From: Halomonas sp. A40-4
GTDB taxonomy: Bacteria; Pseudomonadota; Gammaproteobacteria; Pseudomonadales; Halomonadaceae
Assembly: GCF_015767635.1 (NCBI RefSeq)
Contig: NZ_CP065230.1
Span: 1,488,001-1,552,000 of the forward strand
DNA: 64,000 bases
Reading direction: 5' to 3'
The notes under the pieces were generated by a model that was not told where the DNA came from, did no database searches, and saw only the letters and a program-made list of their open reading frames with translations. This document shows, piece by piece, positions 1 through 64,000 of the stretch (its first letter is position 1; every line of letters starts with the position of its first letter). The translations under genes were made by a program, and so were the position numbers.

Positions 1-600
1 CTGCCAAGCGAGACTGAATTGATGCTCCACCATTTGCTGCAAGTAGTGTACGGCTTCAAGCTGGGGCTCAATTGACGGTATGGCGTCGATCTTCAGAGGA
101 TGACTGGCCCGCGCAAAACTGTCGGTCCATTCGTCAGAGTCAAAAATGGCATTCCAACTGACATAGGGAAGTTGCGCTGTTTTGGTACCCACCAGCTTGT
201 TCAGTCGTTCACGGTTTTCTGAGCTCAGCGTTTCAGGAACATCGCTTGTCCAGCATAATGTTAAACGTTGCCACAGCGTTCGTTCATAAAGCCATTGCTG
301 GCTGGGGGGAGCGACTTTGCCCAGTTGATTATTGCGGGCGGCTACCAGGGATGTGATCTCGCATTCGCGTAAGGCATAGACGTTGAGCATTGAGTCGCGG
401 GTTTCGTCGATGTCGAACAGGCGTGCTTCACGAGCCGGAAATGCACCGATATTAGGTGGTGAGCGCGTCTCGACAGGCCTGTCTGCCAGTGCGCTTTCAA
501 GCTGCTGGTGGTAAGCCTCCCAAGGCGCCTCGGCTTGATGTGGGTCTGTGCAGCCGAGCAGCGTCAAGGGCAACACCCATATACAGTTAAAGCGTTTCAT
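1..600 (-). CDS. DUF3080-family lipoprotein (3' end outside window)
   Basis: The gene starts at 600 and runs off the left edge; 200 codons are visible. The protein begins with a lipoprotein signal peptide (MKRFNCIWVLPLTLLGC, lipobox LLGC, acylated Cys17), so it should be a membrane-anchored periplasmic lipoprotein. The following LNVYALRECEITSLVAARN segment and a Trp/Arg-rich WLYERTLWQRL segment resemble the DUF3080 family, which has no established function. Its ATG overlaps the stop of the upstream MATE gene as ATGA, which suggests translational coupling in one operon. The family assignment is from memory of the motif, so moderately sure. Confidence 0.75.
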   Translation of the reverse strand, partial: MKRFNCIWVLPLTLLGCTDPHQAEAPWEAYHQQLESALADRPVETRSPPNIGAFPAREARLFDIDETRDSMLNVYALRECEITSLVAARNNQLGKVAPPSQQWLYERTLWQRLTLCWTSDVPETLSSENRERLNKLVGTKTAQLPYVSWNAIFDSDEWTDSFARASHPLKIDAIPSIEPQLEAVHYLQQMVEHQFSLAWQ

Positions 601-2036
601 GCTGACTCCTTGATAGCAGAGGTGCGTCGGCTTATAACGTGCAGCCGCCAAGCCAGAAGGAAGGCAGCGGTGCTCAAGCCCGCAATCAAGCCGATCCAGT
701 AGCCATGCACACCCAGCGGGCCAAGGACATTGCCGAGTCCTCGTGTGCCCAGCCAGTGACCCCCGCCAAGGCCCACCAGCCAATATGACAATACCGTAAT
801 GGCCATGACGATCCGCGTATCTTTATAACCTCTAAGGGCGCCCGCCAGATTCACCTGAAGCGAATCGGAGAGCTGGAAAATAGCCGCCAGGGCAATAATC
901 GAGAGCGCCAGTGTCTGTATGGCTTGATTGGAAGTGTAGAGTGCAATGACAGGAGCGGCCGTTATCCATAGCAACAGGCTATTTAATGCGGCGACAATGA
1001 CGCTGATAATAATACCGTTCCAGGCCACACGGCGGGCATGCGACATGAGTTGTTTGCCTAGCGTATTACCGACACGGACGGTTAGCGCCATGCTGAGCGA
1101 CATGGGGAGCATAAATAGAATGGTGGTGTAACTAAGAGCGATCTGGTGAGCGCCGACGGTGACTTCGCCAAAGCTGGCGATAAATAATGCAATTAGCGTG
1201 AAAAGGGTAACTTCGACGAAAATGGCCACGCCAATAGGGACACCGACCACCAGCAGTTCCTGGATGCCATGCCTATTGGGAAGCGATAAGCGCTGCCACA
1301 ATGAGATGCCGTGATAGTGATCGGTGTAGTGGGTGTAAAGGCTCATCGCGATCGCCATGGTCCACATGGACAGCGCGGTGGCGATACCGCATCCCAGCGC
1401 GCCCAGGGCAGGCAGTTGCTGTACTGTATCAGGTAACCATGGCCCTAGCAGGCTGACCAAGCCGTCGCCACCGTTAATCAGTAGATAGTTGGCAGGTATG
1501 TTGACAGCTAAGCCAACCAGGCTGATCCATAGGGCAGGCCGGGTATGGTTCATGCCATCCGAAAAAGCCCTGAGCGCCTGGAAAAGGGCGATGCCCGGCA
1601 TGCCAAAGGCGACGGCGGCAAGATACGCAGCGGAGGAGTGTGCCACCTGCGTCGGCACTTCCATCAACTCGAAAATGGGCAGTACGCTTACCCAAAGCAG
1701 CATTGCCGCCAAAAGCCCCAGTACGATGGCAACCCAAAGTCCCTGGTGCACCGCTGGGCGAATAGCGTTGTGGCGCTGTCCGCCCAGCAGGTGCGCGACG
1801 ATGGGCGTAAGCCCCATTAGTGTGCCGGTCATGAACAGCATTAACGGCATCCACAGACTGGACCCCACCGAGACAGCAGCCAGCGCAGTGGCATCATGGC
1901 GACCTGTCATGATGACATCGACCACGCTCATCCCCGCCTGGGCCAACTGAGCGCCACAGATGGGAAGAGCCAGACGAACAAGTTGGCGCGTTTCAAGCCA
2001 GTCGACCGGACTGAATTTTTCCAACACACGACCCAC
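597..2036 (-). CDS. MATE family multidrug efflux transporter (NorM-like)
   Basis: A 479-residue inner-membrane protein with about twelve hydrophobic segments, the usual length for MATE antiporters, which expel cationic drugs or metabolites in exchange for Na+ or H+. The N-terminal half shows the typical LALPICGAQLAQAGMSVVDVIMTG segment that opens NorM-type proteins, and the ALRGYKDTR loop near residue 410 is characteristic of the second half. It is divergent from epmC across an 85-bp gap and is followed with a 4-bp ATGA overlap by the DUF3080 lipoprotein. The substrate cannot be read from the sequence. Confidence 0.9.
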   Translation of the reverse strand: MGRVLEKFSPVDWLETRQLVRLALPICGAQLAQAGMSVVDVIMTGRHDATALAAVSVGSSLWMPLMLFMTGTLMGLTPIVAHLLGGQRHNAIRPAVHQGLWVAIVLGLLAAMLLWVSVLPIFELMEVPTQVAHSSAAYLAAVAFGMPGIALFQALRAFSDGMNHTRPALWISLVGLAVNIPANYLLINGGDGLVSLLGPWLPDTVQQLPALGALGCGIATALSMWTMAIAMSLYTHYTDHYHGISLWQRLSLPNRHGIQELLVVGVPIGVAIFVEVTLFTLIALFIASFGEVTVGAHQIALSYTTILFMLPMSLSMALTVRVGNTLGKQLMSHARRVAWNGIIISVIVAALNSLLLWITAAPVIALYTSNQAIQTLALSIIALAAIFQLSDSLQVNLAGALRGYKDTRIVMAITVLSYWLVGLGGGHWLGTRGLGNVLGPLGVHGYWIGLIAGLSTAAFLLAWRLHVISRRTSAIKESA

Positions 2037-2121
2037 GGGTTAACTCCTGAGCAAAGCGGCCCTCAAAGCTCGCTAGATTAGCAGGTATACTGAGCAAAAT
2101 TATGCTGCAGATGAGGCTAAT

Positions 2122-2706
2122 GTGAGTAACACCCAACCGCAATGGACGCTCGACGACGTGATGGCATTATTTGATGGCGTCTTTTTCGAACGTTACCAAA
2201 CCCGCTTGGTAAAAGGTGACGAGGAGCCCCTTTATCGACCGGCCGATGACAAGACGCCTTATCATCAAATTATTTTTGCTCATGGTTTTTTTGCCAGTGC
2301 GTTACACGAAATCAGTCATTGGTGTATTGCAGGCGCCGAGCGGCGACAAAAAGAAGACTATGGTTACTGGTATTTGCCTGATGGCCGGGACGCTGAACAA
2401 CAGCGGGCGTTTGAGCAGTCTGAGGTAGGCCCACAAGCGCTGGAGTCGCTGTTTGCCGAGGCGTGTAGACGTGAATTTCATGTCAGCGTCGATAACCTGG
2501 GTGGCGATGCCGCGGTTGACCGTGAGGCATTTGCCGAAAAAGTGTCCCAGCGTGCCGCACGCTACAAGGAAGAAGGCCTGCCAGTGCGCGCCAACGCCTT
2601 TGCTTGTGCGTTGGCGCGTTATTATCGCCATCAGGGTACGTTAACCGAGGCCGTGGCCCATGGACATGCCGTGCTGGACCAAGCGGACTCAATGGCGAGC
2701 GCTTAA
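2122..2706 (+). CDS. epmC: Elongation factor P hydroxylase EpmC
   Basis: EpmC (YfcM) hydroxylates the beta-lysylated lysine of elongation factor P, the last step of the EpmA-EpmB-EpmC pathway. The protein has the family's block FAHGFFASALHEISHWCIAG (residues about 53-72), with the HEISH metal-binding motif, and then GYWYLPDGRD. Length (194 aa) is close to the E. coli protein. The start is GTG; an ATG two bases earlier is immediately followed by a stop in its own frame. Its TAA overlaps the stop of the convergent neighbour by two bases. EF-P, epmA and epmB are not in this window. Confidence 0.93.
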   Translation: MSNTQPQWTLDDVMALFDGVFFERYQTRLVKGDEEPLYRPADDKTPYHQIIFAHGFFASALHEISHWCIAGAERRQKEDYGYWYLPDGRDAEQQRAFEQSEVGPQALESLFAEACRREFHVSVDNLGGDAAVDREAFAEKVSQRAARYKEEGLPVRANAFACALARYYRHQGTLTEAVAHGHAVLDQADSMASA

Positions 2707-3182
2707 TCGTCCTCGGTCAGCCTCTGATGCAAAGACAGCATGACCTCCAATTCATGCTCGGGCCGCATGGGTTCCAGCCCCAGCTCGCTGAACGTTTCTC
2801 GGCGCTGGCGGTGCCATTCGCCAGGCGTAATGGAAGGATAGAGCGCCGATGCCGGCGCCAGCTCCACAAAAGGGTCCAGTCCATAGGTGTCGAAGAGGCG
2901 TGCCAGAGCGGCTTCGTCATCGCCGTTATCGCTGGTATATAGCGTCGTGGAAAAGTGGTCGTTCTCAAGCTCACGGATCACTTCAAGGGGGCTGACCCCC
3001 AGGCTCTCCAGCTCTTCGATGCTGTAGGCACCCATGGCATTGGTATCTTCCTTGATCCAGCTATCGTCCGGGTGAATCAATGTCTGTTTAACTCGACCAT
3101 CGGTTAGCGACCAGGCAATGGCTAAGGGGAGGCCATCATCTTCACCGGTCTCAATGGCAATAAACCCTGGATAATCGGCCAC
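2703..3182 (-). CDS. DnaQ-like fold protein, probably without nuclease activity
   Basis: A 159-residue protein I cannot name. The first residues (PGFIAIETGEDDGLPLAIAWSLTDG) match the opening strand pair of DEDD 3'-5' exonucleases, where the family has FIDxE followed by P..IGW...DG. Here the first catalytic Asp is Ala (AIE), while the Glu is kept. A central LYTSDNGDDEAALARLF resembles the second motif of such enzymes. I infer a DEDD-fold protein of altered or lost activity. It lies one base after tatD (its ATG at 3180-3182 follows the tatD stop at 3184-3186 on the minus strand), so the two are probably one transcript, and it is tail-to-tail with epmC. Confidence 0.6.
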   Translation of the reverse strand: MADYPGFIAIETGEDDGLPLAIAWSLTDGRVKQTLIHPDDSWIKEDTNAMGAYSIEELESLGVSPLEVIRELENDHFSTTLYTSDNGDDEAALARLFDTYGLDPFVELAPASALYPSITPGEWHRQRRETFSELGLEPMRPEHELEVMLSLHQRLTEDD

Positions 3183-3183
3183 G

Positions 3184-4047
3184 CTAGTACTCCTTTAAAG
3201 ATTCCGTGGGAAGGCGGAAAAAACGTTGGGCGGTCTGTGTGGTGGCAGCCCCCATGTCAGCCTCGCTGATGCCTCGGGACTCGGCAATTTCCCTGACAAT
3301 CCATGGCAGCAGGGCAGGTTCGTGGCGGCGCCCTTTAAGTTTTGCCGGCAGGTTACGCGGCAGCAAATAGGGGCAATCGGTTTCCACCATCAGCCGGTCA
3401 AGCGGTATCTCACCCACCAAGGGGCGTAGATGATGGCCGCGCCGCTCGTCACAAATCCAGCCCGTCAGGCCTATATGCAAGTCTAGATCGAGATAGCCAA
3501 ATAGCGTATCGCGGTCGGCGGTAAAACAATGCACCACGGCCTGGCTGATTTCATCACGCCAGGCATGCAGCATCTCGCGCATTCGGTGGCCGGCGTCCCG
3601 CTCATGCAGAAACAGCGGTAAACCGCTCTCAGCCGCCAGAGCAAGCTGTGCTTCAAACGCATGCTCCTGTTCACGGGGTGTCGAGAAATTGCGATTGAAA
3701 TCAAGCCCGCATTCACCCACGGCAACAACTTCCGGCCTTGCATGCAGCCTGGCCATTTCACCCGCTATCGCGTTATTCCACTGGCTTGCATCGTGGGGGT
3801 GTATCCCGGCGGTGGCGTAGAGGCCGGGAAAACGCTGCGCGAGTGAAACAGCCTGCTCGGCGTGCTCAATGTCGGTGCCGGTAACGATCATTGTGGTTAC
3901 CTGGGCTGCCTGCGCCCGTTGAATGACGGCTTCCAGGTCCCGCCCAAAGCTTTCATGGGTCAGGTTGGCCCCGATATCAACCAGCTGCGCGCTCGGACGG
4001 AACTGCAGTGCGTCGGGTAAAAAATCATCGATATAAGCGGTTCCCAA
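3184..4047 (-). CDS. tatD: TatD family metal-dependent DNase
   Basis: TatD enzymes are TIM-barrel, Mg2+-dependent 3'-5' exonucleases acting on single-stranded DNA and RNA, with a role in oxidative DNA damage. The sequence shows LVDIGANLTHESF (the TatD form, lacking the HxH seen in YcfH/YjjV relatives), GIHPHDA, the catalytic Glu in GECGLDF, His in PLFLHERDA and VVHCFTA, and Asp in VETDCPYL. The start taken is TTG at 4047 because an AGGGGAG Shine-Dalgarno lies six bases upstream; no ATG fits. It precedes the DnaQ-like gene by one base. Length 287 aa is about 25 residues longer than E. coli TatD at the N-terminus. Confidence 0.9.
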   Translation of the reverse strand: MGTAYIDDFLPDALQFRPSAQLVDIGANLTHESFGRDLEAVIQRAQAAQVTTMIVTGTDIEHAEQAVSLAQRFPGLYATAGIHPHDASQWNNAIAGEMARLHARPEVVAVGECGLDFNRNFSTPREQEHAFEAQLALAAESGLPLFLHERDAGHRMREMLHAWRDEISQAVVHCFTADRDTLFGYLDLDLHIGLTGWICDERRGHHLRPLVGEIPLDRLMVETDCPYLLPRNLPAKLKGRRHEPALLPWIVREIAESRGISEADMGAATTQTAQRFFRLPTESLKEY

Positions 4048-4207
4048 GCGGTACTCCCCTTAAGTCGTAAATGGACCATTGTAACGCCACGCGTCAGCTG
4101 ACGGCTATCGGTGGTTCGAGGCATAAGGAATTTGTGCCTTATTAACGTTGTCCGCCCAGTCCGCGCATGCGTTACACTGTGCGCCTCATAATGAAGGAGG
4201 ACACTGC

Positions 4208-6124
4208 GTGACCCTGTTACGACTTGAACAGCTGCAACTTGCCTACGGCACCCAGGTACTTCTCGACCGCGCCGATCTCACGGTTGAGAGAGGCGAGCGG
4301 CTGGCGCTAGTCGGTCGCAATGGCACCGGTAAGTCTACCTTGCTGAAATTGGTCGCCGGCGATATCCAGGCTGATGACGGCTCAATCTGGCGGGCACCTG
4401 GCTTGAAGATTGGCGTGTTGGCCCAGGAGCTGCCCGACTCTTCCGGCATGACGATTTTTGACATGGTGGCGCAAGGGCTGCCAGAGGCCGGAGAGTTACT
4501 GTCAGAATACCAGCATTTGATCAATGACCCTGATCCCGACATGAACCGCATGGCCACCTTGCAAACCCGCCTGGAAGCGATTGATGGCTGGTCGTTCCAT
4601 CAGCAGATTGACGTGGTGCTGACGCGCTTGGGGCTGCCTCCGGAAGCCGAGATGAGCGCACTTTCCGGTGGCTGGCGGCGCCGCGTCGCATTGGCCCGGG
4701 CGTTGGTTGCCCAGCCTGACCTGCTGCTGCTTGACGAGCCGACCAACCACCTGGATCTGGACACCATCGCCTGGCTGGAAGAGCAGTTGCTAGCGTTTAA
4801 CGGCGCGGTGTTGCTGATTACCCACGACCGGGCATTCCTCTCCAAGCTGGCGACCCATATTCTGGAATTGGATCGTGGCAAGCTTGGGCGCTATCCCGGT
4901 GACTATGCTGAGTACCAGGCGCGTAAACAGCACGAACTGGAGGTCGAAGCGCGGGAAAACGCCGAGTTCGATAAAAAGCTGGCGCAGGAAGAAGTCTGGA
5001 TTCGTCAGGGCATCAAGGCACGCCGGACGCGTAACGAAGGCCGGGTCAGGGCGCTTGAGGCGATGCGCAGCGAGCGCAGTCAGCGCCGTGAGCGTCAGGG
5101 AACGGCCAATCTGTCGGTGGATAGCGGAGAAAGGACCGGCAAGCGCGTCGTCAAGCTGAAAGGCGTCAGTCAGCGGTTCGGCGATGACACCATCATCCGC
5201 GACTTGAACCTTGAGGTGATGCGCGGCGATCGAATTGGCTTTCTGGGGCGTAACGGGGCCGGCAAAACAACGCTGCTCAAGATATTGTTAGGCGAGATTG
5301 AGCCCACAGAAGGTACTGTTCAGTTGGGCACCAACCTTAAGGTGGCTTACTTTGACCAGCTTCGCGCAGGACTTGAGCTGGAGAAAACGGTCTACGATAA
5401 CGTGGCGCAAGGGAGTGATCGGGTCAGTGTCGGTGGCAAAGACCGCCATGTCATGAGCTATCTCCAGGATTTCCTGTTCACGCCTGACCGCGTACGTCAG
5501 CCGGTAAAAGCACTCTCGGGTGGTGAGTCAAATCGGCTGTTGCTGGCCAAGCTGTTCACCCAGCCGGCCAATGTGCTGGTGCTCGATGAGCCAACCAACG
5601 ACCTGGATATGGAAACCCTGGAGCTGCTTGAAGAGCTGCTGCTGAATTTCGAAGGAACACTGCTGTTGGTGTCCCATGACCGAACCTTTATGGATAACGT
5701 GGTCACCAGTATGCTGGCGTTCGAAGGTGAGGGCGTGGTTCGCGAATACGTCGGCGGCTATACCGACTGGATTCGGCAGGGCGGCAAATTGCCACCTGCT
5801 CCCTGGGAAGGGGCGGCAAGGCAGAACACTGAACCGACTGCAACGGCGGCTAAAGAAAAGCACAGCGCAACCGCTGCTCCGGCGCAAAAGCCAGTCAAGC
5901 TTTCCTATAAGCTACAGCGTGAACTTGATGCGTTACCTGCCGAGATAGAGCGGTTGGAGAACGATGTGGAAGCACTGGAACAGGAAGCCGCCGACCCGGC
6001 ATTCTACCAGCAGGACGCTAGCGACGTGACGACCAAGCTGCAGGCGTTAGAGCAGACGCAGCAAGCGCTAGATGCGGCCATGGAACGCTGGATGTCACTG
6101 GAAGCGATGGCCAACGGTGAATAA
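4208..6124 (+). CDS. uup: ABC-F ATPase Uup
   Basis: Cytoplasmic ABC-F protein that acts on the ribosome and, in E. coli, affects precise excision of transposons. Two ATPase domains are visible: Walker A GRNGTGKST (about residues 36-44) with signature LSGGWRRR, and GRNGAGKTT with LSGGESNR, each followed by a LLLDEPTNHLDL or LVLDEPTNDLDM Walker B. An arginine-rich linker lies between them and the C-terminus is a predicted coiled coil after an Ala/Thr/Glu-rich hinge, as in Uup. The start is GTG at 4208: AAGGAGG at 4194-4200 is seven bases upstream, and the resulting 638 residues match the E. coli length. An in-frame TTG at 4148 has no such site. Confidence 0.93.
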   Translation: MTLLRLEQLQLAYGTQVLLDRADLTVERGERLALVGRNGTGKSTLLKLVAGDIQADDGSIWRAPGLKIGVLAQELPDSSGMTIFDMVAQGLPEAGELLSEYQHLINDPDPDMNRMATLQTRLEAIDGWSFHQQIDVVLTRLGLPPEAEMSALSGGWRRRVALARALVAQPDLLLLDEPTNHLDLDTIAWLEEQLLAFNGAVLLITHDRAFLSKLATHILELDRGKLGRYPGDYAEYQARKQHELEVEARENAEFDKKLAQEEVWIRQGIKARRTRNEGRVRALEAMRSERSQRRERQGTANLSVDSGERTGKRVVKLKGVSQRFGDDTIIRDLNLEVMRGDRIGFLGRNGAGKTTLLKILLGEIEPTEGTVQLGTNLKVAYFDQLRAGLELEKTVYDNVAQGSDRVSVGGKDRHVMSYLQDFLFTPDRVRQPVKALSGGESNRLLLAKLFTQPANVLVLDEPTNDLDMETLELLEELLLNFEGTLLLVSHDRTFMDNVVTSMLAFEGEGVVREYVGGYTDWIRQGGKLPPAPWEGAARQNTEPTATAAKEKHSATAAPAQKPVKLSYKLQRELDALPAEIERLENDVEALEQEAADPAFYQQDASDVTTKLQALEQTQQALDAAMERWMSLEAMANGE

Positions 6125-6135
6125 TCAGCCTGCTG

Positions 6136-6160
6136 AGGGTGCCGGCATCACCGGCACCTT
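6136..6160. terminator. Hairpin between convergent uup and uspA
   Basis: A 10-bp stem (AGGGTGCCGG paired with CCGGCACCTT, one G-T pair) with a five-base loop lies between two gene ends. There is no clear T-run, so termination strength is uncertain. Confidence 0.5.
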
Positions 6161-6175
6161 CAAACGCATAAGGCA

Positions 6176-6628
6176 TTATTCGTCGCTTTCTTCACCTTTT
6201 TTACCTACGCGAACCGCCAGTACGTCGCACTGTGCGCCGTGCAGTACGCCGGTAGAGGTGGAGCCAAGCAACAGGGCAAACCCATGGCGTCCGTGAGAGC
6301 CGACGACAATCAAGTCAACGCCGTGCTCTTCAGCAAAGCGATGGATTTCAGTATCCGGCATACCGACCACCACGTGTTGATCTGCCTCGGCAATGTGGGG
6401 AGCCGCTATGTCGGCCAGGCGTTTCTTGGCGTGATCGTCAAGCTGGTCCTGAATGCTGGTCAAATCCATCGGGATATCGCCGCCGTAAGCAAATCCCAGG
6501 GGTTCAAGCGTGTGCATGATAGAAATTTTGGCGCGGTCATTACGCTCGGCAATCGCGATGGCCCGATCCAGAATTTTCTTAGAGTCTTTGGTCAAGTCGA
6601 CGGCAACCAGAATATGGTGATAGCTCAT
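6176..6628 (-). CDS. Universal stress protein, UspA family
   Basis: A 150-residue cytoplasmic protein with the full Usp fold. It begins with YHHILVAVDLTKDS (strand 1 and the Asp that contacts nucleotide) and ends with the nucleotide-binding loop GSHGRHGFALLLGST and CDVLAVRV. The loop is G-2x-G-8x-G-S, one residue shorter than the ATP-binding consensus G-2x-G-9x-G-S/T, so nucleotide binding is possible but not certain. Such proteins are induced in starvation and stress. It is transcribed toward uup and has a short AGGAGATA ribosome site before ATG. Confidence 0.88.
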   Translation of the reverse strand: MSYHHILVAVDLTKDSKKILDRAIAIAERNDRAKISIMHTLEPLGFAYGGDIPMDLTSIQDQLDDHAKKRLADIAAPHIAEADQHVVVGMPDTEIHRFAEEHGVDLIVVGSHGRHGFALLLGSTSTGVLHGAQCDVLAVRVGKKGEESDE

Positions 6629-6774
6629 GGCCTATCTCCTCAGTGAGTAACAAGCAGTCTTCTGTATCTAATGCTCTCTACTTTAAGTGGCGTGCCTCAT
6701 CTTAACAACGACCTGGATCATGGTTTTTATGCACTCTCCATTCAAGTGTGGCTCAGTTTGAAGGAAATGTAGAA

Positions 6775-7308
6775 ATGGAATGGTTGATTATTGTGTTTAT
6801 CATGCTGTTTGTCTTGGCGCCGGTGATGTGGCTAAAACCGAGCCCACGACAAAAGAGAACCATGGCCATGCGCCTGCACGCCAGCCGAAAAGGGGTAACG
6901 ATCAAGCAGCAAAAGCCACCGCTTCATGGGTTCAGAGGCACCATGCCTGCTTACCGCTGGTACTACCCCCAGCAGCAACCCGGGCCTGATTTCGTGCTCG
7001 TCCGCGACCAGCACGCCAGCCAGGAACTCGAGCCCTACCATGCAGGGTGGCGCTGGCGCATAGCACCACTAAGGCCCATTCCCGGTGCTGCTGAAGCGCC
7101 ACTTAAAGCGCTGCTGGAACGCCTGCCACTGGATGCGCTGGTGCTTGAGTCAACGCCCAATTCACTGACGCTGTGGTGGTGGGAATCGCAGAATGCCGCG
7201 CGCTTTGATACCTATCTGGATGATTTTAATCAGCTACGCGATCAAATGTCGGGCCAGGCAGATAGCCTTCCTCAAGAACCACCCTCATCAGGAAGCCGCT
7301 TCCTGTAG
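6775..7308 (+). CDS. Small single-span membrane protein
   Basis: A 177-residue protein beginning with one hydrophobic helix (MEWLIIVFIMLFVLAPVMWL), followed by a basic segment (PRQKRTMAMRLHASRKG) that should stay in the cytoplasm, and a soluble Trp-rich domain. Related proteins in pseudomonads are often labelled YajC-like from the N-terminal helix alone; I see no evidence for a role in secretion. The ATG at 6775 is chosen over a GTG at 6748 because AAGGAA at 6761-6766 is correctly spaced. Its end overlaps the end of slyA by 21 bp, tail-to-tail. Confidence 0.7.
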   Translation: MEWLIIVFIMLFVLAPVMWLKPSPRQKRTMAMRLHASRKGVTIKQQKPPLHGFRGTMPAYRWYYPQQQPGPDFVLVRDQHASQELEPYHAGWRWRIAPLRPIPGAAEAPLKALLERLPLDALVLESTPNSLTLWWWESQNAARFDTYLDDFNQLRDQMSGQADSLPQEPPSSGSRFL

Positions 7309-7740
7309 ATCGCGCGCCTGAATGGCCAGTCCGTTTTGCTCAATGCGTTCCAGCCATTCACCCAGTTGTTCCAGATCCTCCTCCGAGAGACCTTCGAACA
7401 TTTCTTTGCGGGCTTCCTTTGCCACATTGTCAATCTGTTCAAGCAGTGGCATGGCCGCATCTGTCAGGTGGATACGTTTGCTGCGACGGTCGCTATCGCA
7501 AGCGCGCCGCTCCACCAGGCCCTGGTCTTCGAGCTGACTGAGTGTCCGAACCAAGGAGGGGGCCTCGACACCTATGGCCCGTGCCAAGTCACATTGCGGC
7601 TGGCCGTCGCCCAGGCGCCACAGATGATACAGCGTCACCCAACGCGTTTGTGTGAGGCCAAGCGGCGCCAGGCGGCGATCCAGTATGGAACGCCATAGAT
7701 GGGGCAGGCGAGCAATGCGAAAACCAATTGATGATGCCAT
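7288..7740 (-). CDS. slyA: MarR-family transcriptional regulator SlyA
   Basis: SlyA-type dimeric winged-helix regulator. The protein follows E. coli/Salmonella SlyA block by block: RLWR.ILD.RL near the start, LTQTRWVTLYHL, the recognition helix region AIGVEAPSLVRTLSQLEDQGLVERR, and the wing DRRSKRIHLT. Length is 150 aa against about 145. SlyA antagonises H-NS and controls envelope and stress genes in enterobacteria; targets here are unknown. It stands alone between two convergent or unrelated genes. Confidence 0.88.
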   Translation of the reverse strand: MASSIGFRIARLPHLWRSILDRRLAPLGLTQTRWVTLYHLWRLGDGQPQCDLARAIGVEAPSLVRTLSQLEDQGLVERRACDSDRRSKRIHLTDAAMPLLEQIDNVAKEARKEMFEGLSEEDLEQLGEWLERIEQNGLAIQARDLQEAAS

Positions 7741-7813
7741 GATCTGCTAGTTACCAGTCAAAATGAATAGACGGATTGTCATAATCTCGAGCGATGAATG
7801 CAAGACACGATCA

Positions 7814-8968
7814 CTACTCTGCGTCGGTTTGGTCAACGTCTCGATCACGACCAGGGATAAAGCGCTGAAGATTCAACCTGCTCAAACCCGCCGGCCGAAT
7901 GTCACTATCTGCCATCGTCGCCTTTTCGGTATCTTCGCTGACGGTAAACCGGATCAGGCCTAACCGCTGGCCGCTGTCTGTCATGATATCTACCCGCCAG
8001 CGGCCAGATGGATTCTCGGGGAAGTTCAGCTTGTGGCTCCAGGCTCGGTAACCTTCTTCCCGCCCCCCATTGATATCCAGGTCGACGACGTCCAGCTGTT
8101 CACCATTTTGATGCCACACATGGGAAATCGTTTCACTCAACCCCCGTGGGGCACGAATGGCGGTATACACATAAAGACCGTTTTGCTTAACCGCCTGGGG
8201 GGTCAAGGCAATGGAGCCGCGGGGTTCTCGTTGCTGAATATTGAGGGCCGGTGACAACGCCGTGCCGGTCATCCATAAGCTGGCTGGTGGCACCCAGGCG
8301 CGCCCGAACCAGGCCAGGCCCGCCACTATTAACATCATGGCGAGTAACGGAAACCAGCCGCTGAATGAGCGTTGCCTTAGCAGATGCCAAAAGCTGGGTA
8401 TTGCGACCACTAACATGGTCGCAATGGCCAGTAGCAAACTCTGCCCGGTGGTTAAGTGAAGCATGATCGGCAACGTGACCAGCACCACCAAAAACACGCA
8501 CAGCGCATGGAACATGAAGTAGGCACTGCGCCAGCGCCCAGCAACCTTGTAATACAGAGGATCAATAATCGACAGCACCGCCATGGCCACGACGCAAAGT
8601 GAGAAGAGACTTTGGCCGCTGTTCCATACGGTGGTGATCAAAATAAACGGCAGTGTGAAAAATAGCGTTTCCTGGTGGATCATCTGGGCGATGAACGAGG
8701 CAACGCCTTTGGGTAGGGTGGGATAGCCTCGACGGGCAAGCCAGCGACCGACCAGACTTTCTGAGAGAAGCAACAGCCAGGCGAACAAAAGCCCCAATGC
8801 CAGCGCTGCACCCAGCCATTGCTGGCGATCCACAAGAAAGAAACTGCCCAGGCCAGCCGCAAAGGCTAAAGGGGGCCACAGCCAGCTCCATGGTTTTAAA
8901 CGAACGACGAGTCGTTCCACAAATGATTGCAAAGCGGCGATGCGCGCCTGTGTGAGCAGCGTGCCCAT
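7814..8968 (-). CDS. DUF5924/DUF2914 membrane protein
   Basis: A 384-residue inner-membrane protein. The N-terminal 230 residues carry about seven hydrophobic segments, with the conserved-looking QETLFFTLPFILITT and SIIDPLYY. After the last helix comes a soluble domain of about 130 residues containing HVWHQNGEQLDVVDLDINGGREEGYRAWS and WRVDIMTDSGQRLG, the pattern of the DUF2914 domain. The function of the family is unknown. The gene is divergent from fadB across about 210 bp and is not obviously in an operon. Confidence 0.75.
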   Translation of the reverse strand: MGTLLTQARIAALQSFVERLVVRLKPWSWLWPPLAFAAGLGSFFLVDRQQWLGAALALGLLFAWLLLLSESLVGRWLARRGYPTLPKGVASFIAQMIHQETLFFTLPFILITTVWNSGQSLFSLCVVAMAVLSIIDPLYYKVAGRWRSAYFMFHALCVFLVVLVTLPIMLHLTTGQSLLLAIATMLVVAIPSFWHLLRQRSFSGWFPLLAMMLIVAGLAWFGRAWVPPASLWMTGTALSPALNIQQREPRGSIALTPQAVKQNGLYVYTAIRAPRGLSETISHVWHQNGEQLDVVDLDINGGREEGYRAWSHKLNFPENPSGRWRVDIMTDSGQRLGLIRFTVSEDTEKATMADSDIRPAGLSRLNLQRFIPGRDRDVDQTDAE

Positions 8969-9178
8969 ATAAAATAACCCGGATGATCAACGAGCCGTGA
9001 TCCTAACAGTCCGAACGCCCGGCGGGGAGCGCTGGTCGAAGAAGTTTATAGAATTAGCCAAAAGTCAGGGCTTGACGTTCTTGGGTAACTCAACCAAGCT
9101 TACGCAATCAAACGACCGTATGAAATGCGAGGTGCGTCCCGTTGATTGGGACCACCCGAACTTGTGGAGAGAGCGCGG

Positions 9179-11356
9179 ATGATCTATCAAGGCAATGCCA
9201 TCACGGTGGAGCGTCGTGACACCCAGGGTGGCAATGACATCGCAACGCTCACTTTCGATTTGAAAGATGAGTCCGTCAACAAGCTGTCCAGCGCCGTGGT
9301 GACAGAGCTGGGAGAAGCGGTAAAAGCCCTTCAGGCAGAAGCCGGTTTGCAGGGACTGGTCATTGGCAGTGCCAAAGAAGCCTTTATTGTCGGTGCTGAT
9401 ATTACCGAGTTCCACACCCTGTTCGATAAAGGCGAAGAGTACCTGGTGGAAATGAACCTCAAGGTTCATGACATCTTCAACGCCATTGAAGATTTACCTT
9501 TCCCCACGGTCACGGCGATCAACGGGCTGGCGTTGGGCGGCGGCTGCGAAGTACTGCTGACCACCGATTTCCGTGTGATGAGCGAAAAGGCCAAGATTGG
9601 CCTGCCGGAAACCAAGCTGGGCATTCTGCCGGGCTGGGGTGGTTGCGTTCGTCTGCCGCGGCTGATCGGCGCCGACAATGCGATTGAATGGATCGCCGGC
9701 GGTACGGAAAATCGTGCGGACGCTGCGCTCAAGATGGGAGCCGTCGATGCCGTCGTCGCCCATGAGCTGCTCGAAAGCGCCGCGCTGGATATCCTCGACC
9801 GCGCTAATGCCGGCGAGCTCGACTATCAAGCGCGCCGCGACGAAAAGACCAGCCCGCTCAAGCTCAATGCCATCGAGCAGATGATGGCGTTTGAAACCGC
9901 CAAGGGTTACGTGGCAGGCAAGGCGGGGCCGTACTATCCCGCGCCGGTCGAAGCCATCAAGGTAATCCAGAAGGGCGCTGGTGAGGAGCGTGGTCGCGCT
10001 CAGGCGATCGAGGCCAAGGCTTTTGCCAAGCTGGCGCTGAGCAGCGTGGCGTTCAACCTGGTGGGTCTGTTCCTCAACGACCAGGTGGTCAAGAAAAAAG
10101 GCAGCCAGTACGAGAAGCAGGCGCAGCCGGTCAACCAGACCGCGGTGCTGGGCGCGGGTATCATGGGCGGCGGTATCGCCTATCAAAGCGCCTCGAAAGG
10201 CACGCCCATCCTGATGAAAGATATCAAGGATGACGCCATCGAGCTGGGCCTCAAGGAAGCCCGCAAGCTGTTTGCCAAGCAGGTCGAGCGTAACAAGCTG
10301 ACCACCGAGCAAATGGCCGAGAAGCTGAGCAATATTCGCCCAACGCTCTCCTACGGCGATTTCGGCAATGTCGACCTGGTGGTCGAGGCCGTGGTCGAAA
10401 ACCCCAAGGTCAAGGACGCCGTGTTGACCGAAGTAGAAGGTATGGTCAGCGAGAATACGATTCTTACCTCTAACACCTCGACCATTTCCATCAACCGCCT
10501 GGCCAAGAACCTCCAGCGTCCGGAAAACTTCTGCGGCATGCACTTCTTCAACCCGGTGCACCGTATGCCGCTGGTGGAAGTAATCCGCGGTGAGAAAACC
10601 TCGGATGCCGCGGTAGCCGCCACGGTCGCCTACGCGCGTGCCATGGGCAAAACGCCGATCGTGGTCAACGACTGCCCCGGGTTTCTGGTCAACCGAGTGC
10701 TGTTCCCGTACTTCGGTGGTTTCAGCTTCCTGGTCGAGCAAGGCGCCGACTTCCAGCACGTCGACAAGGTAATGGAGAAGTTTGGCTGGCCGATGGGCCC
10801 TGCGTATCTGCTGGACGTGGTCGGTATGGATACGGCGGTTCACGCCAACGAGGTCATGGCCGAAGGCTTCCCGGATCGAATGGCCCGTGACGGCAAGACC
10901 GCCATCCAGGTCATGTACGACAACGAGCGCCTCGGTCAGAAGAATGACAAGGGCTTCTACACCTACGAAGAGGATAAAAAGGGTAAGCCCAAGAAAGTCA
11001 CCGATGAAGCGGCCTACACCTTGGTCAATGAAGTGGTGAAAGAGCACAAGGAGTTTTCGGACGAGGACATTATCGCCCGCATGATGGTGCCCCTCTGCCT
11101 GGAGACCGTGCGCTGCCTGGAAGACGGTATTGTCGCGACGCCCGCCGAAGCTGATATGGCGCTTATTTATGGTATCGGGTTCCCGCCGTTCCGCGGCGGG
11201 GCGTTGCGCTACATTGACGCCATGGGTGTGGCCGAGTTCGTCAAGCTGGCCGAAGGCCTGGCCGATGAGTTGGGACCGCTCTACGCGCCCACCGACAAGC
11301 TGCGCCAGATGGCTAAGAATGGCGAACGCTTTTATACCGCCGACGGTCAGGCCTAA
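9179..11356 (+). CDS. fadB: Fatty acid oxidation complex alpha subunit FadB
   Basis: Multifunctional beta-oxidation enzyme: enoyl-CoA hydratase/isomerase at the N-terminus and L-3-hydroxyacyl-CoA dehydrogenase at the C-terminus, acting in a complex with FadA. The hydratase glutamates sit in LGGGCEVLL and [15 protein letters not shown]; the NAD-binding loop is [11 protein letters not shown]; the dehydrogenase catalytic His is in [14 protein letters not shown] place the start at ATG 9179 ([11 protein letters not shown], 725 aa), matching known FadB N-termini, with a GGAGAGAG ribosome site; an upstream in-frame start at 9146 would add 11 residues. fadA follows after 21 bp. Confidence 0.96.
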
Positions 11357-12559
<1,203 letters not shown>

Positions 12560-12580
12560 CCATGGCGTTAGCCAGAGCGT

Positions 12581-12611
12581 AAAACGGCACCCTTCGGGGT
12601 GCCGTTTTTTT
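12581..12611. terminator. Bidirectional rho-independent terminator
   Basis: Stem CGGCACCC/GGGTGCCG with a TTCG tetraloop, flanked by A4 on the left and T7 on the right, so it can end fadBA on the + strand and the deacetylase gene on the - strand. Confidence 0.9.
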
Positions 12612-12633
12612 CCGCAAGCGCTTGGGGTATCGG

Positions 12634-13728
12634 CTATTCGGCCTGAAAGGCGCTGCGATGGAAATTGGCCGCTGCCTCAACGTCTGCAATACCGCAGCTG
12701 TCCGGGACGGGGATTGTCTGGCCGGCAAGTACGGCAAGGACGGCGCGCGTCCCGTTGGCCAGCGATTCGAGGTTGTAGCCGCCTTCGAGCACAAAGACCA
12801 GGCGGCCGTCGCAGTGTTTTTCGGCCAGCTGCTGTAAAAAGCCGGTCAAGGCACCAAACCCGTCGTAGGAAACATTGAGGGCCAGGTCGTGCCAGTGCGG
12901 GTCAAAGCCGGCGGAGACAAGAATGATATCGGGTTTGAACCAGTCGGCTGCCGGCGCCAGGATGTCTCGAAACGCCTTGAGATAGGCTTCATCTCCGGCG
13001 CCCGCCGGTAACGGCACGTTGACGGTGGTGCCTTCGGCAAGGCCCGCGCCGACGTCATGCAGATGGCCGGAACCCGGATAGAAGGGCGCGGCGCGGTGGA
13101 TATCAAAAAACATCACGTCGGGCTCGGCCCAGAAAATATCCTGGGTGCCGTTGCCGTGGTGAGCATCCCAATCGACGATCAAGACCCTTTCGCACCCCAG
13201 AGCGCTGCGCGCATGCGCTGCCGCGACTGCCACATTGTTGAACAGACAAAAGCCCCGTGCGCGCACGGGCTCGGCGTGGTGACCTGGGGGGCGAACGAGG
13301 GCAAAGGCGCTCCGGGTACGTTTTTCCATGACGGCCTCAACGGCGGCAATGGCGGTGCCGGCAGCGACTTCGGCGGCGTCCACGCTGCCCGGTGACACGG
13401 CGGTGGTATCCACATCCAGCCAGGCATTCTTGCCTCTCAAATTGAAGATGTCGCTCAGGTAGGAGGTCGTGTGCACCCGGGCCAGCTGTTCATGGGTGGC
13501 AGCTTTGCCACCTTCGAAGACAAGCCCCTCGATTGGGGCTTTGTTGAGTAACTGTTGAATAGCTTTTAGCCGACCGGGGTGTTCCGGGTATTTCCAGGGA
13601 ACAGAGAGCCCCGACAGCAGCTGTCGAATCCGTTTATCAATGCGGTCAGGTAGAAAATCGGCATCAATATTGGGTTCGTGGGCAAGGACGCGATCATCAT
13701 AGAAGGCGATAACGTTATGCATGGTCAT
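12634..13728 (-). CDS. Histone deacetylase-family zinc hydrolase
   Basis: A 364-residue member of the arginase/deacetylase fold, probably removing acyl groups from polyamines, proteins or small amides. The catalytic His pair is in RPPGHHAEP and DWDAHHGNGTQ, zinc ligands are the Asp of VDWDAHH, the His of that motif and the Asp of SAGFDPHWHD, and the transition-state region is FVLEGGYNL. It resembles bacterial class II HDAC-like amidohydrolases rather than AcuC. ATG at 13728 and at 13722 are both possible starts. It sits tail-to-tail with fadA; a link to acyl-CoA metabolism is only suggestive. Confidence 0.88.
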   Translation of the reverse strand: MTMHNVIAFYDDRVLAHEPNIDADFLPDRIDKRIRQLLSGLSVPWKYPEHPGRLKAIQQLLNKAPIEGLVFEGGKAATHEQLARVHTTSYLSDIFNLRGKNAWLDVDTTAVSPGSVDAAEVAAGTAIAAVEAVMEKRTRSAFALVRPPGHHAEPVRARGFCLFNNVAVAAAHARSALGCERVLIVDWDAHHGNGTQDIFWAEPDVMFFDIHRAAPFYPGSGHLHDVGAGLAEGTTVNVPLPAGAGDEAYLKAFRDILAPAADWFKPDIILVSAGFDPHWHDLALNVSYDGFGALTGFLQQLAEKHCDGRLVFVLEGGYNLESLANGTRAVLAVLAGQTIPVPDSCGIADVEAAANFHRSAFQAE

Positions 13729-13822
13729 ATACCTGAGTTAGGGCGCGCGCAGTGCAGGCGTGTCACTTGTTGGTACCCCAAGCGCTAAAAAGGTTGCTTA
13801 TAGTAAGGCAGGCTTGACGGCG

Positions 13823-14284
13823 TTATACAATGCCATTATCCAGGCTAAACGCTAAATAGAGCCCCAACTCCTCCACCTGGGTGGCAAAATCATCCTGCCA
13901 CTCGCCCTGCAGGGTGAGTGGCGGCTGTACCCAGCGCCAGCGCAGGCCGGAAACGATGCTCTCAACCGCTCGTCTAGTGCCTGTACCGTCAAGCCCGGCA
14001 CGAATGTACAGGGCACATGGCAGGCCCTGTTTTTCCTCTATGACCCCGTAGTAGCTGCGATCGAAAAAATCCTTGAGCGCACCGCTCATGTAACCCAGGT
14101 TTTCCGTGGTACCTAACAGTATGCCATCGCAGGCCACTACATCGTCAGGACCGGCTTCGAAAGGGGTCTTGACAACGCATCGCACGTTTTCAAGGTCGCT
14201 GTGCGTCGCGCCGCGATAGGCAGCATCACTGAGCGCCTGGGTATTCGGTGAAGGGGTATGAGCAACGATAAGTAGTTGTTTCAT
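13823..14284 (-). CDS. Flavodoxin-like oxidoreductase
   Basis: A 153-residue cytoplasmic protein. It opens with LLIVAHTPSPNTQALSDA, the phosphate-binding loop position of flavodoxin-fold proteins, and has TTENLGYMSGALKDFFDRSYY, the flavin-ring loop common in NADPH-dependent FMN reductase and flavodoxin-like families. I expect FMN binding; the electron partners are unknown. It is divergent from the DCC-family gene 78 bp away, and both are candidate redox genes. Confidence 0.72.
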   Translation of the reverse strand: MKQLLIVAHTPSPNTQALSDAAYRGATHSDLENVRCVVKTPFEAGPDDVVACDGILLGTTENLGYMSGALKDFFDRSYYGVIEEKQGLPCALYIRAGLDGTGTRRAVESIVSGLRWRWVQPPLTLQGEWQDDFATQVEELGLYLAFSLDNGIV

Positions 14285-14362
14285 TAGTTAACCTGTGGGG
14301 ATGAGGTTTGCGTCTTTGCAGCGACATGCCACACTAAGCGTTAACCTATTCCAAGAGCCTAT

Positions 14363-14740
14363 ATGCCCACGAATGCCATGATCAATGTGTATTACGATGC
14401 GATCTGCCCTGGCTGTCGCAAGGATCGACGGCGCTTTGAACGCTGGGCAGGCAAGCGTGCCAGAGATATTGATTGGCTCGATGTGACCGAGCATCAGCAG
14501 CTTCTGCGCGACAAGGGGATTGCGCCGGAAGCAGCTTTGCGATCGTTGCATATCGAGCTGAGTGACGGGCGCATGATTGAGGGTATTGATGCTTATCGAT
14601 TACTCATGCAGCGTATACCGTTATTTTATCCCGTGGCATGGTTGATTGGTTTGCCTGGTATCAAGCAGGCGCTGCGTCGTTACTACGATCACTGGGTGAA
14701 GAAGCGCTTGGAGCGTGAGGGCCGCTGGCCGCCCCAATAA
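14363..14740 (+). CDS. DCC-family thiol-disulfide oxidoreductase (DUF393)
   Basis: A 125-residue protein with the DUF393 signature: VYYDAICPGCRKD near the N-terminus, where a CxxC pair follows the YD dipeptide, and a later DAYRLLMQRIPLFYPVAWL segment. The family is predicted to be thioredoxin-like, but no substrate is established. ATG at 14363 gives the normal length; a second ATG follows four codons later. It precedes the PEBP-family gene by 91 bp. Confidence 0.83.
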   Translation: MPTNAMINVYYDAICPGCRKDRRRFERWAGKRARDIDWLDVTEHQQLLRDKGIAPEAALRSLHIELSDGRMIEGIDAYRLLMQRIPLFYPVAWLIGLPGIKQALRRYYDHWVKKRLEREGRWPPQ

Positions 14741-14831
14741 GGCATTCTGTCGCCTGATGACATTGACAACGACGCGCTTTTCGACAAGGCTTTTGGCACT
14801 TCTCACTGGATGATCAAGGAGAAAGAAAGCT

Positions 14832-15308
14832 ATGGCGTTTGCTCTATCTTCAATGCAGGTAACCAGCAGTGCTTTTGCGAATCATCAAGCGATTCCGGCT
14901 AAACATAGTGCCGAGCAAGATGATGTATCGCCTGCACTGGCTTGGCAGGGCGCACCTGACGGTACCAAGGGGTTCGCCGTTGTGTGCCACGATCCCGATG
15001 CGCCGCTTGTTAAAGACGGCACCTACGGGTTTGTTCATTGGGTGCTGTATAACCTGCCGGGCGATCTCAACGAGCTGAGTGAAAATACGGCGCTGGGTAC
15101 CGCCGGTGCCAATGACTTCGGCAACCAGGGGTATGGTGGTCCCATGCCGCCAGAAGGCCATGGTACGCATTATTATTATTTTTGGGTGCTGGCGCTGGAC
15201 CATCAAACGGCCTTGCCCGAGGGCCTGACACTCGCCGAGTTGCTGCGTGAAATTGAACCGAACCTGCTAGGTATGAATCGACTGGTCGGCACCTATCAGC
15301 GCGACTGA
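14832..15308 (+). CDS. YbhB/YbcL-type PEBP (Raf kinase inhibitor-like) protein
   Basis: A 158-residue phosphatidylethanolamine-binding-protein fold. Visible family motifs are SPALAWQGAPDGTKGFAVVCHDPDAP, where DPDAP forms the anion-binding site, FVHWVLYNLP and GYGGPMPPEGHGTHYYYF. The molecular role in bacteria is not settled. There is no signal peptide, so it should be cytoplasmic. An AAGGAGAAAG ribosome site precedes ATG. A rho-independent terminator lies 51 bp after the stop. Confidence 0.9.
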   Translation: MAFALSSMQVTSSAFANHQAIPAKHSAEQDDVSPALAWQGAPDGTKGFAVVCHDPDAPLVKDGTYGFVHWVLYNLPGDLNELSENTALGTAGANDFGNQGYGGPMPPEGHGTHYYYFWVLALDHQTALPEGLTLAELLREIEPNLLGMNRLVGTYQRD

Positions 15309-15358
15309 TGCTGCCATAGTAACCGGGAAGCACCATTCTCCCATCGTTTTTTGACGAA

Positions 15359-15386
15359 ACCCGCGAATTTACTCGCGGGTTTTTTT
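15359..15386 (+). terminator. Rho-independent terminator after the PEBP gene
   Basis: Stem ACCCGCGA/TCGCGGGT with a six-base loop, followed by T6. It separates the PEBP gene from the suf promoter region. Confidence 0.88.
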
Positions 15387-15409
15387 CGCTCAGCATCTCG
15401 ATAGTTTTA

Positions 15410-15434
15410 TTGAATGATAATGATTAGCTTTTTT
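15410..15434. promoter_or_regulatory. Fur-like box upstream of the suf operon
   Basis: TTGAATGATAATGATTAGC and the register six bases later each match 14 of 19 positions of the Fur consensus, suggesting overlapping Fur sites and iron control of Fe-S assembly. It lies about 90 bp upstream of the proposed promoter. Confidence 0.5.
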
Positions 15435-15497
15435 GATGTTATCAGCGGCGAACGTGTCAGGAAATTGCGCTATTTGATAAGGAATTTGCAGAAGGGC

Positions 15498-15540
15498 TTC
15501 ACATCAAATTTATACAGGACTAAAATGGTCCTCAATTGAG
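15498..15540 (+). promoter_or_regulatory. suf promoter with regulator dyad over the -10
   Basis: TTCACA (15498-15503) and TAAAAT (15521-15526) are separated by 17 bp, a good sigma-70 promoter. The -10 is enclosed by the inverted repeat AGGAC-N7-GTCCT (15516-15532), reminiscent of IscR/Rrf2 sites, followed by the palindrome CTCAATTGAG (15531-15540). Binding of the first gene product here would block its own transcription. Confidence 0.65.
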
Positions 15541-15576
15541 TGGACAGGCCAAATGCAATGGCTAATGGGAGTCGAC

Positions 15577-16041
15577 ATGCTTAAGCTTTCCCGGCTGACA
15601 GACTATGCCGCCGTGGTCATGGCGCAGATTGCTCGTCAGCCACAGGCGTCACATGCGGCGGCAGACTTGGCCGATGCGGTGCAGCTGCCTCATCCGACGG
15701 TAAGCAAAACGCTCAAAATGCTGGTAAAAGCAGGACTTCTTGAATCACAGCGTGGCGCCCAGGGTGGCTACCTGCTCGCTCGGCCTGCTTCCCAGATTAC
15801 GGCGGCAGACATTATCTCCGCGATTGAAGGCCCAGTGGCAATGACCGAGTGCAGCCAGGCAGAAGGTGACTGCGATCTCGTGGCCACCTGTGGCGTGGCG
15901 GACAACTGGCAGCGCGTATCGCTTGCCATCCGCACACTGCTTGAAAGCGTGACGCTTGCACATTTGGCCGATACCACGCCGATCAAGCTACCCGTACAGC
16001 TACCAATTCAAAGCATAAGTCTATCGGCAGCTACTGCATGA
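15577..16041 (+). CDS. Rrf2-family suf operon regulator
   Basis: First gene of the suf operon. The 154-residue protein has the Rrf2 winged helix ([19 protein letters not shown], then [23 protein letters not shown] and the wing [11 protein letters not shown]) and three cysteines near residues 90-105 ([18 protein letters not shown]) that could hold an Fe-S cluster, as in IscR. This matches the SUF-system regulator subfamily known from xanthomonads and pseudomonads. The start is ATG 15577, six bases after GGGAG, rather than an upstream ATG at 15553. I infer that it senses Fe-S status and represses the dyad-containing promoter. Confidence 0.88.
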
Positions 16042-16120
16042 CCAGCATGGCCGATACAGGCACTTATCTCTTATTGACGGCGAGCTAACCTCGCCACCCA
16101 ACTGCCCGGAGGGTATGACC

Positions 16121-17563
16121 ATGGCAACCGAAGAAATGGAACAGTTGGTTCGTCGCGATTACAAAGAAGGCTTTGTAACTGATATCGAAAGCGACACCCT
16201 GCCACCTGGCCTGGACGAAAACACCATCGCCTTTATTTCTAAAAAGAAAGGCGAGCCGGAGTGGATGCTGGAGTGGCGTCTTGAGGCGTTCCACAAATGG
16301 CAGGAAATGAAAGAGCCATCCTGGGCGCACCTGAATTATCCGCCGATCGATTACCAGTCGATTTCCTACTTCAGTGCACCGAAGCGTCCCGAAGATCGTC
16401 CCCAGAGCCTCGACGAAGTCGATCCCAAGCTACTGGAAACCTACGAGAAACTGGGCATTCCGCTGCATGAGCGGGCAGCGCTTGCCGGTGTTGCGGTAGA
16501 TGCCGTGTTTGACTCGGTGTCGGTCGCCACGACGTTCAAGGAGCAATTGGCAGAAGCCGGGGTGATCTTTTGTTCGATTTCTGAGGCGATTCGCGATTAT
16601 CCAGAACTGGTCAAACAGTACCTGGGGACCGTGGTGCCGCAGAACGACAACTATTTTGCGGCGTTGAACTCTGCCGTGTTCACCGACGGGTCCTTTGTCT
16701 TCGTGCCGGAAGGCGTGACCTGCCCGATGGAGCTGTCGACCTACTTCCGTATCAATGCGGCCAACACCGGCCAGTTCGAACGTACGCTGATCATCTGTGA
16801 AAGCCGGGCTCAGGTTTCCTATCTGGAAGGCTGCACCGCGCCAATGCGCGATGAAAACCAGCTGCACGCGGCGGTGGTAGAGCTTGTTGCATTGGACGAT
16901 GCCTATATCAAGTATTCCACGGTCCAGAACTGGTATCCCGGTGATGAAGACGGCAAGGGCGGCATTTACAATTTTGTGACCAAGCGTGGCGAATGCCGCG
17001 GCGCGCGTTCGCGGATCAGCTGGACGCAGGTGGAAACCGGGTCAGCCATCACCTGGAAGTACCCCTCCTGCGTACTACGCGGTAAAGACAGTATCGGCGA
17101 GTTCTATTCTGTCGCCGTGACGAATGGGCGCCAGCAGGCCGATACCGGTACCAAGATGATCCACATCGGGGAGGGCACCCGCTCCTATATCGTTGCCAAG
17201 GGTATCTCTGCCGGCAAGAGCGATCAGTCCTACCGCGGTCTGGTGAAAATCGGCCCACGCGCCAAAGGAGCCCGTAACTTTACCCAGTGCGACTCGCTGC
17301 TGATTGGTGACAAGTCAGGTGCGCATACCTTCCCGTACCAGGAAATAGGTAACAGCACGGCCAAAATTGAACACGAAGCGACCACGTCCAAAATTGGTGA
17401 AGACCAGCTGTTCTACTGTCAGAGCCGGGGTATCACCGAGGAAGACGCGGTCAGCATGATCGTTAACGGCTTCTGCAAGGATGTGTTCCAGGAATTGCCG
17501 ATGGAGTTCGCGGTCGAGGCCGAGGCGCTCCTGAACGTGACACTGGAAGGCGCGGTAGGCTAA
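16121..17563 (+). CDS. sufB: Fe-S cluster assembly scaffold SufB
   Basis: SufB is the cluster-building subunit of the SufBC2D complex. The 480-residue protein contains [27 protein letters not shown], the beta-helix core, and the ligand cysteine region [15 protein letters not shown]; it ends with [18 protein letters not shown], a typical SufB C-terminus. ATG 16121 is preferred over ATG 16115 because GGAGG at 16108-16112 is eight bases from it and too close to the other. A 74-bp gap separates it from sufC. Confidence 0.96.
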
Positions 17564-17637
17564 GTGCGCGCTACGGTACCAGACAACTTTTATGAGCGTC
17601 GCGTAAGCGATCTGTAAGCATTTGAAGGGTTTTTACT

Positions 17638-18387
17638 ATGTTGGAAGTTAAAGATTTACACGTCACCGTCGAAGGCAGCGAGATTCTCAAAGGCCTCAGT
17701 CTGACAATCAACGAGGGTGAAGTGCATGCGCTGATGGGCCCTAACGGCGCGGGTAAATCCACGTTGTCGGCGGTAATTGCGGGCAAGGATGGCTACGAGG
17801 TCACCCAGGGCAGCATTACCTTCAAGGGTCAGGACGTGCTGGAAATGGAAATCGAAGAGCGTGCCCAGGCGGGCCTGCTGTTGGGTTTCCAGTACCCGGT
17901 CGAAATTCCCGGGGTGAAAAATATCTACCTTCTCAAAGCCGCCCTCAACGCCCAGCGTGCCGCACGTGGTGAAGACGAGTTGCCAGCACCTGAGTTCATG
18001 AAGCTGGTGAAAGAGAAGCTTGGCCTGATGAAGATGGATGCCAGCTTTTTGCAGCGTGCGGTCAACGAAGGCTTTTCTGGCGGCGAGAAGAAGCGCAACG
18101 AAATTCTGCAAATGCTGGTGCTGCAACCCAAGCTCGCCATGCTTGACGAGATTGACTCGGGGCTTGATATCGACGCCATGAAAGTCGTTGCCGACGGGGT
18201 CAACAGCCTGCGCGCCCAAGACCGCGCGATTCTGCTGGTGACCCACTACCAGCGCCTGCTCGATTACATCGTCCCGGACAAGGTTCACGTTCTGGTCGAC
18301 GGGCGCATTGTCAAAACCGGCGATGCAGAGCTTGCCAAAGAGCTGGAAGCCAACGGGTACGAAGGCATTGAGGAGTCTGCGGCATGA
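17638..18387 (+). CDS. sufC: Fe-S assembly ATPase SufC
   Basis: ABC-type ATPase that powers conformational change in SufBC2D. Walker A GPNGAGKST, signature SGGEKKRNEILQM and Walker B LAMLDEIDSGLDID, with the SufC-specific ERAQAGLLLGFQYPVEIPGV, are all present in 249 residues. The stop overlaps the sufD start as ATGA, so translation of the two subunits is probably coupled. Confidence 0.97.
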   Translation: MLEVKDLHVTVEGSEILKGLSLTINEGEVHALMGPNGAGKSTLSAVIAGKDGYEVTQGSITFKGQDVLEMEIEERAQAGLLLGFQYPVEIPGVKNIYLLKAALNAQRAARGEDELPAPEFMKLVKEKLGLMKMDASFLQRAVNEGFSGGEKKRNEILQMLVLQPKLAMLDEIDSGLDIDAMKVVADGVNSLRAQDRAILLVTHYQRLLDYIVPDKVHVLVDGRIVKTGDAELAKELEANGYEGIEESAA

Positions 18388-19724
18388 GCGACACGCAAAC
18401 GTTTTTGGACACGCTGAACGCGCGTAGCCAACAGCGCGATGCAGAGCCGACCTGGATCGCGGCTCGCCGCCAGGCTGGCGCGGCGCGCTTCGAGGCTGTT
18501 GGCTTCCCCACTCGCCGTGATGAAGAGTGGAAATACACCGATGTTCGCTCTATTGCCCAGGGCAATTTTGCCCTGGCGGAAAGTGCCGAGTTCTCCCAGG
18601 CCCAGGCAGCCGCATTGACGCTGCCCCTGGATGCCTACCGGCTGACGTTTGTCGACGGCGTGTTTTCATCAGCGCTGTCTGATCTGGAGGCACTGCCCGA
18701 TAGCGTTCAGGTGCTGCCGTTGTCCAAGGCCCTGACCGACAATCATGAAGCCGTTGGCGGGCCGCTGGGTCGTCTGACAAGCGTTGATTTTTCCGCCTTT
18801 GCGGCACTAAATACGGCGTTTATGGAAGAAGGTGCCGTGGTACGCATCGCACCGGGGACAGTGGTGGAAAAGCCCATTCTGCTGCAATTCCTTTCCCGTG
18901 CCGGTACGCCAGTGATGAGCCATCCGCGTATTCTGGTAGAAGCGGGTAGCCGCAGCGAAGCGACGCTGATCGAACATTATGCCGGTCAAACCGATGCCAC
19001 GAATTTCACCAACGTGGTGGCTGAGCTGATGCTGGACCGTGGTGCGATTCTGAACCACTACAAGCTTCAGGAAGCACCGCTGGGCGATATGCACGTGGCG
19101 AGTATCCATGTCGAGCAAGGCCGCGATACCCGGTATAGCTCCTACAACCTGAATCTGGGCGGTGCGCTGGTGCGTAACGACCTGATCAGTGACTTGAACG
19201 GCCAGGGGGCTGAAACCAACTTCCTCGGGCTGTTCTTTGGCCAGGGTCGCCAGCATGTCGATAATCACACCAAGGTCAATCATAATGCGCCACTGACGTT
19301 CTCCAACGAGAACTACAAGGGCATTCTGGATGACCGTGCCCACGGCGTGTTTAACGGCAAGGTATATGTCAAACGCGACAGCCAGAAGATAGAAGGTTTC
19401 CAGAGCAACCAGAACCTGCTGCTTTCCGACCGTGCTCACATCGACGCCAAGCCTGAGCTTGAAATCTACGCGGACGACGTCAAGTGCTCCCACGGCACGA
19501 CCACCGGCCAGCTTGATGAAGAAGCCATCTACGCATTGCGCACCCGGGGAATCGACGAAGCGACCGCTCGCGGTCTACTGACACTGGCGTTTGCCGGTGA
19601 AGTGCTGGAGCAGGTGGCGCTGGATGCCGTGGCCGAGCGCGTGGAGCTTGCCGTCGCCGGTAAATTGCCAGAGCGTTTCAACCTTGCCGGGTTGGTAGAA
19701 GCAGCGGTTTCGCTCAACGACTAA
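18384..19724 (+). CDS. sufD: Fe-S assembly protein SufD
   Basis: Structural partner of SufB in the SufBC2D scaffold, 446 residues. The C-terminal beta-helix includes HNAPLTFSNENYKGILDDRAHGVFNGKVYV and DDVKCSHGTTTGQLDEEAIYALRTRGI, which holds the conserved His used for cluster formation with SufB. It starts within the sufC stop codon and is followed 14 bp later by sufS with its own AAGGAG site. Confidence 0.95.
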   Translation: MSDTQTFLDTLNARSQQRDAEPTWIAARRQAGAARFEAVGFPTRRDEEWKYTDVRSIAQGNFALAESAEFSQAQAAALTLPLDAYRLTFVDGVFSSALSDLEALPDSVQVLPLSKALTDNHEAVGGPLGRLTSVDFSAFAALNTAFMEEGAVVRIAPGTVVEKPILLQFLSRAGTPVMSHPRILVEAGSRSEATLIEHYAGQTDATNFTNVVAELMLDRGAILNHYKLQEAPLGDMHVASIHVEQGRDTRYSSYNLNLGGALVRNDLISDLNGQGAETNFLGLFFGQGRQHVDNHTKVNHNAPLTFSNENYKGILDDRAHGVFNGKVYVKRDSQKIEGFQSNQNLLLSDRAHIDAKPELEIYADDVKCSHGTTTGQLDEEAIYALRTRGIDEATARGLLTLAFAGEVLEQVALDAVAERVELAVAGKLPERFNLAGLVEAAVSLND

Positions 19725-19738
19725 TCAAGGAGCTATCG

Positions 19739-21004
19739 ATGCCCCATACCGTGATTGAGACGCCCTTGGAGCAAGACAGCGCGCGCTATGACGTGGCCGC
19801 GCTGCGCCGGGAATTCCCGGTGCTTAGCCGCGAAGTTAACGGCAAGCCGCTGATCTACCTGGACAATGCGGCGACCAGCCAGACGCCGCAGCCAGTGATA
19901 GACGTATTCAGCGATTACTACTCGCGCTATAACGCCAACATTCACCGTGGTCTGCACACCCTGGCCGATGAGGCCACCGCGGCGTTTGAGGGTACGCGTC
20001 AGCGGGTGAAAGGGTTTCTCAATGCGGAAGACGCGCGTCAGATTATCTTTACCCGGGGCACCACCGAGGCGATTAACCTGGTGGCGCAAAGCTGGGGGCG
20101 CACCCAACTGCATCCTGGCGATGAGGTATTGATATCGATGCTGGAGCACCATTCCAACATCGTGCCCTGGCAACTGCTGGCAGCCGAGCGCGGGTTTACC
20201 ATCAAGGTCATTCCCGTGGACGCAAATGGCGCGCTGGATATGGACGCCTATCGGGAACTGTTGAGCGAGCGTACCAAGCTGGTCGCAGTCAATCACGTGT
20301 CCAATGCGTTAGGTACGATCAATCCCGTTAAAGAGATGACGTCGCTGGCGCATCAGTTTGGCGCCTTGACCCTTGTTGATGGCGCCCAGGCCGCGCCGCA
20401 TCAACGGGTTGACGTGCAGGACATCGATGCTGATTTCTATGCCTTCTCGGGGCATAAGGTCTACGGGCCTACCGGCGTTGGTGTGCTGTATGGCAAAAAA
20501 GCGCTGCTGGAAGCAATGCCTCCCTGGCAGGGTGGCGGTGAGATGATCGACACCGTTTCCTTTGACGCGGGCACTACCTTTGCTGCTATTCCGCACAAGT
20601 TCGAGGCGGGTACACCGGCAATTGCCGAAGTCATTGCCTTGGGTCGCGCCCTTGAGTGGATGGAAGGTGTCGGGGTCGAGGCGATCAGTGCCTGGGAAGG
20701 CGTATTGCTTGATCACGCCACCCAGGCGGTCAGCCAAGTGGACGGGCTGCGTATTCTGGGTACCGCACCGAACAAGGCAGGCGTGCTATCCTTCGTGGTT
20801 GACGGGGTACATGCCCAGGATATTGGCCTGTTGATCGACCAGTTGGGCGTGGCGATCCGTACGGGGCATCACTGTGCTCAACCGCTCCTGCATCACTTTG
20901 GGGTAGAAGCAACGTGTCGGGCCTCATTTGCTGCGTATAATACCCTTGAAGAGGTAGAAACCTTTGTAGCGGCGCTCAACCGCGTTATCGGAATGGTGCG
21001 CTAA
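19739..21004 (+). CDS. sufS: Cysteine desulfurase SufS
   Basis: PLP enzyme that removes sulfur from L-cysteine for cluster assembly. The PLP lysine is in FSGHKVYGPTGVG and the persulfide cysteine in RTGHHCAQPLLHHFG, the group II (SufS) form. Length is 421 aa. SufS normally needs a sulfur-accepting partner, SufE or SufU, and neither is in this operon, so the partner must be elsewhere or replaced. The gene lies 8 bp before sufT. Confidence 0.96.
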   Translation: MPHTVIETPLEQDSARYDVAALRREFPVLSREVNGKPLIYLDNAATSQTPQPVIDVFSDYYSRYNANIHRGLHTLADEATAAFEGTRQRVKGFLNAEDARQIIFTRGTTEAINLVAQSWGRTQLHPGDEVLISMLEHHSNIVPWQLLAAERGFTIKVIPVDANGALDMDAYRELLSERTKLVAVNHVSNALGTINPVKEMTSLAHQFGALTLVDGAQAAPHQRVDVQDIDADFYAFSGHKVYGPTGVGVLYGKKALLEAMPPWQGGGEMIDTVSFDAGTTFAAIPHKFEAGTPAIAEVIALGRALEWMEGVGVEAISAWEGVLLDHATQAVSQVDGLRILGTAPNKAGVLSFVVDGVHAQDIGLLIDQLGVAIRTGHHCAQPLLHHFGVEATCRASFAAYNTLEEVETFVAALNRVIGMVR

Positions 21005-21012
21005 GGGAGCTT

Positions 21013-21582
21013 ATGGATATCGAGCAAGTAGCCAGTTTGCAGCGTGGGCAAAGCTTACCGCTTCAGCGCGATGTGGAAGCGATCGCGATACCGTTTGGCA
21101 GCACCGAGCAGTTGCCGGAAGATAGCGTCGTAAGCGTCATGCAGGCCAAGGGCAGTACGGTGAGTGTCGGCTTTGAGGGGCGGTTGTTCTTGATTGAAGG
21201 CAGCAACCTGGATGCGTTGGGGCTTCCTCCATTGCCGCGACCAACGCTGCACGAAGATGCCACGGAAGACGAAATCGAGCAGTTCGTCTGGGATCAACTG
21301 CGGACATGCTTTGACCCTGAGATACCTGTCAATATCGTCGACCTGGGGCTGGTTTACGGCTGCCGGATCGAGCGACTGATCAGCGGTGAACGGATGGTGA
21401 CCATTCGTATGACGCTCACCGCCCCTGGTTGTGGCATGGGTGATGTGATTGCTGCCGACGCGCGTAACAAGATCCTTGGCGCGCCGCAGATCAGCAAGGT
21501 GCATACCGAGATTGTCTTCAGCCCGCCCTGGAGCCGTGACATGATGAGCGAAGAGGCGAAGCTTGAGCTGGGTATGTTTTAA
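21013..21582 (+). CDS. sufT: Fe-S maturation protein SufT (DUF59 domain)
   Basis: Last gene of the suf operon. The C-terminal half is a DUF59/MIP18-type domain with DPEIPVNIVDLGLVYGC and LTAPGCGMGDVIAADARNKI, the cysteine-containing motifs typical of SufT; an N-terminal domain of about 80 residues precedes it. SufT proteins help Fe-S protein maturation under high demand. 189 residues. The next gene begins 20 bp later and may be read from the same transcript. Confidence 0.9.
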   Translation: MDIEQVASLQRGQSLPLQRDVEAIAIPFGSTEQLPEDSVVSVMQAKGSTVSVGFEGRLFLIEGSNLDALGLPPLPRPTLHEDATEDEIEQFVWDQLRTCFDPEIPVNIVDLGLVYGCRIERLISGERMVTIRMTLTAPGCGMGDVIAADARNKILGAPQISKVHTEIVFSPPWSRDMMSEEAKLELGMF

Positions 21583-21601
21583 CGGCGGGACGGCGCGCTA
21601 A

Positions 21602-22282
21602 ATGCGTATACCGCTGATCAGATGGATATCGCGTATGTTAATGTCGCTGGGAGCCTTGCTGCTTCTGGCGACATTGCTATTTGTAGGTGCCAATCTATGG
21701 ATTCTGGGGCGAACAAGCGCTTATATCCATGAACAACTTCCCCAGTGTGTACCCACCGAGGTAGGGATCGTCTTTGGTACCTCGAACTGGACACGCAGCG
21801 GCATGCGCAATCCTCATTTCCATGCGCGAATGCGCACCGCCGCCCGGTTGGTTGACCATCAAAAAGTACAGCATCTGCTGCTGTCGGGCGATAATCGTAC
21901 TCAGGCCTATAATGAACCCCGCGCCATGTGGCGAGACTTGACGCGCCGAGGCGTAGCCCCTGAGCAGCTGACAATGGACTTTGCCGGTTTCAGTACCTAC
22001 GACACCCTGGCAAGAGCCCGCGACGTTTTTCAGCTGGACCAGGCGGTATTGATTACCCAGGACTGGCACTTGCCCAGGGCGATCTTCATCGCCCAGGCAT
22101 TGGGCATGGAGGTAACTGGCTGTGTTGCTGAAGAGCGCGATGGAGCGGGTGGCTGGCACGTGCTGATGCGCGAGTGGGCAGCCAGGGTGGCCACGCTCGG
22201 TGATTTGTATATCTGGGGGCGCGAGCCTTACTTTCTAGGCCCGCCGGAGCCTATTCAAACCTTACCCGAGCGCACGAATTAG
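21602..22282 (+). CDS. SanA-like DUF218 envelope protein
   Basis: A 226-residue protein with one N-terminal membrane helix (LMSLGALLLLATLLFVGANL) and a periplasmic DUF218 domain: GIVFGTSNWTRSG, LLLSGDNRTQAYNEP and LITQDWHLPRAIFIAQALG. This is the ElyC/SanA/YdcF family; SanA affects envelope permeability and vancomycin sensitivity in E. coli. It ends four bases into the end of the convergent neighbour. SanA is the closest relative I recognise, but the family is broad. Confidence 0.8.
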   Translation: MRIPLIRWISRMLMSLGALLLLATLLFVGANLWILGRTSAYIHEQLPQCVPTEVGIVFGTSNWTRSGMRNPHFHARMRTAARLVDHQKVQHLLLSGDNRTQAYNEPRAMWRDLTRRGVAPEQLTMDFAGFSTYDTLARARDVFQLDQAVLITQDWHLPRAIFIAQALGMEVTGCVAEERDGAGGWHVLMREWAARVATLGDLYIWGREPYFLGPPEPIQTLPERTN

Positions 22283-22725
22283 CGGCTTGTTTTGCGTTTT
22301 TGCAGCTCGTATAGCTCGCGGATCAGCTGACGACAGCCCTTCATGCAATCTTCGATAACCGGCTCGATAGGGGCGGGTAGCGGATGAGTGAAGAGCGTTG
22401 ACAACGCCTGCATCAAGACGCGCTCCTGCTCCAGCAGCTCGTTGATCAGCACTTGACTGTCGTTGCCGACAAAACTTTTCAGACGGCTCCAGAGCCATAG
22501 AAAGTCGTCGCGCTCAACGTCAGCGTCCCGGGGCAGCATCTTCAGATGCGTCCGTGCCAGGTCCTGCAACTGGTGCATGGATTCTAGGCGTGCAGCGTAA
22601 TGCGGCTTCAATGCTTCGCGCAGGGAAGGTCGCAGGCGTTCTATATTGTCCTGGAAATAATCAATGCTATCGGCCAGCGCTTCCAATGCGCTGTCCATCG
22701 CCACTTGGCGATTGTCGAGAAACAT
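22279..22725 (-). CDS. Putative four-helix DUF2383-like protein
   Basis: A 148-residue, almost wholly helical, charged protein. The pattern FLWLWSRLKSFVGNDSQVLINELLEQERVLMQAL followed by a Pro-rich turn and a last long helix is like the ferritin-like DUF2383/PA2169 family, with the second helical pair fitting best. I see no complete di-iron ligand set, so a metal function is doubtful. It is tail-to-tail with the sanA-like gene (4-bp overlap). The identification is tentative. Confidence 0.5.
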   Translation of the reverse strand: MFLDNRQVAMDSALEALADSIDYFQDNIERLRPSLREALKPHYAARLESMHQLQDLARTHLKMLPRDADVERDDFLWLWSRLKSFVGNDSQVLINELLEQERVLMQALSTLFTHPLPAPIEPVIEDCMKGCRQLIRELYELQKRKTSR

Positions 22726-22813
22726 GAGCGTCTACCTCCTTCGGTGACGCAGATTGTGGCGGGGGTGCGCTAGATTTGCCACCCCCTTGACGAATTATTT
22801 TTGCGCAGACCGG

Positions 22814-23722
22814 TTAGCCTTTCGGCTTGGGTGGTGCTTTACGCGCCGGCATGGCATTTTTTTCGATGTGTTCAATAATCATGCTGGCGATGTCTTTGCC
22901 CGTGGCACTTTCGATGCCATGCAAACCGGGGGAGGAGTTCACCTCCATGATCACCGGGCCATGATTGGAGCGCAGCAAATCGACACCCGCAACCCGCAGC
23001 CCCATGGCCTTGGCCGCACGGATGGCGGTGGAGCGCTCTTCAGGCGTAATCCGGATGACGCTGGCGGTGCCGCCGCGGTGAAGGTTCGAACGGAATTCAC
23101 CGTCGGCCGCCTGACGCTTCATGGAGGCCACGACTTTATCACCGATCACAAAACAGCGAATATCGGCACCGCGTGCTTCCTTGATGTACTCCTGCACCAT
23201 AATGTTGGCTTTCATGCCCATAAAGGCTTGAATAACCGACTCCGCCGCCTGATTGGTTTCAGCCAACACCACGCCAATGCCCTGGGTGCCCTCCAGCAGC
23301 TTAATGACCAGCGGGGCACTCTTTACCATGGTGATCAGGTCGGGAATGTCATCCGGCGAGTGGGCAAAGCCGGTAATGGGAAGCCCCAACCCTTTGCGTG
23401 ACAGCAATTGAAGCGAGCGCAGCTTATCCCTTGAACGCGTAATCGAGACGTTATCGTTGATAACGTAAGTACCCATCATTTCGAACTGACGGAGCACCGC
23501 GCAGCCATAAAAGGTGACGGATGAACCAATCCGCGGGATGACCGCGTCGAAAGGCTCGATTTCCTGACCCTTATAGTGAATCGACGGGTGGTGTGAGGCA
23601 ATGCTCATATAGCAGCGCAGGGTGTCAACCACTCGCGCAGTGTGTCCACGACTTTCAGCGGCTTCCACCAGGCGGCGCGTGGAGTAGAGGTTGCGATTAC
23701 GGGAAAGCAAAGCGATGTGCAT
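22814..23722 (-). CDS. rimK: Ribosomal protein S6 L-glutamate ligase RimK
   Basis: ATP-grasp enzyme that adds glutamates to the C-terminus of ribosomal protein S6. The 302-residue protein starts [18 protein letters not shown] and has [15 protein letters not shown] (ATP-grasp loop), [19 protein letters not shown] and the metal site [15 protein letters not shown], all characteristic of RimK. ATG 23722 is used because GGAG lies seven bases upstream and the length matches; the longer reading frame back to 23899 covers the end of rimB. The C-terminus is basic and Pro-rich. It follows rimB by 73 bp, and both may belong to one transcript. Confidence 0.95.
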
Positions 23723-23795
23723 GCGAAACTCCAAGCCTAGTCGAAGGGGCGTAGTGAAAGAGGAAGTGGAAAACCAGCGTGGAATGCTAACAAAC

Positions 23796-24236
23796 TTAAG
23801 GTTCGCCGTGTAAAAACGCAGCCCCCGGTGCCACCAGCAAACGGCGCATTGCACGCCGCCCCAATAGCATGGGGTGTCGCATATTGCTGCGGTCCGCAAG
23901 GCTTAGCTCAACCGGAAAGTTGAGGTCACCCAGGCGCATTGGAGTGCGGATCACATAACGCCATTCAGCGTGTCCGTTCGAGCTGGTCACCCGTCGGCGA
24001 TCGTGTAAATGCACCTTCAGACGGTGAGCCGGGGTTTCAGGCCCACCGCTATGGGTAATAAAGCTGACCCATAGCTGACCTTCTTCATCTTCATGGGTCT
24101 GGATCTCCTCGGCGTGCAACGCCGAGGTACGCGCCCCTGTGTCTGCTTTGCAGCACAGATGAAGTCCCAGATCTGGCAAATAGACCATTTCACGACGGCC
24201 AATCACCGCTTTGGCCTGGTAAGGGAGTTCTTTCAA
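23796..24236 (-). CDS. rimB: RimB-type retropepsin-like protease
   Basis: A 146-residue member of the ATP-dependent zinc protease/RimB family, found next to rimK in pseudomonads, where it modulates RimK. The core [13 protein letters not shown] has the aspartic-protease DTGA motif, and [10 protein letters not shown] is the second family block. The start is TTG at 24236 because AAGGAG is five bases upstream; the next ATG (16 codons in) would remove the first strand. The TTG overlaps, as TTGA, the stop of a possible 17-codon leader ORF. Confidence 0.83.
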
Positions 24237-24286
24237 AACGACTCCTTAGGAAGCCGACGATTGACGATAGCCTTCTTCACGTTCAT
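24233..24286 (-). CDS. Possible 17-residue leader peptide before rimB
   Basis: ATG at 24286 with AAGGAA six bases upstream opens a 17-codon frame encoding [17 protein letters not shown]. Its TGA overlaps the rimB TTG start, and the rimB ribosome site lies inside this frame. This would allow translational coupling. It is too short to judge by coding bias, so it is a hypothesis. Confidence 0.35.
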   Translation of the reverse strand: MNVKKAIVNRRLPKESF

Positions 24287-24312
24287 CGGGCGTTCCTTAG
24301 CAACATCAGTAA

Positions 24313-25353
24313 TCAACCCTGGCCGCTATCGGCCGACAATTCAGCTACGCGGGCGTGGATCCTTGAGCCTTCCGGTGCATCACGCAGCGCCATCAGTAAT
24401 GGCAAACGTAGCCGGGGAATCAGTGCCAAGTCTTTTACCATCGCAATAAAATCGGTGCGTTCATCATCAGCCAGGCGCGACAGGAAAAGCGGCAGGCGTT
24501 CGCCGTCTTCCAGATGTGACCAGCCCCTGCCCGCCATCGCCGCCAGTACGTCGGGGCCACTGGTGGTCTCATCGCGGAGCAACTGAGCATACCAATTGCC
24601 TGCTTCGTCGGTGTCCGTCGCTCCGACGGCCCGTACGCAGGCACATAGCATTTCCAGATCACCTGCAATGATGGCTTTTTCACCCCGCTGGCGCAATGCG
24701 GCGACCAGGCTGCTGGGCAAAGGCTGATGCTCCAGACAAAGGCAAAAGGCCTGAGCAACCTCTGTGGGCAAACGGGCGAACTGGGTGGCTAATCGCTCTG
24801 CCGTCTCTTCATCGAGGCGGACTACCACGTCGGCGATACCCTGTAACCCCAACTGTTGCCAGTCTAGCGCCTGTGGATCGCGGAGGTAAGCGTCGACGGG
24901 TTCAAAATACCGACTGGCAGGCAAGTCAAGCGCATGGGTTGCCCGGGCATTAAGCATCGCCTGAAAAGGGGCGCTCGGGGTAAAGGCGAGCGGGTTGTCC
25001 TTCATCAGGTTATCAACTCCCGAGCCGTGCCCCTGACCCAACTGCGAGACGTTGCGGCCGAGGGTTTCAAGCAGCCGGTTCAGAAACGCATCGCGCTGGG
25101 CGGGCACCAGGTGGCCTTCCTCGTCCAACGGCAGAGCCAGAAACCAGATCGCCGGTTCGGGCATATCACCCAGACGAAACACAATGGCCACGCGCGCCTG
25201 ACCTTGCCAGGGTTCAGGCCATGGGCTTTGGGCATTTTCCAGCTGGCGCAGTGCATCAATGGGGCACGGGGTGACGCGCCGTCCCATATGATAAAGCGAC
25301 ACACTGGCTCCGCTGCGCTGAAAAAACTCGTCTAGGGTGCGAATTGGTTGCAT
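24313..25353 (-). CDS. DUF3549 family protein
   Basis: A 346-residue soluble protein with no recognised catalytic motif. It begins MQPIRTLDEFFQRSGASVSLYHMGRRVTP, a segment I associate with the DUF3549 family of gammaproteobacteria, and the C-terminal 150 residues are a run of amphipathic helices resembling HEAT-type repeats (e.g. LPLFLSRLADDERTDFIAMV). The ATG at 25353 is preferred over 25368 since AAGGA lies just upstream. The gene ends 77 bp before rimB on the same strand. Confidence 0.72.
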   Translation of the reverse strand: MQPIRTLDEFFQRSGASVSLYHMGRRVTPCPIDALRQLENAQSPWPEPWQGQARVAIVFRLGDMPEPAIWFLALPLDEEGHLVPAQRDAFLNRLLETLGRNVSQLGQGHGSGVDNLMKDNPLAFTPSAPFQAMLNARATHALDLPASRYFEPVDAYLRDPQALDWQQLGLQGIADVVVRLDEETAERLATQFARLPTEVAQAFCLCLEHQPLPSSLVAALRQRGEKAIIAGDLEMLCACVRAVGATDTDEAGNWYAQLLRDETTSGPDVLAAMAGRGWSHLEDGERLPLFLSRLADDERTDFIAMVKDLALIPRLRLPLLMALRDAPEGSRIHARVAELSADSGQG

Positions 25354-25638
25354 AACGTCCTTTCCCATTGCAAGCCTGCACTCTACCTTGCGGATAGCAG
25401 CCTGTCAGCCGTAGGCACCCATAATATCACGCCTTTTTTACTGTCTGGTTAAAAATTAAACAGTCATCGCCAACCCGCATGGGAAACGCGGATGCGATAC
25501 CTTTCCATAGCTTATCCACAGTCTCTTGCAGGTTTTCTGTGAATCTGTGAATAACGAAGATCCCGGTGGATGAGTGGCAACTCAGCCATAGAGTAGGGAT
25601 AATGCTTGTTTAATTATCTGATTTAACATAGGTGGTTT

Positions 25639-25971
25639 ATGGGTGCACATCGCGAGCTTCATACCGCGCTTCTTGACCTTGAAGCGACGCTAAAGGCCGC
25701 TGACCTATGGCGTATGCCAACCCCAGAAGCAGCGGCTTTTTCCAGCCAGCAGCCGTTCTGTGTCGATACAATGTCGCTGCTCCAGTGGCTGCGCTTTGTG
25801 TTTATCGCGCGCCTGGAGTCGCTGGCTGAAGCGGGTGGGCCGATGCCCGCCAAATGCGAGGTGGCGCCCGCCGTGGCGGCCTATTTGCAGCAGGAGCAAA
25901 CACCTGCCCATCACCAGTTGCTCGTTGTGCGGGCTGTGGAGAGAGTGGATAAGGTCGTCACTGAAAACTGA
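25639..25971 (+). CDS. yqcC: YqcC family protein (DUF446)
   Basis: A 110-residue cytoplasmic protein. Residues about 36-60 (QQPFCVDTMSLLQWLRFVFIARL) reproduce the core of E. coli YqcC, where the same QPF..DTM..LQWLQ.V.IPR pattern is found. The function is unknown. In E. coli yqcC neighbours truC; no truC is seen here. It is convergent with ompW. Confidence 0.85.
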   Translation: MGAHRELHTALLDLEATLKAADLWRMPTPEAAAFSSQQPFCVDTMSLLQWLRFVFIARLESLAEAGGPMPAKCEVAPAVAAYLQQEQTPAHHQLLVVRAVERVDKVVTEN

Positions 25972-25985
25972 AGGCCGTTGTAACA

Positions 25986-26013
25986 ACAAAGCCCGCCGCA
26001 AGGCAGGCTTTGT
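25986..26013. terminator. Hairpin between convergent yqcC and ompW
   Basis: Outer stem ACAAAGCC/GGCTTTGT, one mismatch, then an inner GCC-GCAA-GGC. There is no long T-run on either side, so it may end transcripts weakly in both directions. Confidence 0.5.
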
Positions 26014-26045
26014 GGATAACGCCTGAGAGGTTATTGGCTGTCAGC

Positions 26046-26672
26046 CTAGAAACGATAGCTGAGGCCACCCATGACCACGACAGGGTCGATCTCAACGGTA
26101 CCGGCCGCTGCACCGTCAACGCTGGCATCGGTATCGATGTCGATGTACCAGGCCGCGGCGTTCAACGCCCAGTGGTCATCAATCAGCAGGTCGACGCCTA
26201 CTTGCCCCGCTGCACCCCAGGAGTCATCCAGATCTAAATCGCCAATCGCGAGCTCTTCATCGGAGAAATGGGTGTAGTTAATACCCGCGCCGACATAAGG
26301 CTGTACCCGGGACTGTGTGCCGCCCAACGGGTAATACTGCATTGTCAGGGTTGGCGGCAAGTGCTTGGTTGAAGCGATATTACCGCCGTTCAGGTGGATA
26401 TCGTGCTCGAACGGCAGCGCGGCCAATAGCTCCACGCCGACTTTATCGAGGAAGCGGTAGCCCAAGGTGAACGCAAAATCGGTTTCATCCTGTACATCCA
26501 CGGCCAGCGCACCGTTGGCCAGTGAGCCGTTGTCGCTTTTAGGAGCGACTTTGGCAACACCCACGCGGGTAAAGAAATCACCCGCGCCGTAAGCGAATGC
26601 CTGGCTGCTGGTCATCAACGCAGAAGCGGCAACGGTGGATACAAGTAGGGTAGGCAGGGCGGCTTTACGCAT
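26046..26672 (-). CDS. ompW: OmpW family outer-membrane protein
   Basis: A 208-residue protein with a cleavable signal peptide (cleavage after SSQAFA, near residue 27) and an eight-strand beta-barrel pattern ending in the outer-membrane C-terminal motif YRF. The family blocks DFFTRVGVAKVAP, LTLGYRF-like LGYRFLDKVGVELLAALPFEHDI and LPPTLTMQYYPLGG...QPYVGAGINYTHF are present. OmpW forms a narrow hydrophobic channel and responds to osmotic and oxidative stress in other bacteria. Two dyads and a direct repeat lie upstream. Confidence 0.93.
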   Translation of the reverse strand: MRKAALPTLLVSTVAASALMTSSQAFAYGAGDFFTRVGVAKVAPKSDNGSLANGALAVDVQDETDFAFTLGYRFLDKVGVELLAALPFEHDIHLNGGNIASTKHLPPTLTMQYYPLGGTQSRVQPYVGAGINYTHFSDEELAIGDLDLDDSWGAAGQVGVDLLIDDHWALNAAAWYIDIDTDASVDGAAAGTVEIDPVVVMGGLSYRF

Positions 26673-27145
26673 GGGGGCACTCCTGATGTTAAAACAGACA
26701 GTTTCAAACGACTCGTTGCAACGCTGGACGGCTATTCGATAGCCGCTTAACGATGTGGCCAGTGTAACGAGATCCAGGGAGTGGATTATTGATCCAGGGC
26801 AAGGGTTGCTGGGTAGGTGCTATGCCCTAAAGAAGATGCCCCTCAGGCTGGCATAAAAATGCAAGCCACACCTCGCAACAAGCGCGTGATTGCGGGCGCC
26901 ATGATAACGTATATGTACCTAAAGGCGTATATTAGTTGAGAATTGAATATGCAAGAGATGCGTCATGACCGGAATCACAGCAACTGAGGCGCGCAGCATT
27001 TGGCCACTAACAAGGAAAGGTCATGCGGTAGGGGGGACAATCCTGATCTGTGTTTGCTGAGCTCTGGAGGAGGATGGGTGGCATTGGCCCGACGTTCACC
27101 TTTTTTAAGAACTGATTGTCTACTTAAAGCCCTAAAACCGACTCC
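26673..27145. other. Gene-free stretch upstream of ompW
   Basis: No gene is supported here. It holds a perfect inverted repeat CGGCTAT-TCG-ATAGCCG (26729-26745), a direct repeat GATCCAGGG at 26771-26779 and 26791-26799 (20-bp period, two helical turns), and a dyad GGCT-GCAT-AAAA-ATGC-AGCC around 26846-26867. These lie on the ompW promoter side and may be operators. The right part (about 26900-27145) shows nothing I recognise and may be remnant DNA at the edge of the AT-rich cassette. Confidence 0.5.
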
Positions 27146-28027
27146 TCACCGAATAAGCCGACCATATATAAGCAGTGAAGATACAACCATTGCTCCACCG
27201 ATAATCGTTAATAAGCTCAATGGTGCATCGTAGACAAGATAGTCTAATAAATATGTAATAACAGGCACCAAAAAAAACAGCGTTGAGACCTTGCTTGCTT
27301 TGTCCCCTTTCAGCATGTATACCAGCAAAAGCACGGCCCCCACTGAGACCACGACAATCATCCATAGCGCTGAAAAGATAAATTGTGGCGTTAGTTTTGC
27401 GTCAAAACCATAAAGTCCAACCCCAAAAGCGAAGATGGCAGAGGATAAGCAGTATTGAACCAGCACCGAACTCATTACATGAACGTTGGTATGCTTCTGT
27501 AGGATAGTACCAAACGTCATTGCCAACACGGATAAGCTGGCGAATATAAGTCCGGGTACCGTAACAACATCTACCGCACCGCCCCCTGTGACTGCAATCA
27601 CCAGTCCGACAAATCCAAGAAGCAGCACCATATAGCCTTTGCCACCAATGCGTTCCAGCGCAAGCACAGGGGTGAGTAAAGGTTGGCATCCAAGTACAAT
27701 AGCAAGCATGCCGGGCGACAGGTCGTGAGCGATAGAAGCAAAGAAGAACCCCTGATAGAGGACCTGCAAAAAAAGCCCCACGAATAAGAGCCGAATCCAG
27801 GTTGGCCTGGGCATTGAAAGCAAGCTCCGAATCTCGGCCGGAAGAAGCGTAGCCAGTAATATCGTCATCACCAGCAAGGCGCCAAGAGACCTGACTAGGA
27901 GGAAGGACAGTACAGAAGAGTCCTGTAAACCAGCTTTAACAAAAAGGGCACCACTGCTCCACATGGCTAGAAAGAGCAGTGGCGCCAAACGGGCAAGATT
28001 GAAACTGACCATAATGGAGTCACTCAC
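27146..28027 (-). CDS. EamA/DMT-family exporter linked to proline hydroxylase
   Basis: About 293 residues with ten hydrophobic helices in two EamA repeats, an inner-membrane drug/metabolite transporter. The first repeat begins LAPLLFLAMWSSGALFVKAGL and the second SVLAMTFGTILQKHT. GTG at 28027 overlaps the upstream gene's TGA, so translation may be coupled; ATG at 28012 is an alternative start. Its position directly after a free-proline hydroxylase suggests it moves hydroxyproline or a related amino acid, most likely outward; this is inference. The base composition is distinctly AT-rich compared with the suf or put genes. Confidence 0.85.
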   Translation of the reverse strand: MSDSIMVSFNLARLAPLLFLAMWSSGALFVKAGLQDSSVLSFLLVRSLGALLVMTILLATLLPAEIRSLLSMPRPTWIRLLFVGLFLQVLYQGFFFASIAHDLSPGMLAIVLGCQPLLTPVLALERIGGKGYMVLLLGFVGLVIAVTGGGAVDVVTVPGLIFASLSVLAMTFGTILQKHTNVHVMSSVLVQYCLSSAIFAFGVGLYGFDAKLTPQFIFSALWMIVVVSVGAVLLLVYMLKGDKASKVSTLFFLVPVITYLLDYLVYDAPLSLLTIIGGAMVVSSLLIYGRLIR

Positions 28028-28890
28028 CAACTGGCGATTGAAAAGCGCTCACCCAAATTTCGGTTCTCAATCAAATAGTGCTTAAGCGCTTTCGCCTTGG
28101 CTGCGACCTCTTCATCGTTTTTGCTCAATGCGGCATCAATTATCCAGTCATAGCATTCTGATACGGGTATATCGTAAGTGAAATGGAATTTTGATGCGGC
28201 AAATATTATATCTTTAAAGGTTTGTTTGTTTAACATCTTAGCGATGCTTGCCACAATTTCATTTTTTTCGATTGAACTGACTGTATTTCTTTTTACATAG
28301 GTCGGTTTGACACCTTCTTCGTACCTTGCTGATTCGTTGAAAATATCACGAGGATCAAAATCTCCCTGAAAAACAAAATCAAGGCAGATTGCCATACGGC
28401 TTTTGTTTGAAAAATTAATGGCAGCGTGATCTTTGGCCGCGTCAAGGAACCATACTTCTCCTTTGCGCATCTGGAACACACCGCCTTCATCAGAGTGGTA
28501 GGATTCAGGGTTATTTTCAAGCATCATAAAAACTCGAAAGTAGCGTTCAGTTTCACCGTCCATTTCAACAAAATCTCGATGCGGGATAACCATTCCGTCA
28601 ATCAAGTTTCTAGCTCTAACCATAATTAGATTTTTAATAGAAAAATTATCTTCGATAATTTTATTTATCATTTGGCATTTTTTGAGGTGCGACGTCGGTA
28701 TTGCTATTTCACAGTTTCGAAACTGTGTGTCATAGTCATGTCCTGATGCATTAAACAACGAGATGTTTTTCCAATACCCTTGTGCAAATTCATCATACTC
28801 TTCATGGATCTTGGGTAGATTGTTGAGGTATTCAATTTCGCTAGAAAGGTTGACTGCGTCAAGGTCGATTTTTGCCACAATAAAAGACAT
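28024..28890 (-). CDS. Fe(II)/2-oxoglutarate L-proline hydroxylase (cis-3 type likely)
   Basis: The 288-residue protein follows the free-L-proline 3-hydroxylase of Streptomyces (type II) from end to end: EEYDEFAQGYWKNISLFNASG, the iron ligands His and Asp in VIPHRDFVE, FHSDEGG-like YHSDEGGVF, then GEVWFLDAAKDHAAINF with the second His, and a C-terminus KFHFTYDIP...ERFSIASW. The C-terminal helical domain separates it from the shorter cis-4 enzymes of rhizobia. It should convert free proline to hydroxyproline using O2 and 2-oxoglutarate; regiochemistry is inferred. First gene of a two-gene unit, divergent from a LysR regulator, in AT-rich DNA. Confidence 0.85.
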   Translation of the reverse strand: MSFIVAKIDLDAVNLSSEIEYLNNLPKIHEEYDEFAQGYWKNISLFNASGHDYDTQFRNCEIAIPTSHLKKCQMINKIIEDNFSIKNLIMVRARNLIDGMVIPHRDFVEMDGETERYFRVFMMLENNPESYHSDEGGVFQMRKGEVWFLDAAKDHAAINFSNKSRMAICLDFVFQGDFDPRDIFNESARYEEGVKPTYVKRNTVSSIEKNEIVASIAKMLNKQTFKDIIFAASKFHFTYDIPVSECYDWIIDAALSKNDEEVAAKAKALKHYLIENRNLGERFSIASW

Positions 28891-29206
28891 AGCTTATACT
28901 CCACTTGAAAGTTTGGAAGATTGTTTTTAACCCTAGCTGTCAAAGTGGGAAAATCCCAGCGAATAATGTTGATAGGTGGGTATCAATATTTTAGATATGG
29001 TGACTGCCCTATTCTTATGGGATCTTAATCCATAGAATAACTAAAATACCTTTTATAAAGCATGGTGGGCATGGGGAGAGCAGAGGTTGAAGCAGAGTAT
29101 GGGGCACTGAGTGCCAGACAAGATCTTTTTAAGAAAGTGTTTGGGAATACTTGAAACCGCAGGTGCTGCACTTATTATTACTTGAATTCAGGACTAGGAG
29201 TGCCAA
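28891..29206. promoter_or_regulatory. Divergent LysR/hydroxylase control region with three dyads
   Basis: The 316-bp gap carries three inverted repeats: TGGGA-AAA-TCCCA (28946-28958), AATGTTGATA-N6-TATCAATATT (28965-28990, one mismatch) and a 28-bp imperfect palindrome at 29011-29038 with arms ATTCT/AGAAT and ATGG/CCAT. LysR regulators act on such paired sites between divergent genes, so one or more are probably operators for the neighbouring regulator. Confidence 0.6.
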
Positions 29207-30091
29207 ATGGATCTAGACATCGATTGCTTACGCACCTTCATCGCCGTGTCTGAGCTGAGCAGCTTCACCAAAGCTGCCGTACGCCGTCATCGTGTACAGT
29301 CTGCAATCAGCTGGCAGATAAGGAAGCTGGAGCTACAGTTAGGAACGCCGCTTTTCACAAGGCATAGCGGCGGTGTGTCACTCACAAAAGCTGGCAAGCA
29401 GTTACTCAAGCGGGCTAAAGAAATTCTCGAAATAAACGAGCTGGCGCTAAATGAATTGTCTGGTGTCAGCGACGACCAAAAGGTGACAATCGGAACCAGC
29501 GATGTATTCTTGGCAAGTTTCATACCGGACTTGCTTAGAGCGTGCTGTGACTCTCATCCAGGAATAAGTATAGAAGTTGTCTCTGGATATAGTGATGAGA
29601 TTTGGCGTGCTTATTCGACAGGCGAGGTTGATATTGCACTTACTCAGAATTGCCCTGAGTCTATTTCAAGCAGGCTGTTGTTGACCACACCGATGGTATG
29701 GATAGCACCAAATGCCCAATTTTCTTGGCAAGAGAAGAGGTTGAGGATTGCCTGCTTTACTGATGGTTGCTCCGACCGATCCATGATCCTCAATGCCCTC
29801 GATAGCAACGGGTTAGATTATGAGATTGTCTTTTCGTCATCAAACCTTGCTGGTGTTTTATCAGCAGTAGCAAATAATCTCGCTATATCGGCGATCCCAC
29901 ATGTTGCGGTAACTGATGATGTCTACAAACTGGAAAACAATAATTTTTTACCGAACCTAGGAAGTATTGATATCTCTGTATCAGCTAACTGTACAAATCC
30001 AGATAGTCCGGTGAGAATGGTAGAAGAAATGATTGTTGGTTTTTTTGAATATAAAAACAATATAAGTAAATCAGTGGTTAAGGCATGTTAA
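29207..30091 (+). CDS. LysR-family regulator of the proline-hydroxylase cassette
   Basis: A 294-residue LysR-type regulator. The N-terminal winged helix (LRTFIAVSELSSFTKAAVRRHRVQSAISWQIRKLELQLG) and FTRHSGGVSLTKAGKQLL are typical; the C-terminal half is a ligand-binding domain. ATG 29207 follows TAGGAG. It is divergent from the hydroxylase-exporter pair, the usual arrangement for a regulator and its target. A proline or hydroxyproline effector is a guess. Codon use is AT-rich like the cassette. The group II intron begins 46 bp downstream. Confidence 0.88.
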   Translation: MDLDIDCLRTFIAVSELSSFTKAAVRRHRVQSAISWQIRKLELQLGTPLFTRHSGGVSLTKAGKQLLKRAKEILEINELALNELSGVSDDQKVTIGTSDVFLASFIPDLLRACCDSHPGISIEVVSGYSDEIWRAYSTGEVDIALTQNCPESISSRLLLTTPMVWIAPNAQFSWQEKRLRIACFTDGCSDRSMILNALDSNGLDYEIVFSSSNLAGVLSAVANNLAISAIPHVAVTDDVYKLENNNFLPNLGSIDISVSANCTNPDSPVRMVEEMIVGFFEYKNNISKSVVKAC

Positions 30092-30136
30092 CGCTCCTTC
30101 TTCTATCATTTTAAAAGTTCTTAAGCCGACTTTTTA

Positions 30137-32063
30137 GTGTGCGCCAGGCATGGCGCGCAGCGCCTTAACTGGCGCTGTTCCTGGGGGTGGTGCCTCAGGA
30201 TGACTTGGGGGTGAAAGTCCCCTGCACGCCCGGCAAGGGGAAGTGCTAGCCGACGGCAAGGGTGTCTCCCGCGAGGGGGAATCTGAAGGCAGCCTGAGGC
30301 AAAACGCTGGCCTGACGAATAGGAAGCGGATACGAGGCGTTATGGCGGGGTGAGGTGGCACTAATCACTAAAGCCCGATACTTGCACGGAACGTCATGAC
30401 GTAAATCCGACAGGCATAAGCGGGAAGGTCGCGCGTCTTACCCTGGGAGGTCTGGTGGTCTGCCATGGTGCTACCGGCGTCGAGAGGCGACGGGATGGAC
30501 CACCAGACGTCAGCAGAGGCCATAGTAAGTGCCGGTTCACTCCGGCACCAAGGGCCGAACATGAAGAACCGCGAGTAGGCGATAACGTCTCGAGGATCGA
30601 TCATGAAGACAGAAACTGACGCTAACACCGTCACTCACCCAGAGGGGCAGGGGCAGTACCCTGAGCCCCAGCCGGTGAGCGTCGAGACGACCCCGGCGTC
30701 GCTATCGTGGACGAAAGCGGAGCCAACCTCGCTCATGGAACGGGTCGTTGACCCGGAGAACATGGAGCGAGCTTACCGTAAGGTGGTTGCCAACAAAGGG
30801 GCACCGGGTGTCGATGGCATGACAGTGCATCAATTAGCCAACCACCTAAAGCAATACTGGCCAACGCTGCGCGAGCGGCTGCTGGCCGACGAGTATCACC
30901 CAAGCCCAATCCGAGCGGCCACGATCCCCAAGCCTAAAGGCGGCGAGCGGCAACTCGGCATTCCTACGGTCACAGACCGACTGATCCAGCAAGCGCTGCT
31001 GCAGGTGCTCATGCCTATCTTCGACCCGATGTTCTCCGAGTCGAGTTACGGCTACCGCCCCAAACGCAACGCCAAGCAGGCCGTCTCGTCCATGAAGGCC
31101 CACGTTACCGCCGGCCACCGCTGGGTGGTCGATCTCGACCTGGAAGCCTTCTTCGACCGAGTGAACCACGACCTGCTGATGGCACGGGTGGCGCGACGCG
31201 TTGACGACAAATGCGTGCTGCGCCTGATCCGCCGCTACCTGGAGGCAGGCATATTCCAGCACGGCCTGCCCACACCGAGACGCCAAGGAGCGCCTCAAGG
31301 TGGGCCCCTCAGCCCGCTGCTGGCGAACATCCTGCTGGACGATCTGGACAAGGAGCTGGAACGCCGAGGCCACCGCTTCTGTCGCTACGCCGATGACGTT
31401 CAGGTGTACGTCAAAAGTCGACGAGCAGGCGAGCGTGTCATGGACAGCTTGAGTGAGTATCTCGAGAGTTCACTCCGGCTGACGGTCAATCGCCGCAAAA
31501 GTGCGGTGGATCGGCCGTGGAAACGCGGCTATCTAGGCTACAGTCTCACTCGGCACAATCAGCCGAAACTGACGCTAGCCAAGACCAGCCTGAAGCGTAT
31601 GACGCAGCGTGTCCGGGAGATCCTGAAGCGTGGCAGGGGGCGTAACATCCAACGGGTAATCGAAGGGTTGAGGCCAGTCCTACGAGGATGGGCCAACTAC
31701 TTCAGCCTCGTTGATGTAAAGCGCCCGCTGGAAGCGCTGGATCAATGGATACGCCGCCGCTTACGCGGCCTGCTCTGGCGGCAATGGAAGCGCCCAGCGA
31801 CCCGGCGGCGGAAACTCCGAGGCCTAGGTCTGGACGCATACCGAGCTTGGAAATCGGCGGGTAATGGGCGAGGCCCCTGGTGGAATGCCGGGGCATCGCA
31901 CATGAATCAGGCCCTGCCGAGGAAGTGCTTTTATGACCATGGCCTAATCTCGATACTCGATACGGTAGGATGGCTCAAACGTTGTTCATGAACCGCCGTG
32001 GTACGGAACCGTATGCCCGGTGGTGTGAGAGGACAGGGGAGGTAACTCCCCTTCCTACTCGAT
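30137..32063 (+). mobile_element. Group II intron, bacterial class C type
   Basis: The left end is GTGTG/GTGCG at 30137-30143, the GUGYG consensus. About 460 nt of structured RNA precedes the maturase gene. After its stop, domain V is visible: ACCGCCG (31992-31998) pairs with CGGTGGT (32018-32024), TACGG pairs with CCGTA, and the catalytic triad reads CGC, as in class IIC introns. Domain VI follows with GGGGAG/CTCCCC (32036-32051), and the intron should end at CTACTCGAT, 32063. The exact left boundary is uncertain by two bases. It is inserted between the LysR gene and the 3' side of putA, disrupting no gene. Confidence 0.87.
30603..31991 (+). CDS. ltrA: Group II intron reverse transcriptase/maturase
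   Basis: A 462-residue intron-encoded protein lying in domain IV of the intron. It has the reverse-transcriptase blocks GAPGVDG, TVTDRLIQQALLQVL, SYGYRP, DLDLEAFFDRVNHD, QGGPLSPLLANILLDDLD and the catalytic RYADDVQVYV, then the maturase (X) domain with RGWANYF and a C-terminal GRGPWWNAGASHMNQAL block. No HNH endonuclease or zinc-finger domain follows, consistent with class C introns, which depend on replication forks or nicks for priming. ATG 30603 follows GAGG. Reading frame intact, so the intron may be mobile. Confidence 0.94.
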   Translation: MKTETDANTVTHPEGQGQYPEPQPVSVETTPASLSWTKAEPTSLMERVVDPENMERAYRKVVANKGAPGVDGMTVHQLANHLKQYWPTLRERLLADEYHPSPIRAATIPKPKGGERQLGIPTVTDRLIQQALLQVLMPIFDPMFSESSYGYRPKRNAKQAVSSMKAHVTAGHRWVVDLDLEAFFDRVNHDLLMARVARRVDDKCVLRLIRRYLEAGIFQHGLPTPRRQGAPQGGPLSPLLANILLDDLDKELERRGHRFCRYADDVQVYVKSRRAGERVMDSLSEYLESSLRLTVNRRKSAVDRPWKRGYLGYSLTRHNQPKLTLAKTSLKRMTQRVREILKRGRGRNIQRVIEGLRPVLRGWANYFSLVDVKRPLEALDQWIRRRLRGLLWRQWKRPATRRRKLRGLGLDAYRAWKSAGNGRGPWWNAGASHMNQALPRKCFYDHGLISILDTVGWLKRCS

Positions 32064-32115
32064 TCTGTAGAACTTCGTTACAGGTGGCGACTGAATGACC
32101 TTGTGTCTTTCATTG

Positions 32116-32141
32116 GGGAGACGCCAGTATTGGCGTCTCCC
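32116..32141. terminator. Perfect 11-bp hairpin downstream of putA
   Basis: GGGAGACGCCA and TGGCGTCTCCC pair exactly across a GTAT loop. It lies 30 bp beyond the putA stop. There is no T-run on the putA strand, so it may stabilise the mRNA 3' end or act with other signals rather than as a classical terminator. Confidence 0.55.
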
Positions 32142-32171
32142 GACCACGTTAGATCACGTTCAGTAGCGATC

Positions 32172-35100
32172 CTATTCAGCCGTTGCCAATAAGCTCGCGT
32201 TGCCGCCCGCTGCGGTGGTGTCGATGCACAGATGGCGTTCCACCACGTAGCGTTCCGGCGAAATGGTCTGGGTCTCGAGCTGGATGACGGCGCCGTCGCG
32301 CTTGGCCAGCGCAATGCGCAGTTCGCGGGTCCAGTCGCTGTTGCCCGCGGCGGCGACCGCCGCAATACCTTTGACATCACTCAATGTCTCGGCCGAGACG
32401 CTTCCGTCTAGCCCCGCGACTGGCGCACCGGCATCGATCAGCGGCTTCACTGCCTGTTCGGCGCCTGGCGCGACCACGACGGCCGCACAGCCAGTGCCAA
32501 GAGCCTGTGCGGCCTGAGCAACGGCAACATCCAGGGTTGGCCCCAGGCACAGAACCATGCCCTTGGGATACATCGCCAGACGGTTGCTTTCACCTGTCGG
32601 CCCCGGCAGTGTCTGCGGGGTCATATCCAGCGCTGCTGTCTCATTGAGCGCCTTGCGGATCACACCGCCTTTGCCGGAGAGCGCCTTGCGCAGTACCTCG
32701 ATGCGATTGGGGCGTACCGCCCAGTTGCGCGCATCCAACCCGTCGATGGCGGATTGGAGATCGTCCAGTGATACGGTTTTTTCGTGTGGCGCCTCAGTGC
32801 GTTCGGCGTCTGCGGTGCGGCGGAAGCGAGTGACGTAGAGCGGGCCACCGGCCTTGGGTCCAGTGCCTGAGAGGCCCTCGCCGCCGAACGGCTGGGAGCC
32901 AACAATGGCACCGATCTGGTTACGGTTGACGTAGACGTTGCCGACATGAATGCGCTCGACGATCTGCTGTACGCGGTCATCGATACGGGTATGCAGGCCG
33001 AAGGTCAGCCCGTAGCCCTTGCCGTTGATGTCGTCGACCACCATGTCGATATCCCGCGCCTTGAAGGTGGCCACGTGCAACACCGGGCCAAAGATTTCAC
33101 GCTCGAGATCCTCGATGCCGCCAACGTCGATCACCGCCGGGGTAACGAAGGTGCCGGTCTCCGGCACTGAAAGCTTCTTCAGCACCTTGCCAGCCTTCTC
33201 CTGCGCCGCTACATAATCGCTGATTTCCTGTTGGGCATCGGCATCAATCACCGGCGATACGTCGGTATCGGTATTCCAGGGGTCGCCGATGGTGAGCGCG
33301 TCCATGGCACCGTAGAGCATGTTGAGCAACCGGTCACGGGCTTCTTCCTGGACATACAGCATGCGCAGCGCGGAACAGCGCTGGCCGGCCGACTGGAAGG
33401 AGGAGATCAGAATATCGCGCACCGCTTGCTCGGTGAGCGCCGTGGAGTCGACGATCATGGAGTTGAGTCCGCCGGTTTCGGCGATCAGTACGGCATCAGG
33501 CCCCGCGTTCTCGGCCAGCGCCTTGTGGATGATCTGTGCCACCGGGGTCGAGCCGGTAAAGCAGACACCGGCAATACGCGGATCGCTGGTCAACGGGCCA
33601 CCTACCGTCGGGCCATCGCCCGGGAGTAGTTGCAGCGCCGCTTCGGGCAAACCGGCTTCGCGCATCAACTCAACGGCACGGGCCGCGATCAGAGGCGTCT
33701 GCTCGGCGGGCTTGGCGAGTACCGCGTTGCCAGCCACCAGTGCGGCCGCGATCTGCCCGGTGGTGATGGCCAGGGGGAAGTTCCACGGACTGATGCAGAC
33801 GAAGATACCGCGGGCGCTGCCGGGCTCTTCCGCTTCCAGCCGCTCGCCTTCGTTGGCGTAGTAGCGTAGGAAATCCACTGCCTCACGCACTTCGGCGATA
33901 CCATCGAACATCATCTTGCCCGCTTCGCGGGTGGTGATCACGGTCAGTTCGGCGATGTGTTCTTCGTAGAGGTCGGCGGTGCGGCGCAGTACCGCGGCGC
34001 GTTCTGCCACAGGGCGCGCCGACCACTCTTTGAAGCCTTCCTCGGCGGCGTCGAGGGCAGTGGCGACCTCTTCCGGGGTGGCTTCATGCACCTTACCGAT
34101 TACCCGAGAGCCGTCGGCGGGGGAGACCGCATCACGTGCCGGGCCCTTGGGAGTCGGGTTGCCTGCCAGCATCGGGCCTGCCGTCCAGGTGGCGTCGGCA
34201 AATGCTTCGCGGGCATTGAGTAGCGGCAAAATTGAAGCGGGTTCGTTGATGCGGTAGCCCTTGGAGTTCTTGCGCTCAGGCTCGAACAGCTCGCTGGGCT
34301 GGCGGATCAAGGGGCTTGAAACGTCATTGCCGAGCTGCTTAAAGCCTTCAATGGGATCCTTCGAGACCTCGCTGGGCGGAATCGAGCTATCCACTACCTG
34401 GTTGACGAACGAGGAGTTGGCGCCGTTTTCCAGCAGGCGGCGAACCAGATAGGCCAGCAGGTCGCGGTGCGCACCAACCGGGGCGTAGATGCGACAGTGC
34501 GTGCCCTCTGTCTCTTTAACGATGTGGTGCAGCGATTCGCCCATGCCATGCAGGCGCTGGAACTCGTAGCTGTCCTTGTCGTCGCCCGCCATTTCTACGA
34601 CGGCAGCGCAGGTGTGGGCGTTGTGGGTCGCGAACTGAGGGTAGATGCGGTCGCGCCGGTCGAGCAGCATTTGCGCGCAGGCCATGTAGCTGACATCGGT
34701 GTTGACCTTGCGGGTGAAGACCGGGAAGGTCTTGACGCCCATCTCCTGGGATAGCTTGATCTCGGTATCCCAGTAGGCGCCTTTCACCAGGCGTACCATG
34801 ATCTTGCGGTCATACCGCTCGGCGAGTTCGTAGAGCGTCTCGATCATCGGCGCGGCGCGGCGCCCGTAGGCTTGCACGACCACCCCAAAACCATCCCAAC
34901 CGTCCAGGCTGGGGTCAGCCATTAGCGCCTCGATCACGTCGAGGGAGAGATCCAGCCGATCCTGCTCTTCGGCATCGATATTGAAACCGATATTGGCCTT
35001 GGCTGCCTGCTGCACCAACTCTTTGGCGCGAGGCAGCAGTTCTGCCATTACCGTTTCACGGTGGGTGTATTCATAGCGGGGATGCAGCGCCGAGAGCTTT

Positions 35101-35837
35101 ACCGAAATGCCGGGGCTGCCGCGGACATCACCCTTGGCCTGCTCGGCGATGGCGGAAATCGCCTTGGCATACGCTTGGTGATAGCGGACGGCATCTTCGT
35201 CGGTGCGCGCCGCTTCGCCCAGCATATCGTAGGAATAGGTATAGCCCTGCTTCTCGAGCTCACGGGCATTCTTCATGCCTTCTTCGATGGTCTGGCCGAG
35301 CACGAACTGACGGCCGAGAATCTTCATCGACTGGCCAACTGCCTTGCGAACCACCGGCTCGCCCATGCGGCGAACCAGGCCCCGCAGCGCCCGTGTGGGG
35401 CCCTTGGGGTCCTCTTCCAGGACCTTGCCGGTCAACAGTAGTGCCCAGGTCGAGGCATTGACCATTGAAGACGAAGACTTGCCCAGGTGGGCGCCCCAGT
35501 CGGAGGGTTCGATCTTGTCGTGGATCAGGTCGTCGATGGTTTCTGCATCGGGCACGCGCAGTAGCGCTTCTGCCAGACACATCAGGCCAACGCCCTCGGT
35601 GGTCGAGAGCCCGTACTCGGCCAGGAATGCCTCCATCATCGAGGGCGACCTTTCCTTGCGCACACGCTCTACGTACTTGGCACCAACGGCGGCGACCTGC
35701 TTGCGGTCATCCTCCGACAGCTTGATACGCTCGACAAGCCCGTGCAGTACATCTGCTTCATTGGCGTCGTAATTCTTGCGAATGCGTGAGCGCAGGTCAC
35801 TCACGTCGCTATGCAGATGAGGGTTGGCTTCGTTCAT
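32172..35837 (-). CDS. putA: Bifunctional proline dehydrogenase/P5C dehydrogenase PutA
   Basis: Oxidises proline to glutamate in two channelled steps, first with FAD and the quinone pool, then with NAD+. The 1221 residues comprise an N-terminal helical arm, a PRODH barrel (GISVKLSALHPRYE, FNIDAEEQDRLDLSLDV, RLVKGAYWDTEIK), an aldehyde dehydrogenase domain (PWNFPLAITTGQIAAALVAGN, IAETGGLN and catalytic Cys in AGQRCSALRMLY) and a C-terminal domain ending TAAGGNASLLATAE. It lacks the N-terminal ribbon-helix-helix domain of E. coli PutA, so it cannot repress its own gene. AGGAGA precedes ATG. putP lies upstream on the same strand, separated by a terminator. Confidence 0.96.
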   Translation of the reverse strand: MNEANPHLHSDVSDLRSRIRKNYDANEADVLHGLVERIKLSEDDRKQVAAVGAKYVERVRKERSPSMMEAFLAEYGLSTTEGVGLMCLAEALLRVPDAETIDDLIHDKIEPSDWGAHLGKSSSSMVNASTWALLLTGKVLEEDPKGPTRALRGLVRRMGEPVVRKAVGQSMKILGRQFVLGQTIEEGMKNARELEKQGYTYSYDMLGEAARTDEDAVRYHQAYAKAISAIAEQAKGDVRGSPGISVKLSALHPRYEYTHRETVMAELLPRAKELVQQAAKANIGFNIDAEEQDRLDLSLDVIEALMADPSLDGWDGFGVVVQAYGRRAAPMIETLYELAERYDRKIMVRLVKGAYWDTEIKLSQEMGVKTFPVFTRKVNTDVSYMACAQMLLDRRDRIYPQFATHNAHTCAAVVEMAGDDKDSYEFQRLHGMGESLHHIVKETEGTHCRIYAPVGAHRDLLAYLVRRLLENGANSSFVNQVVDSSIPPSEVSKDPIEGFKQLGNDVSSPLIRQPSELFEPERKNSKGYRINEPASILPLLNAREAFADATWTAGPMLAGNPTPKGPARDAVSPADGSRVIGKVHEATPEEVATALDAAEEGFKEWSARPVAERAAVLRRTADLYEEHIAELTVITTREAGKMMFDGIAEVREAVDFLRYYANEGERLEAEEPGSARGIFVCISPWNFPLAITTGQIAAALVAGNAVLAKPAEQTPLIAARAVELMREAGLPEAALQLLPGDGPTVGGPLTSDPRIAGVCFTGSTPVAQIIHKALAENAGPDAVLIAETGGLNSMIVDSTALTEQAVRDILISSFQSAGQRCSALRMLYVQEEARDRLLNMLYGAMDALTIGDPWNTDTDVSPVIDADAQQEISDYVAAQEKAGKVLKKLSVPETGTFVTPAVIDVGGIEDLEREIFGPVLHVATFKARDIDMVVDDINGKGYGLTFGLHTRIDDRVQQIVERIHVGNVYVNRNQIGAIVGSQPFGGEGLSGTGPKAGGPLYVTRFRRTADAERTEAPHEKTVSLDDLQSAIDGLDARNWAVRPNRIEVLRKALSGKGGVIRKALNETAALDMTPQTLPGPTGESNRLAMYPKGMVLCLGPTLDVAVAQAAQALGTGCAAVVVAPGAEQAVKPLIDAGAPVAGLDGSVSAETLSDVKGIAAVAAAGNSDWTRELRIALAKRDGAVIQLETQTISPERYVVERHLCIDTTAAGGNASLLATAE

Positions 35838-35931
35838 AGGGATCTCTCCTTGCTAGCCGACACGTAACGTTACTGCGTCGGTTAGGGTTTAGTCGGTCTT
35901 TTGGCAGCAAACACAAAAGATCAAACCAACA

Positions 35932-35953
35932 GAGGGCTCCTGGGGGAGCCCTC
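35932..35953 (-). terminator. Hairpin between putP and putA
   Basis: Stem GAGGGCTCC/GGAGCCCTC with a TGGG loop 33 bp beyond the putP stop; the following bases on the - strand are T-rich but interrupted. It likely ends putP transcripts before the putA promoter. Confidence 0.68.
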
Positions 35954-35985
35954 CTGATACGTTGAATGTATCCTGCGCGCTCTTG

Positions 35986-37476
35986 CTAGCGGGTAATGTG
36001 CTGATACTCGCCGGCATCGGCCGTGGCGCTGCTTACCACCAGGATGGCAAGGAAGGCTGCGATGAAGCCGGGAATGATCTCGTAAATGCCCGGGCCACCC
36101 ATGAAGGAAGCGTTCCAGCCCAGGGCAATCCAGATCATGACGGTGGCGGCACCCACGACCATGCCAGCAATGGCGCCATTGCCGTTGGTACGCGACCACA
36201 TCAGCGACAGGATGATCAGCGGGCCGAAGGCGGCGCCGAAGCCTGCCCAGGCGTTACTGACCAATCCAAGTACCTGTGAGTCTGGATCCGACGCAATCAC
36301 GGCTGCTATCAAGCCCACCAGGACGACGCTCACACGGCCCACGTTCACGCACTCCTTGTCCGTGGCTTCTTTACGCAGGAAGAGGCGATAGAAGTCCTCG
36401 GTCAGCGAAGAAGACGCTACCAGTAGCTGGCTGGAAATGGTGCTCATGACCGCCGCCAGCAGCGCTGCATACAGGAAGCCGGTGATCAGCGGGTGGAACA
36501 GCAACTCCGCCAGGATAATGAAGATGGTTTCCGGGTCTTCGACATCCATGCCGTTGCGGACCGCATAGGCGCGGCCAAAAATACCCAGCGACACCGCGCC
36601 GATCAGCGAGATGGCCATCCAGCTCATGCCGATGTTGCGGGCAATTGGTACATCCTTGAGCGTGCGGATTGCCATGAAGCGCACGATGATGTGTGGCTGG
36701 CCAAAGTACCCAAGCCCCCAGGTCACCGCAGACAGCCAGCCGATAAAGGTCAATCCTTCCGTCCACGACAGCAGCGTGGGGTCGACCTCATTGAGGGTCT
36801 GTGATGCCTGGCCGAAGCCGCCGCCGCCTTCACCAAAGAGGACAACCGCCGGCATGATCACCAGGGCCAGCATCATGATGCAGCCTTGCACGAAGTCCGT
36901 CATGCTCACCGCCAGAAAGCCACCGACCACGGTGTAAACCAGCACGACGCCGAGGGTGATCAGCACGCCCGCACCATAGTCGCTCATGCCGCCAATGTTC
37001 ACGACCCCCGCAAAGGCGCTTTCGAACAGCTTGCCGCCGGCTACCAGGCCCGATGCGGTGTAGACCGCAAAGAAGATGACGATCACGATGGCAGACACCG
37101 TGCGCAGGGAAAGCGACCGTGTCGGAAAGCGATTTGCCAGGAAAGCCGGAATGGTGATCGCATTGCCATAGTGAACCGTCTGTTCACGCAGGCGCGGAGC
37201 GACCAGAATCCAGTTGAATAATGCCCCGACGAGCAGGCCAATACCGATCCAGGCCGATCCGAGGCCAGAAGCGAACATCGCACCGGGCAAGCCCAGCAGC
37301 AACCAGCCACTCATGTCCGACGCGCCAGCTGACAAGGCGGCCACTTTGGGGCTGAGGTTACGGCCACCCAGCATGTAATCTTCCGAGGAAGAGGTGGCTT
37401 TGCGCATCGCATAAATGCCAATGGCAATCATGAGCGCAAAGTAGGCAATGAGACTGATCCAAACACCAATAGCCAT
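35986..37476 (-). CDS. putP: Sodium/proline symporter PutP
   Basis: A 496-residue inner-membrane symporter of the SSS family, with about 13 hydrophobic helices. Visible PutP blocks are SSEDYMLGGRNLSPKVAALSAGASDMSGWLLLG, the Na+-site segment, WIGIGLLVGALFNW, and GILAELLFHPLITGFLYAALLAAVMSTISSQLLVASSSLTEDFY. It imports proline for oxidation by PutA, and in halophiles also as compatible solute. Upstream is a 427-bp gap and then a cupin-AraC regulator on the same strand. Confidence 0.95.
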   Translation of the reverse strand: MAIGVWISLIAYFALMIAIGIYAMRKATSSSEDYMLGGRNLSPKVAALSAGASDMSGWLLLGLPGAMFASGLGSAWIGIGLLVGALFNWILVAPRLREQTVHYGNAITIPAFLANRFPTRSLSLRTVSAIVIVIFFAVYTASGLVAGGKLFESAFAGVVNIGGMSDYGAGVLITLGVVLVYTVVGGFLAVSMTDFVQGCIMMLALVIMPAVVLFGEGGGGFGQASQTLNEVDPTLLSWTEGLTFIGWLSAVTWGLGYFGQPHIIVRFMAIRTLKDVPIARNIGMSWMAISLIGAVSLGIFGRAYAVRNGMDVEDPETIFIILAELLFHPLITGFLYAALLAAVMSTISSQLLVASSSLTEDFYRLFLRKEATDKECVNVGRVSVVLVGLIAAVIASDPDSQVLGLVSNAWAGFGAAFGPLIILSLMWSRTNGNGAIAGMVVGAATVMIWIALGWNASFMGGPGIYEIIPGFIAAFLAILVVSSATADAGEYQHITR

Positions 37477-37903
37477 GTAACTTCTCCAATAATTCTTCGG
37501 GACGGCGTTAATTCCGCCCGGTTTGTGCGGTTACCGGGAAGGGCCCGGTAGTCATCCGCATTATTTTTATTAACCCGTTTTTCATTCACGCTACGGGGCT
37601 TAACGAACGCCCGCAATAGACAGTGTCAGAAAGGTTGATGGCACCTTTATCAGCAATGATCCCAGTATTATTTTCGACCATAAGAGAGTTCCCTGTTCAT
37701 GAGTTTTGGTTTGTCGATGATGAGCTGCTTACTCATCGCCCTGCGCCGAAAGCGGCGCGTTTCCGCCCATTAAAGCGGTAATAATGGTAACAGGACGTAA
37801 AACCTGAGCTAACGCTCGAATGTAGAGCGGAGTGGCTGTCGGTGTATGCCATTTCCACGGGAAAATATGTCAAATTCGAGGTAAGTCGATCACTTATAAG
37901 ACG
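37477..37903. other. Gap between araC-type regulator and putP
   Basis: No gene is supported. The gap must contain the putP promoter. Visible structure: inverted repeat GATGAG-N7-CTCATC (37719-37737) and a GC hairpin GCGCCG-AAAG-CGGCGC (37743-37758), which could be an operator and the regulator gene's terminator respectively. Confidence 0.45.
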
Positions 37904-38728
37904 TTAGTTTAGTTTGACAGGCTCTGCCAGGGGATTATATGGACGGCTAGTCAACGGGGTGGAGAGTCTGCGGGATTGACGAAGCTGGCGGGGAGAGAGC
38001 CCATAGCCACGGCGAAACGCATGCGATAGCGCACTCTGGTTGGCAAAACCGGTTTGCAGCGCAATATCGGTCAACGACAATTGGCTCTGTACCACAAGCT
38101 GATGGGCCGCATGGAGTCGCTGACGCTTAACGTATTGCCAGGGCGAGAGCCCTGTCTGTTGACGGAAACGTTCCGAAAAATGTGCCTCGCTCAGGCACAC
38201 CAGTTTCGCCAGGTCGGCGACACGCAGATTGTCGGCCATATGCTGTTGAATATAACGGTCAAGGTGGCGAATATCGAGACGCGAGGGTGGGTCAGAGACA
38301 TTGCCCAGGCGCCCCTTGAGAGCCCCCAGAAAAGTGGCAGCCAGTCGGTCATGTTGAAAGGGCGGCAGGCCAGGGGAGTCGGTCTGGCCAAGCTCACATT
38401 CCATGAAGGCCAGGTAGTGGCGCAGCGAGGCATCCAGAGCAAAAAAACGCGGCGCATCGAACAGGGCGACCAGCTCGCGCTGCTCACCGGTAAGCGCCGG
38501 TGCATCTTCTGGCAGGTCCAGAATCAGCTGTCGGTTATAGCCACTGCCCGAGTAGTAGTGCTCATGATTCGCGGGCACGATACAGCCCGAAAACGCATTG
38601 ACACGGCCGCCCAGCCCCTCGATCTCAAACTCCGACGCACCGCATAGAGTGATAACGATTTGGTGAAAATCATGAGCGTGGTGACGCGTAGCGCTTTCCA
38701 GAGGAATTCGGCGAATCGTGCTGGGCAT
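37904..38728 (-). CDS. Cupin-type AraC-family regulator, probable put activator
   Basis: A 274-residue AraC/XylS regulator with an N-terminal cupin domain (HHAHDFHQIVITLCG, then NHEHYYSGSGYNRQLILDLP) and a C-terminal double helix-turn-helix (LRVADLAKLVCLSEAHFSERFRQQTGLSPWQYV and LTDIALQTGFANQSALSHAFRRGYGLSPRQLR). ATG 38728 is used because GGAG is seven bases upstream; an in-frame GTG lies at 38746. Pseudomonads use an AraC-type protein (PruR) for proline induction, and this PutA lacks its own DNA-binding domain, so control of putP/putA is a reasonable inference. Confidence 0.85.
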   Translation of the reverse strand: MPSTIRRIPLESATRHHAHDFHQIVITLCGASEFEIEGLGGRVNAFSGCIVPANHEHYYSGSGYNRQLILDLPEDAPALTGEQRELVALFDAPRFFALDASLRHYLAFMECELGQTDSPGLPPFQHDRLAATFLGALKGRLGNVSDPPSRLDIRHLDRYIQQHMADNLRVADLAKLVCLSEAHFSERFRQQTGLSPWQYVKRQRLHAAHQLVVQSQLSLTDIALQTGFANQSALSHAFRRGYGLSPRQLRQSRRLSTPLTSRPYNPLAEPVKLN

Positions 38729-38751
38729 AGGAATCTCCGTCGCCACCTGCG

Positions 38752-39111
38752 TTAATGTGCATGGAGTTCGGTGTGGGCCGCCAAATGGTCACGCAGGGCT
38801 TTCAGCTCCGCTTGACCTTCTGCGTTAAGCAGAGGCTTTCCCTGAGCCAGCTGCCAGCGCCTACCATGTTGGTCCATCAAGTGGGATGCCCGCCTCCGCA
38901 CCCCCTCCAGGTACTCGTCATGCCGGATGGGGTAGCCGATCAGGGCGTTCCATTCCGTCTCGCTCACCTGGCTGGCCAGCGCTTTGTCAAAAAGTGCCAG
39001 CAGATCTTTCGGCTCGGTGCGGTACCTTGGCGTGCGTGAGGTCAGCAACACGGCGACGACACTGCCAATCACCAGAAAACACACCCCGAATACCAAAAGA
39101 TAAAGTGCCAT
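38752..39111 (-). CDS. Small membrane-anchored protein
   Basis: A 119-residue protein with one N-terminal helix (MALYLLVFGVCFLVIGSVVAVLLTS) and a charged helical cytoplasmic domain of about 90 residues. I do not recognise a family. It lies just upstream of the AraC-type regulator on the same strand, so the two may be co-transcribed. A good ribosome site (AGGGAGTACTGC) precedes ATG. Confidence 0.65.
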   Translation of the reverse strand: MALYLLVFGVCFLVIGSVVAVLLTSRTPRYRTEPKDLLALFDKALASQVSETEWNALIGYPIRHDEYLEGVRRRASHLMDQHGRRWQLAQGKPLLNAEGQAELKALRDHLAAHTELHAH

Positions 39112-39238
39112 GCAGTACTCCCTTGGGGGTTGAGTGCGAAATGTCGATACAGACCATTATACCGTTCACATTTTTTGAAACGAAAATTTTGCAGATTGCC
39201 GAACTTTTTCAGAAAAGCGTGTCTGAGTAAGTACAGAC

Positions 39239-39325
39239 AACGTAGTGATAGCAGTCGCTAATGGTGTTGTCTCGCTATTGTTTTGATCCCTTGCTTCCGC
39301 TGCTCCATGAGCAGCGGTTTTTTTT
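39239..39325 (+). ncRNA. Candidate small RNA A
   Basis: A strong rho-independent terminator (CCGCTGCTC/GAGCAGCGG, loop CAT, then T8 at 39318-39325) stands on the + strand in a gap between two minus-strand genes, so it ends no known gene. Upstream sequence from AACGT at 39239 aligns with the gap at 43618: AACGT, GGTGTT and GATCCCTTGCT occur in the same order. A hairpin TGTCTG/CAGACA lies just before. No clear -35 was seen. The family is not recognised. Confidence 0.55.
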
Positions 39326-39382
39326 GCCTGACGTTCATGACGTCACGGCGGCCTGCTTTCGCAATGTTTGGCGACAGCCTCC

Positions 39383-39790
39383 TTAGTGGCGGCGAATGGT
39401 TAGCAAGGCGACAAGGATATCCCGCCGTGTGACAATCCCAACCAGGCGGCGTTGTTCAACCACCGGATATATTTTGGGCTTTGCGCCCAGCATTTCCTGA
39501 GCCAGATCGGTAATGCTTTTCACCGGAGTAACGCTGAGCACTTCGTTGCGCATCAATTCTCTAACCAGGGGGGCCTCGTCGTCATGATACACGCTGTCGA
39601 GAACGCGGCCCAACACATCCTGTTCCGAGATAAAGCCGATCAGATTGTCATGCCGGTCGACCACCGGCGCCCCTGGCAGTCGGTGCAGTGCGAGCCCCTG
39701 GGCCAACGTGGTGATCGACATTTCCGGCGAAACACGATAGCAATCGCGAGACATGATATCGCGTACTGTGTGAGGCGTGGGTTTTGACAT
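39383..39790 (-). CDS. Two-CBS-domain protein
   Basis: A 135-residue cytoplasmic protein made only of two CBS motifs: VRDIMSRDCYRVSPEMSITTLAQ...LPGAPVVDRHDNLIGFISEQDVLGRVL and VRELMRNEVLSVTPVKSITDLAQEML...YPVVEQRRLVGIVTRRDILVALL. Such pairs form adenosine-nucleotide-sensing modules; the partner is unknown. It stands alone between two non-coding gaps. Confidence 0.88.
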   Translation of the reverse strand: MSKPTPHTVRDIMSRDCYRVSPEMSITTLAQGLALHRLPGAPVVDRHDNLIGFISEQDVLGRVLDSVYHDDEAPLVRELMRNEVLSVTPVKSITDLAQEMLGAKPKIYPVVEQRRLVGIVTRRDILVALLTIRRH

Positions 39791-40013
39791 TGTGGTTCTC
39801 CTTTTGCGTGAGCATGGCGAACGTTTAGTTAACCGTCACTCCATTCACTTTAGAAGATTTACATACAGATGCGATGATCATCCCGCTGGAGCATTCAACG
39901 CTTTAAAAGCGCTTGTAAAGGGCCGGGGGCGTCGCAATTGTTATTCTTATCTGGTCGAATAACCCAAGGGGCTGGCCGCAACAGACCCCAATGACTTGGC
40001 GTGAGGAAACATT

Positions 40014-40535
40014 ATGGACGCACGTGAATATTTGAATCGCAAAGGGGTGCCGCTGGACCGTGATGCCGACCGCCCCAACACGCTGGAAGAGAAATCCTGG
40101 GAGCGTGCGCGTGAAGCCGGGCATCAACCCCCCAAGGTGGGAACACCCCACGATTGGGAAGAGTGGGAGCGCTATCACGATGATCTGGCGCACGACGCTG
40201 ACGCTCTGACGCAAAAAATCGACAAGGAAGCACACCGCAAGACGAAGGTTAACGAGTCCACCAAGGCTGAAGCGACGCCCGCTGTTGATAAAAGCGTTGA
40301 ATATTACACCCCTGAAAAACCGTCTGTTAACGAATCGGCGACGCAGCCACCGCCGCTGAGAGACATGCCTTCATCGGTGAAGGCCGCGTACTATGCATTG
40401 GCTGTGCTATTCCCGCCATTGGCGGTAGCGCTGACGGATGGGGGCGCGCGACGCGTCGCCATTACGACCTTACTGACGCTATGCGTCTGGCTACCTGGAG
40501 TCGTTTTTGCTTTTGTCTGGCTTCGCCGACAATAA
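40014..40535 (+). CDS. Pmp3/YqaE-type membrane protein with soluble extension
   Basis: The last 55 residues form the two-helix Pmp3/YqaE domain (YYALAVLFPPLAVALTDGGARRVAITTLLTLCVWLPGVVFAFVWL), a small stress-induced membrane protein thought to stabilise membrane potential under salt stress. Usual members have about 52-60 residues; this one has an extra charged, Pro/Glu-rich N-terminal segment of about 118 residues (MDAREYLNRKGVPLDRD...) that looks disordered and cytoplasmic. The extension has no recognised fold. The salt-stress link suits a halophile. Confidence 0.78.
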   Translation: MDAREYLNRKGVPLDRDADRPNTLEEKSWERAREAGHQPPKVGTPHDWEEWERYHDDLAHDADALTQKIDKEAHRKTKVNESTKAEATPAVDKSVEYYTPEKPSVNESATQPPPLRDMPSSVKAAYYALAVLFPPLAVALTDGGARRVAITTLLTLCVWLPGVVFAFVWLRRQ

Positions 40536-40652
40536 GGCGCGCCAATTCCCAGGCAGGTCAACATTCAAGCGATGTTTTTGCCTACCAGCCATTGGCATTG
40601 ACGAAACGCTACGTATAATCCATGTCAACTTTTATAATGTCTGGGGTTTACA

Positions 40653-41522
40653 ATGGCGTATCTCGTCGGTGTCACCGCGCTGTGGGCGTTCTCTTTCTCG
40701 CTGATTGGCGTTTATCTGGCGGGCCAGGTGGACAGCTATTTTGCGGTCCTCCTCCGGGTAGGGCTTGCCGCCCTGGTGTTCTTGCCGTTCCTGCGGCCGA
40801 GCCTGTTAAAAGGCAAGCAGCGTTTGGCGCTGATGGCGCTGGGCGCCATTCAGCTTGGCATTATGTACACCTTCTTCTATCAGTCATTTATATTGCTGTC
40901 GGTGCCCGAAGTTCTACTGTTCACTATCTTCACGCCCATTTATATCGCACTGCTGGATGACCTGCTGTTTGGGCGGTTTACGCCGATCTACCTGTTAAGC
41001 GCTGGCTTGGCTGTGCTGGGCGCGGCGGTTATCCGCTACGATGGGGTGGATAGTGGTTTTTGGGCAGGCTTTTTAGTCGTTCAGGGGGCCAATCTGTGTT
41101 TTGCCATTGGCCAGGTAGGCTACCGGCGTCTAGCGGCTGACCTGCCCGCAGACTTGCCCTGGCACAATGTATTTGGCTGGTTTTTTATCGGCGCCATGGT
41201 GATTGCGCTGCCGGTCTTCCTGCTGTTCGGTAATAGCGCCGCCTTGCCAACAACCGGTGTGCAGTGGGGCGTGTTGGCCTGGCTTGGACTGGTCGCTTCG
41301 GGCGTGGGGTATTTTGCCTGGAACCAGGGGGCTATCCGGGTCGATGCAGGTACGCTTGCGGTCATGAACAACGCGCTGGTACCCGCAGGGCTGGCCGTCA
41401 ACCTGTTGATCTGGAACCGTGAGGCCGATGTGGCTCGGCTGCTGCTCGGCGCGGGCATTATGGCGGCGTCCCTTTGGTTGAATCATTGGTGGCTGCAACG
41501 TCAGCAGGCACACCCTGCCTAG
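40653..41522 (+). CDS. EamA-family transporter, YigM-like
   Basis: A 289-residue inner-membrane protein with ten helices in two EamA repeats. The opening LWAFSFSLIGVYLAGQVDSYFAVLLRVGLAALVFLPFL, then VPEVLLFTIFTPIYIALLDD and GTLAVMNNALVPAGLAVNLLIWN resemble E. coli YigM, a biotin importer, more than the drug exporters of the superfamily. Biotin as substrate is therefore possible but not shown. It precedes nadK by about 110 bp. Confidence 0.82.
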   Translation: MAYLVGVTALWAFSFSLIGVYLAGQVDSYFAVLLRVGLAALVFLPFLRPSLLKGKQRLALMALGAIQLGIMYTFFYQSFILLSVPEVLLFTIFTPIYIALLDDLLFGRFTPIYLLSAGLAVLGAAVIRYDGVDSGFWAGFLVVQGANLCFAIGQVGYRRLAADLPADLPWHNVFGWFFIGAMVIALPVFLLFGNSAALPTTGVQWGVLAWLGLVASGVGYFAWNQGAIRVDAGTLAVMNNALVPAGLAVNLLIWNREADVARLLLGAGIMAASLWLNHWWLQRQQAHPA

Positions 41523-41635
41523 GGCCGGTTGACGTTTCACTCACGTAAGTCCATTTGCCCGCGCTGCCTGCTCTGGCCATAATGGACTGATATTACTTGA
41601 GTCGACCCACGACCCATCATGTTCAGGAAGCTGCT

Positions 41636-42544
41636 GTGCCATCGAATACACCCAAGGAGTCAGGGCGGCCATTTAGTACCATCGGGCTAATTGGCCGCCT
41701 GGGCAGCGATAAAGTCGTCGACTCGCTGCAGCGCTTAGTCAATTACCTGGTTGAGCATCGCTACCGCGTACTGGTCGAAGATCGCACCGCAACGGTGATC
41801 CCCCACCATGGTCAGCCCGAGGCCAGTCGTCGAGCCCTGGGGGAGATGTGTGACCTGGTGATTGTGGTCGGTGGTGATGGCAGCCTGTTAGGCGCGGCCC
41901 GAACTCTTTGCCATAGCGGGACGCTGATTTTAGGCGTTAATCGAGGTCGCTTGGGCTTTCTGACCGACATCTCGCCGGATGAGCTGGAAAGCCGCGTTAG
42001 CGAAGTGCTGGCCGGTGAGTTCGAACGCGAGGAACGCTTTCTGCTGGATATGGCGCTATATCGCAACGGTGTCATGGTGGGGTCGGGTGAAGCGCTCAAT
42101 GAAGTCGTCGTCCATCCTGGCAAAGCGGTGCGCATGATCGAGTTCGAACTGTTCATTGATGGCCAGTTCGTTTACAGCCAGCGAAGCGACGGGCTGATTA
42201 TCGCCACGCCCACGGGCTCTACGGCTTACGCCTTATCCGGCGGTGGACCGATCATGCACCCCAAGCTGGATGTGATTACTCTGGTGCCGATGTTCCCGCA
42301 TACGCTTTCAAGCCGCCCCATTGTCATCGATGCGGCCAGCGAGATCCGCCTGCACATCGGTGAGACCAACCTGTCCTACCCCCACGTCAGCTGCGATGGG
42401 CAAACACGCTCGGTCGCCAAACCGGATGATGTGGTGGTCATTACGCGCAAGCCAGAACGCGTCCAACTGGTGCATCCCATTGGGCATAATTTCTACGAGG
42501 TGCTGCGCAGCAAACTCGGCTGGAGCAACCGGTTGGGAGACTGA
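41636..42544 (+). CDS. nadK: NAD kinase NadK
   Basis: Phosphorylates NAD+ to NADP+. The 302-residue protein shows VVGGDGSLLGAAR (the GGDG ATP-binding motif), GVNRGRLGFLTDI, ALNEVVVH and the SDGLIIATPTGSTAYALSGGGPI block that binds the dinucleotide. Start is GTG 41636, five bases after AGGAAG; an in-frame TTG at 41597 would give an unusual N-terminal extension. The phosphoesterase gene follows after 2 bp. Confidence 0.95.
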   Translation: MPSNTPKESGRPFSTIGLIGRLGSDKVVDSLQRLVNYLVEHRYRVLVEDRTATVIPHHGQPEASRRALGEMCDLVIVVGGDGSLLGAARTLCHSGTLILGVNRGRLGFLTDISPDELESRVSEVLAGEFEREERFLLDMALYRNGVMVGSGEALNEVVVHPGKAVRMIEFELFIDGQFVYSQRSDGLIIATPTGSTAYALSGGGPIMHPKLDVITLVPMFPHTLSSRPIVIDAASEIRLHIGETNLSYPHVSCDGQTRSVAKPDDVVVITRKPERVQLVHPIGHNFYEVLRSKLGWSNRLGD

Positions 42545-42546
42545 AG

Positions 42547-43563
42547 ATGGCCCACCAAATCGCCACCAAGTCGGTGTTTGAAGGCTACGATCTGATTGGG
42601 GATGTGCACGGGTGCGGGGCCACGCTCGCGGCGCTCCTCGAAAAGCTCGGCTATCGCCAGCGCAGTGGTGTCTATCGCCATCCGCGCCGCCGGGTGATCT
42701 TTCTTGGTGATCTTATCGACCGGGGGCCGCGCATCCGGCTTGCTGTGACGATCGCCCGGCGTATGGTCGAGTCGGGCGAGGCCCAGATTGTCATGGGCAA
42801 CCATGAATATAACGCCTTGGCGTATACCCACCCGGCACCGCCGAATAGCCAACAGCGCTGGTTACGCGAGCACACACCGCGTCACAACCGGATTATTCAG
42901 GATACGCTGGAACAGTACCGCGACCACACCAATGAATGGGAAGACACGCTGGCGTGGTTTAAAACGCTGCCGTTGTTTCTCGAGCAGGATGGCTTGCGGG
43001 TGGTCCATGCCTGCTGGGACCACCAGCTGATTGCGCAATTCAAGCAGGATTACCCGGATGGCTGCCTGGATGACGATTTTCTGGTCGCGTCTACCGATCC
43101 ATCGACCCAGGCATTTCAGATTCTGGATCGCCTGACGCGGGGCAGTCATCTACCGCTTCCCGACAATGTTGCCATTCATTCGGGTGATGGGTTTACGCGG
43201 CGCAGTTTCCGCACTCATTTCTGGGCAGCATCGCCGCAGTGCTGGGGCGATGTCGCCTTCCAGCCTGATAACTTACCCGGCGATCTAGAGCAGCGACCGC
43301 TCAGCCAAAAAGAACGCGAGACACTAAGTTATTATGGCCCTGACGAGCCGCCCTTGTTTGTCGGCCATTACTGGTGTGAAGGCATTCCTGCGTTGCCCAC
43401 GGCGAACATTGCCTGTCTTGATTACAGTGCGGTGAAGTATGGCCGTCTGGTTGCCTATCGCTGGAATGGGGAACAAAACTTGAATGCCGATCAGTTTGTC
43501 TGGATTCGGGTTGCTAGAGAAGAGCAGAGTGTTTTAAACACCGTGCAGGATGACGATGATTGA
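42547..43563 (+). CDS. Calcineurin-like metallophosphoesterase
   Basis: A 338-residue two-metal phosphoesterase. Motifs in order: LIGDVHGCGATL, IFLGDLIDRGPR, VMGNHEYNA, VVHACWDHQ and FVGHYWCEG, the complete metal-binding set of the PPP/PrpE-type family that cleaves protein phosphates or bis-nucleosyl polyphosphates. The substrate is unknown. It starts 2 bp after nadK and is surely co-transcribed, so a nucleotide substrate is attractive. C-terminus is acidic. Confidence 0.87.
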   Translation: MAHQIATKSVFEGYDLIGDVHGCGATLAALLEKLGYRQRSGVYRHPRRRVIFLGDLIDRGPRIRLAVTIARRMVESGEAQIVMGNHEYNALAYTHPAPPNSQQRWLREHTPRHNRIIQDTLEQYRDHTNEWEDTLAWFKTLPLFLEQDGLRVVHACWDHQLIAQFKQDYPDGCLDDDFLVASTDPSTQAFQILDRLTRGSHLPLPDNVAIHSGDGFTRRSFRTHFWAASPQCWGDVAFQPDNLPGDLEQRPLSQKERETLSYYGPDEPPLFVGHYWCEGIPALPTANIACLDYSAVKYGRLVAYRWNGEQNLNADQFVWIRVAREEQSVLNTVQDDDD

Positions 43564-43587
43564 TCCGAATTGTTAATGTTACATTAA

Positions 43588-43615
43588 TTTACATAATTTT
43601 TGCAAAACATATGAA
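43588..43615 (+). promoter_or_regulatory. Candidate promoter of small RNA B
   Basis: TTTACA (43588-43593), a 16-bp spacer and TATGAA (43610-43615) lie just upstream of the conserved AACGT block. Match to the sigma-70 consensus is 5/6 and 4/6. Confidence 0.4.
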
Positions 43616-43617
43616 CT

Positions 43618-43702
43618 AACGTTGTCGCTGCTCGTCAGAATAGGTGTTCCCTTGAATGATCCCTTGCTATTTACCCGGCGGCCCCCCCCGCCGGTTTTTT
43701 TT
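43618..43702 (+). ncRNA. Candidate small RNA B, sibling of A
   Basis: About 85 nt ending in a strong terminator: CCGGCGG/CCGCCGG with a six-C loop and T8 (43695-43702). It starts 55 bp after the phosphoesterase stop with its own candidate promoter. It shares AACGT, an AAT-A-GGTGTT block and ATGATCCCTTGCT with the candidate at 39239-39325, in the same order and at similar spacing, while the terminator stems differ. CCCTTG occurs twice. It could instead be the terminator of the nadK operon, but the shared upstream sequence argues for an RNA gene. Confidence 0.55.
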
Positions 43703-43809
43703 GTGGAAATAATAACCACTGTCTTGTCACGCCCCGGCGTGTTCTATCAAATGGTTGCCAAGCTTGGCGTTTGTATGAAAAGCCTATGTCGTTACCATGA
43801 AGGAAGCCT

Positions 43810-44658
43810 ATGCACCCCGTAATGCGTTTACCCCCTGAAGCGGATACCCAGGCACTTCGCAAAGCGCTTTGGCGTTATCGCATAGGGCACCGGATTACCG
43901 CTGAAGGCGATGCCCTGGTGCTCTGGGTCGCCGATCCAGATCAGCGTGAAGCACTTCTCGCGCTGGTAGCCCGCTGGCAGAAGGGCGAGCCCCTTGAATT
44001 AGCTGAGCAGGTCTCAAAGGCGGATTCCCCGGGGGTGTTCCCAACGCTAAAGCAGTTGCCGGTTACCGTGGCCATGGTGGTAGTGAGCCTGGTTGTGTTT
44101 GTATTGTTGGGTCAGTTCTACGGGCAAATTATGTCTGTCCTAAGCATTATTCCTACAACTTTTATAGGTAGGGATCTAGTTTCCTTCGGGTCACTGACGG
44201 AGACGCTAACCAGCGGCCAGATATGGCGTCTGCTGTCGCCAGCTTTTTTGCATTTTGGCTGGATGCACCTGATCTTCAACCTGATGTGGGTCTGGTATTT
44301 CGGGCGTCAGGTCGAAGCATTTCAGGGCGGACGGACGCTGCTCCTGCTACTGGTCGTCGCAGGGGTACTGGCGAACCTGGCGCAGTACGCGGCTGGCACC
44401 GTGCTGTTCGGTGGCATGTCGGGTGTCGTTTATGCCTTGCTGGGGCATGTGTGGCTGATGTCGCGTCGGGTGCCGGGAAGCGGCTTTTTTGTACCGCAAA
44501 TGCTCGTCGTGTTCATGCTGGGCTGGATGGTCTTTACCATGACCGACATGGCCGGACTGGTAGGCTTTGGCAATGTTGCCAACGAGGCGCATCTTGGCGG
44601 GCTGATCGTCGGCCTGGTTACAGGCTGGTATTATAGTGCGCGGCGTTTACGGTCTTAA
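43810..44658 (+). CDS. glpG: Rhomboid intramembrane serine protease GlpG
   Basis: A 282-residue membrane protease with the cytoplasmic N-terminal GlpG domain (first 75 residues), then six helices. The catalytic Ser is in FGGMSGVVYALLG and the His in NEAHLGGLIVG; HFGWMHLIFNLMWVWYFG supplies the His and Asn of the oxyanion region. These match E. coli GlpG closely. GAAGGAAG precedes ATG. yeaC begins 14 bp after its stop. Confidence 0.94.
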   Translation: MHPVMRLPPEADTQALRKALWRYRIGHRITAEGDALVLWVADPDQREALLALVARWQKGEPLELAEQVSKADSPGVFPTLKQLPVTVAMVVVSLVVFVLLGQFYGQIMSVLSIIPTTFIGRDLVSFGSLTETLTSGQIWRLLSPAFLHFGWMHLIFNLMWVWYFGRQVEAFQGGRTLLLLLVVAGVLANLAQYAAGTVLFGGMSGVVYALLGHVWLMSRRVPGSGFFVPQMLVVFMLGWMVFTMTDMAGLVGFGNVANEAHLGGLIVGLVTGWYYSARRLRS

Positions 44659-44672
44659 CTGAGGAGTTTGGC

Positions 44673-44957
44673 ATGAGCGATATGACCTTCGATAAAATGA
44701 TCAACCAGATGACCCCGGCGATCTATGAGAGCCTCAAGCAGGCCGTATCGCTGCGCAAGTGGCCCGATGGTCGCTACCTCACTGCCGAGCAGACCGAATT
44801 GTGTCTTGAAGCCGTGATGCGCTATGAGGTGGAAAACAACGTGCCCGAAGCGAACCGCGTCGGGTATCTGGAACAGCGCACCTGCGGTGCTGGCGCCACG
44901 GGGCAGGGCGTTTCACCGGAAATGGTCGGCCTTGCCAAGGATGCGTCGCGTGACTGA
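44673..44957 (+). CDS. yeaC: YeaC family protein (DUF1315)
   Basis: A 94-residue cytoplasmic protein. MTPAIYESLKQAVSLRKWPDGRYLTAEQTELCLEAVM reproduces the E. coli YeaC pattern (MTPEIY..L..AVELGKWPDG..LT.EQ...CLQ.VM). The function is unknown. It sits between glpG and the DUF2797 gene and overlaps the latter's start by 8 bp, so the three are probably one operon. Confidence 0.88.
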   Translation: MSDMTFDKMINQMTPAIYESLKQAVSLRKWPDGRYLTAEQTELCLEAVMRYEVENNVPEANRVGYLEQRTCGAGATGQGVSPEMVGLAKDASRD

Positions 44958-45786
44958 TGGCTTAGTGCAGGGCTGCTTGCGGAAAATGGCGGTGGAACCG
45001 GGTTCGACCCAGGCGCAACCCGTCAGCTATCAGCTGCGCGCGGGTGAGCATCGTATTGATTTGAACGCACGGTTGGGATCGCCGTTAAAGCTGAGTTGGA
45101 GCGGCGCTATCGCCTGCACCCATTGCGGTCGTGCAACCAAAAAAAGCTTTGCCCAGGGCTACTGCTACCCCTGCTTCAAGCGCCTGGCCCAGTGCGATAC
45201 CTGCATCATGAAGCCGGAAACGTGCCATTACTATCAGGGTACCTGCCGCGACCCCGCATGGGCGGAGCAGCATTGCTTTCAGCCGCATATTGTTTACCTG
45301 GCCAACTCGTCGGGGTTGAAAGTAGGGATTACCCGTAAAACGCAAATGCCCACCCGCTGGTTGGACCAGGGGGCGATACAGGCCTTGCCGATTATCGAGG
45401 TCGATACCCGCCAGCAATCAGGCTTTGTGGAGATGCTGTTCAAGGAGCATGTTGGTGACCGCACCAACTGGCGGGCCATGCTCAAAGGCGAGGTGGCGGA
45501 GCTTGATCTGAAAGCCGAACGCGATCGCCTGATGGCCGCAACCGCCAGCGGCCTTGGGCAACTGAAAAGCGAACACGGGGAGGACGCCATTCGCGAGCTG
45601 GATGGTCAACACCATGCCTTTCACTATCCAGTTGCGGCCTTCCCGCGCAAAATCGTGTCGCATAACTTTGATAAGCAGCCCGAAGTCAGCGGCATTTTGC
45701 AAGGCATCAAAGGCCAATACTTGATGCTGGATACCGGCGTGATCAATCTGCGTAAGTTTACCGGTTACGAGGTAAGCGTTGCTTAA
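44950..45786 (+). CDS. DUF2797 zinc-ribbon/GIY-YIG-like protein
   Basis: A 278-residue protein of the DUF2797 family. An early GCLRKM motif is followed by a cysteine-rich region (CTHCG, YCYPCFKRLAQCDTCIMKPETCHYYQGTC, about residues 48-90) that should bind zinc, and then IVYLANSSGLKVGITRKTQMPTRWLDQGA, which resembles the GIY-YIG/T5orf172 nuclease core (Y...VGIT...R). Function is unknown; a nucleic-acid role is inferred. GTG 44950, eight bases after AAGGA, is preferred over ATG 44941, which abuts that site. It overlaps yeaC by 8 bp. Confidence 0.8.
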   Translation: MTDGLVQGCLRKMAVEPGSTQAQPVSYQLRAGEHRIDLNARLGSPLKLSWSGAIACTHCGRATKKSFAQGYCYPCFKRLAQCDTCIMKPETCHYYQGTCRDPAWAEQHCFQPHIVYLANSSGLKVGITRKTQMPTRWLDQGAIQALPIIEVDTRQQSGFVEMLFKEHVGDRTNWRAMLKGEVAELDLKAERDRLMAATASGLGQLKSEHGEDAIRELDGQHHAFHYPVAAFPRKIVSHNFDKQPEVSGILQGIKGQYLMLDTGVINLRKFTGYEVSVA

Positions 45787-45792
45787 TACCGC

Positions 45793-46098
45793 TTAGGCGT
45801 TACCGTAGCCCAGTGCCTTTTGCAGGTACTGGGCGTGACTTGCCACCCAGTGTGGGTCAATCGCCCCCCAATCGCGTATCTGATAGCGGCCGATGTTGTG
45901 CCGCTCGCCTTCATCCTTTTCGAACACACATTCGATATCCAATTCGGCAAGCGAGGTAATGGTGTCTTGCGCGGTGCGCCTTGGCATGCCTGTCGCCTCG
46001 ATCAAGGCGGGGACGCTGGCAGCGCCCTGGTCAATCAGGTACGCCACATAAAGGCGGCGGTAAAAGCTCGATTTGGTTTTGCTTAACGGCGCGGGCAT
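45793..46098 (-). CDS. Winged-helix DNA-binding protein
   Basis: A 101-residue protein whose middle is a helix-turn-helix (VPALIEATGMPRRTAQDTITSLAELDIECVFEKDEGERHNIGRYQIRDWG), with a wing-like hairpin after it. No effector domain is present. ATG 46098 is chosen because AAGGA lies six bases upstream; a longer frame back to 46224 overlaps the end of the radical SAM gene and lacks support. It is 41 bp after that gene on the same strand. Targets unknown. Confidence 0.75.
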   Translation of the reverse strand: MPAPLSKTKSSFYRRLYVAYLIDQGAASVPALIEATGMPRRTAQDTITSLAELDIECVFEKDEGERHNIGRYQIRDWGAIDPHWVASHAQYLQKALGYGNA

Positions 46099-46139
46099 GG
46101 CGCATCCTTTTATGGGGGTCGACAGTAACGCCGCCCAGT

Positions 46140-47225
46140 CTAATAGAATAAATCCCCTTGCGCGCGCGGCGGGCGGAAATCGCGGGTATTCAATCCCTGC
46201 TCGGTGCGGGACTGCAATTTCCACTGGCGACTGGCACGATTGAACCGCTGGCCAATCATTTCGGCAAACACCCCTTCACCGCGGAAACGCTTGCCAAAGC
46301 GGGCGTCGTAATCCTTTCCGCCGCGGCACTGGCGAATCAAGCTCATCACTTTGGCTGCCCGTTCAGGGTAGTGGGCTTCCAGCCATGCCTCGAACAGTGG
46401 CGCCACTTCATGGGGCAGTCGCAACAGCATCCAGGTGGCGGTGCGCGCCCCCGCTCGGCTGGCGGCTTCAAGAATCCGCTCGATCTCATGGTCGGTCAGC
46501 CCAGGGATGATCGGCGAAACCAGGGTGCCCACAGGAATCCCCGCCGTATTCAGCTCGCGGATGACTTTCAGGCGGGCTTGAGGCGACGCCGTGCGCGGCT
46601 CGAGGGTGCGTTTCAGGTTGGCATCCAGGCTGGTAAGGCTGATAAACACTCGCACCAGGCGGTGTTCGGCCATTTCCGAAAGTAGCTCCAGGTCTCTCAG
46701 TATCAGGCTGCTTTTGGTCACGATGGTGACCGGATGCCGACATTCCAATAACAACTCAAGCAAGCGGCGGGTGGTTTGGTGTTTTGCCTCAAGTGGCTGG
46801 TAACAGTCGGTATTGCCGGAAAGGTTAATCGGACGGCATACGTAATTAGGGTGGCACAGCTCGTCGGTTAACCGCTCCACCAAACCGCTGCGGGCAATCA
46901 GCCTGGTTTCAAAATCCAGCCCTGGCGATAAATCCCAGTAGGCATGGGAGGGGCGGGCATAGCAGTAAACGCAGCCGTGCTCACAGCCGCGATAAGGATT
47001 CAGTGAGCGATCAAACGGCAAATCCGGCGAGGTGTTCCACGACAGGGCGCTTTTACTCACCTCTTCGCGTACCTCGGTGGCGATGGAGGTGGATGCTTCC
47101 TCCCGCCACCAGCCATCGTCTTCCGCAACGCTTTGGGTGGGCGCAAAGCGGTTATGCGGGTCGTACGTCGCTCCACGCCCTTTGCGTACAGAGGAGCCGC
47201 CATCAGCGTAATGAAAAGACGTCAT
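46140..47225 (-). CDS. PA0069-family radical SAM protein
   Basis: A 361-residue enzyme with the radical SAM 4Fe-4S motif CEHGCVYCYARPSHAYWDLSP (about residue 80), a spacing of Cx3Cx2C, followed by a TIM-barrel pattern with VTIVTKSSLILRDLELL and GIPVGTLVSPIIPGLTD. It belongs to the PA0069/SplB-like group; the substrate is not known. SplB itself repairs UV lesions. A LexA-like sequence lies 18 bp upstream of the ATG. Confidence 0.9.
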   Translation of the reverse strand: MTSFHYADGGSSVRKGRGATYDPHNRFAPTQSVAEDDGWWREEASTSIATEVREEVSKSALSWNTSPDLPFDRSLNPYRGCEHGCVYCYARPSHAYWDLSPGLDFETRLIARSGLVERLTDELCHPNYVCRPINLSGNTDCYQPLEAKHQTTRRLLELLLECRHPVTIVTKSSLILRDLELLSEMAEHRLVRVFISLTSLDANLKRTLEPRTASPQARLKVIRELNTAGIPVGTLVSPIIPGLTDHEIERILEAASRAGARTATWMLLRLPHEVAPLFEAWLEAHYPERAAKVMSLIRQCRGGKDYDARFGKRFRGEGVFAEMIGQRFNRASRQWKLQSRTEQGLNTRDFRPPRAQGDLFY

Positions 47226-47242
47226 CTGCCACCCCCGTTAAT

Positions 47243-47262
47243 ATATGGTTATATATACAGTA
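47243..47262. promoter_or_regulatory. Imperfect LexA-like box before the radical SAM gene
   Basis: The 20-mer matches 15 of 20 positions of the gammaproteobacterial LexA consensus, with a perfect right half (TATATATACAGTA) and a degenerate left half. Weak evidence for SOS control. Confidence 0.25.
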
Positions 47263-47505
47263 TATGGCGTTTGTAAAAAGACGCAAGGCGAGGGAAAAGG
47301 GCTTAAGTGCTAAATTTTTACTTCTTCAATCACCAAACCCATCACCGAGGGCAGGTGGCCACCTTAATTCTCTCAAGCCGGTGTGGATATTGGCGTTACC
47401 GCTCTGCTGGCGATGATTCCGGATGAGATGGAAAAATGATGGTTATTTTGTCTCTTTCAGGATACGGTGCTATTCTATCTTCAGGGTGCCATTCAAGGAG
47501 GGGGC

Positions 47506-47775
47506 ATGCCAGAGATTGATGCTCTGCTCGGGCTTTCATTTTGTATGTATTTTTTTGATAACAAGCAGCACAAGCTTCCTCACCTGCACGTCAAATATGG
47601 TGGCTATGAACTGATAATCGCAATTGAGTCAGGTGAGTGCTTGGAGGGATATCTGCCCAATAAGCATCGTAAGCGGGCAGAAAACCACATTGCTGAGCAT
47701 CGGGAGCAGCTAATGCATATGTGGCAGAAAGCAGTCAATGGTGAAAACCCAGGCAAATTAGGTGACATATGTTAA
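47506..47775 (+). CDS. DUF4160 protein, possible toxin partner
   Basis: An 89-residue protein with the DUF4160 signature: FCMYFFDNKQHKLPHLHVKYGGYELIIAIESGECLEGYLP, then a basic helix KHRKRAENHIAEHREQL. DUF4160 genes are commonly paired with DUF2442 genes, as here, and such pairs are predicted toxin-antitoxin modules. ATG 47506 is used because GGAGG lies four to five bases upstream, against an in-frame alternative at 47467. It overlaps the next gene by 7 bp. Confidence 0.8.
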   Translation: MPEIDALLGLSFCMYFFDNKQHKLPHLHVKYGGYELIIAIESGECLEGYLPNKHRKRAENHIAEHREQLMHMWQKAVNGENPGKLGDIC

Positions 47776-48290
47776 AAATCATTGATGTGGACTTGGTTGG
47801 GTCATATACGCTTGAACTGGTTTTTAGCGATGGTTTTCATGGCGTTGCTGATCTATCAGGCTATTTTAGCAAGGCTCCTTTTTCAGGGATTAAAGACTTC
47901 CAAAAGTTCTCACTAACCGCGGCTGGGTCGCTCAACTGGGGTGGCAATGAGCTTTCTGCGAGCACCCTGCGTGCAGTGACAAAAGGCGTGCAGAAAACAG
48001 CAGCCACTCACTTCAATGTGCAGGAAATGGAAGACGTTATTAAGCAAGCCTCATGGGACTCTATGCAGGAAGGGCGTCCCGACATTTTACAGGCTGCTAT
48101 TCGTTCCTACGTGGAGCAGTTCGGGCATAGCCAGGTCATTGCCAAAGCAGGTATCAAAAGCCGTACCAGCGCCTATCGTTCTCTAAAGCCACAAACCACC
48201 CCCAATTTCGCCACCTTGGTTCAACTGGGGCATGCGGTCATCGAATTAGCAAAAGAGAATGTCAGTGAGCGTTCTACAGCACAGCGATAA
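47769..48290 (+). CDS. DUF2442-HTH protein, possible antitoxin
   Basis: A 173-residue protein with an N-terminal DUF2442 domain (residues 1-75; YTLELVFSDGFHGVADLSGYF...LSASTLRA) and a C-terminal helix-turn-helix of the HigA-antitoxin type (VIAKAGIKSRTSAYRSLKPQTTPNFATLVQLGHAV). The overlapping DUF4160 gene upstream and a DNA-binding C-terminus fit the antitoxin role with autorepression. Which partner is toxic has not been shown here. Confidence 0.78.
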   Translation: MLKIIDVDLVGSYTLELVFSDGFHGVADLSGYFSKAPFSGIKDFQKFSLTAAGSLNWGGNELSASTLRAVTKGVQKTAATHFNVQEMEDVIKQASWDSMQEGRPDILQAAIRSYVEQFGHSQVIAKAGIKSRTSAYRSLKPQTTPNFATLVQLGHAVIELAKENVSERSTAQR

Positions 48291-48445
48291 AACCAGGAAG
48301 TTAAATCAGATATTCTAAGAAGAGTAAGTACGCAGGTGGTGGAAGATAAGCCATGAATTGAGCTCAAAGCTGACTGGCCAAAGATCCGGCGGCAGGTAGA
48401 GATTGAATAGCGTCGCTACGACCAAGCCAGTCGTCCAATAGCAAC

Positions 48446-48479
48446 AAAAACGCCTTGGCTCTCTAAAGCCAAGGCGTTT
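48446..48479 (-). terminator. Rho-independent terminator of pgi
   Basis: A perfect 13-bp stem (AAACGCCTTGGCT/AGCCAAGGCGTTT, loop CTCTAA) followed on the - strand by a T-run (A5 on the + strand at 48446-48450). It lies 30 bp after the pgi stop; the preceding + strand gene may also use it. Confidence 0.9.
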
Positions 48480-48509
48480 CGCGTTATCCAGTACGTGACT
48501 CGCTAGCGC

Positions 48510-50177
48510 TTAGCGCTTTTTCCGCGTGGTTTTTTTATCGTCGTTGGCTTTTGTGGCGCTGTCTTCACTTCTCCCATTGCCGGGGAAGTGCCCGCGCAGC
48601 AGCTCCAGCAGTCCCTGGGTCGAGGCGTCGAAGTCGGCGGCGTTGGTGTCGATGCGCTCGCTGATTTCACCGGCGATGCGCTTGCCGAGCTGAACACCCC
48701 ACTGGTCGAAGGAGTTGATGTTCCAGATAACGCCTTGCACGAACACCTTGTGTTCGTAGAGCGCGATCAGGGCACCCAGGTTTTTCGGCGTCAGCTCGTC
48801 CAGCAGCAGGGTGCTGGACGGGCGGTTGCCAGGGCAGCTGTAGGGATCGTGCTGGCTAAGCTCCTTGCTGTCTCCCTGGCTGCCTTCCATAAAGGCGTTG
48901 GCCTGGGCGAGCATGTTGGTGAGCAGCGCGAAGTGGTGGTCTTCGACACCCGGCTCGGGCTTGAGTGAGGCGATAAAGTCGATCGGTACGTAGCGTGTGC
49001 CCTGATGCAGCAGTTGGAAGAAAGCGTGCTGACCGTTGGAGCCGGTCTGGCCCCAGACAATCGGGCCGGTCTTGTAATTCACCGGGTGGCCGAAGATATC
49101 CACCGACTTGCCGTTGGACTCCATATCCAACTGCTGGAGAAACGAAGGCAACTGGTGCAGGGCCTGGTCGTAGGGCACGATGGCCTGGGTTTCCGCACCA
49201 ATGAAATTGATATACCAGATGCCAATCAGCGCCATCAGTACCGGCATGTTCTCGGAGAAGGGCGCTTCAATGAAGTGATTATCCATCTCGTGAGCGCCTT
49301 CCAGCAGCTCGATGAAGCCCTCAAAGCCAATCGAGAGCGCAATCGGCAGGCCAATGGATGACCACATGGAGTAGCGCCCGCCGACCCAGGCCCAGAACTC
49401 GAACACGTTCTCTTCACGAATGCCGAATTCCATCGCGGCCTTGCGATTGGTGGAGGCAGCGATAAAGTGCGCGCCCACATCGGCGTCTTCACCTGCGTTC
49501 TCCAGGAACCAGCGCCGCGCCGTCTTGGCGTTGAGCAGGGTTTCCTGGGTAGAGAAGGTCTTGGTTGAGACGATAAACAGCGTGGTGGCCGGGTCGAGAC
49601 GCGAAAGCACCTTCTGGATATGGGTGCCGTCCACGTTGGAAACGAAGTGGAAATGCAGCTCCGGGTGGCGGTACTTCAATAGCGCACGGACGGCCATGTT
49701 GGGGCCCAGGTCCGACCCGCCGATGCCAATGTTGACCACGTCCTTGATGCGTTTGCCGCTATAGCCTTTCCACTCACCGCTACGCACCGCCTCGGAAAAC
49801 TGCTTGATCTGCTCGCGGGTGCGGGTGATCTCGGGCATTACATCCTTGCCATCGACAAACACCGGCTCGTCGCCCAGGTGGCGCAGCGCGGTGTGAAGTA
49901 CCGGACGGTCTTCGGTGACGTTGATGATATCGCCCGAGAACATCTGTGCCCGGCGCTGCACCAGAGCGGAGTGGTCGGCCAGCTCGATCAGCTTGGCCTT
50001 GACCTCGTCGGATACGTGGTGCTTCGAGTAGTCGAGGAAAAGGCCGCCTACCCGCAGGCTCATTTTTTCAAAGCGCTGCGGGTCATTGGTGAAATAGTCA
50101 CGAATGCGATCGTTAGCGGTTTTGTCGCGCAGGCGTTCGAGCGCCTGCCACGTCACACTGCGGGTTAACTGAAACAT
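48510..50177 (-). CDS. pgi: Glucose-6-phosphate isomerase
   Basis: Interconverts glucose-6-phosphate and fructose-6-phosphate. The 555-residue protein has VNIGIGGSDLGP, FVSNVDGTHI, TKTFSTQETL, GGRYSMWSSIGLP, MESNGK and QLGKRIA, the complete set of PGI substrate-binding blocks, including the catalytic Glu and His regions. The extreme C-terminus is a short lysine/arginine tail (KANDDKKTTRKKR) not present in E. coli. It is divergent from the sugar operon, whose pentose phosphates feed the same hexose-phosphate pool. Confidence 0.97.
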   Translation of the reverse strand: MFQLTRSVTWQALERLRDKTANDRIRDYFTNDPQRFEKMSLRVGGLFLDYSKHHVSDEVKAKLIELADHSALVQRRAQMFSGDIINVTEDRPVLHTALRHLGDEPVFVDGKDVMPEITRTREQIKQFSEAVRSGEWKGYSGKRIKDVVNIGIGGSDLGPNMAVRALLKYRHPELHFHFVSNVDGTHIQKVLSRLDPATTLFIVSTKTFSTQETLLNAKTARRWFLENAGEDADVGAHFIAASTNRKAAMEFGIREENVFEFWAWVGGRYSMWSSIGLPIALSIGFEGFIELLEGAHEMDNHFIEAPFSENMPVLMALIGIWYINFIGAETQAIVPYDQALHQLPSFLQQLDMESNGKSVDIFGHPVNYKTGPIVWGQTGSNGQHAFFQLLHQGTRYVPIDFIASLKPEPGVEDHHFALLTNMLAQANAFMEGSQGDSKELSQHDPYSCPGNRPSSTLLLDELTPKNLGALIALYEHKVFVQGVIWNINSFDQWGVQLGKRIAGEISERIDTNAADFDASTQGLLELLRGHFPGNGRSEDSATKANDDKKTTRKKR

Positions 50178-50762
50178 AACGGGCGATCCTGTTATTTAGA
50201 TCATTATTAATAGATGGGGTCTGCACTGCTAGCCTGTGCTTTAGCTCCCCTTCATTGTAAAAAGCTACATTAAATGTCGAAATTTTCTTATGCATTAATC
50301 AAGGCTATATAAAATATCCTTGAGTTGCTTTGGTAAAGAATAGAGCTAATGTTTGTCGAAAAAATCACCATGATGATGTAAGTTGCAAATTATCTGGTAT
50401 GAATAATTTATAAGACAATCTTTTAATCTAATAGCATATTAAATCCCCTCCCCCCTCGCCTATATACAGTTTTAGCTTTCTTGGCTGGCTTTTGAATATG
50501 TATTCAAAAAATATCAGTGAATAAATATTTGAGCCAGCCATTGCTAAGCGCCTACCTACTGGAAAAATGCCATCAAGTTTTTGATATAGGGCTATTTGTT
50601 CATTTATAGCACTTAAAACCGCGGAAGGTTCCTGTCCAATATCAGACTAATGTATAAGCTTTGCTCTTTGGATTGCTCTTGACGGTAATCAGTATATGAA
50701 CAAAGATACCTATAAATCAATATTCAGTAATTGAATATTTATTCATAAGAGGTGTGGCAAAG
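50178..50762 (+). promoter_or_regulatory. Control region of the sugar operon with TGAATA/TATTCA array
   Basis: AT-rich gap of about 580 bp between divergent pgi and the operon. Seven copies of TGAATA or its complement occur: 50400, 50493, 50501, 50518, 50721, 50732 and 50740. Some pair into perfect palindromes: TTTTGAATA-TG-TATTCAAAA (50490-50509), TGAATA-TT-TATTCA (50732-50745) and AATATTCA-N5-TGAATATT (50719-50739). One cluster is about 250 bp upstream and the other touches the ribosome site, an arrangement suited to looping repression by the SorC-type regulator. Confidence 0.7.
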
Positions 50763-51593
50763 ATGATACGTAAACCATTGGGACCCGATGAACTGGCAGA
50801 GCAGTGTTGTCAGATGCGGAAAACCATCATCCAAACCATCGGCAATGCCAATATGGGCCATATCGGTGGTGATCTTTCCGTGATCGATATACTAGGAACC
50901 TTGTATTTCAATGTCTTGCAAGTGAATCCTGAGGATCCGATAGCCCCGGATCGTGACCGCTTTATCTTGAGTAAAGGGCATTGTGCGGTCGCTCTCTACA
51001 CAGCCATGGCTTACGCGGGCTACTTCCCAGTTGAAGAAATGTCGACCTTCGTGCAGCCCCAGTCACGACTCAATGGTCACCCCTGCAACGAGAAGTTGCC
51101 CGGTGTTGAAACTAGCACTGGTCCCCTGGGACATGGCCTACCTGTAGGCGTAGGTGCGGCCATCGGTGCCAAAATTCAGAAGAAACCCTGGCAGGTTTAC
51201 GTGGTCGTTGGCGACGGTGAGATTCAGGAAGGTAGCAACTGGGAAGCCGCGATGACTGCTGCCTACAAAAAACTGGATAACTTAACACTGATTATCGACC
51301 GCAATCGTCTCCAGCAGGGTGATCGCACCGATGATGTGACTTCACTAGAGCCTTTGACTGAACGCTTCAAATCCTTTGGTTGGGATTCACTAGAAGTTGA
51401 TGGCCACGATTATGGTGCGCTGATTGAAGCACTAAAGGCGCCGCGTGTAGAAAGTAAGCCTCGCTGCCTAGTGGCTAATACCTTCAAAGGAAAAGGCGTG
51501 TCTTTCATCCAAGATCGGGTTGAGTGGCATCATAAAGTACCGTCGCCGGAACAAGTCGAAGAAGCCCTGAACGAGCTGGAGAGAGGCGTATAA
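50763..51593 (+). CDS. Transketolase, N-terminal (TPP-binding) subunit
   Basis: 276 residues covering only the diphosphate-binding half of transketolase. The TPP motif is VGDGEIQEGSNWEAAMTAAYKKLDNLTLIIDRNRLQ (GDG-x-N type); GHIGGDLSVIDIL, DRFILSKGHCAVALY and STGPLGHGLPVGVG are standard transketolase blocks. The other half is in the next gene, 2 bp later. Such split enzymes are usual in specialised pathways, including apulose-4-phosphate transketolase AptA. ATG 50763 has a correctly spaced AAGAGGT; a GTG at 50754 is too close. Confidence 0.88.
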   Translation: MIRKPLGPDELAEQCCQMRKTIIQTIGNANMGHIGGDLSVIDILGTLYFNVLQVNPEDPIAPDRDRFILSKGHCAVALYTAMAYAGYFPVEEMSTFVQPQSRLNGHPCNEKLPGVETSTGPLGHGLPVGVGAAIGAKIQKKPWQVYVVVGDGEIQEGSNWEAAMTAAYKKLDNLTLIIDRNRLQQGDRTDDVTSLEPLTERFKSFGWDSLEVDGHDYGALIEALKAPRVESKPRCLVANTFKGKGVSFIQDRVEWHHKVPSPEQVEEALNELERGV

Positions 51594-51595
51594 CC

Positions 51596-52534
51596 ATGTC
51601 GAATGATATTCAACTACACGATTGTCGCAATGCCTTTGCGAAGACCCTTGAGGCACTAGCTGAAGCAGATGAGCGCATCGTTAGTGTCTGTAACGACTCG
51701 ATCGGCTCAAGCAAGCTAGGCGATTTTCGTAGCAAGTGGCCTGAGCGATTAATCAATGTCGGCATCGCTGAGCAGACCCTGGTCGGTGCAGGCGCGGGCT
51801 TGGCTAACTCAGGGTTGGTGCCTTTTGTGTGTGGAGCCTCCTGCTTCCTTACGGGGCGTTCACTTGAGCAAATAAAGGCCGACATCGTCTACTCGAACGC
51901 CAACGTCAAACTGTGTGGTATTAGCAGCGGTGTCGCCTATGGCGAACTTGGTCCCACGCACCACTCTATCGAAGATCTTGCTTGGACACGGCCGCTGGCA
52001 GGCCTCGATATTTTCGTTCCGGTGGATGACGTGGAAACGGCAGCGGTCATTCGCTATGTCGCTCAAAACGACCATCCGACCTTCGTTCGCCTGAGCCGCA
52101 TGGGCGTGCCGAGACTGCTGCCCGAGGACTACGAATTTCAGCCTGGTAAGGCTCAAATCCTGCGCGAAGGCAAGGACATCACTTTGATCGGCTGCGGTGT
52201 GACCGTTTGCAGGGCCATGGACGCGGCTGAGCAGTTGGCCAGCGAGGGTATCGAGGCGCGGGTGGTTAATTTCCCGAGCATCTCTCCTTTGGATGAAGAG
52301 ACCATCATACAGTGCGCTCAGGAAACCAAGCATCTGCTGACCATTGAGGAGCACAGTGTGCGCGGTGGTATGGGCAGCGCGATCGCCGAAGTCGTTGTCA
52401 GCAAAGCGCCGTGCAAGATGAAATTGCTGGGCTTCCCTGCCTTTGCTCCGACAGGTTCGGCTGAGTGGCTGCTCGACCACTTTGGCATGTCTGTGGGTGG
52501 CATCGTGGACTCGGCCAAAGCGCTGCTTAAGTAA
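51596..52534 (+). CDS. Transketolase, C-terminal (pyrimidine) subunit
   Basis: 312 residues forming the pyrimidine-binding and C-terminal domains of transketolase. The catalytic glutamate is in INVGIAEQTLVGAGAGLA, and LGPTHHSIEDLAWTRPL is the substrate loop; a final Rossmann-like domain follows. It complements the preceding gene to make one enzyme (AptB-like arrangement), transferring a two-carbon ketol unit. ATG 51596 is only 2 bp after the previous stop, so equal expression is expected. Its stop is 10 bp before the kinase. Confidence 0.88.
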   Translation: MSNDIQLHDCRNAFAKTLEALAEADERIVSVCNDSIGSSKLGDFRSKWPERLINVGIAEQTLVGAGAGLANSGLVPFVCGASCFLTGRSLEQIKADIVYSNANVKLCGISSGVAYGELGPTHHSIEDLAWTRPLAGLDIFVPVDDVETAAVIRYVAQNDHPTFVRLSRMGVPRLLPEDYEFQPGKAQILREGKDITLIGCGVTVCRAMDAAEQLASEGIEARVVNFPSISPLDEETIIQCAQETKHLLTIEEHSVRGGMGSAIAEVVVSKAPCKMKLLGFPAFAPTGSAEWLLDHFGMSVGGIVDSAKALLK

Positions 52535-52544
52535 GGAGAAGGTT

Positions 52545-54032
52545 ATGGCAACATCCGCCATTCTCGCTATCGATCAAGGCACTACCAACTCTAAGGCAGT
52601 GCTGGTGGACTTCGGCGGCAATATTATTGCCAAGGCAGCGGTGGGGATCCCTTGCCAGTATCCACAGCCGGGTTGGGTCGAGCAATCGGGTGAGGAAGTC
52701 GTCCTGAGTGTTAAGCAGGCCATCGACGTTTGTCTCTCAACGCAGCAGGATGTCGACGTCGTTGCCGTGGGGATATCGGCTCAGCGGGAATCTGCTATCG
52801 CCTGGGATAGTTTCAGTGGTAAATCGCTTGCACCCTGTGTCAGCTGGCAATGCCGCCGCAGCCAGCCCTTTTGTGAGGAGCTAAAGCGTCTCGGCCTCAA
52901 TGCCAGGGTTCACGAGTTGTCAGGTTTACCTATTGATCCACTCTTCTCCGGCTCAAAGTTCCGCTGGCTGCTCGATTCCTTCGACGACAGTATCGATCGT
53001 CATAATGTCCGACTGGGTAATGTCGACAGCTGGCTGTTATGGAATCTCACTGAGGGGAGGGTGCATCTGACGGATACGTCCAATGCATCGCGCACCCAGC
53101 TGTGCGATATCAGCACTGCCCAGTGGTCCCCAGAGTTGCTCGATGTATTTGGTATCAGTCCCGAGATGCTTCCGGAGATCCGTCCATCAAGCCACACCTT
53201 CGGAAAGACATGCGAGTTTGGATTGCTAAAGGAGGGCATTCCCATCTTGTCCATGATCGGTGATTCCCACGCGGCTTTGTTCGCCCAAGGGGGATTTCGC
53301 CCCGGCGTTGTTAAGGCGACATACGGAACTGGGTCTTCAGTGATGACCACCACCCAAAGCCAGATGGTACGGGCCGAGGGCCTAGCGACCACGGTGGCCT
53401 GGGAAACTTCAGAACAGCGCGTCTATGCACTCGAAGGCAATATCACGGTAAGCGCAGCCGTATTGCCCTGGACCGCGAAGTTGCTGGGGCTCGACGGCTC
53501 TGTCGAGCGCTTGGCTGAACTTGCTGAAGCTGCGAGTGGTAGGGGCAAAGAGGTTGTGGTACCCGCCATGGTGGGATTAGGGGCGCCGCGCTGGGTGGGC
53601 GACGTCACTGGCCTTATGGATGGGCTGACCTTCAATACCGAACCTGCTGATATAGCGCGGGCCGCTTTCGAGTCCATTGTTTTCCAAATCAAAGATGTCG
53701 TCGATGTTATGCAGTCAGCATGTCAGCGCCATGGATTGCCACCGCTAACGGCGCTCAAGGCCGATGGAGGTGCTAGTGCTAATAACTGGTTAATGCAACT
53801 CCAGGCAGACACCTTAGGTATTACGGTGCAAAGAGCCGCTCAAGCAGAGTTGTCTGCCGTCGGTACGGCAATGTTGGCGGGCCTTGAGCTAGGGGTGTGG
53901 CCGACGCTAGATGCTTTGGAGAAGGCACTGTCGTCTTTTGATACATTCGAGGGGCTGGGTGCCGACCAAGACGAACGCCACCAGACGTGGCTCAAGTCTG
54001 TGGAGCGTACCCTCTCTAAATCAAAAGGTTAG
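52545..54032 (+). CDS. FGGY-family carbohydrate kinase
   Basis: A 495-residue ATP-dependent sugar kinase. It opens AILAIDQGTTNSKAVLVD (phosphate-binding loop), has GWVEQ, GISAQRESAIAWD, the substrate Asp in IGDSHAALFAQGGF and the ATP-site YGTGSSVM, and a final ADGGASANNWLMQLQAD block. The sequence lies closer to the glycerol-kinase/AplK-EryA side of FGGY than to xylulokinase by eye. It should phosphorylate the ketose made by the dehydrogenases downstream. ATG 52545 has AAGGAG eight bases upstream. Substrate unknown. Confidence 0.9.
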   Translation: MATSAILAIDQGTTNSKAVLVDFGGNIIAKAAVGIPCQYPQPGWVEQSGEEVVLSVKQAIDVCLSTQQDVDVVAVGISAQRESAIAWDSFSGKSLAPCVSWQCRRSQPFCEELKRLGLNARVHELSGLPIDPLFSGSKFRWLLDSFDDSIDRHNVRLGNVDSWLLWNLTEGRVHLTDTSNASRTQLCDISTAQWSPELLDVFGISPEMLPEIRPSSHTFGKTCEFGLLKEGIPILSMIGDSHAALFAQGGFRPGVVKATYGTGSSVMTTTQSQMVRAEGLATTVAWETSEQRVYALEGNITVSAAVLPWTAKLLGLDGSVERLAELAEAASGRGKEVVVPAMVGLGAPRWVGDVTGLMDGLTFNTEPADIARAAFESIVFQIKDVVDVMQSACQRHGLPPLTALKADGGASANNWLMQLQADTLGITVQRAAQAELSAVGTAMLAGLELGVWPTLDALEKALSSFDTFEGLGADQDERHQTWLKSVERTLSKSKG

Positions 54033-54048
54033 GCCGGAGAAAACGACG

Positions 54049-55008
54049 ATGAATCCCGAATACGAACTGCGTTTGGCGACTAAGGTGGCTCACCTCTATT
54101 GGGTTGAGCAGATGCGCCAAGTTGATATTGCCGCGCGGCTGAACTTGTCACAAGCGGGCGTATCACGTTTGCTGCGCCGCGCGCAGAAGGAGGGCATCGT
54201 CTCCATTAGCATCAAACCGCCCGAAGGCACCTATCACCTGCTTGAGGAAGCATTATGTGCCAAGTACGGACTTGAAGAGGTGGTGGTGGCTGCCTGTCCC
54301 GACAACAGTGAGAACGCCATCTTGCTGAGTATTGGCGAAGCGGCAGCTCAATACCTTGAATCGACCTTACGTGCTAACGACCAGATAGGGATTTCGAGCT
54401 GGAGTTCGGCGCTGGTAGCGCTTGCCGAACAACTGCCAAAAAATGGCTCGCTAAAAGCACAGCGTGTTGTGCAACTGATGGGCGGTATGGCTCTCGATCA
54501 TGCAGAGCATCTTGCCGAAAACCTGACGCTGCAACTGGCCAATCGACTGGATGCGCGCCCTGGATTTATGCAGGTGGCAGGTATTGCCAGTACCCCCGAG
54601 GCTCGCAAGGTGATCAGTCAGGAGCCTTATGTACGCGAGACCATGGCGCTGTTTGATGAGCTAAGTATTGCCCTGGTCGGTATTGGCACACTCGAGCCTT
54701 CGCGATTTCTGGCTAGAAGTGGCAACACCTTTTCTAAAGAAGAGCTTTCAGATCTAGATGGCTGCGGCGCTGTGGGTGATGTCTGTTTGAGGTTTTATGA
54801 CAGCAACGGCGAGTTGGTCCCGCACTCTCTCAACGAAAGAGTGGTGGCGATTTCGCCTGAGAGCTTGAAGGCCATACCAAGGGTTGTCGGTCTAGCAGGA
54901 GGTCAGCAAAAAGTGGCCTCGATACGTGCGGCAGCCTTGGGCGGTTGGATCCAGGTGCTAATTACCGACAGCTTTACTGCCGAAGCATTGCTAGACACTG
55001 CGAGTTAG
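54049..55008 (+). CDS. SorC/DeoR-type sugar-responsive regulator
   Basis: A 319-residue SorC-family regulator: an N-terminal helix-turn-helix (HLYWVEQMRQVDIAARLNLSQAGVSRLLRRAQKEGIV) and a C-terminal sugar-binding domain with IGISSWSSALVAL, VVQLMGGM, GIGTLEPSRFLARSGN and GDVCLRFYDSNG. Family members bind phosphorylated sugars and control the polyol operon they sit in. It is within the operon, so it probably regulates itself through the TGAATA palindromes at 50400-50745. GGAGAAAACGACG precedes ATG 54049. Confidence 0.9.
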   Translation: MNPEYELRLATKVAHLYWVEQMRQVDIAARLNLSQAGVSRLLRRAQKEGIVSISIKPPEGTYHLLEEALCAKYGLEEVVVAACPDNSENAILLSIGEAAAQYLESTLRANDQIGISSWSSALVALAEQLPKNGSLKAQRVVQLMGGMALDHAEHLAENLTLQLANRLDARPGFMQVAGIASTPEARKVISQEPYVRETMALFDELSIALVGIGTLEPSRFLARSGNTFSKEELSDLDGCGAVGDVCLRFYDSNGELVPHSLNERVVAISPESLKAIPRVVGLAGGQQKVASIRAAALGGWIQVLITDSFTAEALLDTAS

Positions 55009-55085
55009 CCAGGCTGCGAGCAGTTTATCAATCTAACCATCAGTGCTTAAGCAATCTAGCACTGATGCTGAAAAGGAGAATAACA

Positions 55086-55883
55086 ATGAAACGTTTCGAA
55101 CAGCAGGTAGTGGTGGTGGCTGGCGCCGATCGTGGAATCGGGCTTGCCATGGCGACCCGTTTCGCAGATGAAGGGGCGAGCGTTGCGATGGCCTCCAACC
55201 GCCAGGAAATCCATGCGGCTGCGGCGGATCTTGAACGTCGAGGAAGCGAAAAAGGTTTGTCGGGTAGCATCATGGCCGCGGAAGTTGATGTCACCAACAG
55301 TGACCAGGTTGAACGGTTCTATAACGACGTATGCAAACGCTTTGGGCGCATTGATGTATCAATTCAAAACGCTGGCGTGATTACGATCTCTCGCTTACAG
55401 GATCTTCCTGAGTCGGATTGGGACAAAGTTATGGACGTGAATACCAAAGGGGTTTTTCTGTGCTGCAAGGCAGCGCTCCGGCATATGGCAGAAGCTGGTC
55501 GAGGGGTATTAATCAACATGGCCTCGGGTCAGGCGCGTCAGGGCTTTATCTATACACCGCATTATGCCGCCAGCAAGTTCGGGGTATTAGGGATCACCCA
55601 AAGCCTGGCGCGTGAATTTGCCACCTCGGGTATCACCGTCAATGCCATCTGTCCCGGTATCGTGATGACCGATATGTGGGACTACAACGATAAAGCTTGG
55701 GGTGAGCTCCTGGGGGATTACCAGCCCGGTGAGTTAATCCGCGAATGGGTGGCCAGTGTTCCCATGAAACGTGCCGCGTCGCCTGAAGAAATCAGTGGGA
55801 CGGCAGCCTTCCTGGCCTCTGAAGATGCGCGCTATATCACCGGGCAAGCGATCAATGTCGATGGTGGACTAATCATGTCCTGA
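55086..55883 (+). CDS. SDR-family polyol dehydrogenase 1
   Basis: A 265-residue NAD(P)-dependent short-chain dehydrogenase. The cofactor loop is AGADRGIG, the catalytic Tyr-Lys pair is in YAASKFG, the Ser in NMASGQA, and a C-terminal insertion (MWDYNDKAWGELLGDYQPGELIREW) resembles the substrate lid of sorbitol/polyol 2-dehydrogenases. I infer oxidation of a polyol to a ketose. AAGGAG lies seven bases before ATG 55086; the frame back to 54945 overlaps the regulator and is not used. Confidence 0.85.
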   Translation: MKRFEQQVVVVAGADRGIGLAMATRFADEGASVAMASNRQEIHAAAADLERRGSEKGLSGSIMAAEVDVTNSDQVERFYNDVCKRFGRIDVSIQNAGVITISRLQDLPESDWDKVMDVNTKGVFLCCKAALRHMAEAGRGVLINMASGQARQGFIYTPHYAASKFGVLGITQSLAREFATSGITVNAICPGIVMTDMWDYNDKAWGELLGDYQPGELIREWVASVPMKRAASPEEISGTAAFLASEDARYITGQAINVDGGLIMS

Positions 55884-55905
55884 TTAACCGCTAATTCCAA
55901 AAAAC

Positions 55906-55931
55906 GATAGCCCTTAAAGATAGCCCTTAAA
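55906..55931. repeat. Tandem duplication of 13 bp
   Basis: GATAGCCCTTAAA occurs twice head to tail in the 68-bp gap between the two dehydrogenase genes, just before the second gene's ribosome site. Probably a recent slippage duplication. Confidence 0.85.
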
Positions 55932-55951
55932 GATGAAATAAGGAGCACGCA

Positions 55952-56749
55952 ATGACGACAACGTATGACATGTCTCTTAAGCACGGTGTGGATTTCAACT
56001 TTTCACTTGAAGGCAAAGTTGTATTAATCACCGGTGGGCTTGGGGGAATCGCAACTGCAGCCAACGAAGCGATGCTTGATAAAGGAGCCAGTATTGCCAT
56101 TTTTTACCCGGAATTCGAGGCTGATCGGGTGGCAGAGGTCATGGCACAGTTTCCGAAAGATCGCGCTCAGGCCTGGTGCTGTGATGTCACCCAGGAAGTT
56201 CAAGTAGAGCGATGCGTAAAAGACGTGGTCGACCACTTTGGTGATCTGCATATCTTGATTAATGCCGCTGGCGCTATCACGTTAAATTTCGCTGAAGACG
56301 TGATGCTCACCGAGTGGCAGCGCCAGATTGATGTCAATCTGACTGCCCCTTTCCTATGTGCCAGAGAAGTCGGGCGTTACCTGTTAAAAAGCGGCCACGG
56401 AGGCAAGATTATTAATATTGCTTCTCAGGCCGCCACGGTCGCCATCGATCAGCACTGCGCCTACACCTCGGCGAAAGCGGGACTTATCGGTATGACGAAA
56501 AGCTTGGCGAAAGAGTGGGGGCCGCATGGCATTACGGTTAACAGCATTTCTCCCACCGTAGTGTTGACCCCTATGGGGGCGGCTGCCTGGTCAGGCGAAA
56601 AAGGGGAGCGTATGAAAACCATGATTCCAACGGGGAGGTTTGCCTATACGGACGAGATTGCCGCAAGCATTTTGTTTCTAGCCACAAATGGCAGTGACAT
56701 GATCAATGGCGCGGACTTAGTAATAGATGGTGGCTATACCATTTGGTGA
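55952..56749 (+). CDS. SDR-family polyol dehydrogenase 2
   Basis: A second 265-residue SDR enzyme, not a duplicate of the first. It has an extended N-terminus, cofactor loop TGGLGGIA (third Gly replaced by Ala), NAAGAI, Ser in NIASQAA, Tyr/Lys in CAYTSAKAG, and NSISPTVVLTPMG with INGADLVIDGGYTIW at the end. The last blocks resemble D-threitol/arabitol-type dehydrogenases (GolD/DthD group) as I recall them. Two dehydrogenases in one operon suggest either epimerisation through a ketose or two substrates. AAGGAG precedes ATG. Confidence 0.85.
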   Translation: MTTTYDMSLKHGVDFNFSLEGKVVLITGGLGGIATAANEAMLDKGASIAIFYPEFEADRVAEVMAQFPKDRAQAWCCDVTQEVQVERCVKDVVDHFGDLHILINAAGAITLNFAEDVMLTEWQRQIDVNLTAPFLCAREVGRYLLKSGHGGKIINIASQAATVAIDQHCAYTSAKAGLIGMTKSLAKEWGPHGITVNSISPTVVLTPMGAAAWSGEKGERMKTMIPTGRFAYTDEIAASILFLATNGSDMINGADLVIDGGYTIW

Positions 56750-56814
56750 AAAATATTAAATCAACAACTTAAGAAAAAATCTGATTCTTAAACAAAGAAA
56801 TAAAGGTGAAAACA

Positions 56815-57810
56815 ATGAAAATGACCTCAATGCAGTTACTCAATCGTTTTGCATCCACTGCCACTCTTTCTGCGATGGTAGCAGTTGCTGGTGTCGGTTC
56901 TGCACAAGCTCAGGGTGATGTTGATTTAAGCGATGACGGCGAGAAGGGCAATATTGCGATTCTCGTCAATTCCCTAGATAACCCTTATTACTCTGCCGAG
57001 GCAACAGCTGCTGAGGCACGTGCAGAAGAACTTGGTTACGCGGCCAGTACTTTCTCACACAACGAAGATCTAAACCGGCAGCGTGATCTTATCACTTCCG
57101 TTGTTGGCCAGGGTGTGGATGGCATCGTACTGGACAATGCTGACTCGTCAGCTAGTGTGGCGGCTGTGCGATATGCCACGGAGCGTGATGTACCTGTGGT
57201 GCTAATCAATCGTGAAATCCCTGAAGATGGCATCGCTATTGCTCAGTTGACACACAATAACAACCAGGCAGCTTCTCAAGTCGCACAGGCCTTCATCGAG
57301 AAGGTTGGAGAATCGGGTAAGTATGTCGAGTTGACCTGCAACTTGGCGGATAACAACTGCGTCGCACGCTCGAATGCCTACCATCGCATACTTGACCAGT
57401 ATCCCGACCTTGAGATGGTCGCGCGTCAAGACGCTGGAGGTGAATTGGTCAAAGCTAGGCAATCGATGCAATCCATTCTTCAGAGTCATCCGGACATTGT
57501 CGGCGTCATTGCAGGCAATGGCCCCGTAGCGCTGGGTGCCATTTCCGCTTTGGAGTCGGCAGGAATGGACGATGTCACGGTGGTTGGGATTGATGGCAGT
57601 AATGATGAACGTGATGCTGTCCTGGATGGTCAGCTTTATGCCACATCCATGCTGCAGGCTCAGGAACTCGCACGACAGGGTGTCAATCAGCTTCACCAGT
57701 ATCTGGAGACGGGCGAGACTGGGGAGTCAGAGCGTCAACTCTTCCGCAGTATCTTGATCACTGAAGATAATGCGGAGTCGGTTAACAATTTCGAATACAA
57801 AGATAATTAA
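56815..57810 (+). CDS. RbsB-type periplasmic sugar-binding protein
   Basis: A 331-residue substrate-binding protein of a CUT2 (ribose-type) ABC importer. The signal peptide is cleaved after SAQA (about residue 32); the mature protein begins with IAILVNSLDNPYYSAEATAAEARAEELGY and has VDGIVLDNADSSASVAAVRYATERDVPVVLINREI and VVGIDGSNDERDAVLDGQLYATSMLQ, standard Peripla_BP_4 blocks. The ligand is unknown; a pentitol, tetritol or unusual pentose fits the operon. ATG 56815 has AAGG eight bases upstream. A hairpin follows the stop. Confidence 0.9.
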   Translation: MKMTSMQLLNRFASTATLSAMVAVAGVGSAQAQGDVDLSDDGEKGNIAILVNSLDNPYYSAEATAAEARAEELGYAASTFSHNEDLNRQRDLITSVVGQGVDGIVLDNADSSASVAAVRYATERDVPVVLINREIPEDGIAIAQLTHNNNQAASQVAQAFIEKVGESGKYVELTCNLADNNCVARSNAYHRILDQYPDLEMVARQDAGGELVKARQSMQSILQSHPDIVGVIAGNGPVALGAISALESAGMDDVTVVGIDGSNDERDAVLDGQLYATSMLQAQELARQGVNQLHQYLETGETGESERQLFRSILITEDNAESVNNFEYKDN

Positions 57811-57819
57811 GCGAAGTAC

Positions 57820-57845
57820 AGGAGTGGTGGAAAGCCACCACTCCT
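57820..57845 (+). terminator. Intercistronic hairpin after the binding-protein gene
   Basis: Perfect 11-bp stem AGGAGTGGTGG/CCACCACTCCT with an AAAG loop and no proper T-run. In ABC import operons such hairpins protect the abundant binding-protein mRNA and reduce readthrough to the transporter genes. Confidence 0.65.
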
Positions 57846-57877
57846 TCCCTTTCAGTGTGACGAAGTGTGGTGCGGAT

Positions 57878-58525
57878 ATGAATGATAGACGCCATGTAAT
57901 TATACGTAGCTTCGGAATGGTCTTGTTGATGTCGACTGTCGTGATGACGAGTGGCTTTAAGATAGTGTCGTCCGAAGAGCTTACCAAAATTCGAAATGAA
58001 GGTAGTGCACCCGAAGTGGATACTTCGTCATTATTCCATGACGATATCGCTCCTTGGGCGATTTCCTCATCACGAGAAGCTGATGAGATCCTATCTGCGA
58101 TCGACAAACAAGGTTTCAGTGAAGCTTGCCAGGAATATGGTGTGCAAAAGAGCCAGGCTTTCCCTTGTACTTTTTGGGTAAAGGTCGCCGGTACCGTCGC
58201 AGCTGTCGATACCTCCTCGCGGGTTGGAAAGATAAAACTGTCTAGTGGCGACAAGAATGTGGAAATCCTGATTGGCCCTGTTATCCCGGATACTGCCTTG
58301 CGTGATGGTTATCCCGAGATCGATTACAGCGATTTTGGAAATCAAGACGCCTTCGCCAACTTGTCCGAAGCCCTCAACAGAGAAGCGATATCACTAGTCG
58401 ACGAAGTTGAAGAAATCACTCCCGGTGATCGTGTGAGTGCCGTAGGGGCCTTTTCAACCTGGGGCGGGGTGGAGGACACTTTACAGATTGTTCCGGTAGA
58501 ACTGAACCGCGTCAATGCAGAGTGA
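57878..58525 (+). CDS. DUF2291 family periplasmic protein, lipobox lost
   Basis: A 215-residue protein of the DUF2291 family, which accompanies ribose-type ABC importers in polyol operons; its role is unknown. The usual family members are lipoproteins with a Gly-Cys lipobox before KIV. Here the N-terminal helix (FGMVLLMSTVVMTSGFKIVSSEE) has Phe in that position, so it cannot be acylated and is probably membrane-anchored or cleaved. The rest has FWVKVAGTVAAVDTSSRVGKIKL, ILIGPVIPDTALRDGYPEIDYSDFGNQ, typical of the family. The start ATG 57878 has only a weak ribosome site. Confidence 0.75.
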   Translation: MNDRRHVIIRSFGMVLLMSTVVMTSGFKIVSSEELTKIRNEGSAPEVDTSSLFHDDIAPWAISSSREADEILSAIDKQGFSEACQEYGVQKSQAFPCTFWVKVAGTVAAVDTSSRVGKIKLSSGDKNVEILIGPVIPDTALRDGYPEIDYSDFGNQDAFANLSEALNREAISLVDEVEEITPGDRVSAVGAFSTWGGVEDTLQIVPVELNRVNAE

Positions 58526-58577
58526 TATGAAAATAATGCTCAATAATTATCACTCCGATTCGGAGGAGGGTAACGCC

Positions 58578-60164
58578 ATGCACACGGTGGAAGAACAACG
58601 CAATTCAAGCAATGAGCAGCATCTTGAGTCGCCATCAAAAGCGTTGGTTCAAGTTAAGAACGCCACGAAACGTTATCCCGGGACCGTGGCTTTAGACGCG
58701 GTTAACTATGAGGTATACCCCGGCAGTGTAAATGTCTTGATCGGTGAAAATGGCGCGGGTAAGTCGACCCTTATGAAATTGTTGGCTGGTGCTGAGCGGC
58801 CATCCGAAGGGGATATTTTCGTTAAAGGAAAATCGGTCCACTTTCATGGTGTGCGAGATGCGGAGAAAGCCGGTATCGGAATTATCTTTCAAGAGCTCAA
58901 CCTGTTCCCAGATATGAGCATCGTTGAAAATCTTTTTATCGGTAACGAGATGCGCCATGCCGGGAAAATCGATACCCGTGCACAATATCGTAAGGCAACG
59001 CAGTTACTTGAACGAGTAGGGCTGGAGGCTGACCCTTCCATACGTGTTGGCGATCTTTATGTGGGGCAGCAACAATTGGTTGAGATCGCCAAGATGCTCG
59101 GCCGCCAAGTTGATGTCTTGATTATGGATGAGCCCACGTCTGCCCTTAGTCAAAAAGAAGTTGAGGTGCTGTTTGGTATCATTGATGCGTTACGCCAGGA
59201 TGGCGTCGCTGTCATTTATATCTCTCACCGTTTAGAAGAGATCATGAGGATCGGTGACCATATTACTGTCCTGCGCAATGGTCGGATTGTCGGTGTCGAT
59301 CTGGTTAAAAATATTGATATTCCCTGGATCGTACGTCAGATGGTAGGCGGCGATCACAAGATATTCGACTACCGTCCTCGCCAAATCGGCGAACCCACAT
59401 TAACAGTCAAGAATCTGAGCCTAAAACGAGTCAATGGCACCTTTGCGCTTGATAACGTCAATTTTAGCGTTGGGCGCGGAGAGGTCATTGGTATTTATGG
59501 CTTGATGGGGGCTGGTAGAACCGAATTACTGGAAGTACTGCTTGGGCTTCATCGTAGCGCAGTGGGCCAGATCGAGTTCGATGGAAAGCCATTAGCTAAA
59601 GGTAAGCCCGCCAATCGAATCAAGGCTGGCATTGCCTTGGTACCAGAAGATCGCCAAACGTCTGGCATGGTTCAGACATTGTCAGTGCGTGACAACATGA
59701 CGCTGTCCAGCATCGGTCGGTGTTGCTCGCATTTCCTCGGCTTTCGCATGATTCGGGGCCAACTCGAAAAGCAGCAGAGCCAGCGGATGGTCTCAACACT
59801 TGGTATTAAGGTGTCGCATGACTCGGACAAGATCACCACGCTGAGTGGGGGCAACATGCAAAAGGTCATTATTGGCAAAGCATTGCTAACCGAGCCACGT
59901 GTACTGTTGTTTGATGAACCTACTCGTGGTGTCGATGTGGGGGCTAAGGCCGATATCTACCGAGCCATGAATGATATCGCCGATCAGGGCGTCTCCGTTA
60001 TATATACCACTTCAGAGCTGGACGAGGCTCTGGCTGTAGCTGATCGAGTCCTGGTCATGGCATTAGGGCGGATTACCGTTGACCTTCCGCGTGATGAGGT
60101 GGACCGCGATTTAATTACCCAAAAAGCATCACCTTCCGCGGTTCAAGACGCCGCCGCTCAGTAA
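58578..60164 (+). CDS. RbsA-type sugar ABC ATPase
   Basis: A 528-residue ATPase with two nucleotide-binding domains in one chain, as in RbsA/XylG. The first domain has GENGAGKST, Q-loop and VGQQQLVEIAKML, with MDEPTSALS; the second has GLMGAGRTE in place of a canonical Walker A, LSGGNMQKV and FDEPTRGVDVGAK. This asymmetric pair is normal for CUT2 importers. ATG 58578 follows GGAGGAGGG; an in-frame ATG at 58515 overlaps the DUF2291 gene and has no ribosome site. It drives uptake with the permease that follows 11 bp later. Confidence 0.92.
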   Translation: MHTVEEQRNSSNEQHLESPSKALVQVKNATKRYPGTVALDAVNYEVYPGSVNVLIGENGAGKSTLMKLLAGAERPSEGDIFVKGKSVHFHGVRDAEKAGIGIIFQELNLFPDMSIVENLFIGNEMRHAGKIDTRAQYRKATQLLERVGLEADPSIRVGDLYVGQQQLVEIAKMLGRQVDVLIMDEPTSALSQKEVEVLFGIIDALRQDGVAVIYISHRLEEIMRIGDHITVLRNGRIVGVDLVKNIDIPWIVRQMVGGDHKIFDYRPRQIGEPTLTVKNLSLKRVNGTFALDNVNFSVGRGEVIGIYGLMGAGRTELLEVLLGLHRSAVGQIEFDGKPLAKGKPANRIKAGIALVPEDRQTSGMVQTLSVRDNMTLSSIGRCCSHFLGFRMIRGQLEKQQSQRMVSTLGIKVSHDSDKITTLSGGNMQKVIIGKALLTEPRVLLFDEPTRGVDVGAKADIYRAMNDIADQGVSVIYTTSELDEALAVADRVLVMALGRITVDLPRDEVDRDLITQKASPSAVQDAAAQ

Positions 60165-60175
60165 GGAATCTAATC

Positions 60176-61243
60176 ATGACAACTGTAACCAATAATATGT
60201 CTTCCCAAGACCATCCGCATCGCAGTAAGAGCGCCCAGGCGTCCTGGGTTTTGCTGCAAGTATTAAAGCTCAGGATATTTGTAGCCTTGTTCGCCGTGGT
60301 GTTGTACTTCTCTTTGAGCGTGGATAACTTCCTGACCACGAATAATCTACTGATTATGGCCCAGCATATTACCATCATTGGTATTCTGGCCATTGGCATG
60401 ACGCTGGTTATCCTCACGGCAGGCATCGATCTTTCGGTAGGTTCGACGGTCGGCTTTAGTGGAATGATGGCCGGTTTTCTGATAATGAACGGTATTCCTA
60501 TTGGGGATTCCGTATTATTTCTGAATATCCCAGAGGTCATATTAGTGACCTGCTTGGTTGGTGCCTTTATCGGCTATATCAATGGTGCCCTCATAACTTA
60601 TCTCAATGTGGCACCGTTTATCGCTACTCTGGGCATGCTATATGTGGTGCGCGGTGCGGCGTTGCTGTTTAACGACGGCGGCACTTTTTCTCGTCTGCAA
60701 GGCCACGAAGAGCTGGGTAACATGGGATTCTCCATCCTAGGCAATGGCTCTTTGTTGGGTATCGGTATCCCTGTTTGGTTGCTCTTGGCTTTGACTCTAG
60801 TCACGTGGTTCGTGAGTTATAAGACGCCTTTTGGTCGCTATGTCTATGCGATTGGTGGCAACGAGTCTGCTGCCGTATTTTCAGGATTGAGAGTTCGCAG
60901 GATTAAATTGTGGGTGTATGTCTTTTCAGGCTTTTGTGCCGCGATCGTGGGTCTCGTTATTACCTCCCAGTTGCAGACTGGGCATCCGATGACGGGGGAT
61001 ACCTATGAGTTGCGCGCTATCGCGGCGGTGGTGTTGGGTGGTACTGCGCTTTCCGGGGGGCGTGGCTCGGTCATCGGTTCGGTTATTGGTGCATGCGTCA
61101 TCAGTATTCTTAACGATGGCATGGTGATGTCCGGTGTCAGTAATTTCTGGCAGATGGTCATCATGGGGCTAGTGATTATCATCGCCGTGGTCATTGACCA
61201 ACTGCAGCAGCGTCTACATAAGCGCGTTATGGTCTTGACTTAA
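60176..61243 (+). CDS. RbsC-type sugar ABC permease
   Basis: A 355-residue inner-membrane permease with about ten helices. It has the CUT2 blocks MAQHITIIGILAIGMTLVILTAGIDLSVGSTVGFSG, INGALITYLNVAPFIATLGMLYVVRGAALL, YAIGGNESAAVFSGLRVRRIKLWVYVFSG and the EAA-like AAVVLGGTALSGGRGSVIGSVIGA. It forms a homodimer with the ATPase for import of the operon's sugar. AAGGAATC precedes ATG. A 142-bp gap with a hairpin separates it from the transaldolase. Confidence 0.92.
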   Translation: MTTVTNNMSSQDHPHRSKSAQASWVLLQVLKLRIFVALFAVVLYFSLSVDNFLTTNNLLIMAQHITIIGILAIGMTLVILTAGIDLSVGSTVGFSGMMAGFLIMNGIPIGDSVLFLNIPEVILVTCLVGAFIGYINGALITYLNVAPFIATLGMLYVVRGAALLFNDGGTFSRLQGHEELGNMGFSILGNGSLLGIGIPVWLLLALTLVTWFVSYKTPFGRYVYAIGGNESAAVFSGLRVRRIKLWVYVFSGFCAAIVGLVITSQLQTGHPMTGDTYELRAIAAVVLGGTALSGGRGSVIGSVIGACVISILNDGMVMSGVSNFWQMVIMGLVIIIAVVIDQLQQRLHKRVMVLT

Positions 61244-61331
61244 TATACGCGGTCATTTTGGTTTGGATTAACCCCCCATCATTCGTGAGCCTTTGACTTG
61301 TCAACGGACTGATCCCTTCCGGTAACTATTC

Positions 61332-61358
61332 GCTTGGGGCGCTTTTTGCGCCTCAAGC
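61332..61358 (+). terminator. Hairpin between permease and transaldolase genes
   Basis: An 11-bp stem (GCTTGGGGCGC/GCGCCTCAAGC, one G-T pair) with a T5 loop and no T-run after it. It may reduce or process readthrough into tal-tkt. Confidence 0.5.
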
Positions 61359-61385
61359 TTCAAAGACTATTGTCAGGAGCCTTGT

Positions 61386-62345
61386 ATGTCTTCCCAACTT
61401 GATGCATTGAAATCTCTTTCCCTGGTAGTTGCTGATACCGGCGATCTTGCCGCTATTCGGCGATACCAGCCTCAGGACGCTACCACCAACCCTTCGCTGA
61501 TCCTAAAGGCCTTTGATCTTCCCGATTACCAGTCGTTGATTAACGAGGAGTTGGCGGCGATTAGCGCTGAAGGCGGTGATCGCCAAACCCAGGCCGAACA
61601 TGCTGTGGACCGTCTCGCTGTTGCAATGGGCAGTGAGATAGCCAAGGTGGTGCCCGGCCGCGTGTCAACTGAGGTAGCCGCAAAGCTGTCTTTCGATACC
61701 CAGGCCAGTATCCGCAAAGCCCACGAGCTAATTGAACTGTACCAGAAACGAGGCATCTCCTCGGAACGTGTGCTGATCAAACTGGCATCCACTTGGGAAG
61801 GTATCCGTGCTGCCGAGGTGTTGGAAAAGGAGGGTATCAACTGCAACCTGACCCTGCTGTTCAGCGACGTTCAGGCTCAAGCCTGCTTCGACGCAGGTGT
61901 ATTTCTAGTTTCGCCCTTTGTCGGCAGGGTTACCGACTGGTACAAGCAATCGACAGGTCAAGACTTTACACCCGACACCGATCCGGGGGTGCAGTTTGTG
62001 CGCGGCGTTTGCCAGCGAGTCAACCAGGGCGGCTTCGACACCGTGGTGATGGGCGCCAGTTTCCGTAATACCGGTCAGGTATTGGCACTCGCTGGCTGCC
62101 CCCGGCTGACCATCTCGCCGACGCTGCTTGAGGAGCTCGCCGCCACCAAGGGTGACGTGGCGCGAGGGATTGAAATGGGCGAGGCGCAGAGCCAGCGCCC
62201 AGCACCGCTAGGCGAAGCGGCGTTCCGCTGGGGCCATAACCAGGATGCCATGGCTAATGACAAACTGGCTGAAGGCATTCGCCGTTTCGCCGAGGATCAA
62301 GCCAGCCTCGAAAGCCTGATCAACGAACGCCTCACTGCCCACTGA
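61386..62345 (+). CDS. tal: Transaldolase
   Basis: Transfers dihydroxyacetone units between sugar phosphates in the non-oxidative pentose phosphate pathway. The 319-residue protein has the Schiff-base lysine in [33 protein letters not shown] at the start, [14 protein letters not shown] and [12 protein letters not shown], and [11 protein letters not shown], all as in TalB. CAGGAGCC precedes ATG 61386. It is followed by the transketolase with 16 bp between, so the two act together downstream of the operon's kinase. Confidence 0.96.
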
Positions 62346-62361
62346 CTATAGGATTTACCTC

Positions 62362-64000
62362 ATGTCGACCCGTTTCGAGCTGGCCAATGCCATTCGCGCT
62401 CTTTCCATGGACGCTGTTCAGAAGGCCAACTCTGGCCACCCCGGTGCTCCGATGGGGATGGCTGACATCGCCGAGGTGCTGTGGAATGATTTCGTTGACC
62501 ACAACCCGGCCAACCCCGATTGGGCTGACCGCGACCGTTTCGTGCTTTCCAACGGCCACGGCTCAATGCTGCTGTACTCGCTTCTCCATCTCACCGGCTA
62601 CGACTTAGGCCTGGAGGATCTACAGAACTTCCGCCAGCTGCACTCGCGCACCCCGGGCCACCCCGAGCTGGGCTATACGCCGGGCATAGAGACCACCACT
62701 GGCCCGCTGGGTCAGGGCCTGGCCAACGCCGTGGGCATGGCGATGGCTGAACGCACACTGGCGGCCCAGTTTAATCGCCCTGACCACGCCATTGTCGACC
62801 ATTACACCTATTGTTTTGTCGGTGACGGTTGCCTGATGGAGGGCATCTCTCATGAGGTTGCTTCGCTGGCGGGTACCCAGGGGCTGGGCAAGCTTATCGT
62901 CTTCTACGACGACAACGGCATCTCTATCGACGGTGAGGTTGAGGGCTGGTTCACCGATGACACCGCCAAACGCTTCGAGGCCTATGGGTGGCACGTGGTG
63001 CGAAGTGTCGACGGCCATCAGCCGAAGGGAGTCAAGGCTGCCATTGAGCAGGCCCGCAGCCATGACGACCAGCCTAGTCTGATCGTCTGCAAGACGATCA
63101 TTGGTTTCGGTGCGCCCAACAAGCAAGGTAAGGAAGAGTGCCACGGCGCGGCACTGGGGCCGCCGCTCGTGAGCGGTTAAACTGGCCCCACGCGCCCTTC
63201 CATATACCCGAAGACATCTATCAGGGTTGGGACGCTACCGAGCACGGTGCCGAGCGCGAAGCTGACTGGAATGCCCGCTTCGAGCGCTACGCCGCTGCCT
63301 ATCCTGAGCAAGCCCGTGAATTAAAGCGCCGCCTGAAGGGCGAGCTACCCAGCGAGCTTTCAAGCCTGACAATGATTGAACAGGCCCAAGCGAGCGGTGA
63401 GACCGTCGCCTCGCGCAAAGCCTCACTGGCCTGCCTCAACGAGCTTGGCCCGCAACTCCCCGAGTTACTGGGTGGCAGTGCGGATCTAGCGCCTTCGAAC
63501 CTGACCTTCTGGGACGGCGCCAAACCGATTAGCGCCGACGCGCCAGACGGCAACTACCTTAACTATGGGGTGCGCGAATTTGGCATGGGCGCGATTATTA
63601 ACGGTATTGCCGCTCACGGTGGTTTCATTCCCTATGGCGCCACCTTCCTGATTTTTATGGAGTACATGCGCAACGCTGTACGGATGGCTGCGTTGATGGG
63701 CCACCGGACGATCTACGTCTTTACCCACGACTCCATCGGCCTAGGTGAAGATGGTCCTACCCACCAACCGATAGAGCAACTAACCAGCTTGCGTACAACG
63801 CCCAATCTGTCGACCTGGCGGCCCTGCGATGCCGTGGAGACGACCGCAGCCTGGGATGCCGCACTCAAGCGTCAGGCAGGGCCCACGGCGCTAGTGCTAT
63901 CACGCCAGAACCTGCCTCATCAGGCGCGCACTAAGCCGCAGCTGGCTGAGATCCAACGTGGAGGGTACGTTTTGAAGGATTGCGCTGGCACCCCCGAGCT
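62362..64000 (+). pseudogene. tkt: Transketolase with frameshifting deletion (cut by window end)
   Basis: Full-size transketolase broken in frame. Residues 1 to about 266 are intact and standard: [99 protein letters not shown]. The frame then reads PPLVSG and stops at 63180. From 63162 another frame continues without stop to the window end and gives [76 protein letters not shown]. Compared with TktA, five residues between LG and AARE are replaced by two bases: a net loss of 13 nt at about 63159-63162. An assembly error is possible. Confidence 0.85.

Follow-up and report, generated by a model that had tools for sequence, protein, structure and literature searches.

Gene organization of the operon

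The window, the whole 64-kb stretch analysed here from the 4.15-Mb, single-contig genome of Halomonas sp. A40-4, contains an operon that runs from a split transketolase to a transaldolase and lies between direct copies of a repeat. An earlier note on this DNA had counted ten genes on one strand; the + strand and the gene families are confirmed, but the count comes to eleven open reading frames (ORFs). The features are as follows.

48448..50182, - strand: left copy (1,735 bp) of a repeat that carries pgi (glucose-6-phosphate isomerase); 97.5% identical direct copies flank the operon
50493..50506, no strand: candidate SorC operator 1, palindrome TGAATATGTATTCA; one of two motif sites in 64 kb
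50732..50745, no strand: candidate SorC operator 2, palindrome TGAATATTTATTCA; motif also in related clusters
50763..51593, + strand: N-terminal (ThDP-binding) subunit of the split transketolase; PF00456, motif intact
51596..52534, + strand: C-terminal subunit of the split transketolase; PF02779 and PF02780
52545..54032, + strand: GlpK-like FGGY kinase, candidate apulose kinase; 455 bits on the glycerol kinase model, cut-off 590
54049..55008, + strand: sugar-responsive regulator of the SorC family; PF04198
55086..55883, + strand: SDR1 (class sA), predicted NADP(H) type; Arg in the Gly motif
55952..56749, + strand: SDR2 (class sG), GolD/DthD-family dehydrogenase, predicted NAD(H) type; NF005309
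56806..57810, + strand: RbsB-type substrate-binding protein, clade A; from identity to counterparts and pocket analysis
57878..58525, + strand: DUF2291 lipoprotein; PF10054
58515..60164, + strand: RbsA-type ATPase; either 58515 or 58578 may be the start
60176..61243, + strand: RbsC-type permease; PF02653
61386..62345, + strand: transaldolase; PF00923
62362..64000, running past the window end, + strand: ordinary full-length-type transketolase with a frameshift at ~63138–63180, followed by tpiA

The two halves of the split transketolase lie 2 bp apart, as had been noted, and both the GDGE...N and GIAEQ motifs, which we take to be the cofactor and catalytic motifs of the halves, are intact. SDR1 and SDR2 share 32% identity and both keep the N-S-Y-K residues, in agreement with their description as dissimilar enzymes. 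The likely start of the DUF2291 gene is 57878, which corrects the first call. The downstream gene previously read as a transketolase remnant proved to be a nearly complete ordinary transketolase, the frame of which is broken between ~63138 and 63180; in the related locus L118 the same gene is a single open frame of 728 codons with all domains present. Beyond the window it is followed by the triose-phosphate isomerase gene (tpiA). No isomerase gene was found in the operon when its ORFs and domain families were read.

Comparison with known and related clusters

A type of cluster with a link to D-apiose is already known from E. coli, and the operon is a variant of it. Ten gene types (the two parts of the split transketolase, the GlpK-like FGGY kinase, SorC, two SDRs, and RbsB/DUF2291/RbsA/RbsC) are shared with the cluster of E. 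coli ST131/SE15 (ECSF_RS02670–RS02715), so that a split transketolase, an FGGY kinase, an importer, and two oxidoreductases stand in one cluster as they do there; the importer clade, an orthologue of SDR1, a SorC regulator with the same operator motif, and the lack of an isomerase are also common to both. The E. coli cluster differs in its second SDR (34% identity), in its kinase (42%) and transketolase subunits (44 and 40%), and in gene order, and, unlike it, the halomonad operon has a transaldolase, a transketolase, and tpiA appended. According to the available part of the E. coli report, those Escherichia strains tested that carry the cluster and lack the isomerase grow on D-apiose, and K-12 does not (PMC13001218, 2026); in the same part, the Escherichia clusters are described as lacking apsI, and two putative oxidoreductases are hypothesised to replace it (PMC13001218). 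This link to D-apiose is a growth association and not a gene deletion. As far as that part of the source goes, the equal gene content means that the operon can mostly no longer be called undescribed (PMC13001218), and it falls just short of the outcome that the earlier note had named as a refutation, since the gene order is not identical to that of the described one.

Related gene sets occur in Klebsiella (L024) and Caballeronia (L023). Identities to the E. coli, Klebsiella, and Caballeronia counterparts are 59, 60, and 67% for the binding protein, 58, 58, and 68% for the permease, 52, 50, and 56% for the ATPase, 27, 31, and 34% for DUF2291, and 54, 55, and 62% for SDR1; SDR2 is 68% identical to its Caballeronia counterpart, and the kinase 44% to that of Klebsiella. 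In contrast to this likeness of importer and SDRs, the Caballeronia/Paraburkholderia clusters (L023, L032–L045) have a DeoR regulator, a kinase nearer to GlpK in the tree, and a transketolase of 37–42% identity. The rhizobial and Deinococcus clusters (L025, L027, and L028/L195) resemble the window in the split transketolase (51–64%), kinase (44–48%), SorC (44–46%), and SDR1 (57–61%), but have another importer (binding protein, 25–26%), an E. coli-type second SDR, and no DUF2291 in the three locus tables read. The pairwise identities thus describe a mosaic, in which the importer and SDR1 match E. coli, Klebsiella, and Caballeronia, and the kinase, transketolase, and SorC are nearer to the rhizobial and Deinococcus clusters than to E. 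coli; as read from these identities, the mosaic shows an apparent exchange of importer, SDR, and kinase/transketolase modules between clusters.

Further relatives were collected in one scan with four binding proteins, in which 204 stretches matched; a relative is encoded in 121 of them, and the analysis covered the best 80 of these. L119, L120, and L124 repeat L031, L030, and L046, so that three loci are counted twice in pooled counts. The core set of the window recurs in seven further Halomonadaceae loci, three of which are these repeats. Halomonas socia CKY01 (L030) is one halomonad that carries the operon. Kinase and transketolase are missing from 27 of the best 80 loci (of 121 relatives), and all eight genomes checked among those 27 carry both in a second cluster, the transketolase being 75–82% identical to the E. 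coli or Klebsiella subunits. The binding protein of one second cluster (L144) is 71% identical to the Rhizobium etli protein encoded near oiaX, and those of the other seven are 77–92% identical to the L144 protein. A Fucose_iso_C isomerase is present in four of the eight second-cluster genomes and absent from the other four.

Such isomerase-type clusters, with an R. etli-like importer, share the logic of kinase, split transketolase, and SorC and the operator, but differ in having, inside the cluster, the Fucose_iso_C isomerase in place of the SDRs and a binding protein of another clade. In the family of G321 (the genome of L106), nine of 60 genomes have an E. coli-type transketolase (E <= 1e-90); the clusters of eight of them, G321 being the ninth, comprise four SDR-type and four isomerase-type clusters, which have the transketolase and regulator in common. 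Two of these four isomerase-type clusters have an E. coli-type kinase (72–73%) and two an L144-type kinase. The Fucose_iso_C gene lies beside kinase and split transketolase genes at 7473–8888 of L144 and also in L146, L185–L188, L191, and L192. Its product reaches 121 bits, against a cut-off of 700, with the sulfoquinovose isomerase model and is a candidate apiose isomerase.

Kinase and split transketolase

When the kinase and transketolase were placed in family trees, as the earlier note had proposed, neither grouped tightly with the E. coli enzymes. In the transketolase tree, a starred branch separates the window subunits from those of E. coli; in the kinase tree, the window enzyme falls with the rhizobial, E. 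coli, and isomerase-type kinases with an SH-aLRT value of 82, which is not strong support. A role as glycerol kinase was rejected, because the enzyme stays below the cut-off of TIGR01311 (given above) and its active-site residues are changed; all seven GlpK controls pass with 729–771 bits, and the kinases of the E. coli (495), Caballeronia (457), and L144 (437) clusters also fall below the cut-off. The window kinase has GDSHAA, GTGS, and Leu where GlpK has GDQ[QN]AA, GTGC, and Tyr. GDSHAA and GTGS are found in all eight cluster kinases compared, and the position of Tyr135 (presumably GlpK numbering) is Leu or Met in seven of the eight, the window included, with Tyr kept in Caballeronia. Among the 120 best database relatives of the kinase, 107 also have GDSHAA, so that it marks a broad family and is no pointer to apulose. 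The xylulokinase model (TIGR01312) was likewise rejected, at 177 bits against a cut-off of 380.

The two SDRs and their predicted cofactors

Only SDR1 (54%) has an orthologue in the E. coli pair; SDR2 and the second E. coli SDR (34%) are not orthologous and, judged from their sequences, belong to different subfamilies. SDR2 passes the GolD/DthD subfamily model NF005309 with 314 bits (curated cut-off, 286). Among the best 80 loci of the 121 relatives, 79 have an SDR1-type gene, the exception being a 9.5-kb contig (L104), and all 80 have a second SDR, of class sG in 63 and class sC in 17. In the Gly motif, the residue that precedes the second glycine is Arg or Lys in 85 of the 85 sA rows scored, Gly in 70 of 70 sG rows, and Ser in 17 of 17 sC rows, these rows including three repeated loci; one more sA row, missed by the motif pattern, also has Arg. 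The sC rows printed have an Asp that ends the second strand. By general SDR rules, sA enzymes are of the NADP(H) type and sC enzymes of the NAD(H) type, and the sG enzymes are probably also of the NAD(H) type. A clade-A importer is accompanied by two SDRs of opposite predicted cofactor in 79 of these best 80 loci. Mixed-cofactor pairs are usual for aldose–polyol–ketose bypasses, for example the fungal xylose reductase/xylitol dehydrogenase pair. The D-apiose reductase of Aerobacter aerogenes described in 1970 (EC 1.1.1.114), to our knowledge an orphan activity lacking a gene, is said to be NAD-dependent, which would fit sC or sG better than sA as the apiose reductase.

Importer and predicted binding pocket

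The pocket of the binding proteins was defined by mapping 18 positions of E. coli RbsB, presumably those listed from its ribose complex, onto each protein by alignment. All 18 are identical in the 91 clade-A rows (repeats included), E. coli clusters among them. E. coli RbsB is matched at six of the 18 positions by clade A and at 13 by the R. etli apiose-type protein, and clade A differs from this R. etli protein at ten. Two pocket aromatics are lost in clade A (Phe164 to Gly and Phe214 to Ile). Clade A has Asn9, Tyr15, and Asn89 in common with the pRL12-locus binding protein; we take that locus to be the erythritol locus (the record itself does not name it). The aromatic residues of the pRL12 protein at 164 and 214 are absent from clade A. 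The remodelled pocket points away from ring apiose as the ligand, and D-apiitol may be the imported compound. It is conceivable, if somewhat doubtful, that the clade-A importer is specific for the acyclic, branched D-apiitol and not for ring apiose, that a polyol route joins apiose catabolism at apulose, and that one SDR is the D-apiose reductase EC 1.1.1.114. Elsewhere in the survey, the clusters L025, L027, and L028/L195, with a window-like core and an SDR pair, have importer pockets that are aromatic at positions 15, 16, 164, and 214.

Candidate SorC operator

The palindrome TGAATANNTATTCA occurs exactly twice in the 64-kb window, both times upstream of the operon (expected by chance, 0.04; none of 100 shuffles reached two), giving two perfect copies of the candidate operator TGAATA-NN-TATTCA. 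The strict motif is found in 27 of 28 loci with both SorC and transketolase, where 33 of 35 sites lie outside the cluster genes, and in all 12 clusters that have the R. etli-type importer. It is present in one (L051) of the 34 transketolase loci scored without SorC, a class that includes loci where no regulator was found, and in none of the 27 loci without transketolase. The Deinococcus cluster has an exact site and two rhizobial clusters a near one; L022, L151, L194, and L196 have none. TGAA-N6-TTCA resembles the general operator of the SorC family, and this likeness of the loose motif to other SorC operators supports, but does not prove, a shared regulon.

Proposed pathway and alternatives

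We consider it probable that the operon serves the import of D-apiose and/or D-apiitol and their conversion to D-apulose by two SDRs, with no isomerase, for phosphorylation by the kinase and cleavage by the split transketolase. The plant sugar D-apiose and/or its alcohol form, D-apiitol, would enter through RbsB/DUF2291/RbsA/RbsC; one SDR would interconvert apiose and apiitol, and the other would oxidize apiitol at C2 to D-apulose, the assignment of the steps to the two enzymes being left to prediction. The FGGY kinase would form apulose 4-phosphate. By transfer of its two-carbon ketol unit onto glyceraldehyde 3-phosphate, the split transketolase would yield xylulose 5-phosphate along with dihydroxyacetone phosphate, and the downstream transaldolase, transketolase, and triose-phosphate isomerase would carry the products into central metabolism. 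The two TGAATA-NN-TATTCA sites are the likely targets of the SorC regulator. The AplK/AptAB chemistry is reportedly that described by Carter in 2018. The idea that the split transketolase is dedicated to this route, and that import, redox steps, and an FGGY kinase supply it, is supported, the isomerase being absent from the operon. The idea of a polyol stands in part: a branched polyol (apiitol) is possible from the SDR2 subfamily and the pocket.

The two other routes of D-apiose breakdown were rejected for the operon itself. For the isomerase (ApsI) pathway, the cluster isomerase is missing, and the sister-cluster Fucose_iso_C isomerase has no homologue in the ten SDR-type genomes searched, the host included; the host genome has six AP_endonuc_2 family matches elsewhere, which may be related to ApsI and so count against the isomerase-less reading. 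For the oxidative pathway (OiaK/OiaX), the operon has no OiaX-type RuBisCO-like protein; the R. etli oiaX locus (L151) shares the DUF2291-bearing importer type (binding protein, 42–44%) but has oxidative enzymes and no split transketolase or SDR pair in its locus table. Separately, another host locus (L149, genome C1:1243001–1262000) encodes a RuBisCO-like protein with 45% identity to R. etli OiaX (475 bits; cut-off, 700), an OiaK-like kinase nearby (268 bits; cut-off, 700), and, by eye, TRAP-transporter-like genes; it is perhaps a related branched-acid pathway.

Among the alternatives, a different imported compound, such as a rare sugar or some other polyol of branched or acyclic form, which the SDRs would convert to a ketose for the diverged kinase and transketolase, appears rather unlikely, though it has the most in its favour. 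The core enzymes are far from those of E. coli, the transketolase being of another clade, and the pocket has the losses at 164 and 214 and the three residues in common with the pRL12-locus protein. That four of the eight second-cluster genomes hold the SDR pair, both importers, and an isomerase counts against the apiose/apiitol reading, and the SDR-linked importer may serve otherwise. Against a different compound, the E. coli clusters share the binding-protein clade, with all 18 pocket positions identical, their kinase and transketolase are common to isomerase-type clusters, and the type is found in apiose-growing strains. An ordinary pentose or pentitol operon (xylitol, arabitol, ribitol, or ribose) leading to xylulose 5-phosphate, with the split transketolase as an accessory, would agree with the RbsB-type annotation, the downstream transaldolase and further transketolase, and the GolD/DthD subfamily of SDR2; it is improbable in view of the xylulokinase score, the binding protein (28% identity to RbsB, with 12 of 18 pocket positions different), and the two ordinary transketolases of the host genome in open frames, beside which a conserved extra split enzyme needs a special substrate. 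An erythritol-type (Ery) operon can be dismissed, because the kinase is 27% identical to that of pRL12 (presumably EryA) and lies outside its long branch, the operon has no glycerol-3-phosphate-dehydrogenase-type (EryB) gene, and the pRL12 locus table has no split transketolase, even though that locus too has RbsB/DUF2291/RbsA/RbsC and a SorC-type regulator.

The apiose/apiitol reading supports, from distant bacteria, the proposal, made in the available part of the report on E. coli, of two oxidoreductases in place of the apiose isomerase (PMC13001218). It also names a conserved SDR pair with predicted cofactors, and thus candidate genes for EC 1.1.1.114, and TGAATA-NN-TATTCA is a testable regulon motif. 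The cell walls of seagrasses are substantially richer in apiose than those of flowering plants on land, as stated in the accessible part of PMC8815203, and marine and salt-loving bacteria could plausibly obtain it there.

Genomic context and distribution

The right copy of the pgi repeat lies beyond the window (genome 1553549–1555283, L152), in direct orientation to the left one, with the operon in between. In the relative G037, the site has one repeat copy and no operon (left flank match, 96%; right flank, 92%), which makes it an empty site and the ~15.4 kb between the copies an insertion, or else a clean loss in G037. A search of 275 family genomes with the C-terminal transketolase subunit gave eight matches at E <= 1e-90, host included, spanning five of 24 genera, and the seven non-host genomes all lie outside the genus of the host; lateral gain is the simplest reading of this distribution. 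Recombination between the direct 1.7-kb pgi repeats could delete the operon.
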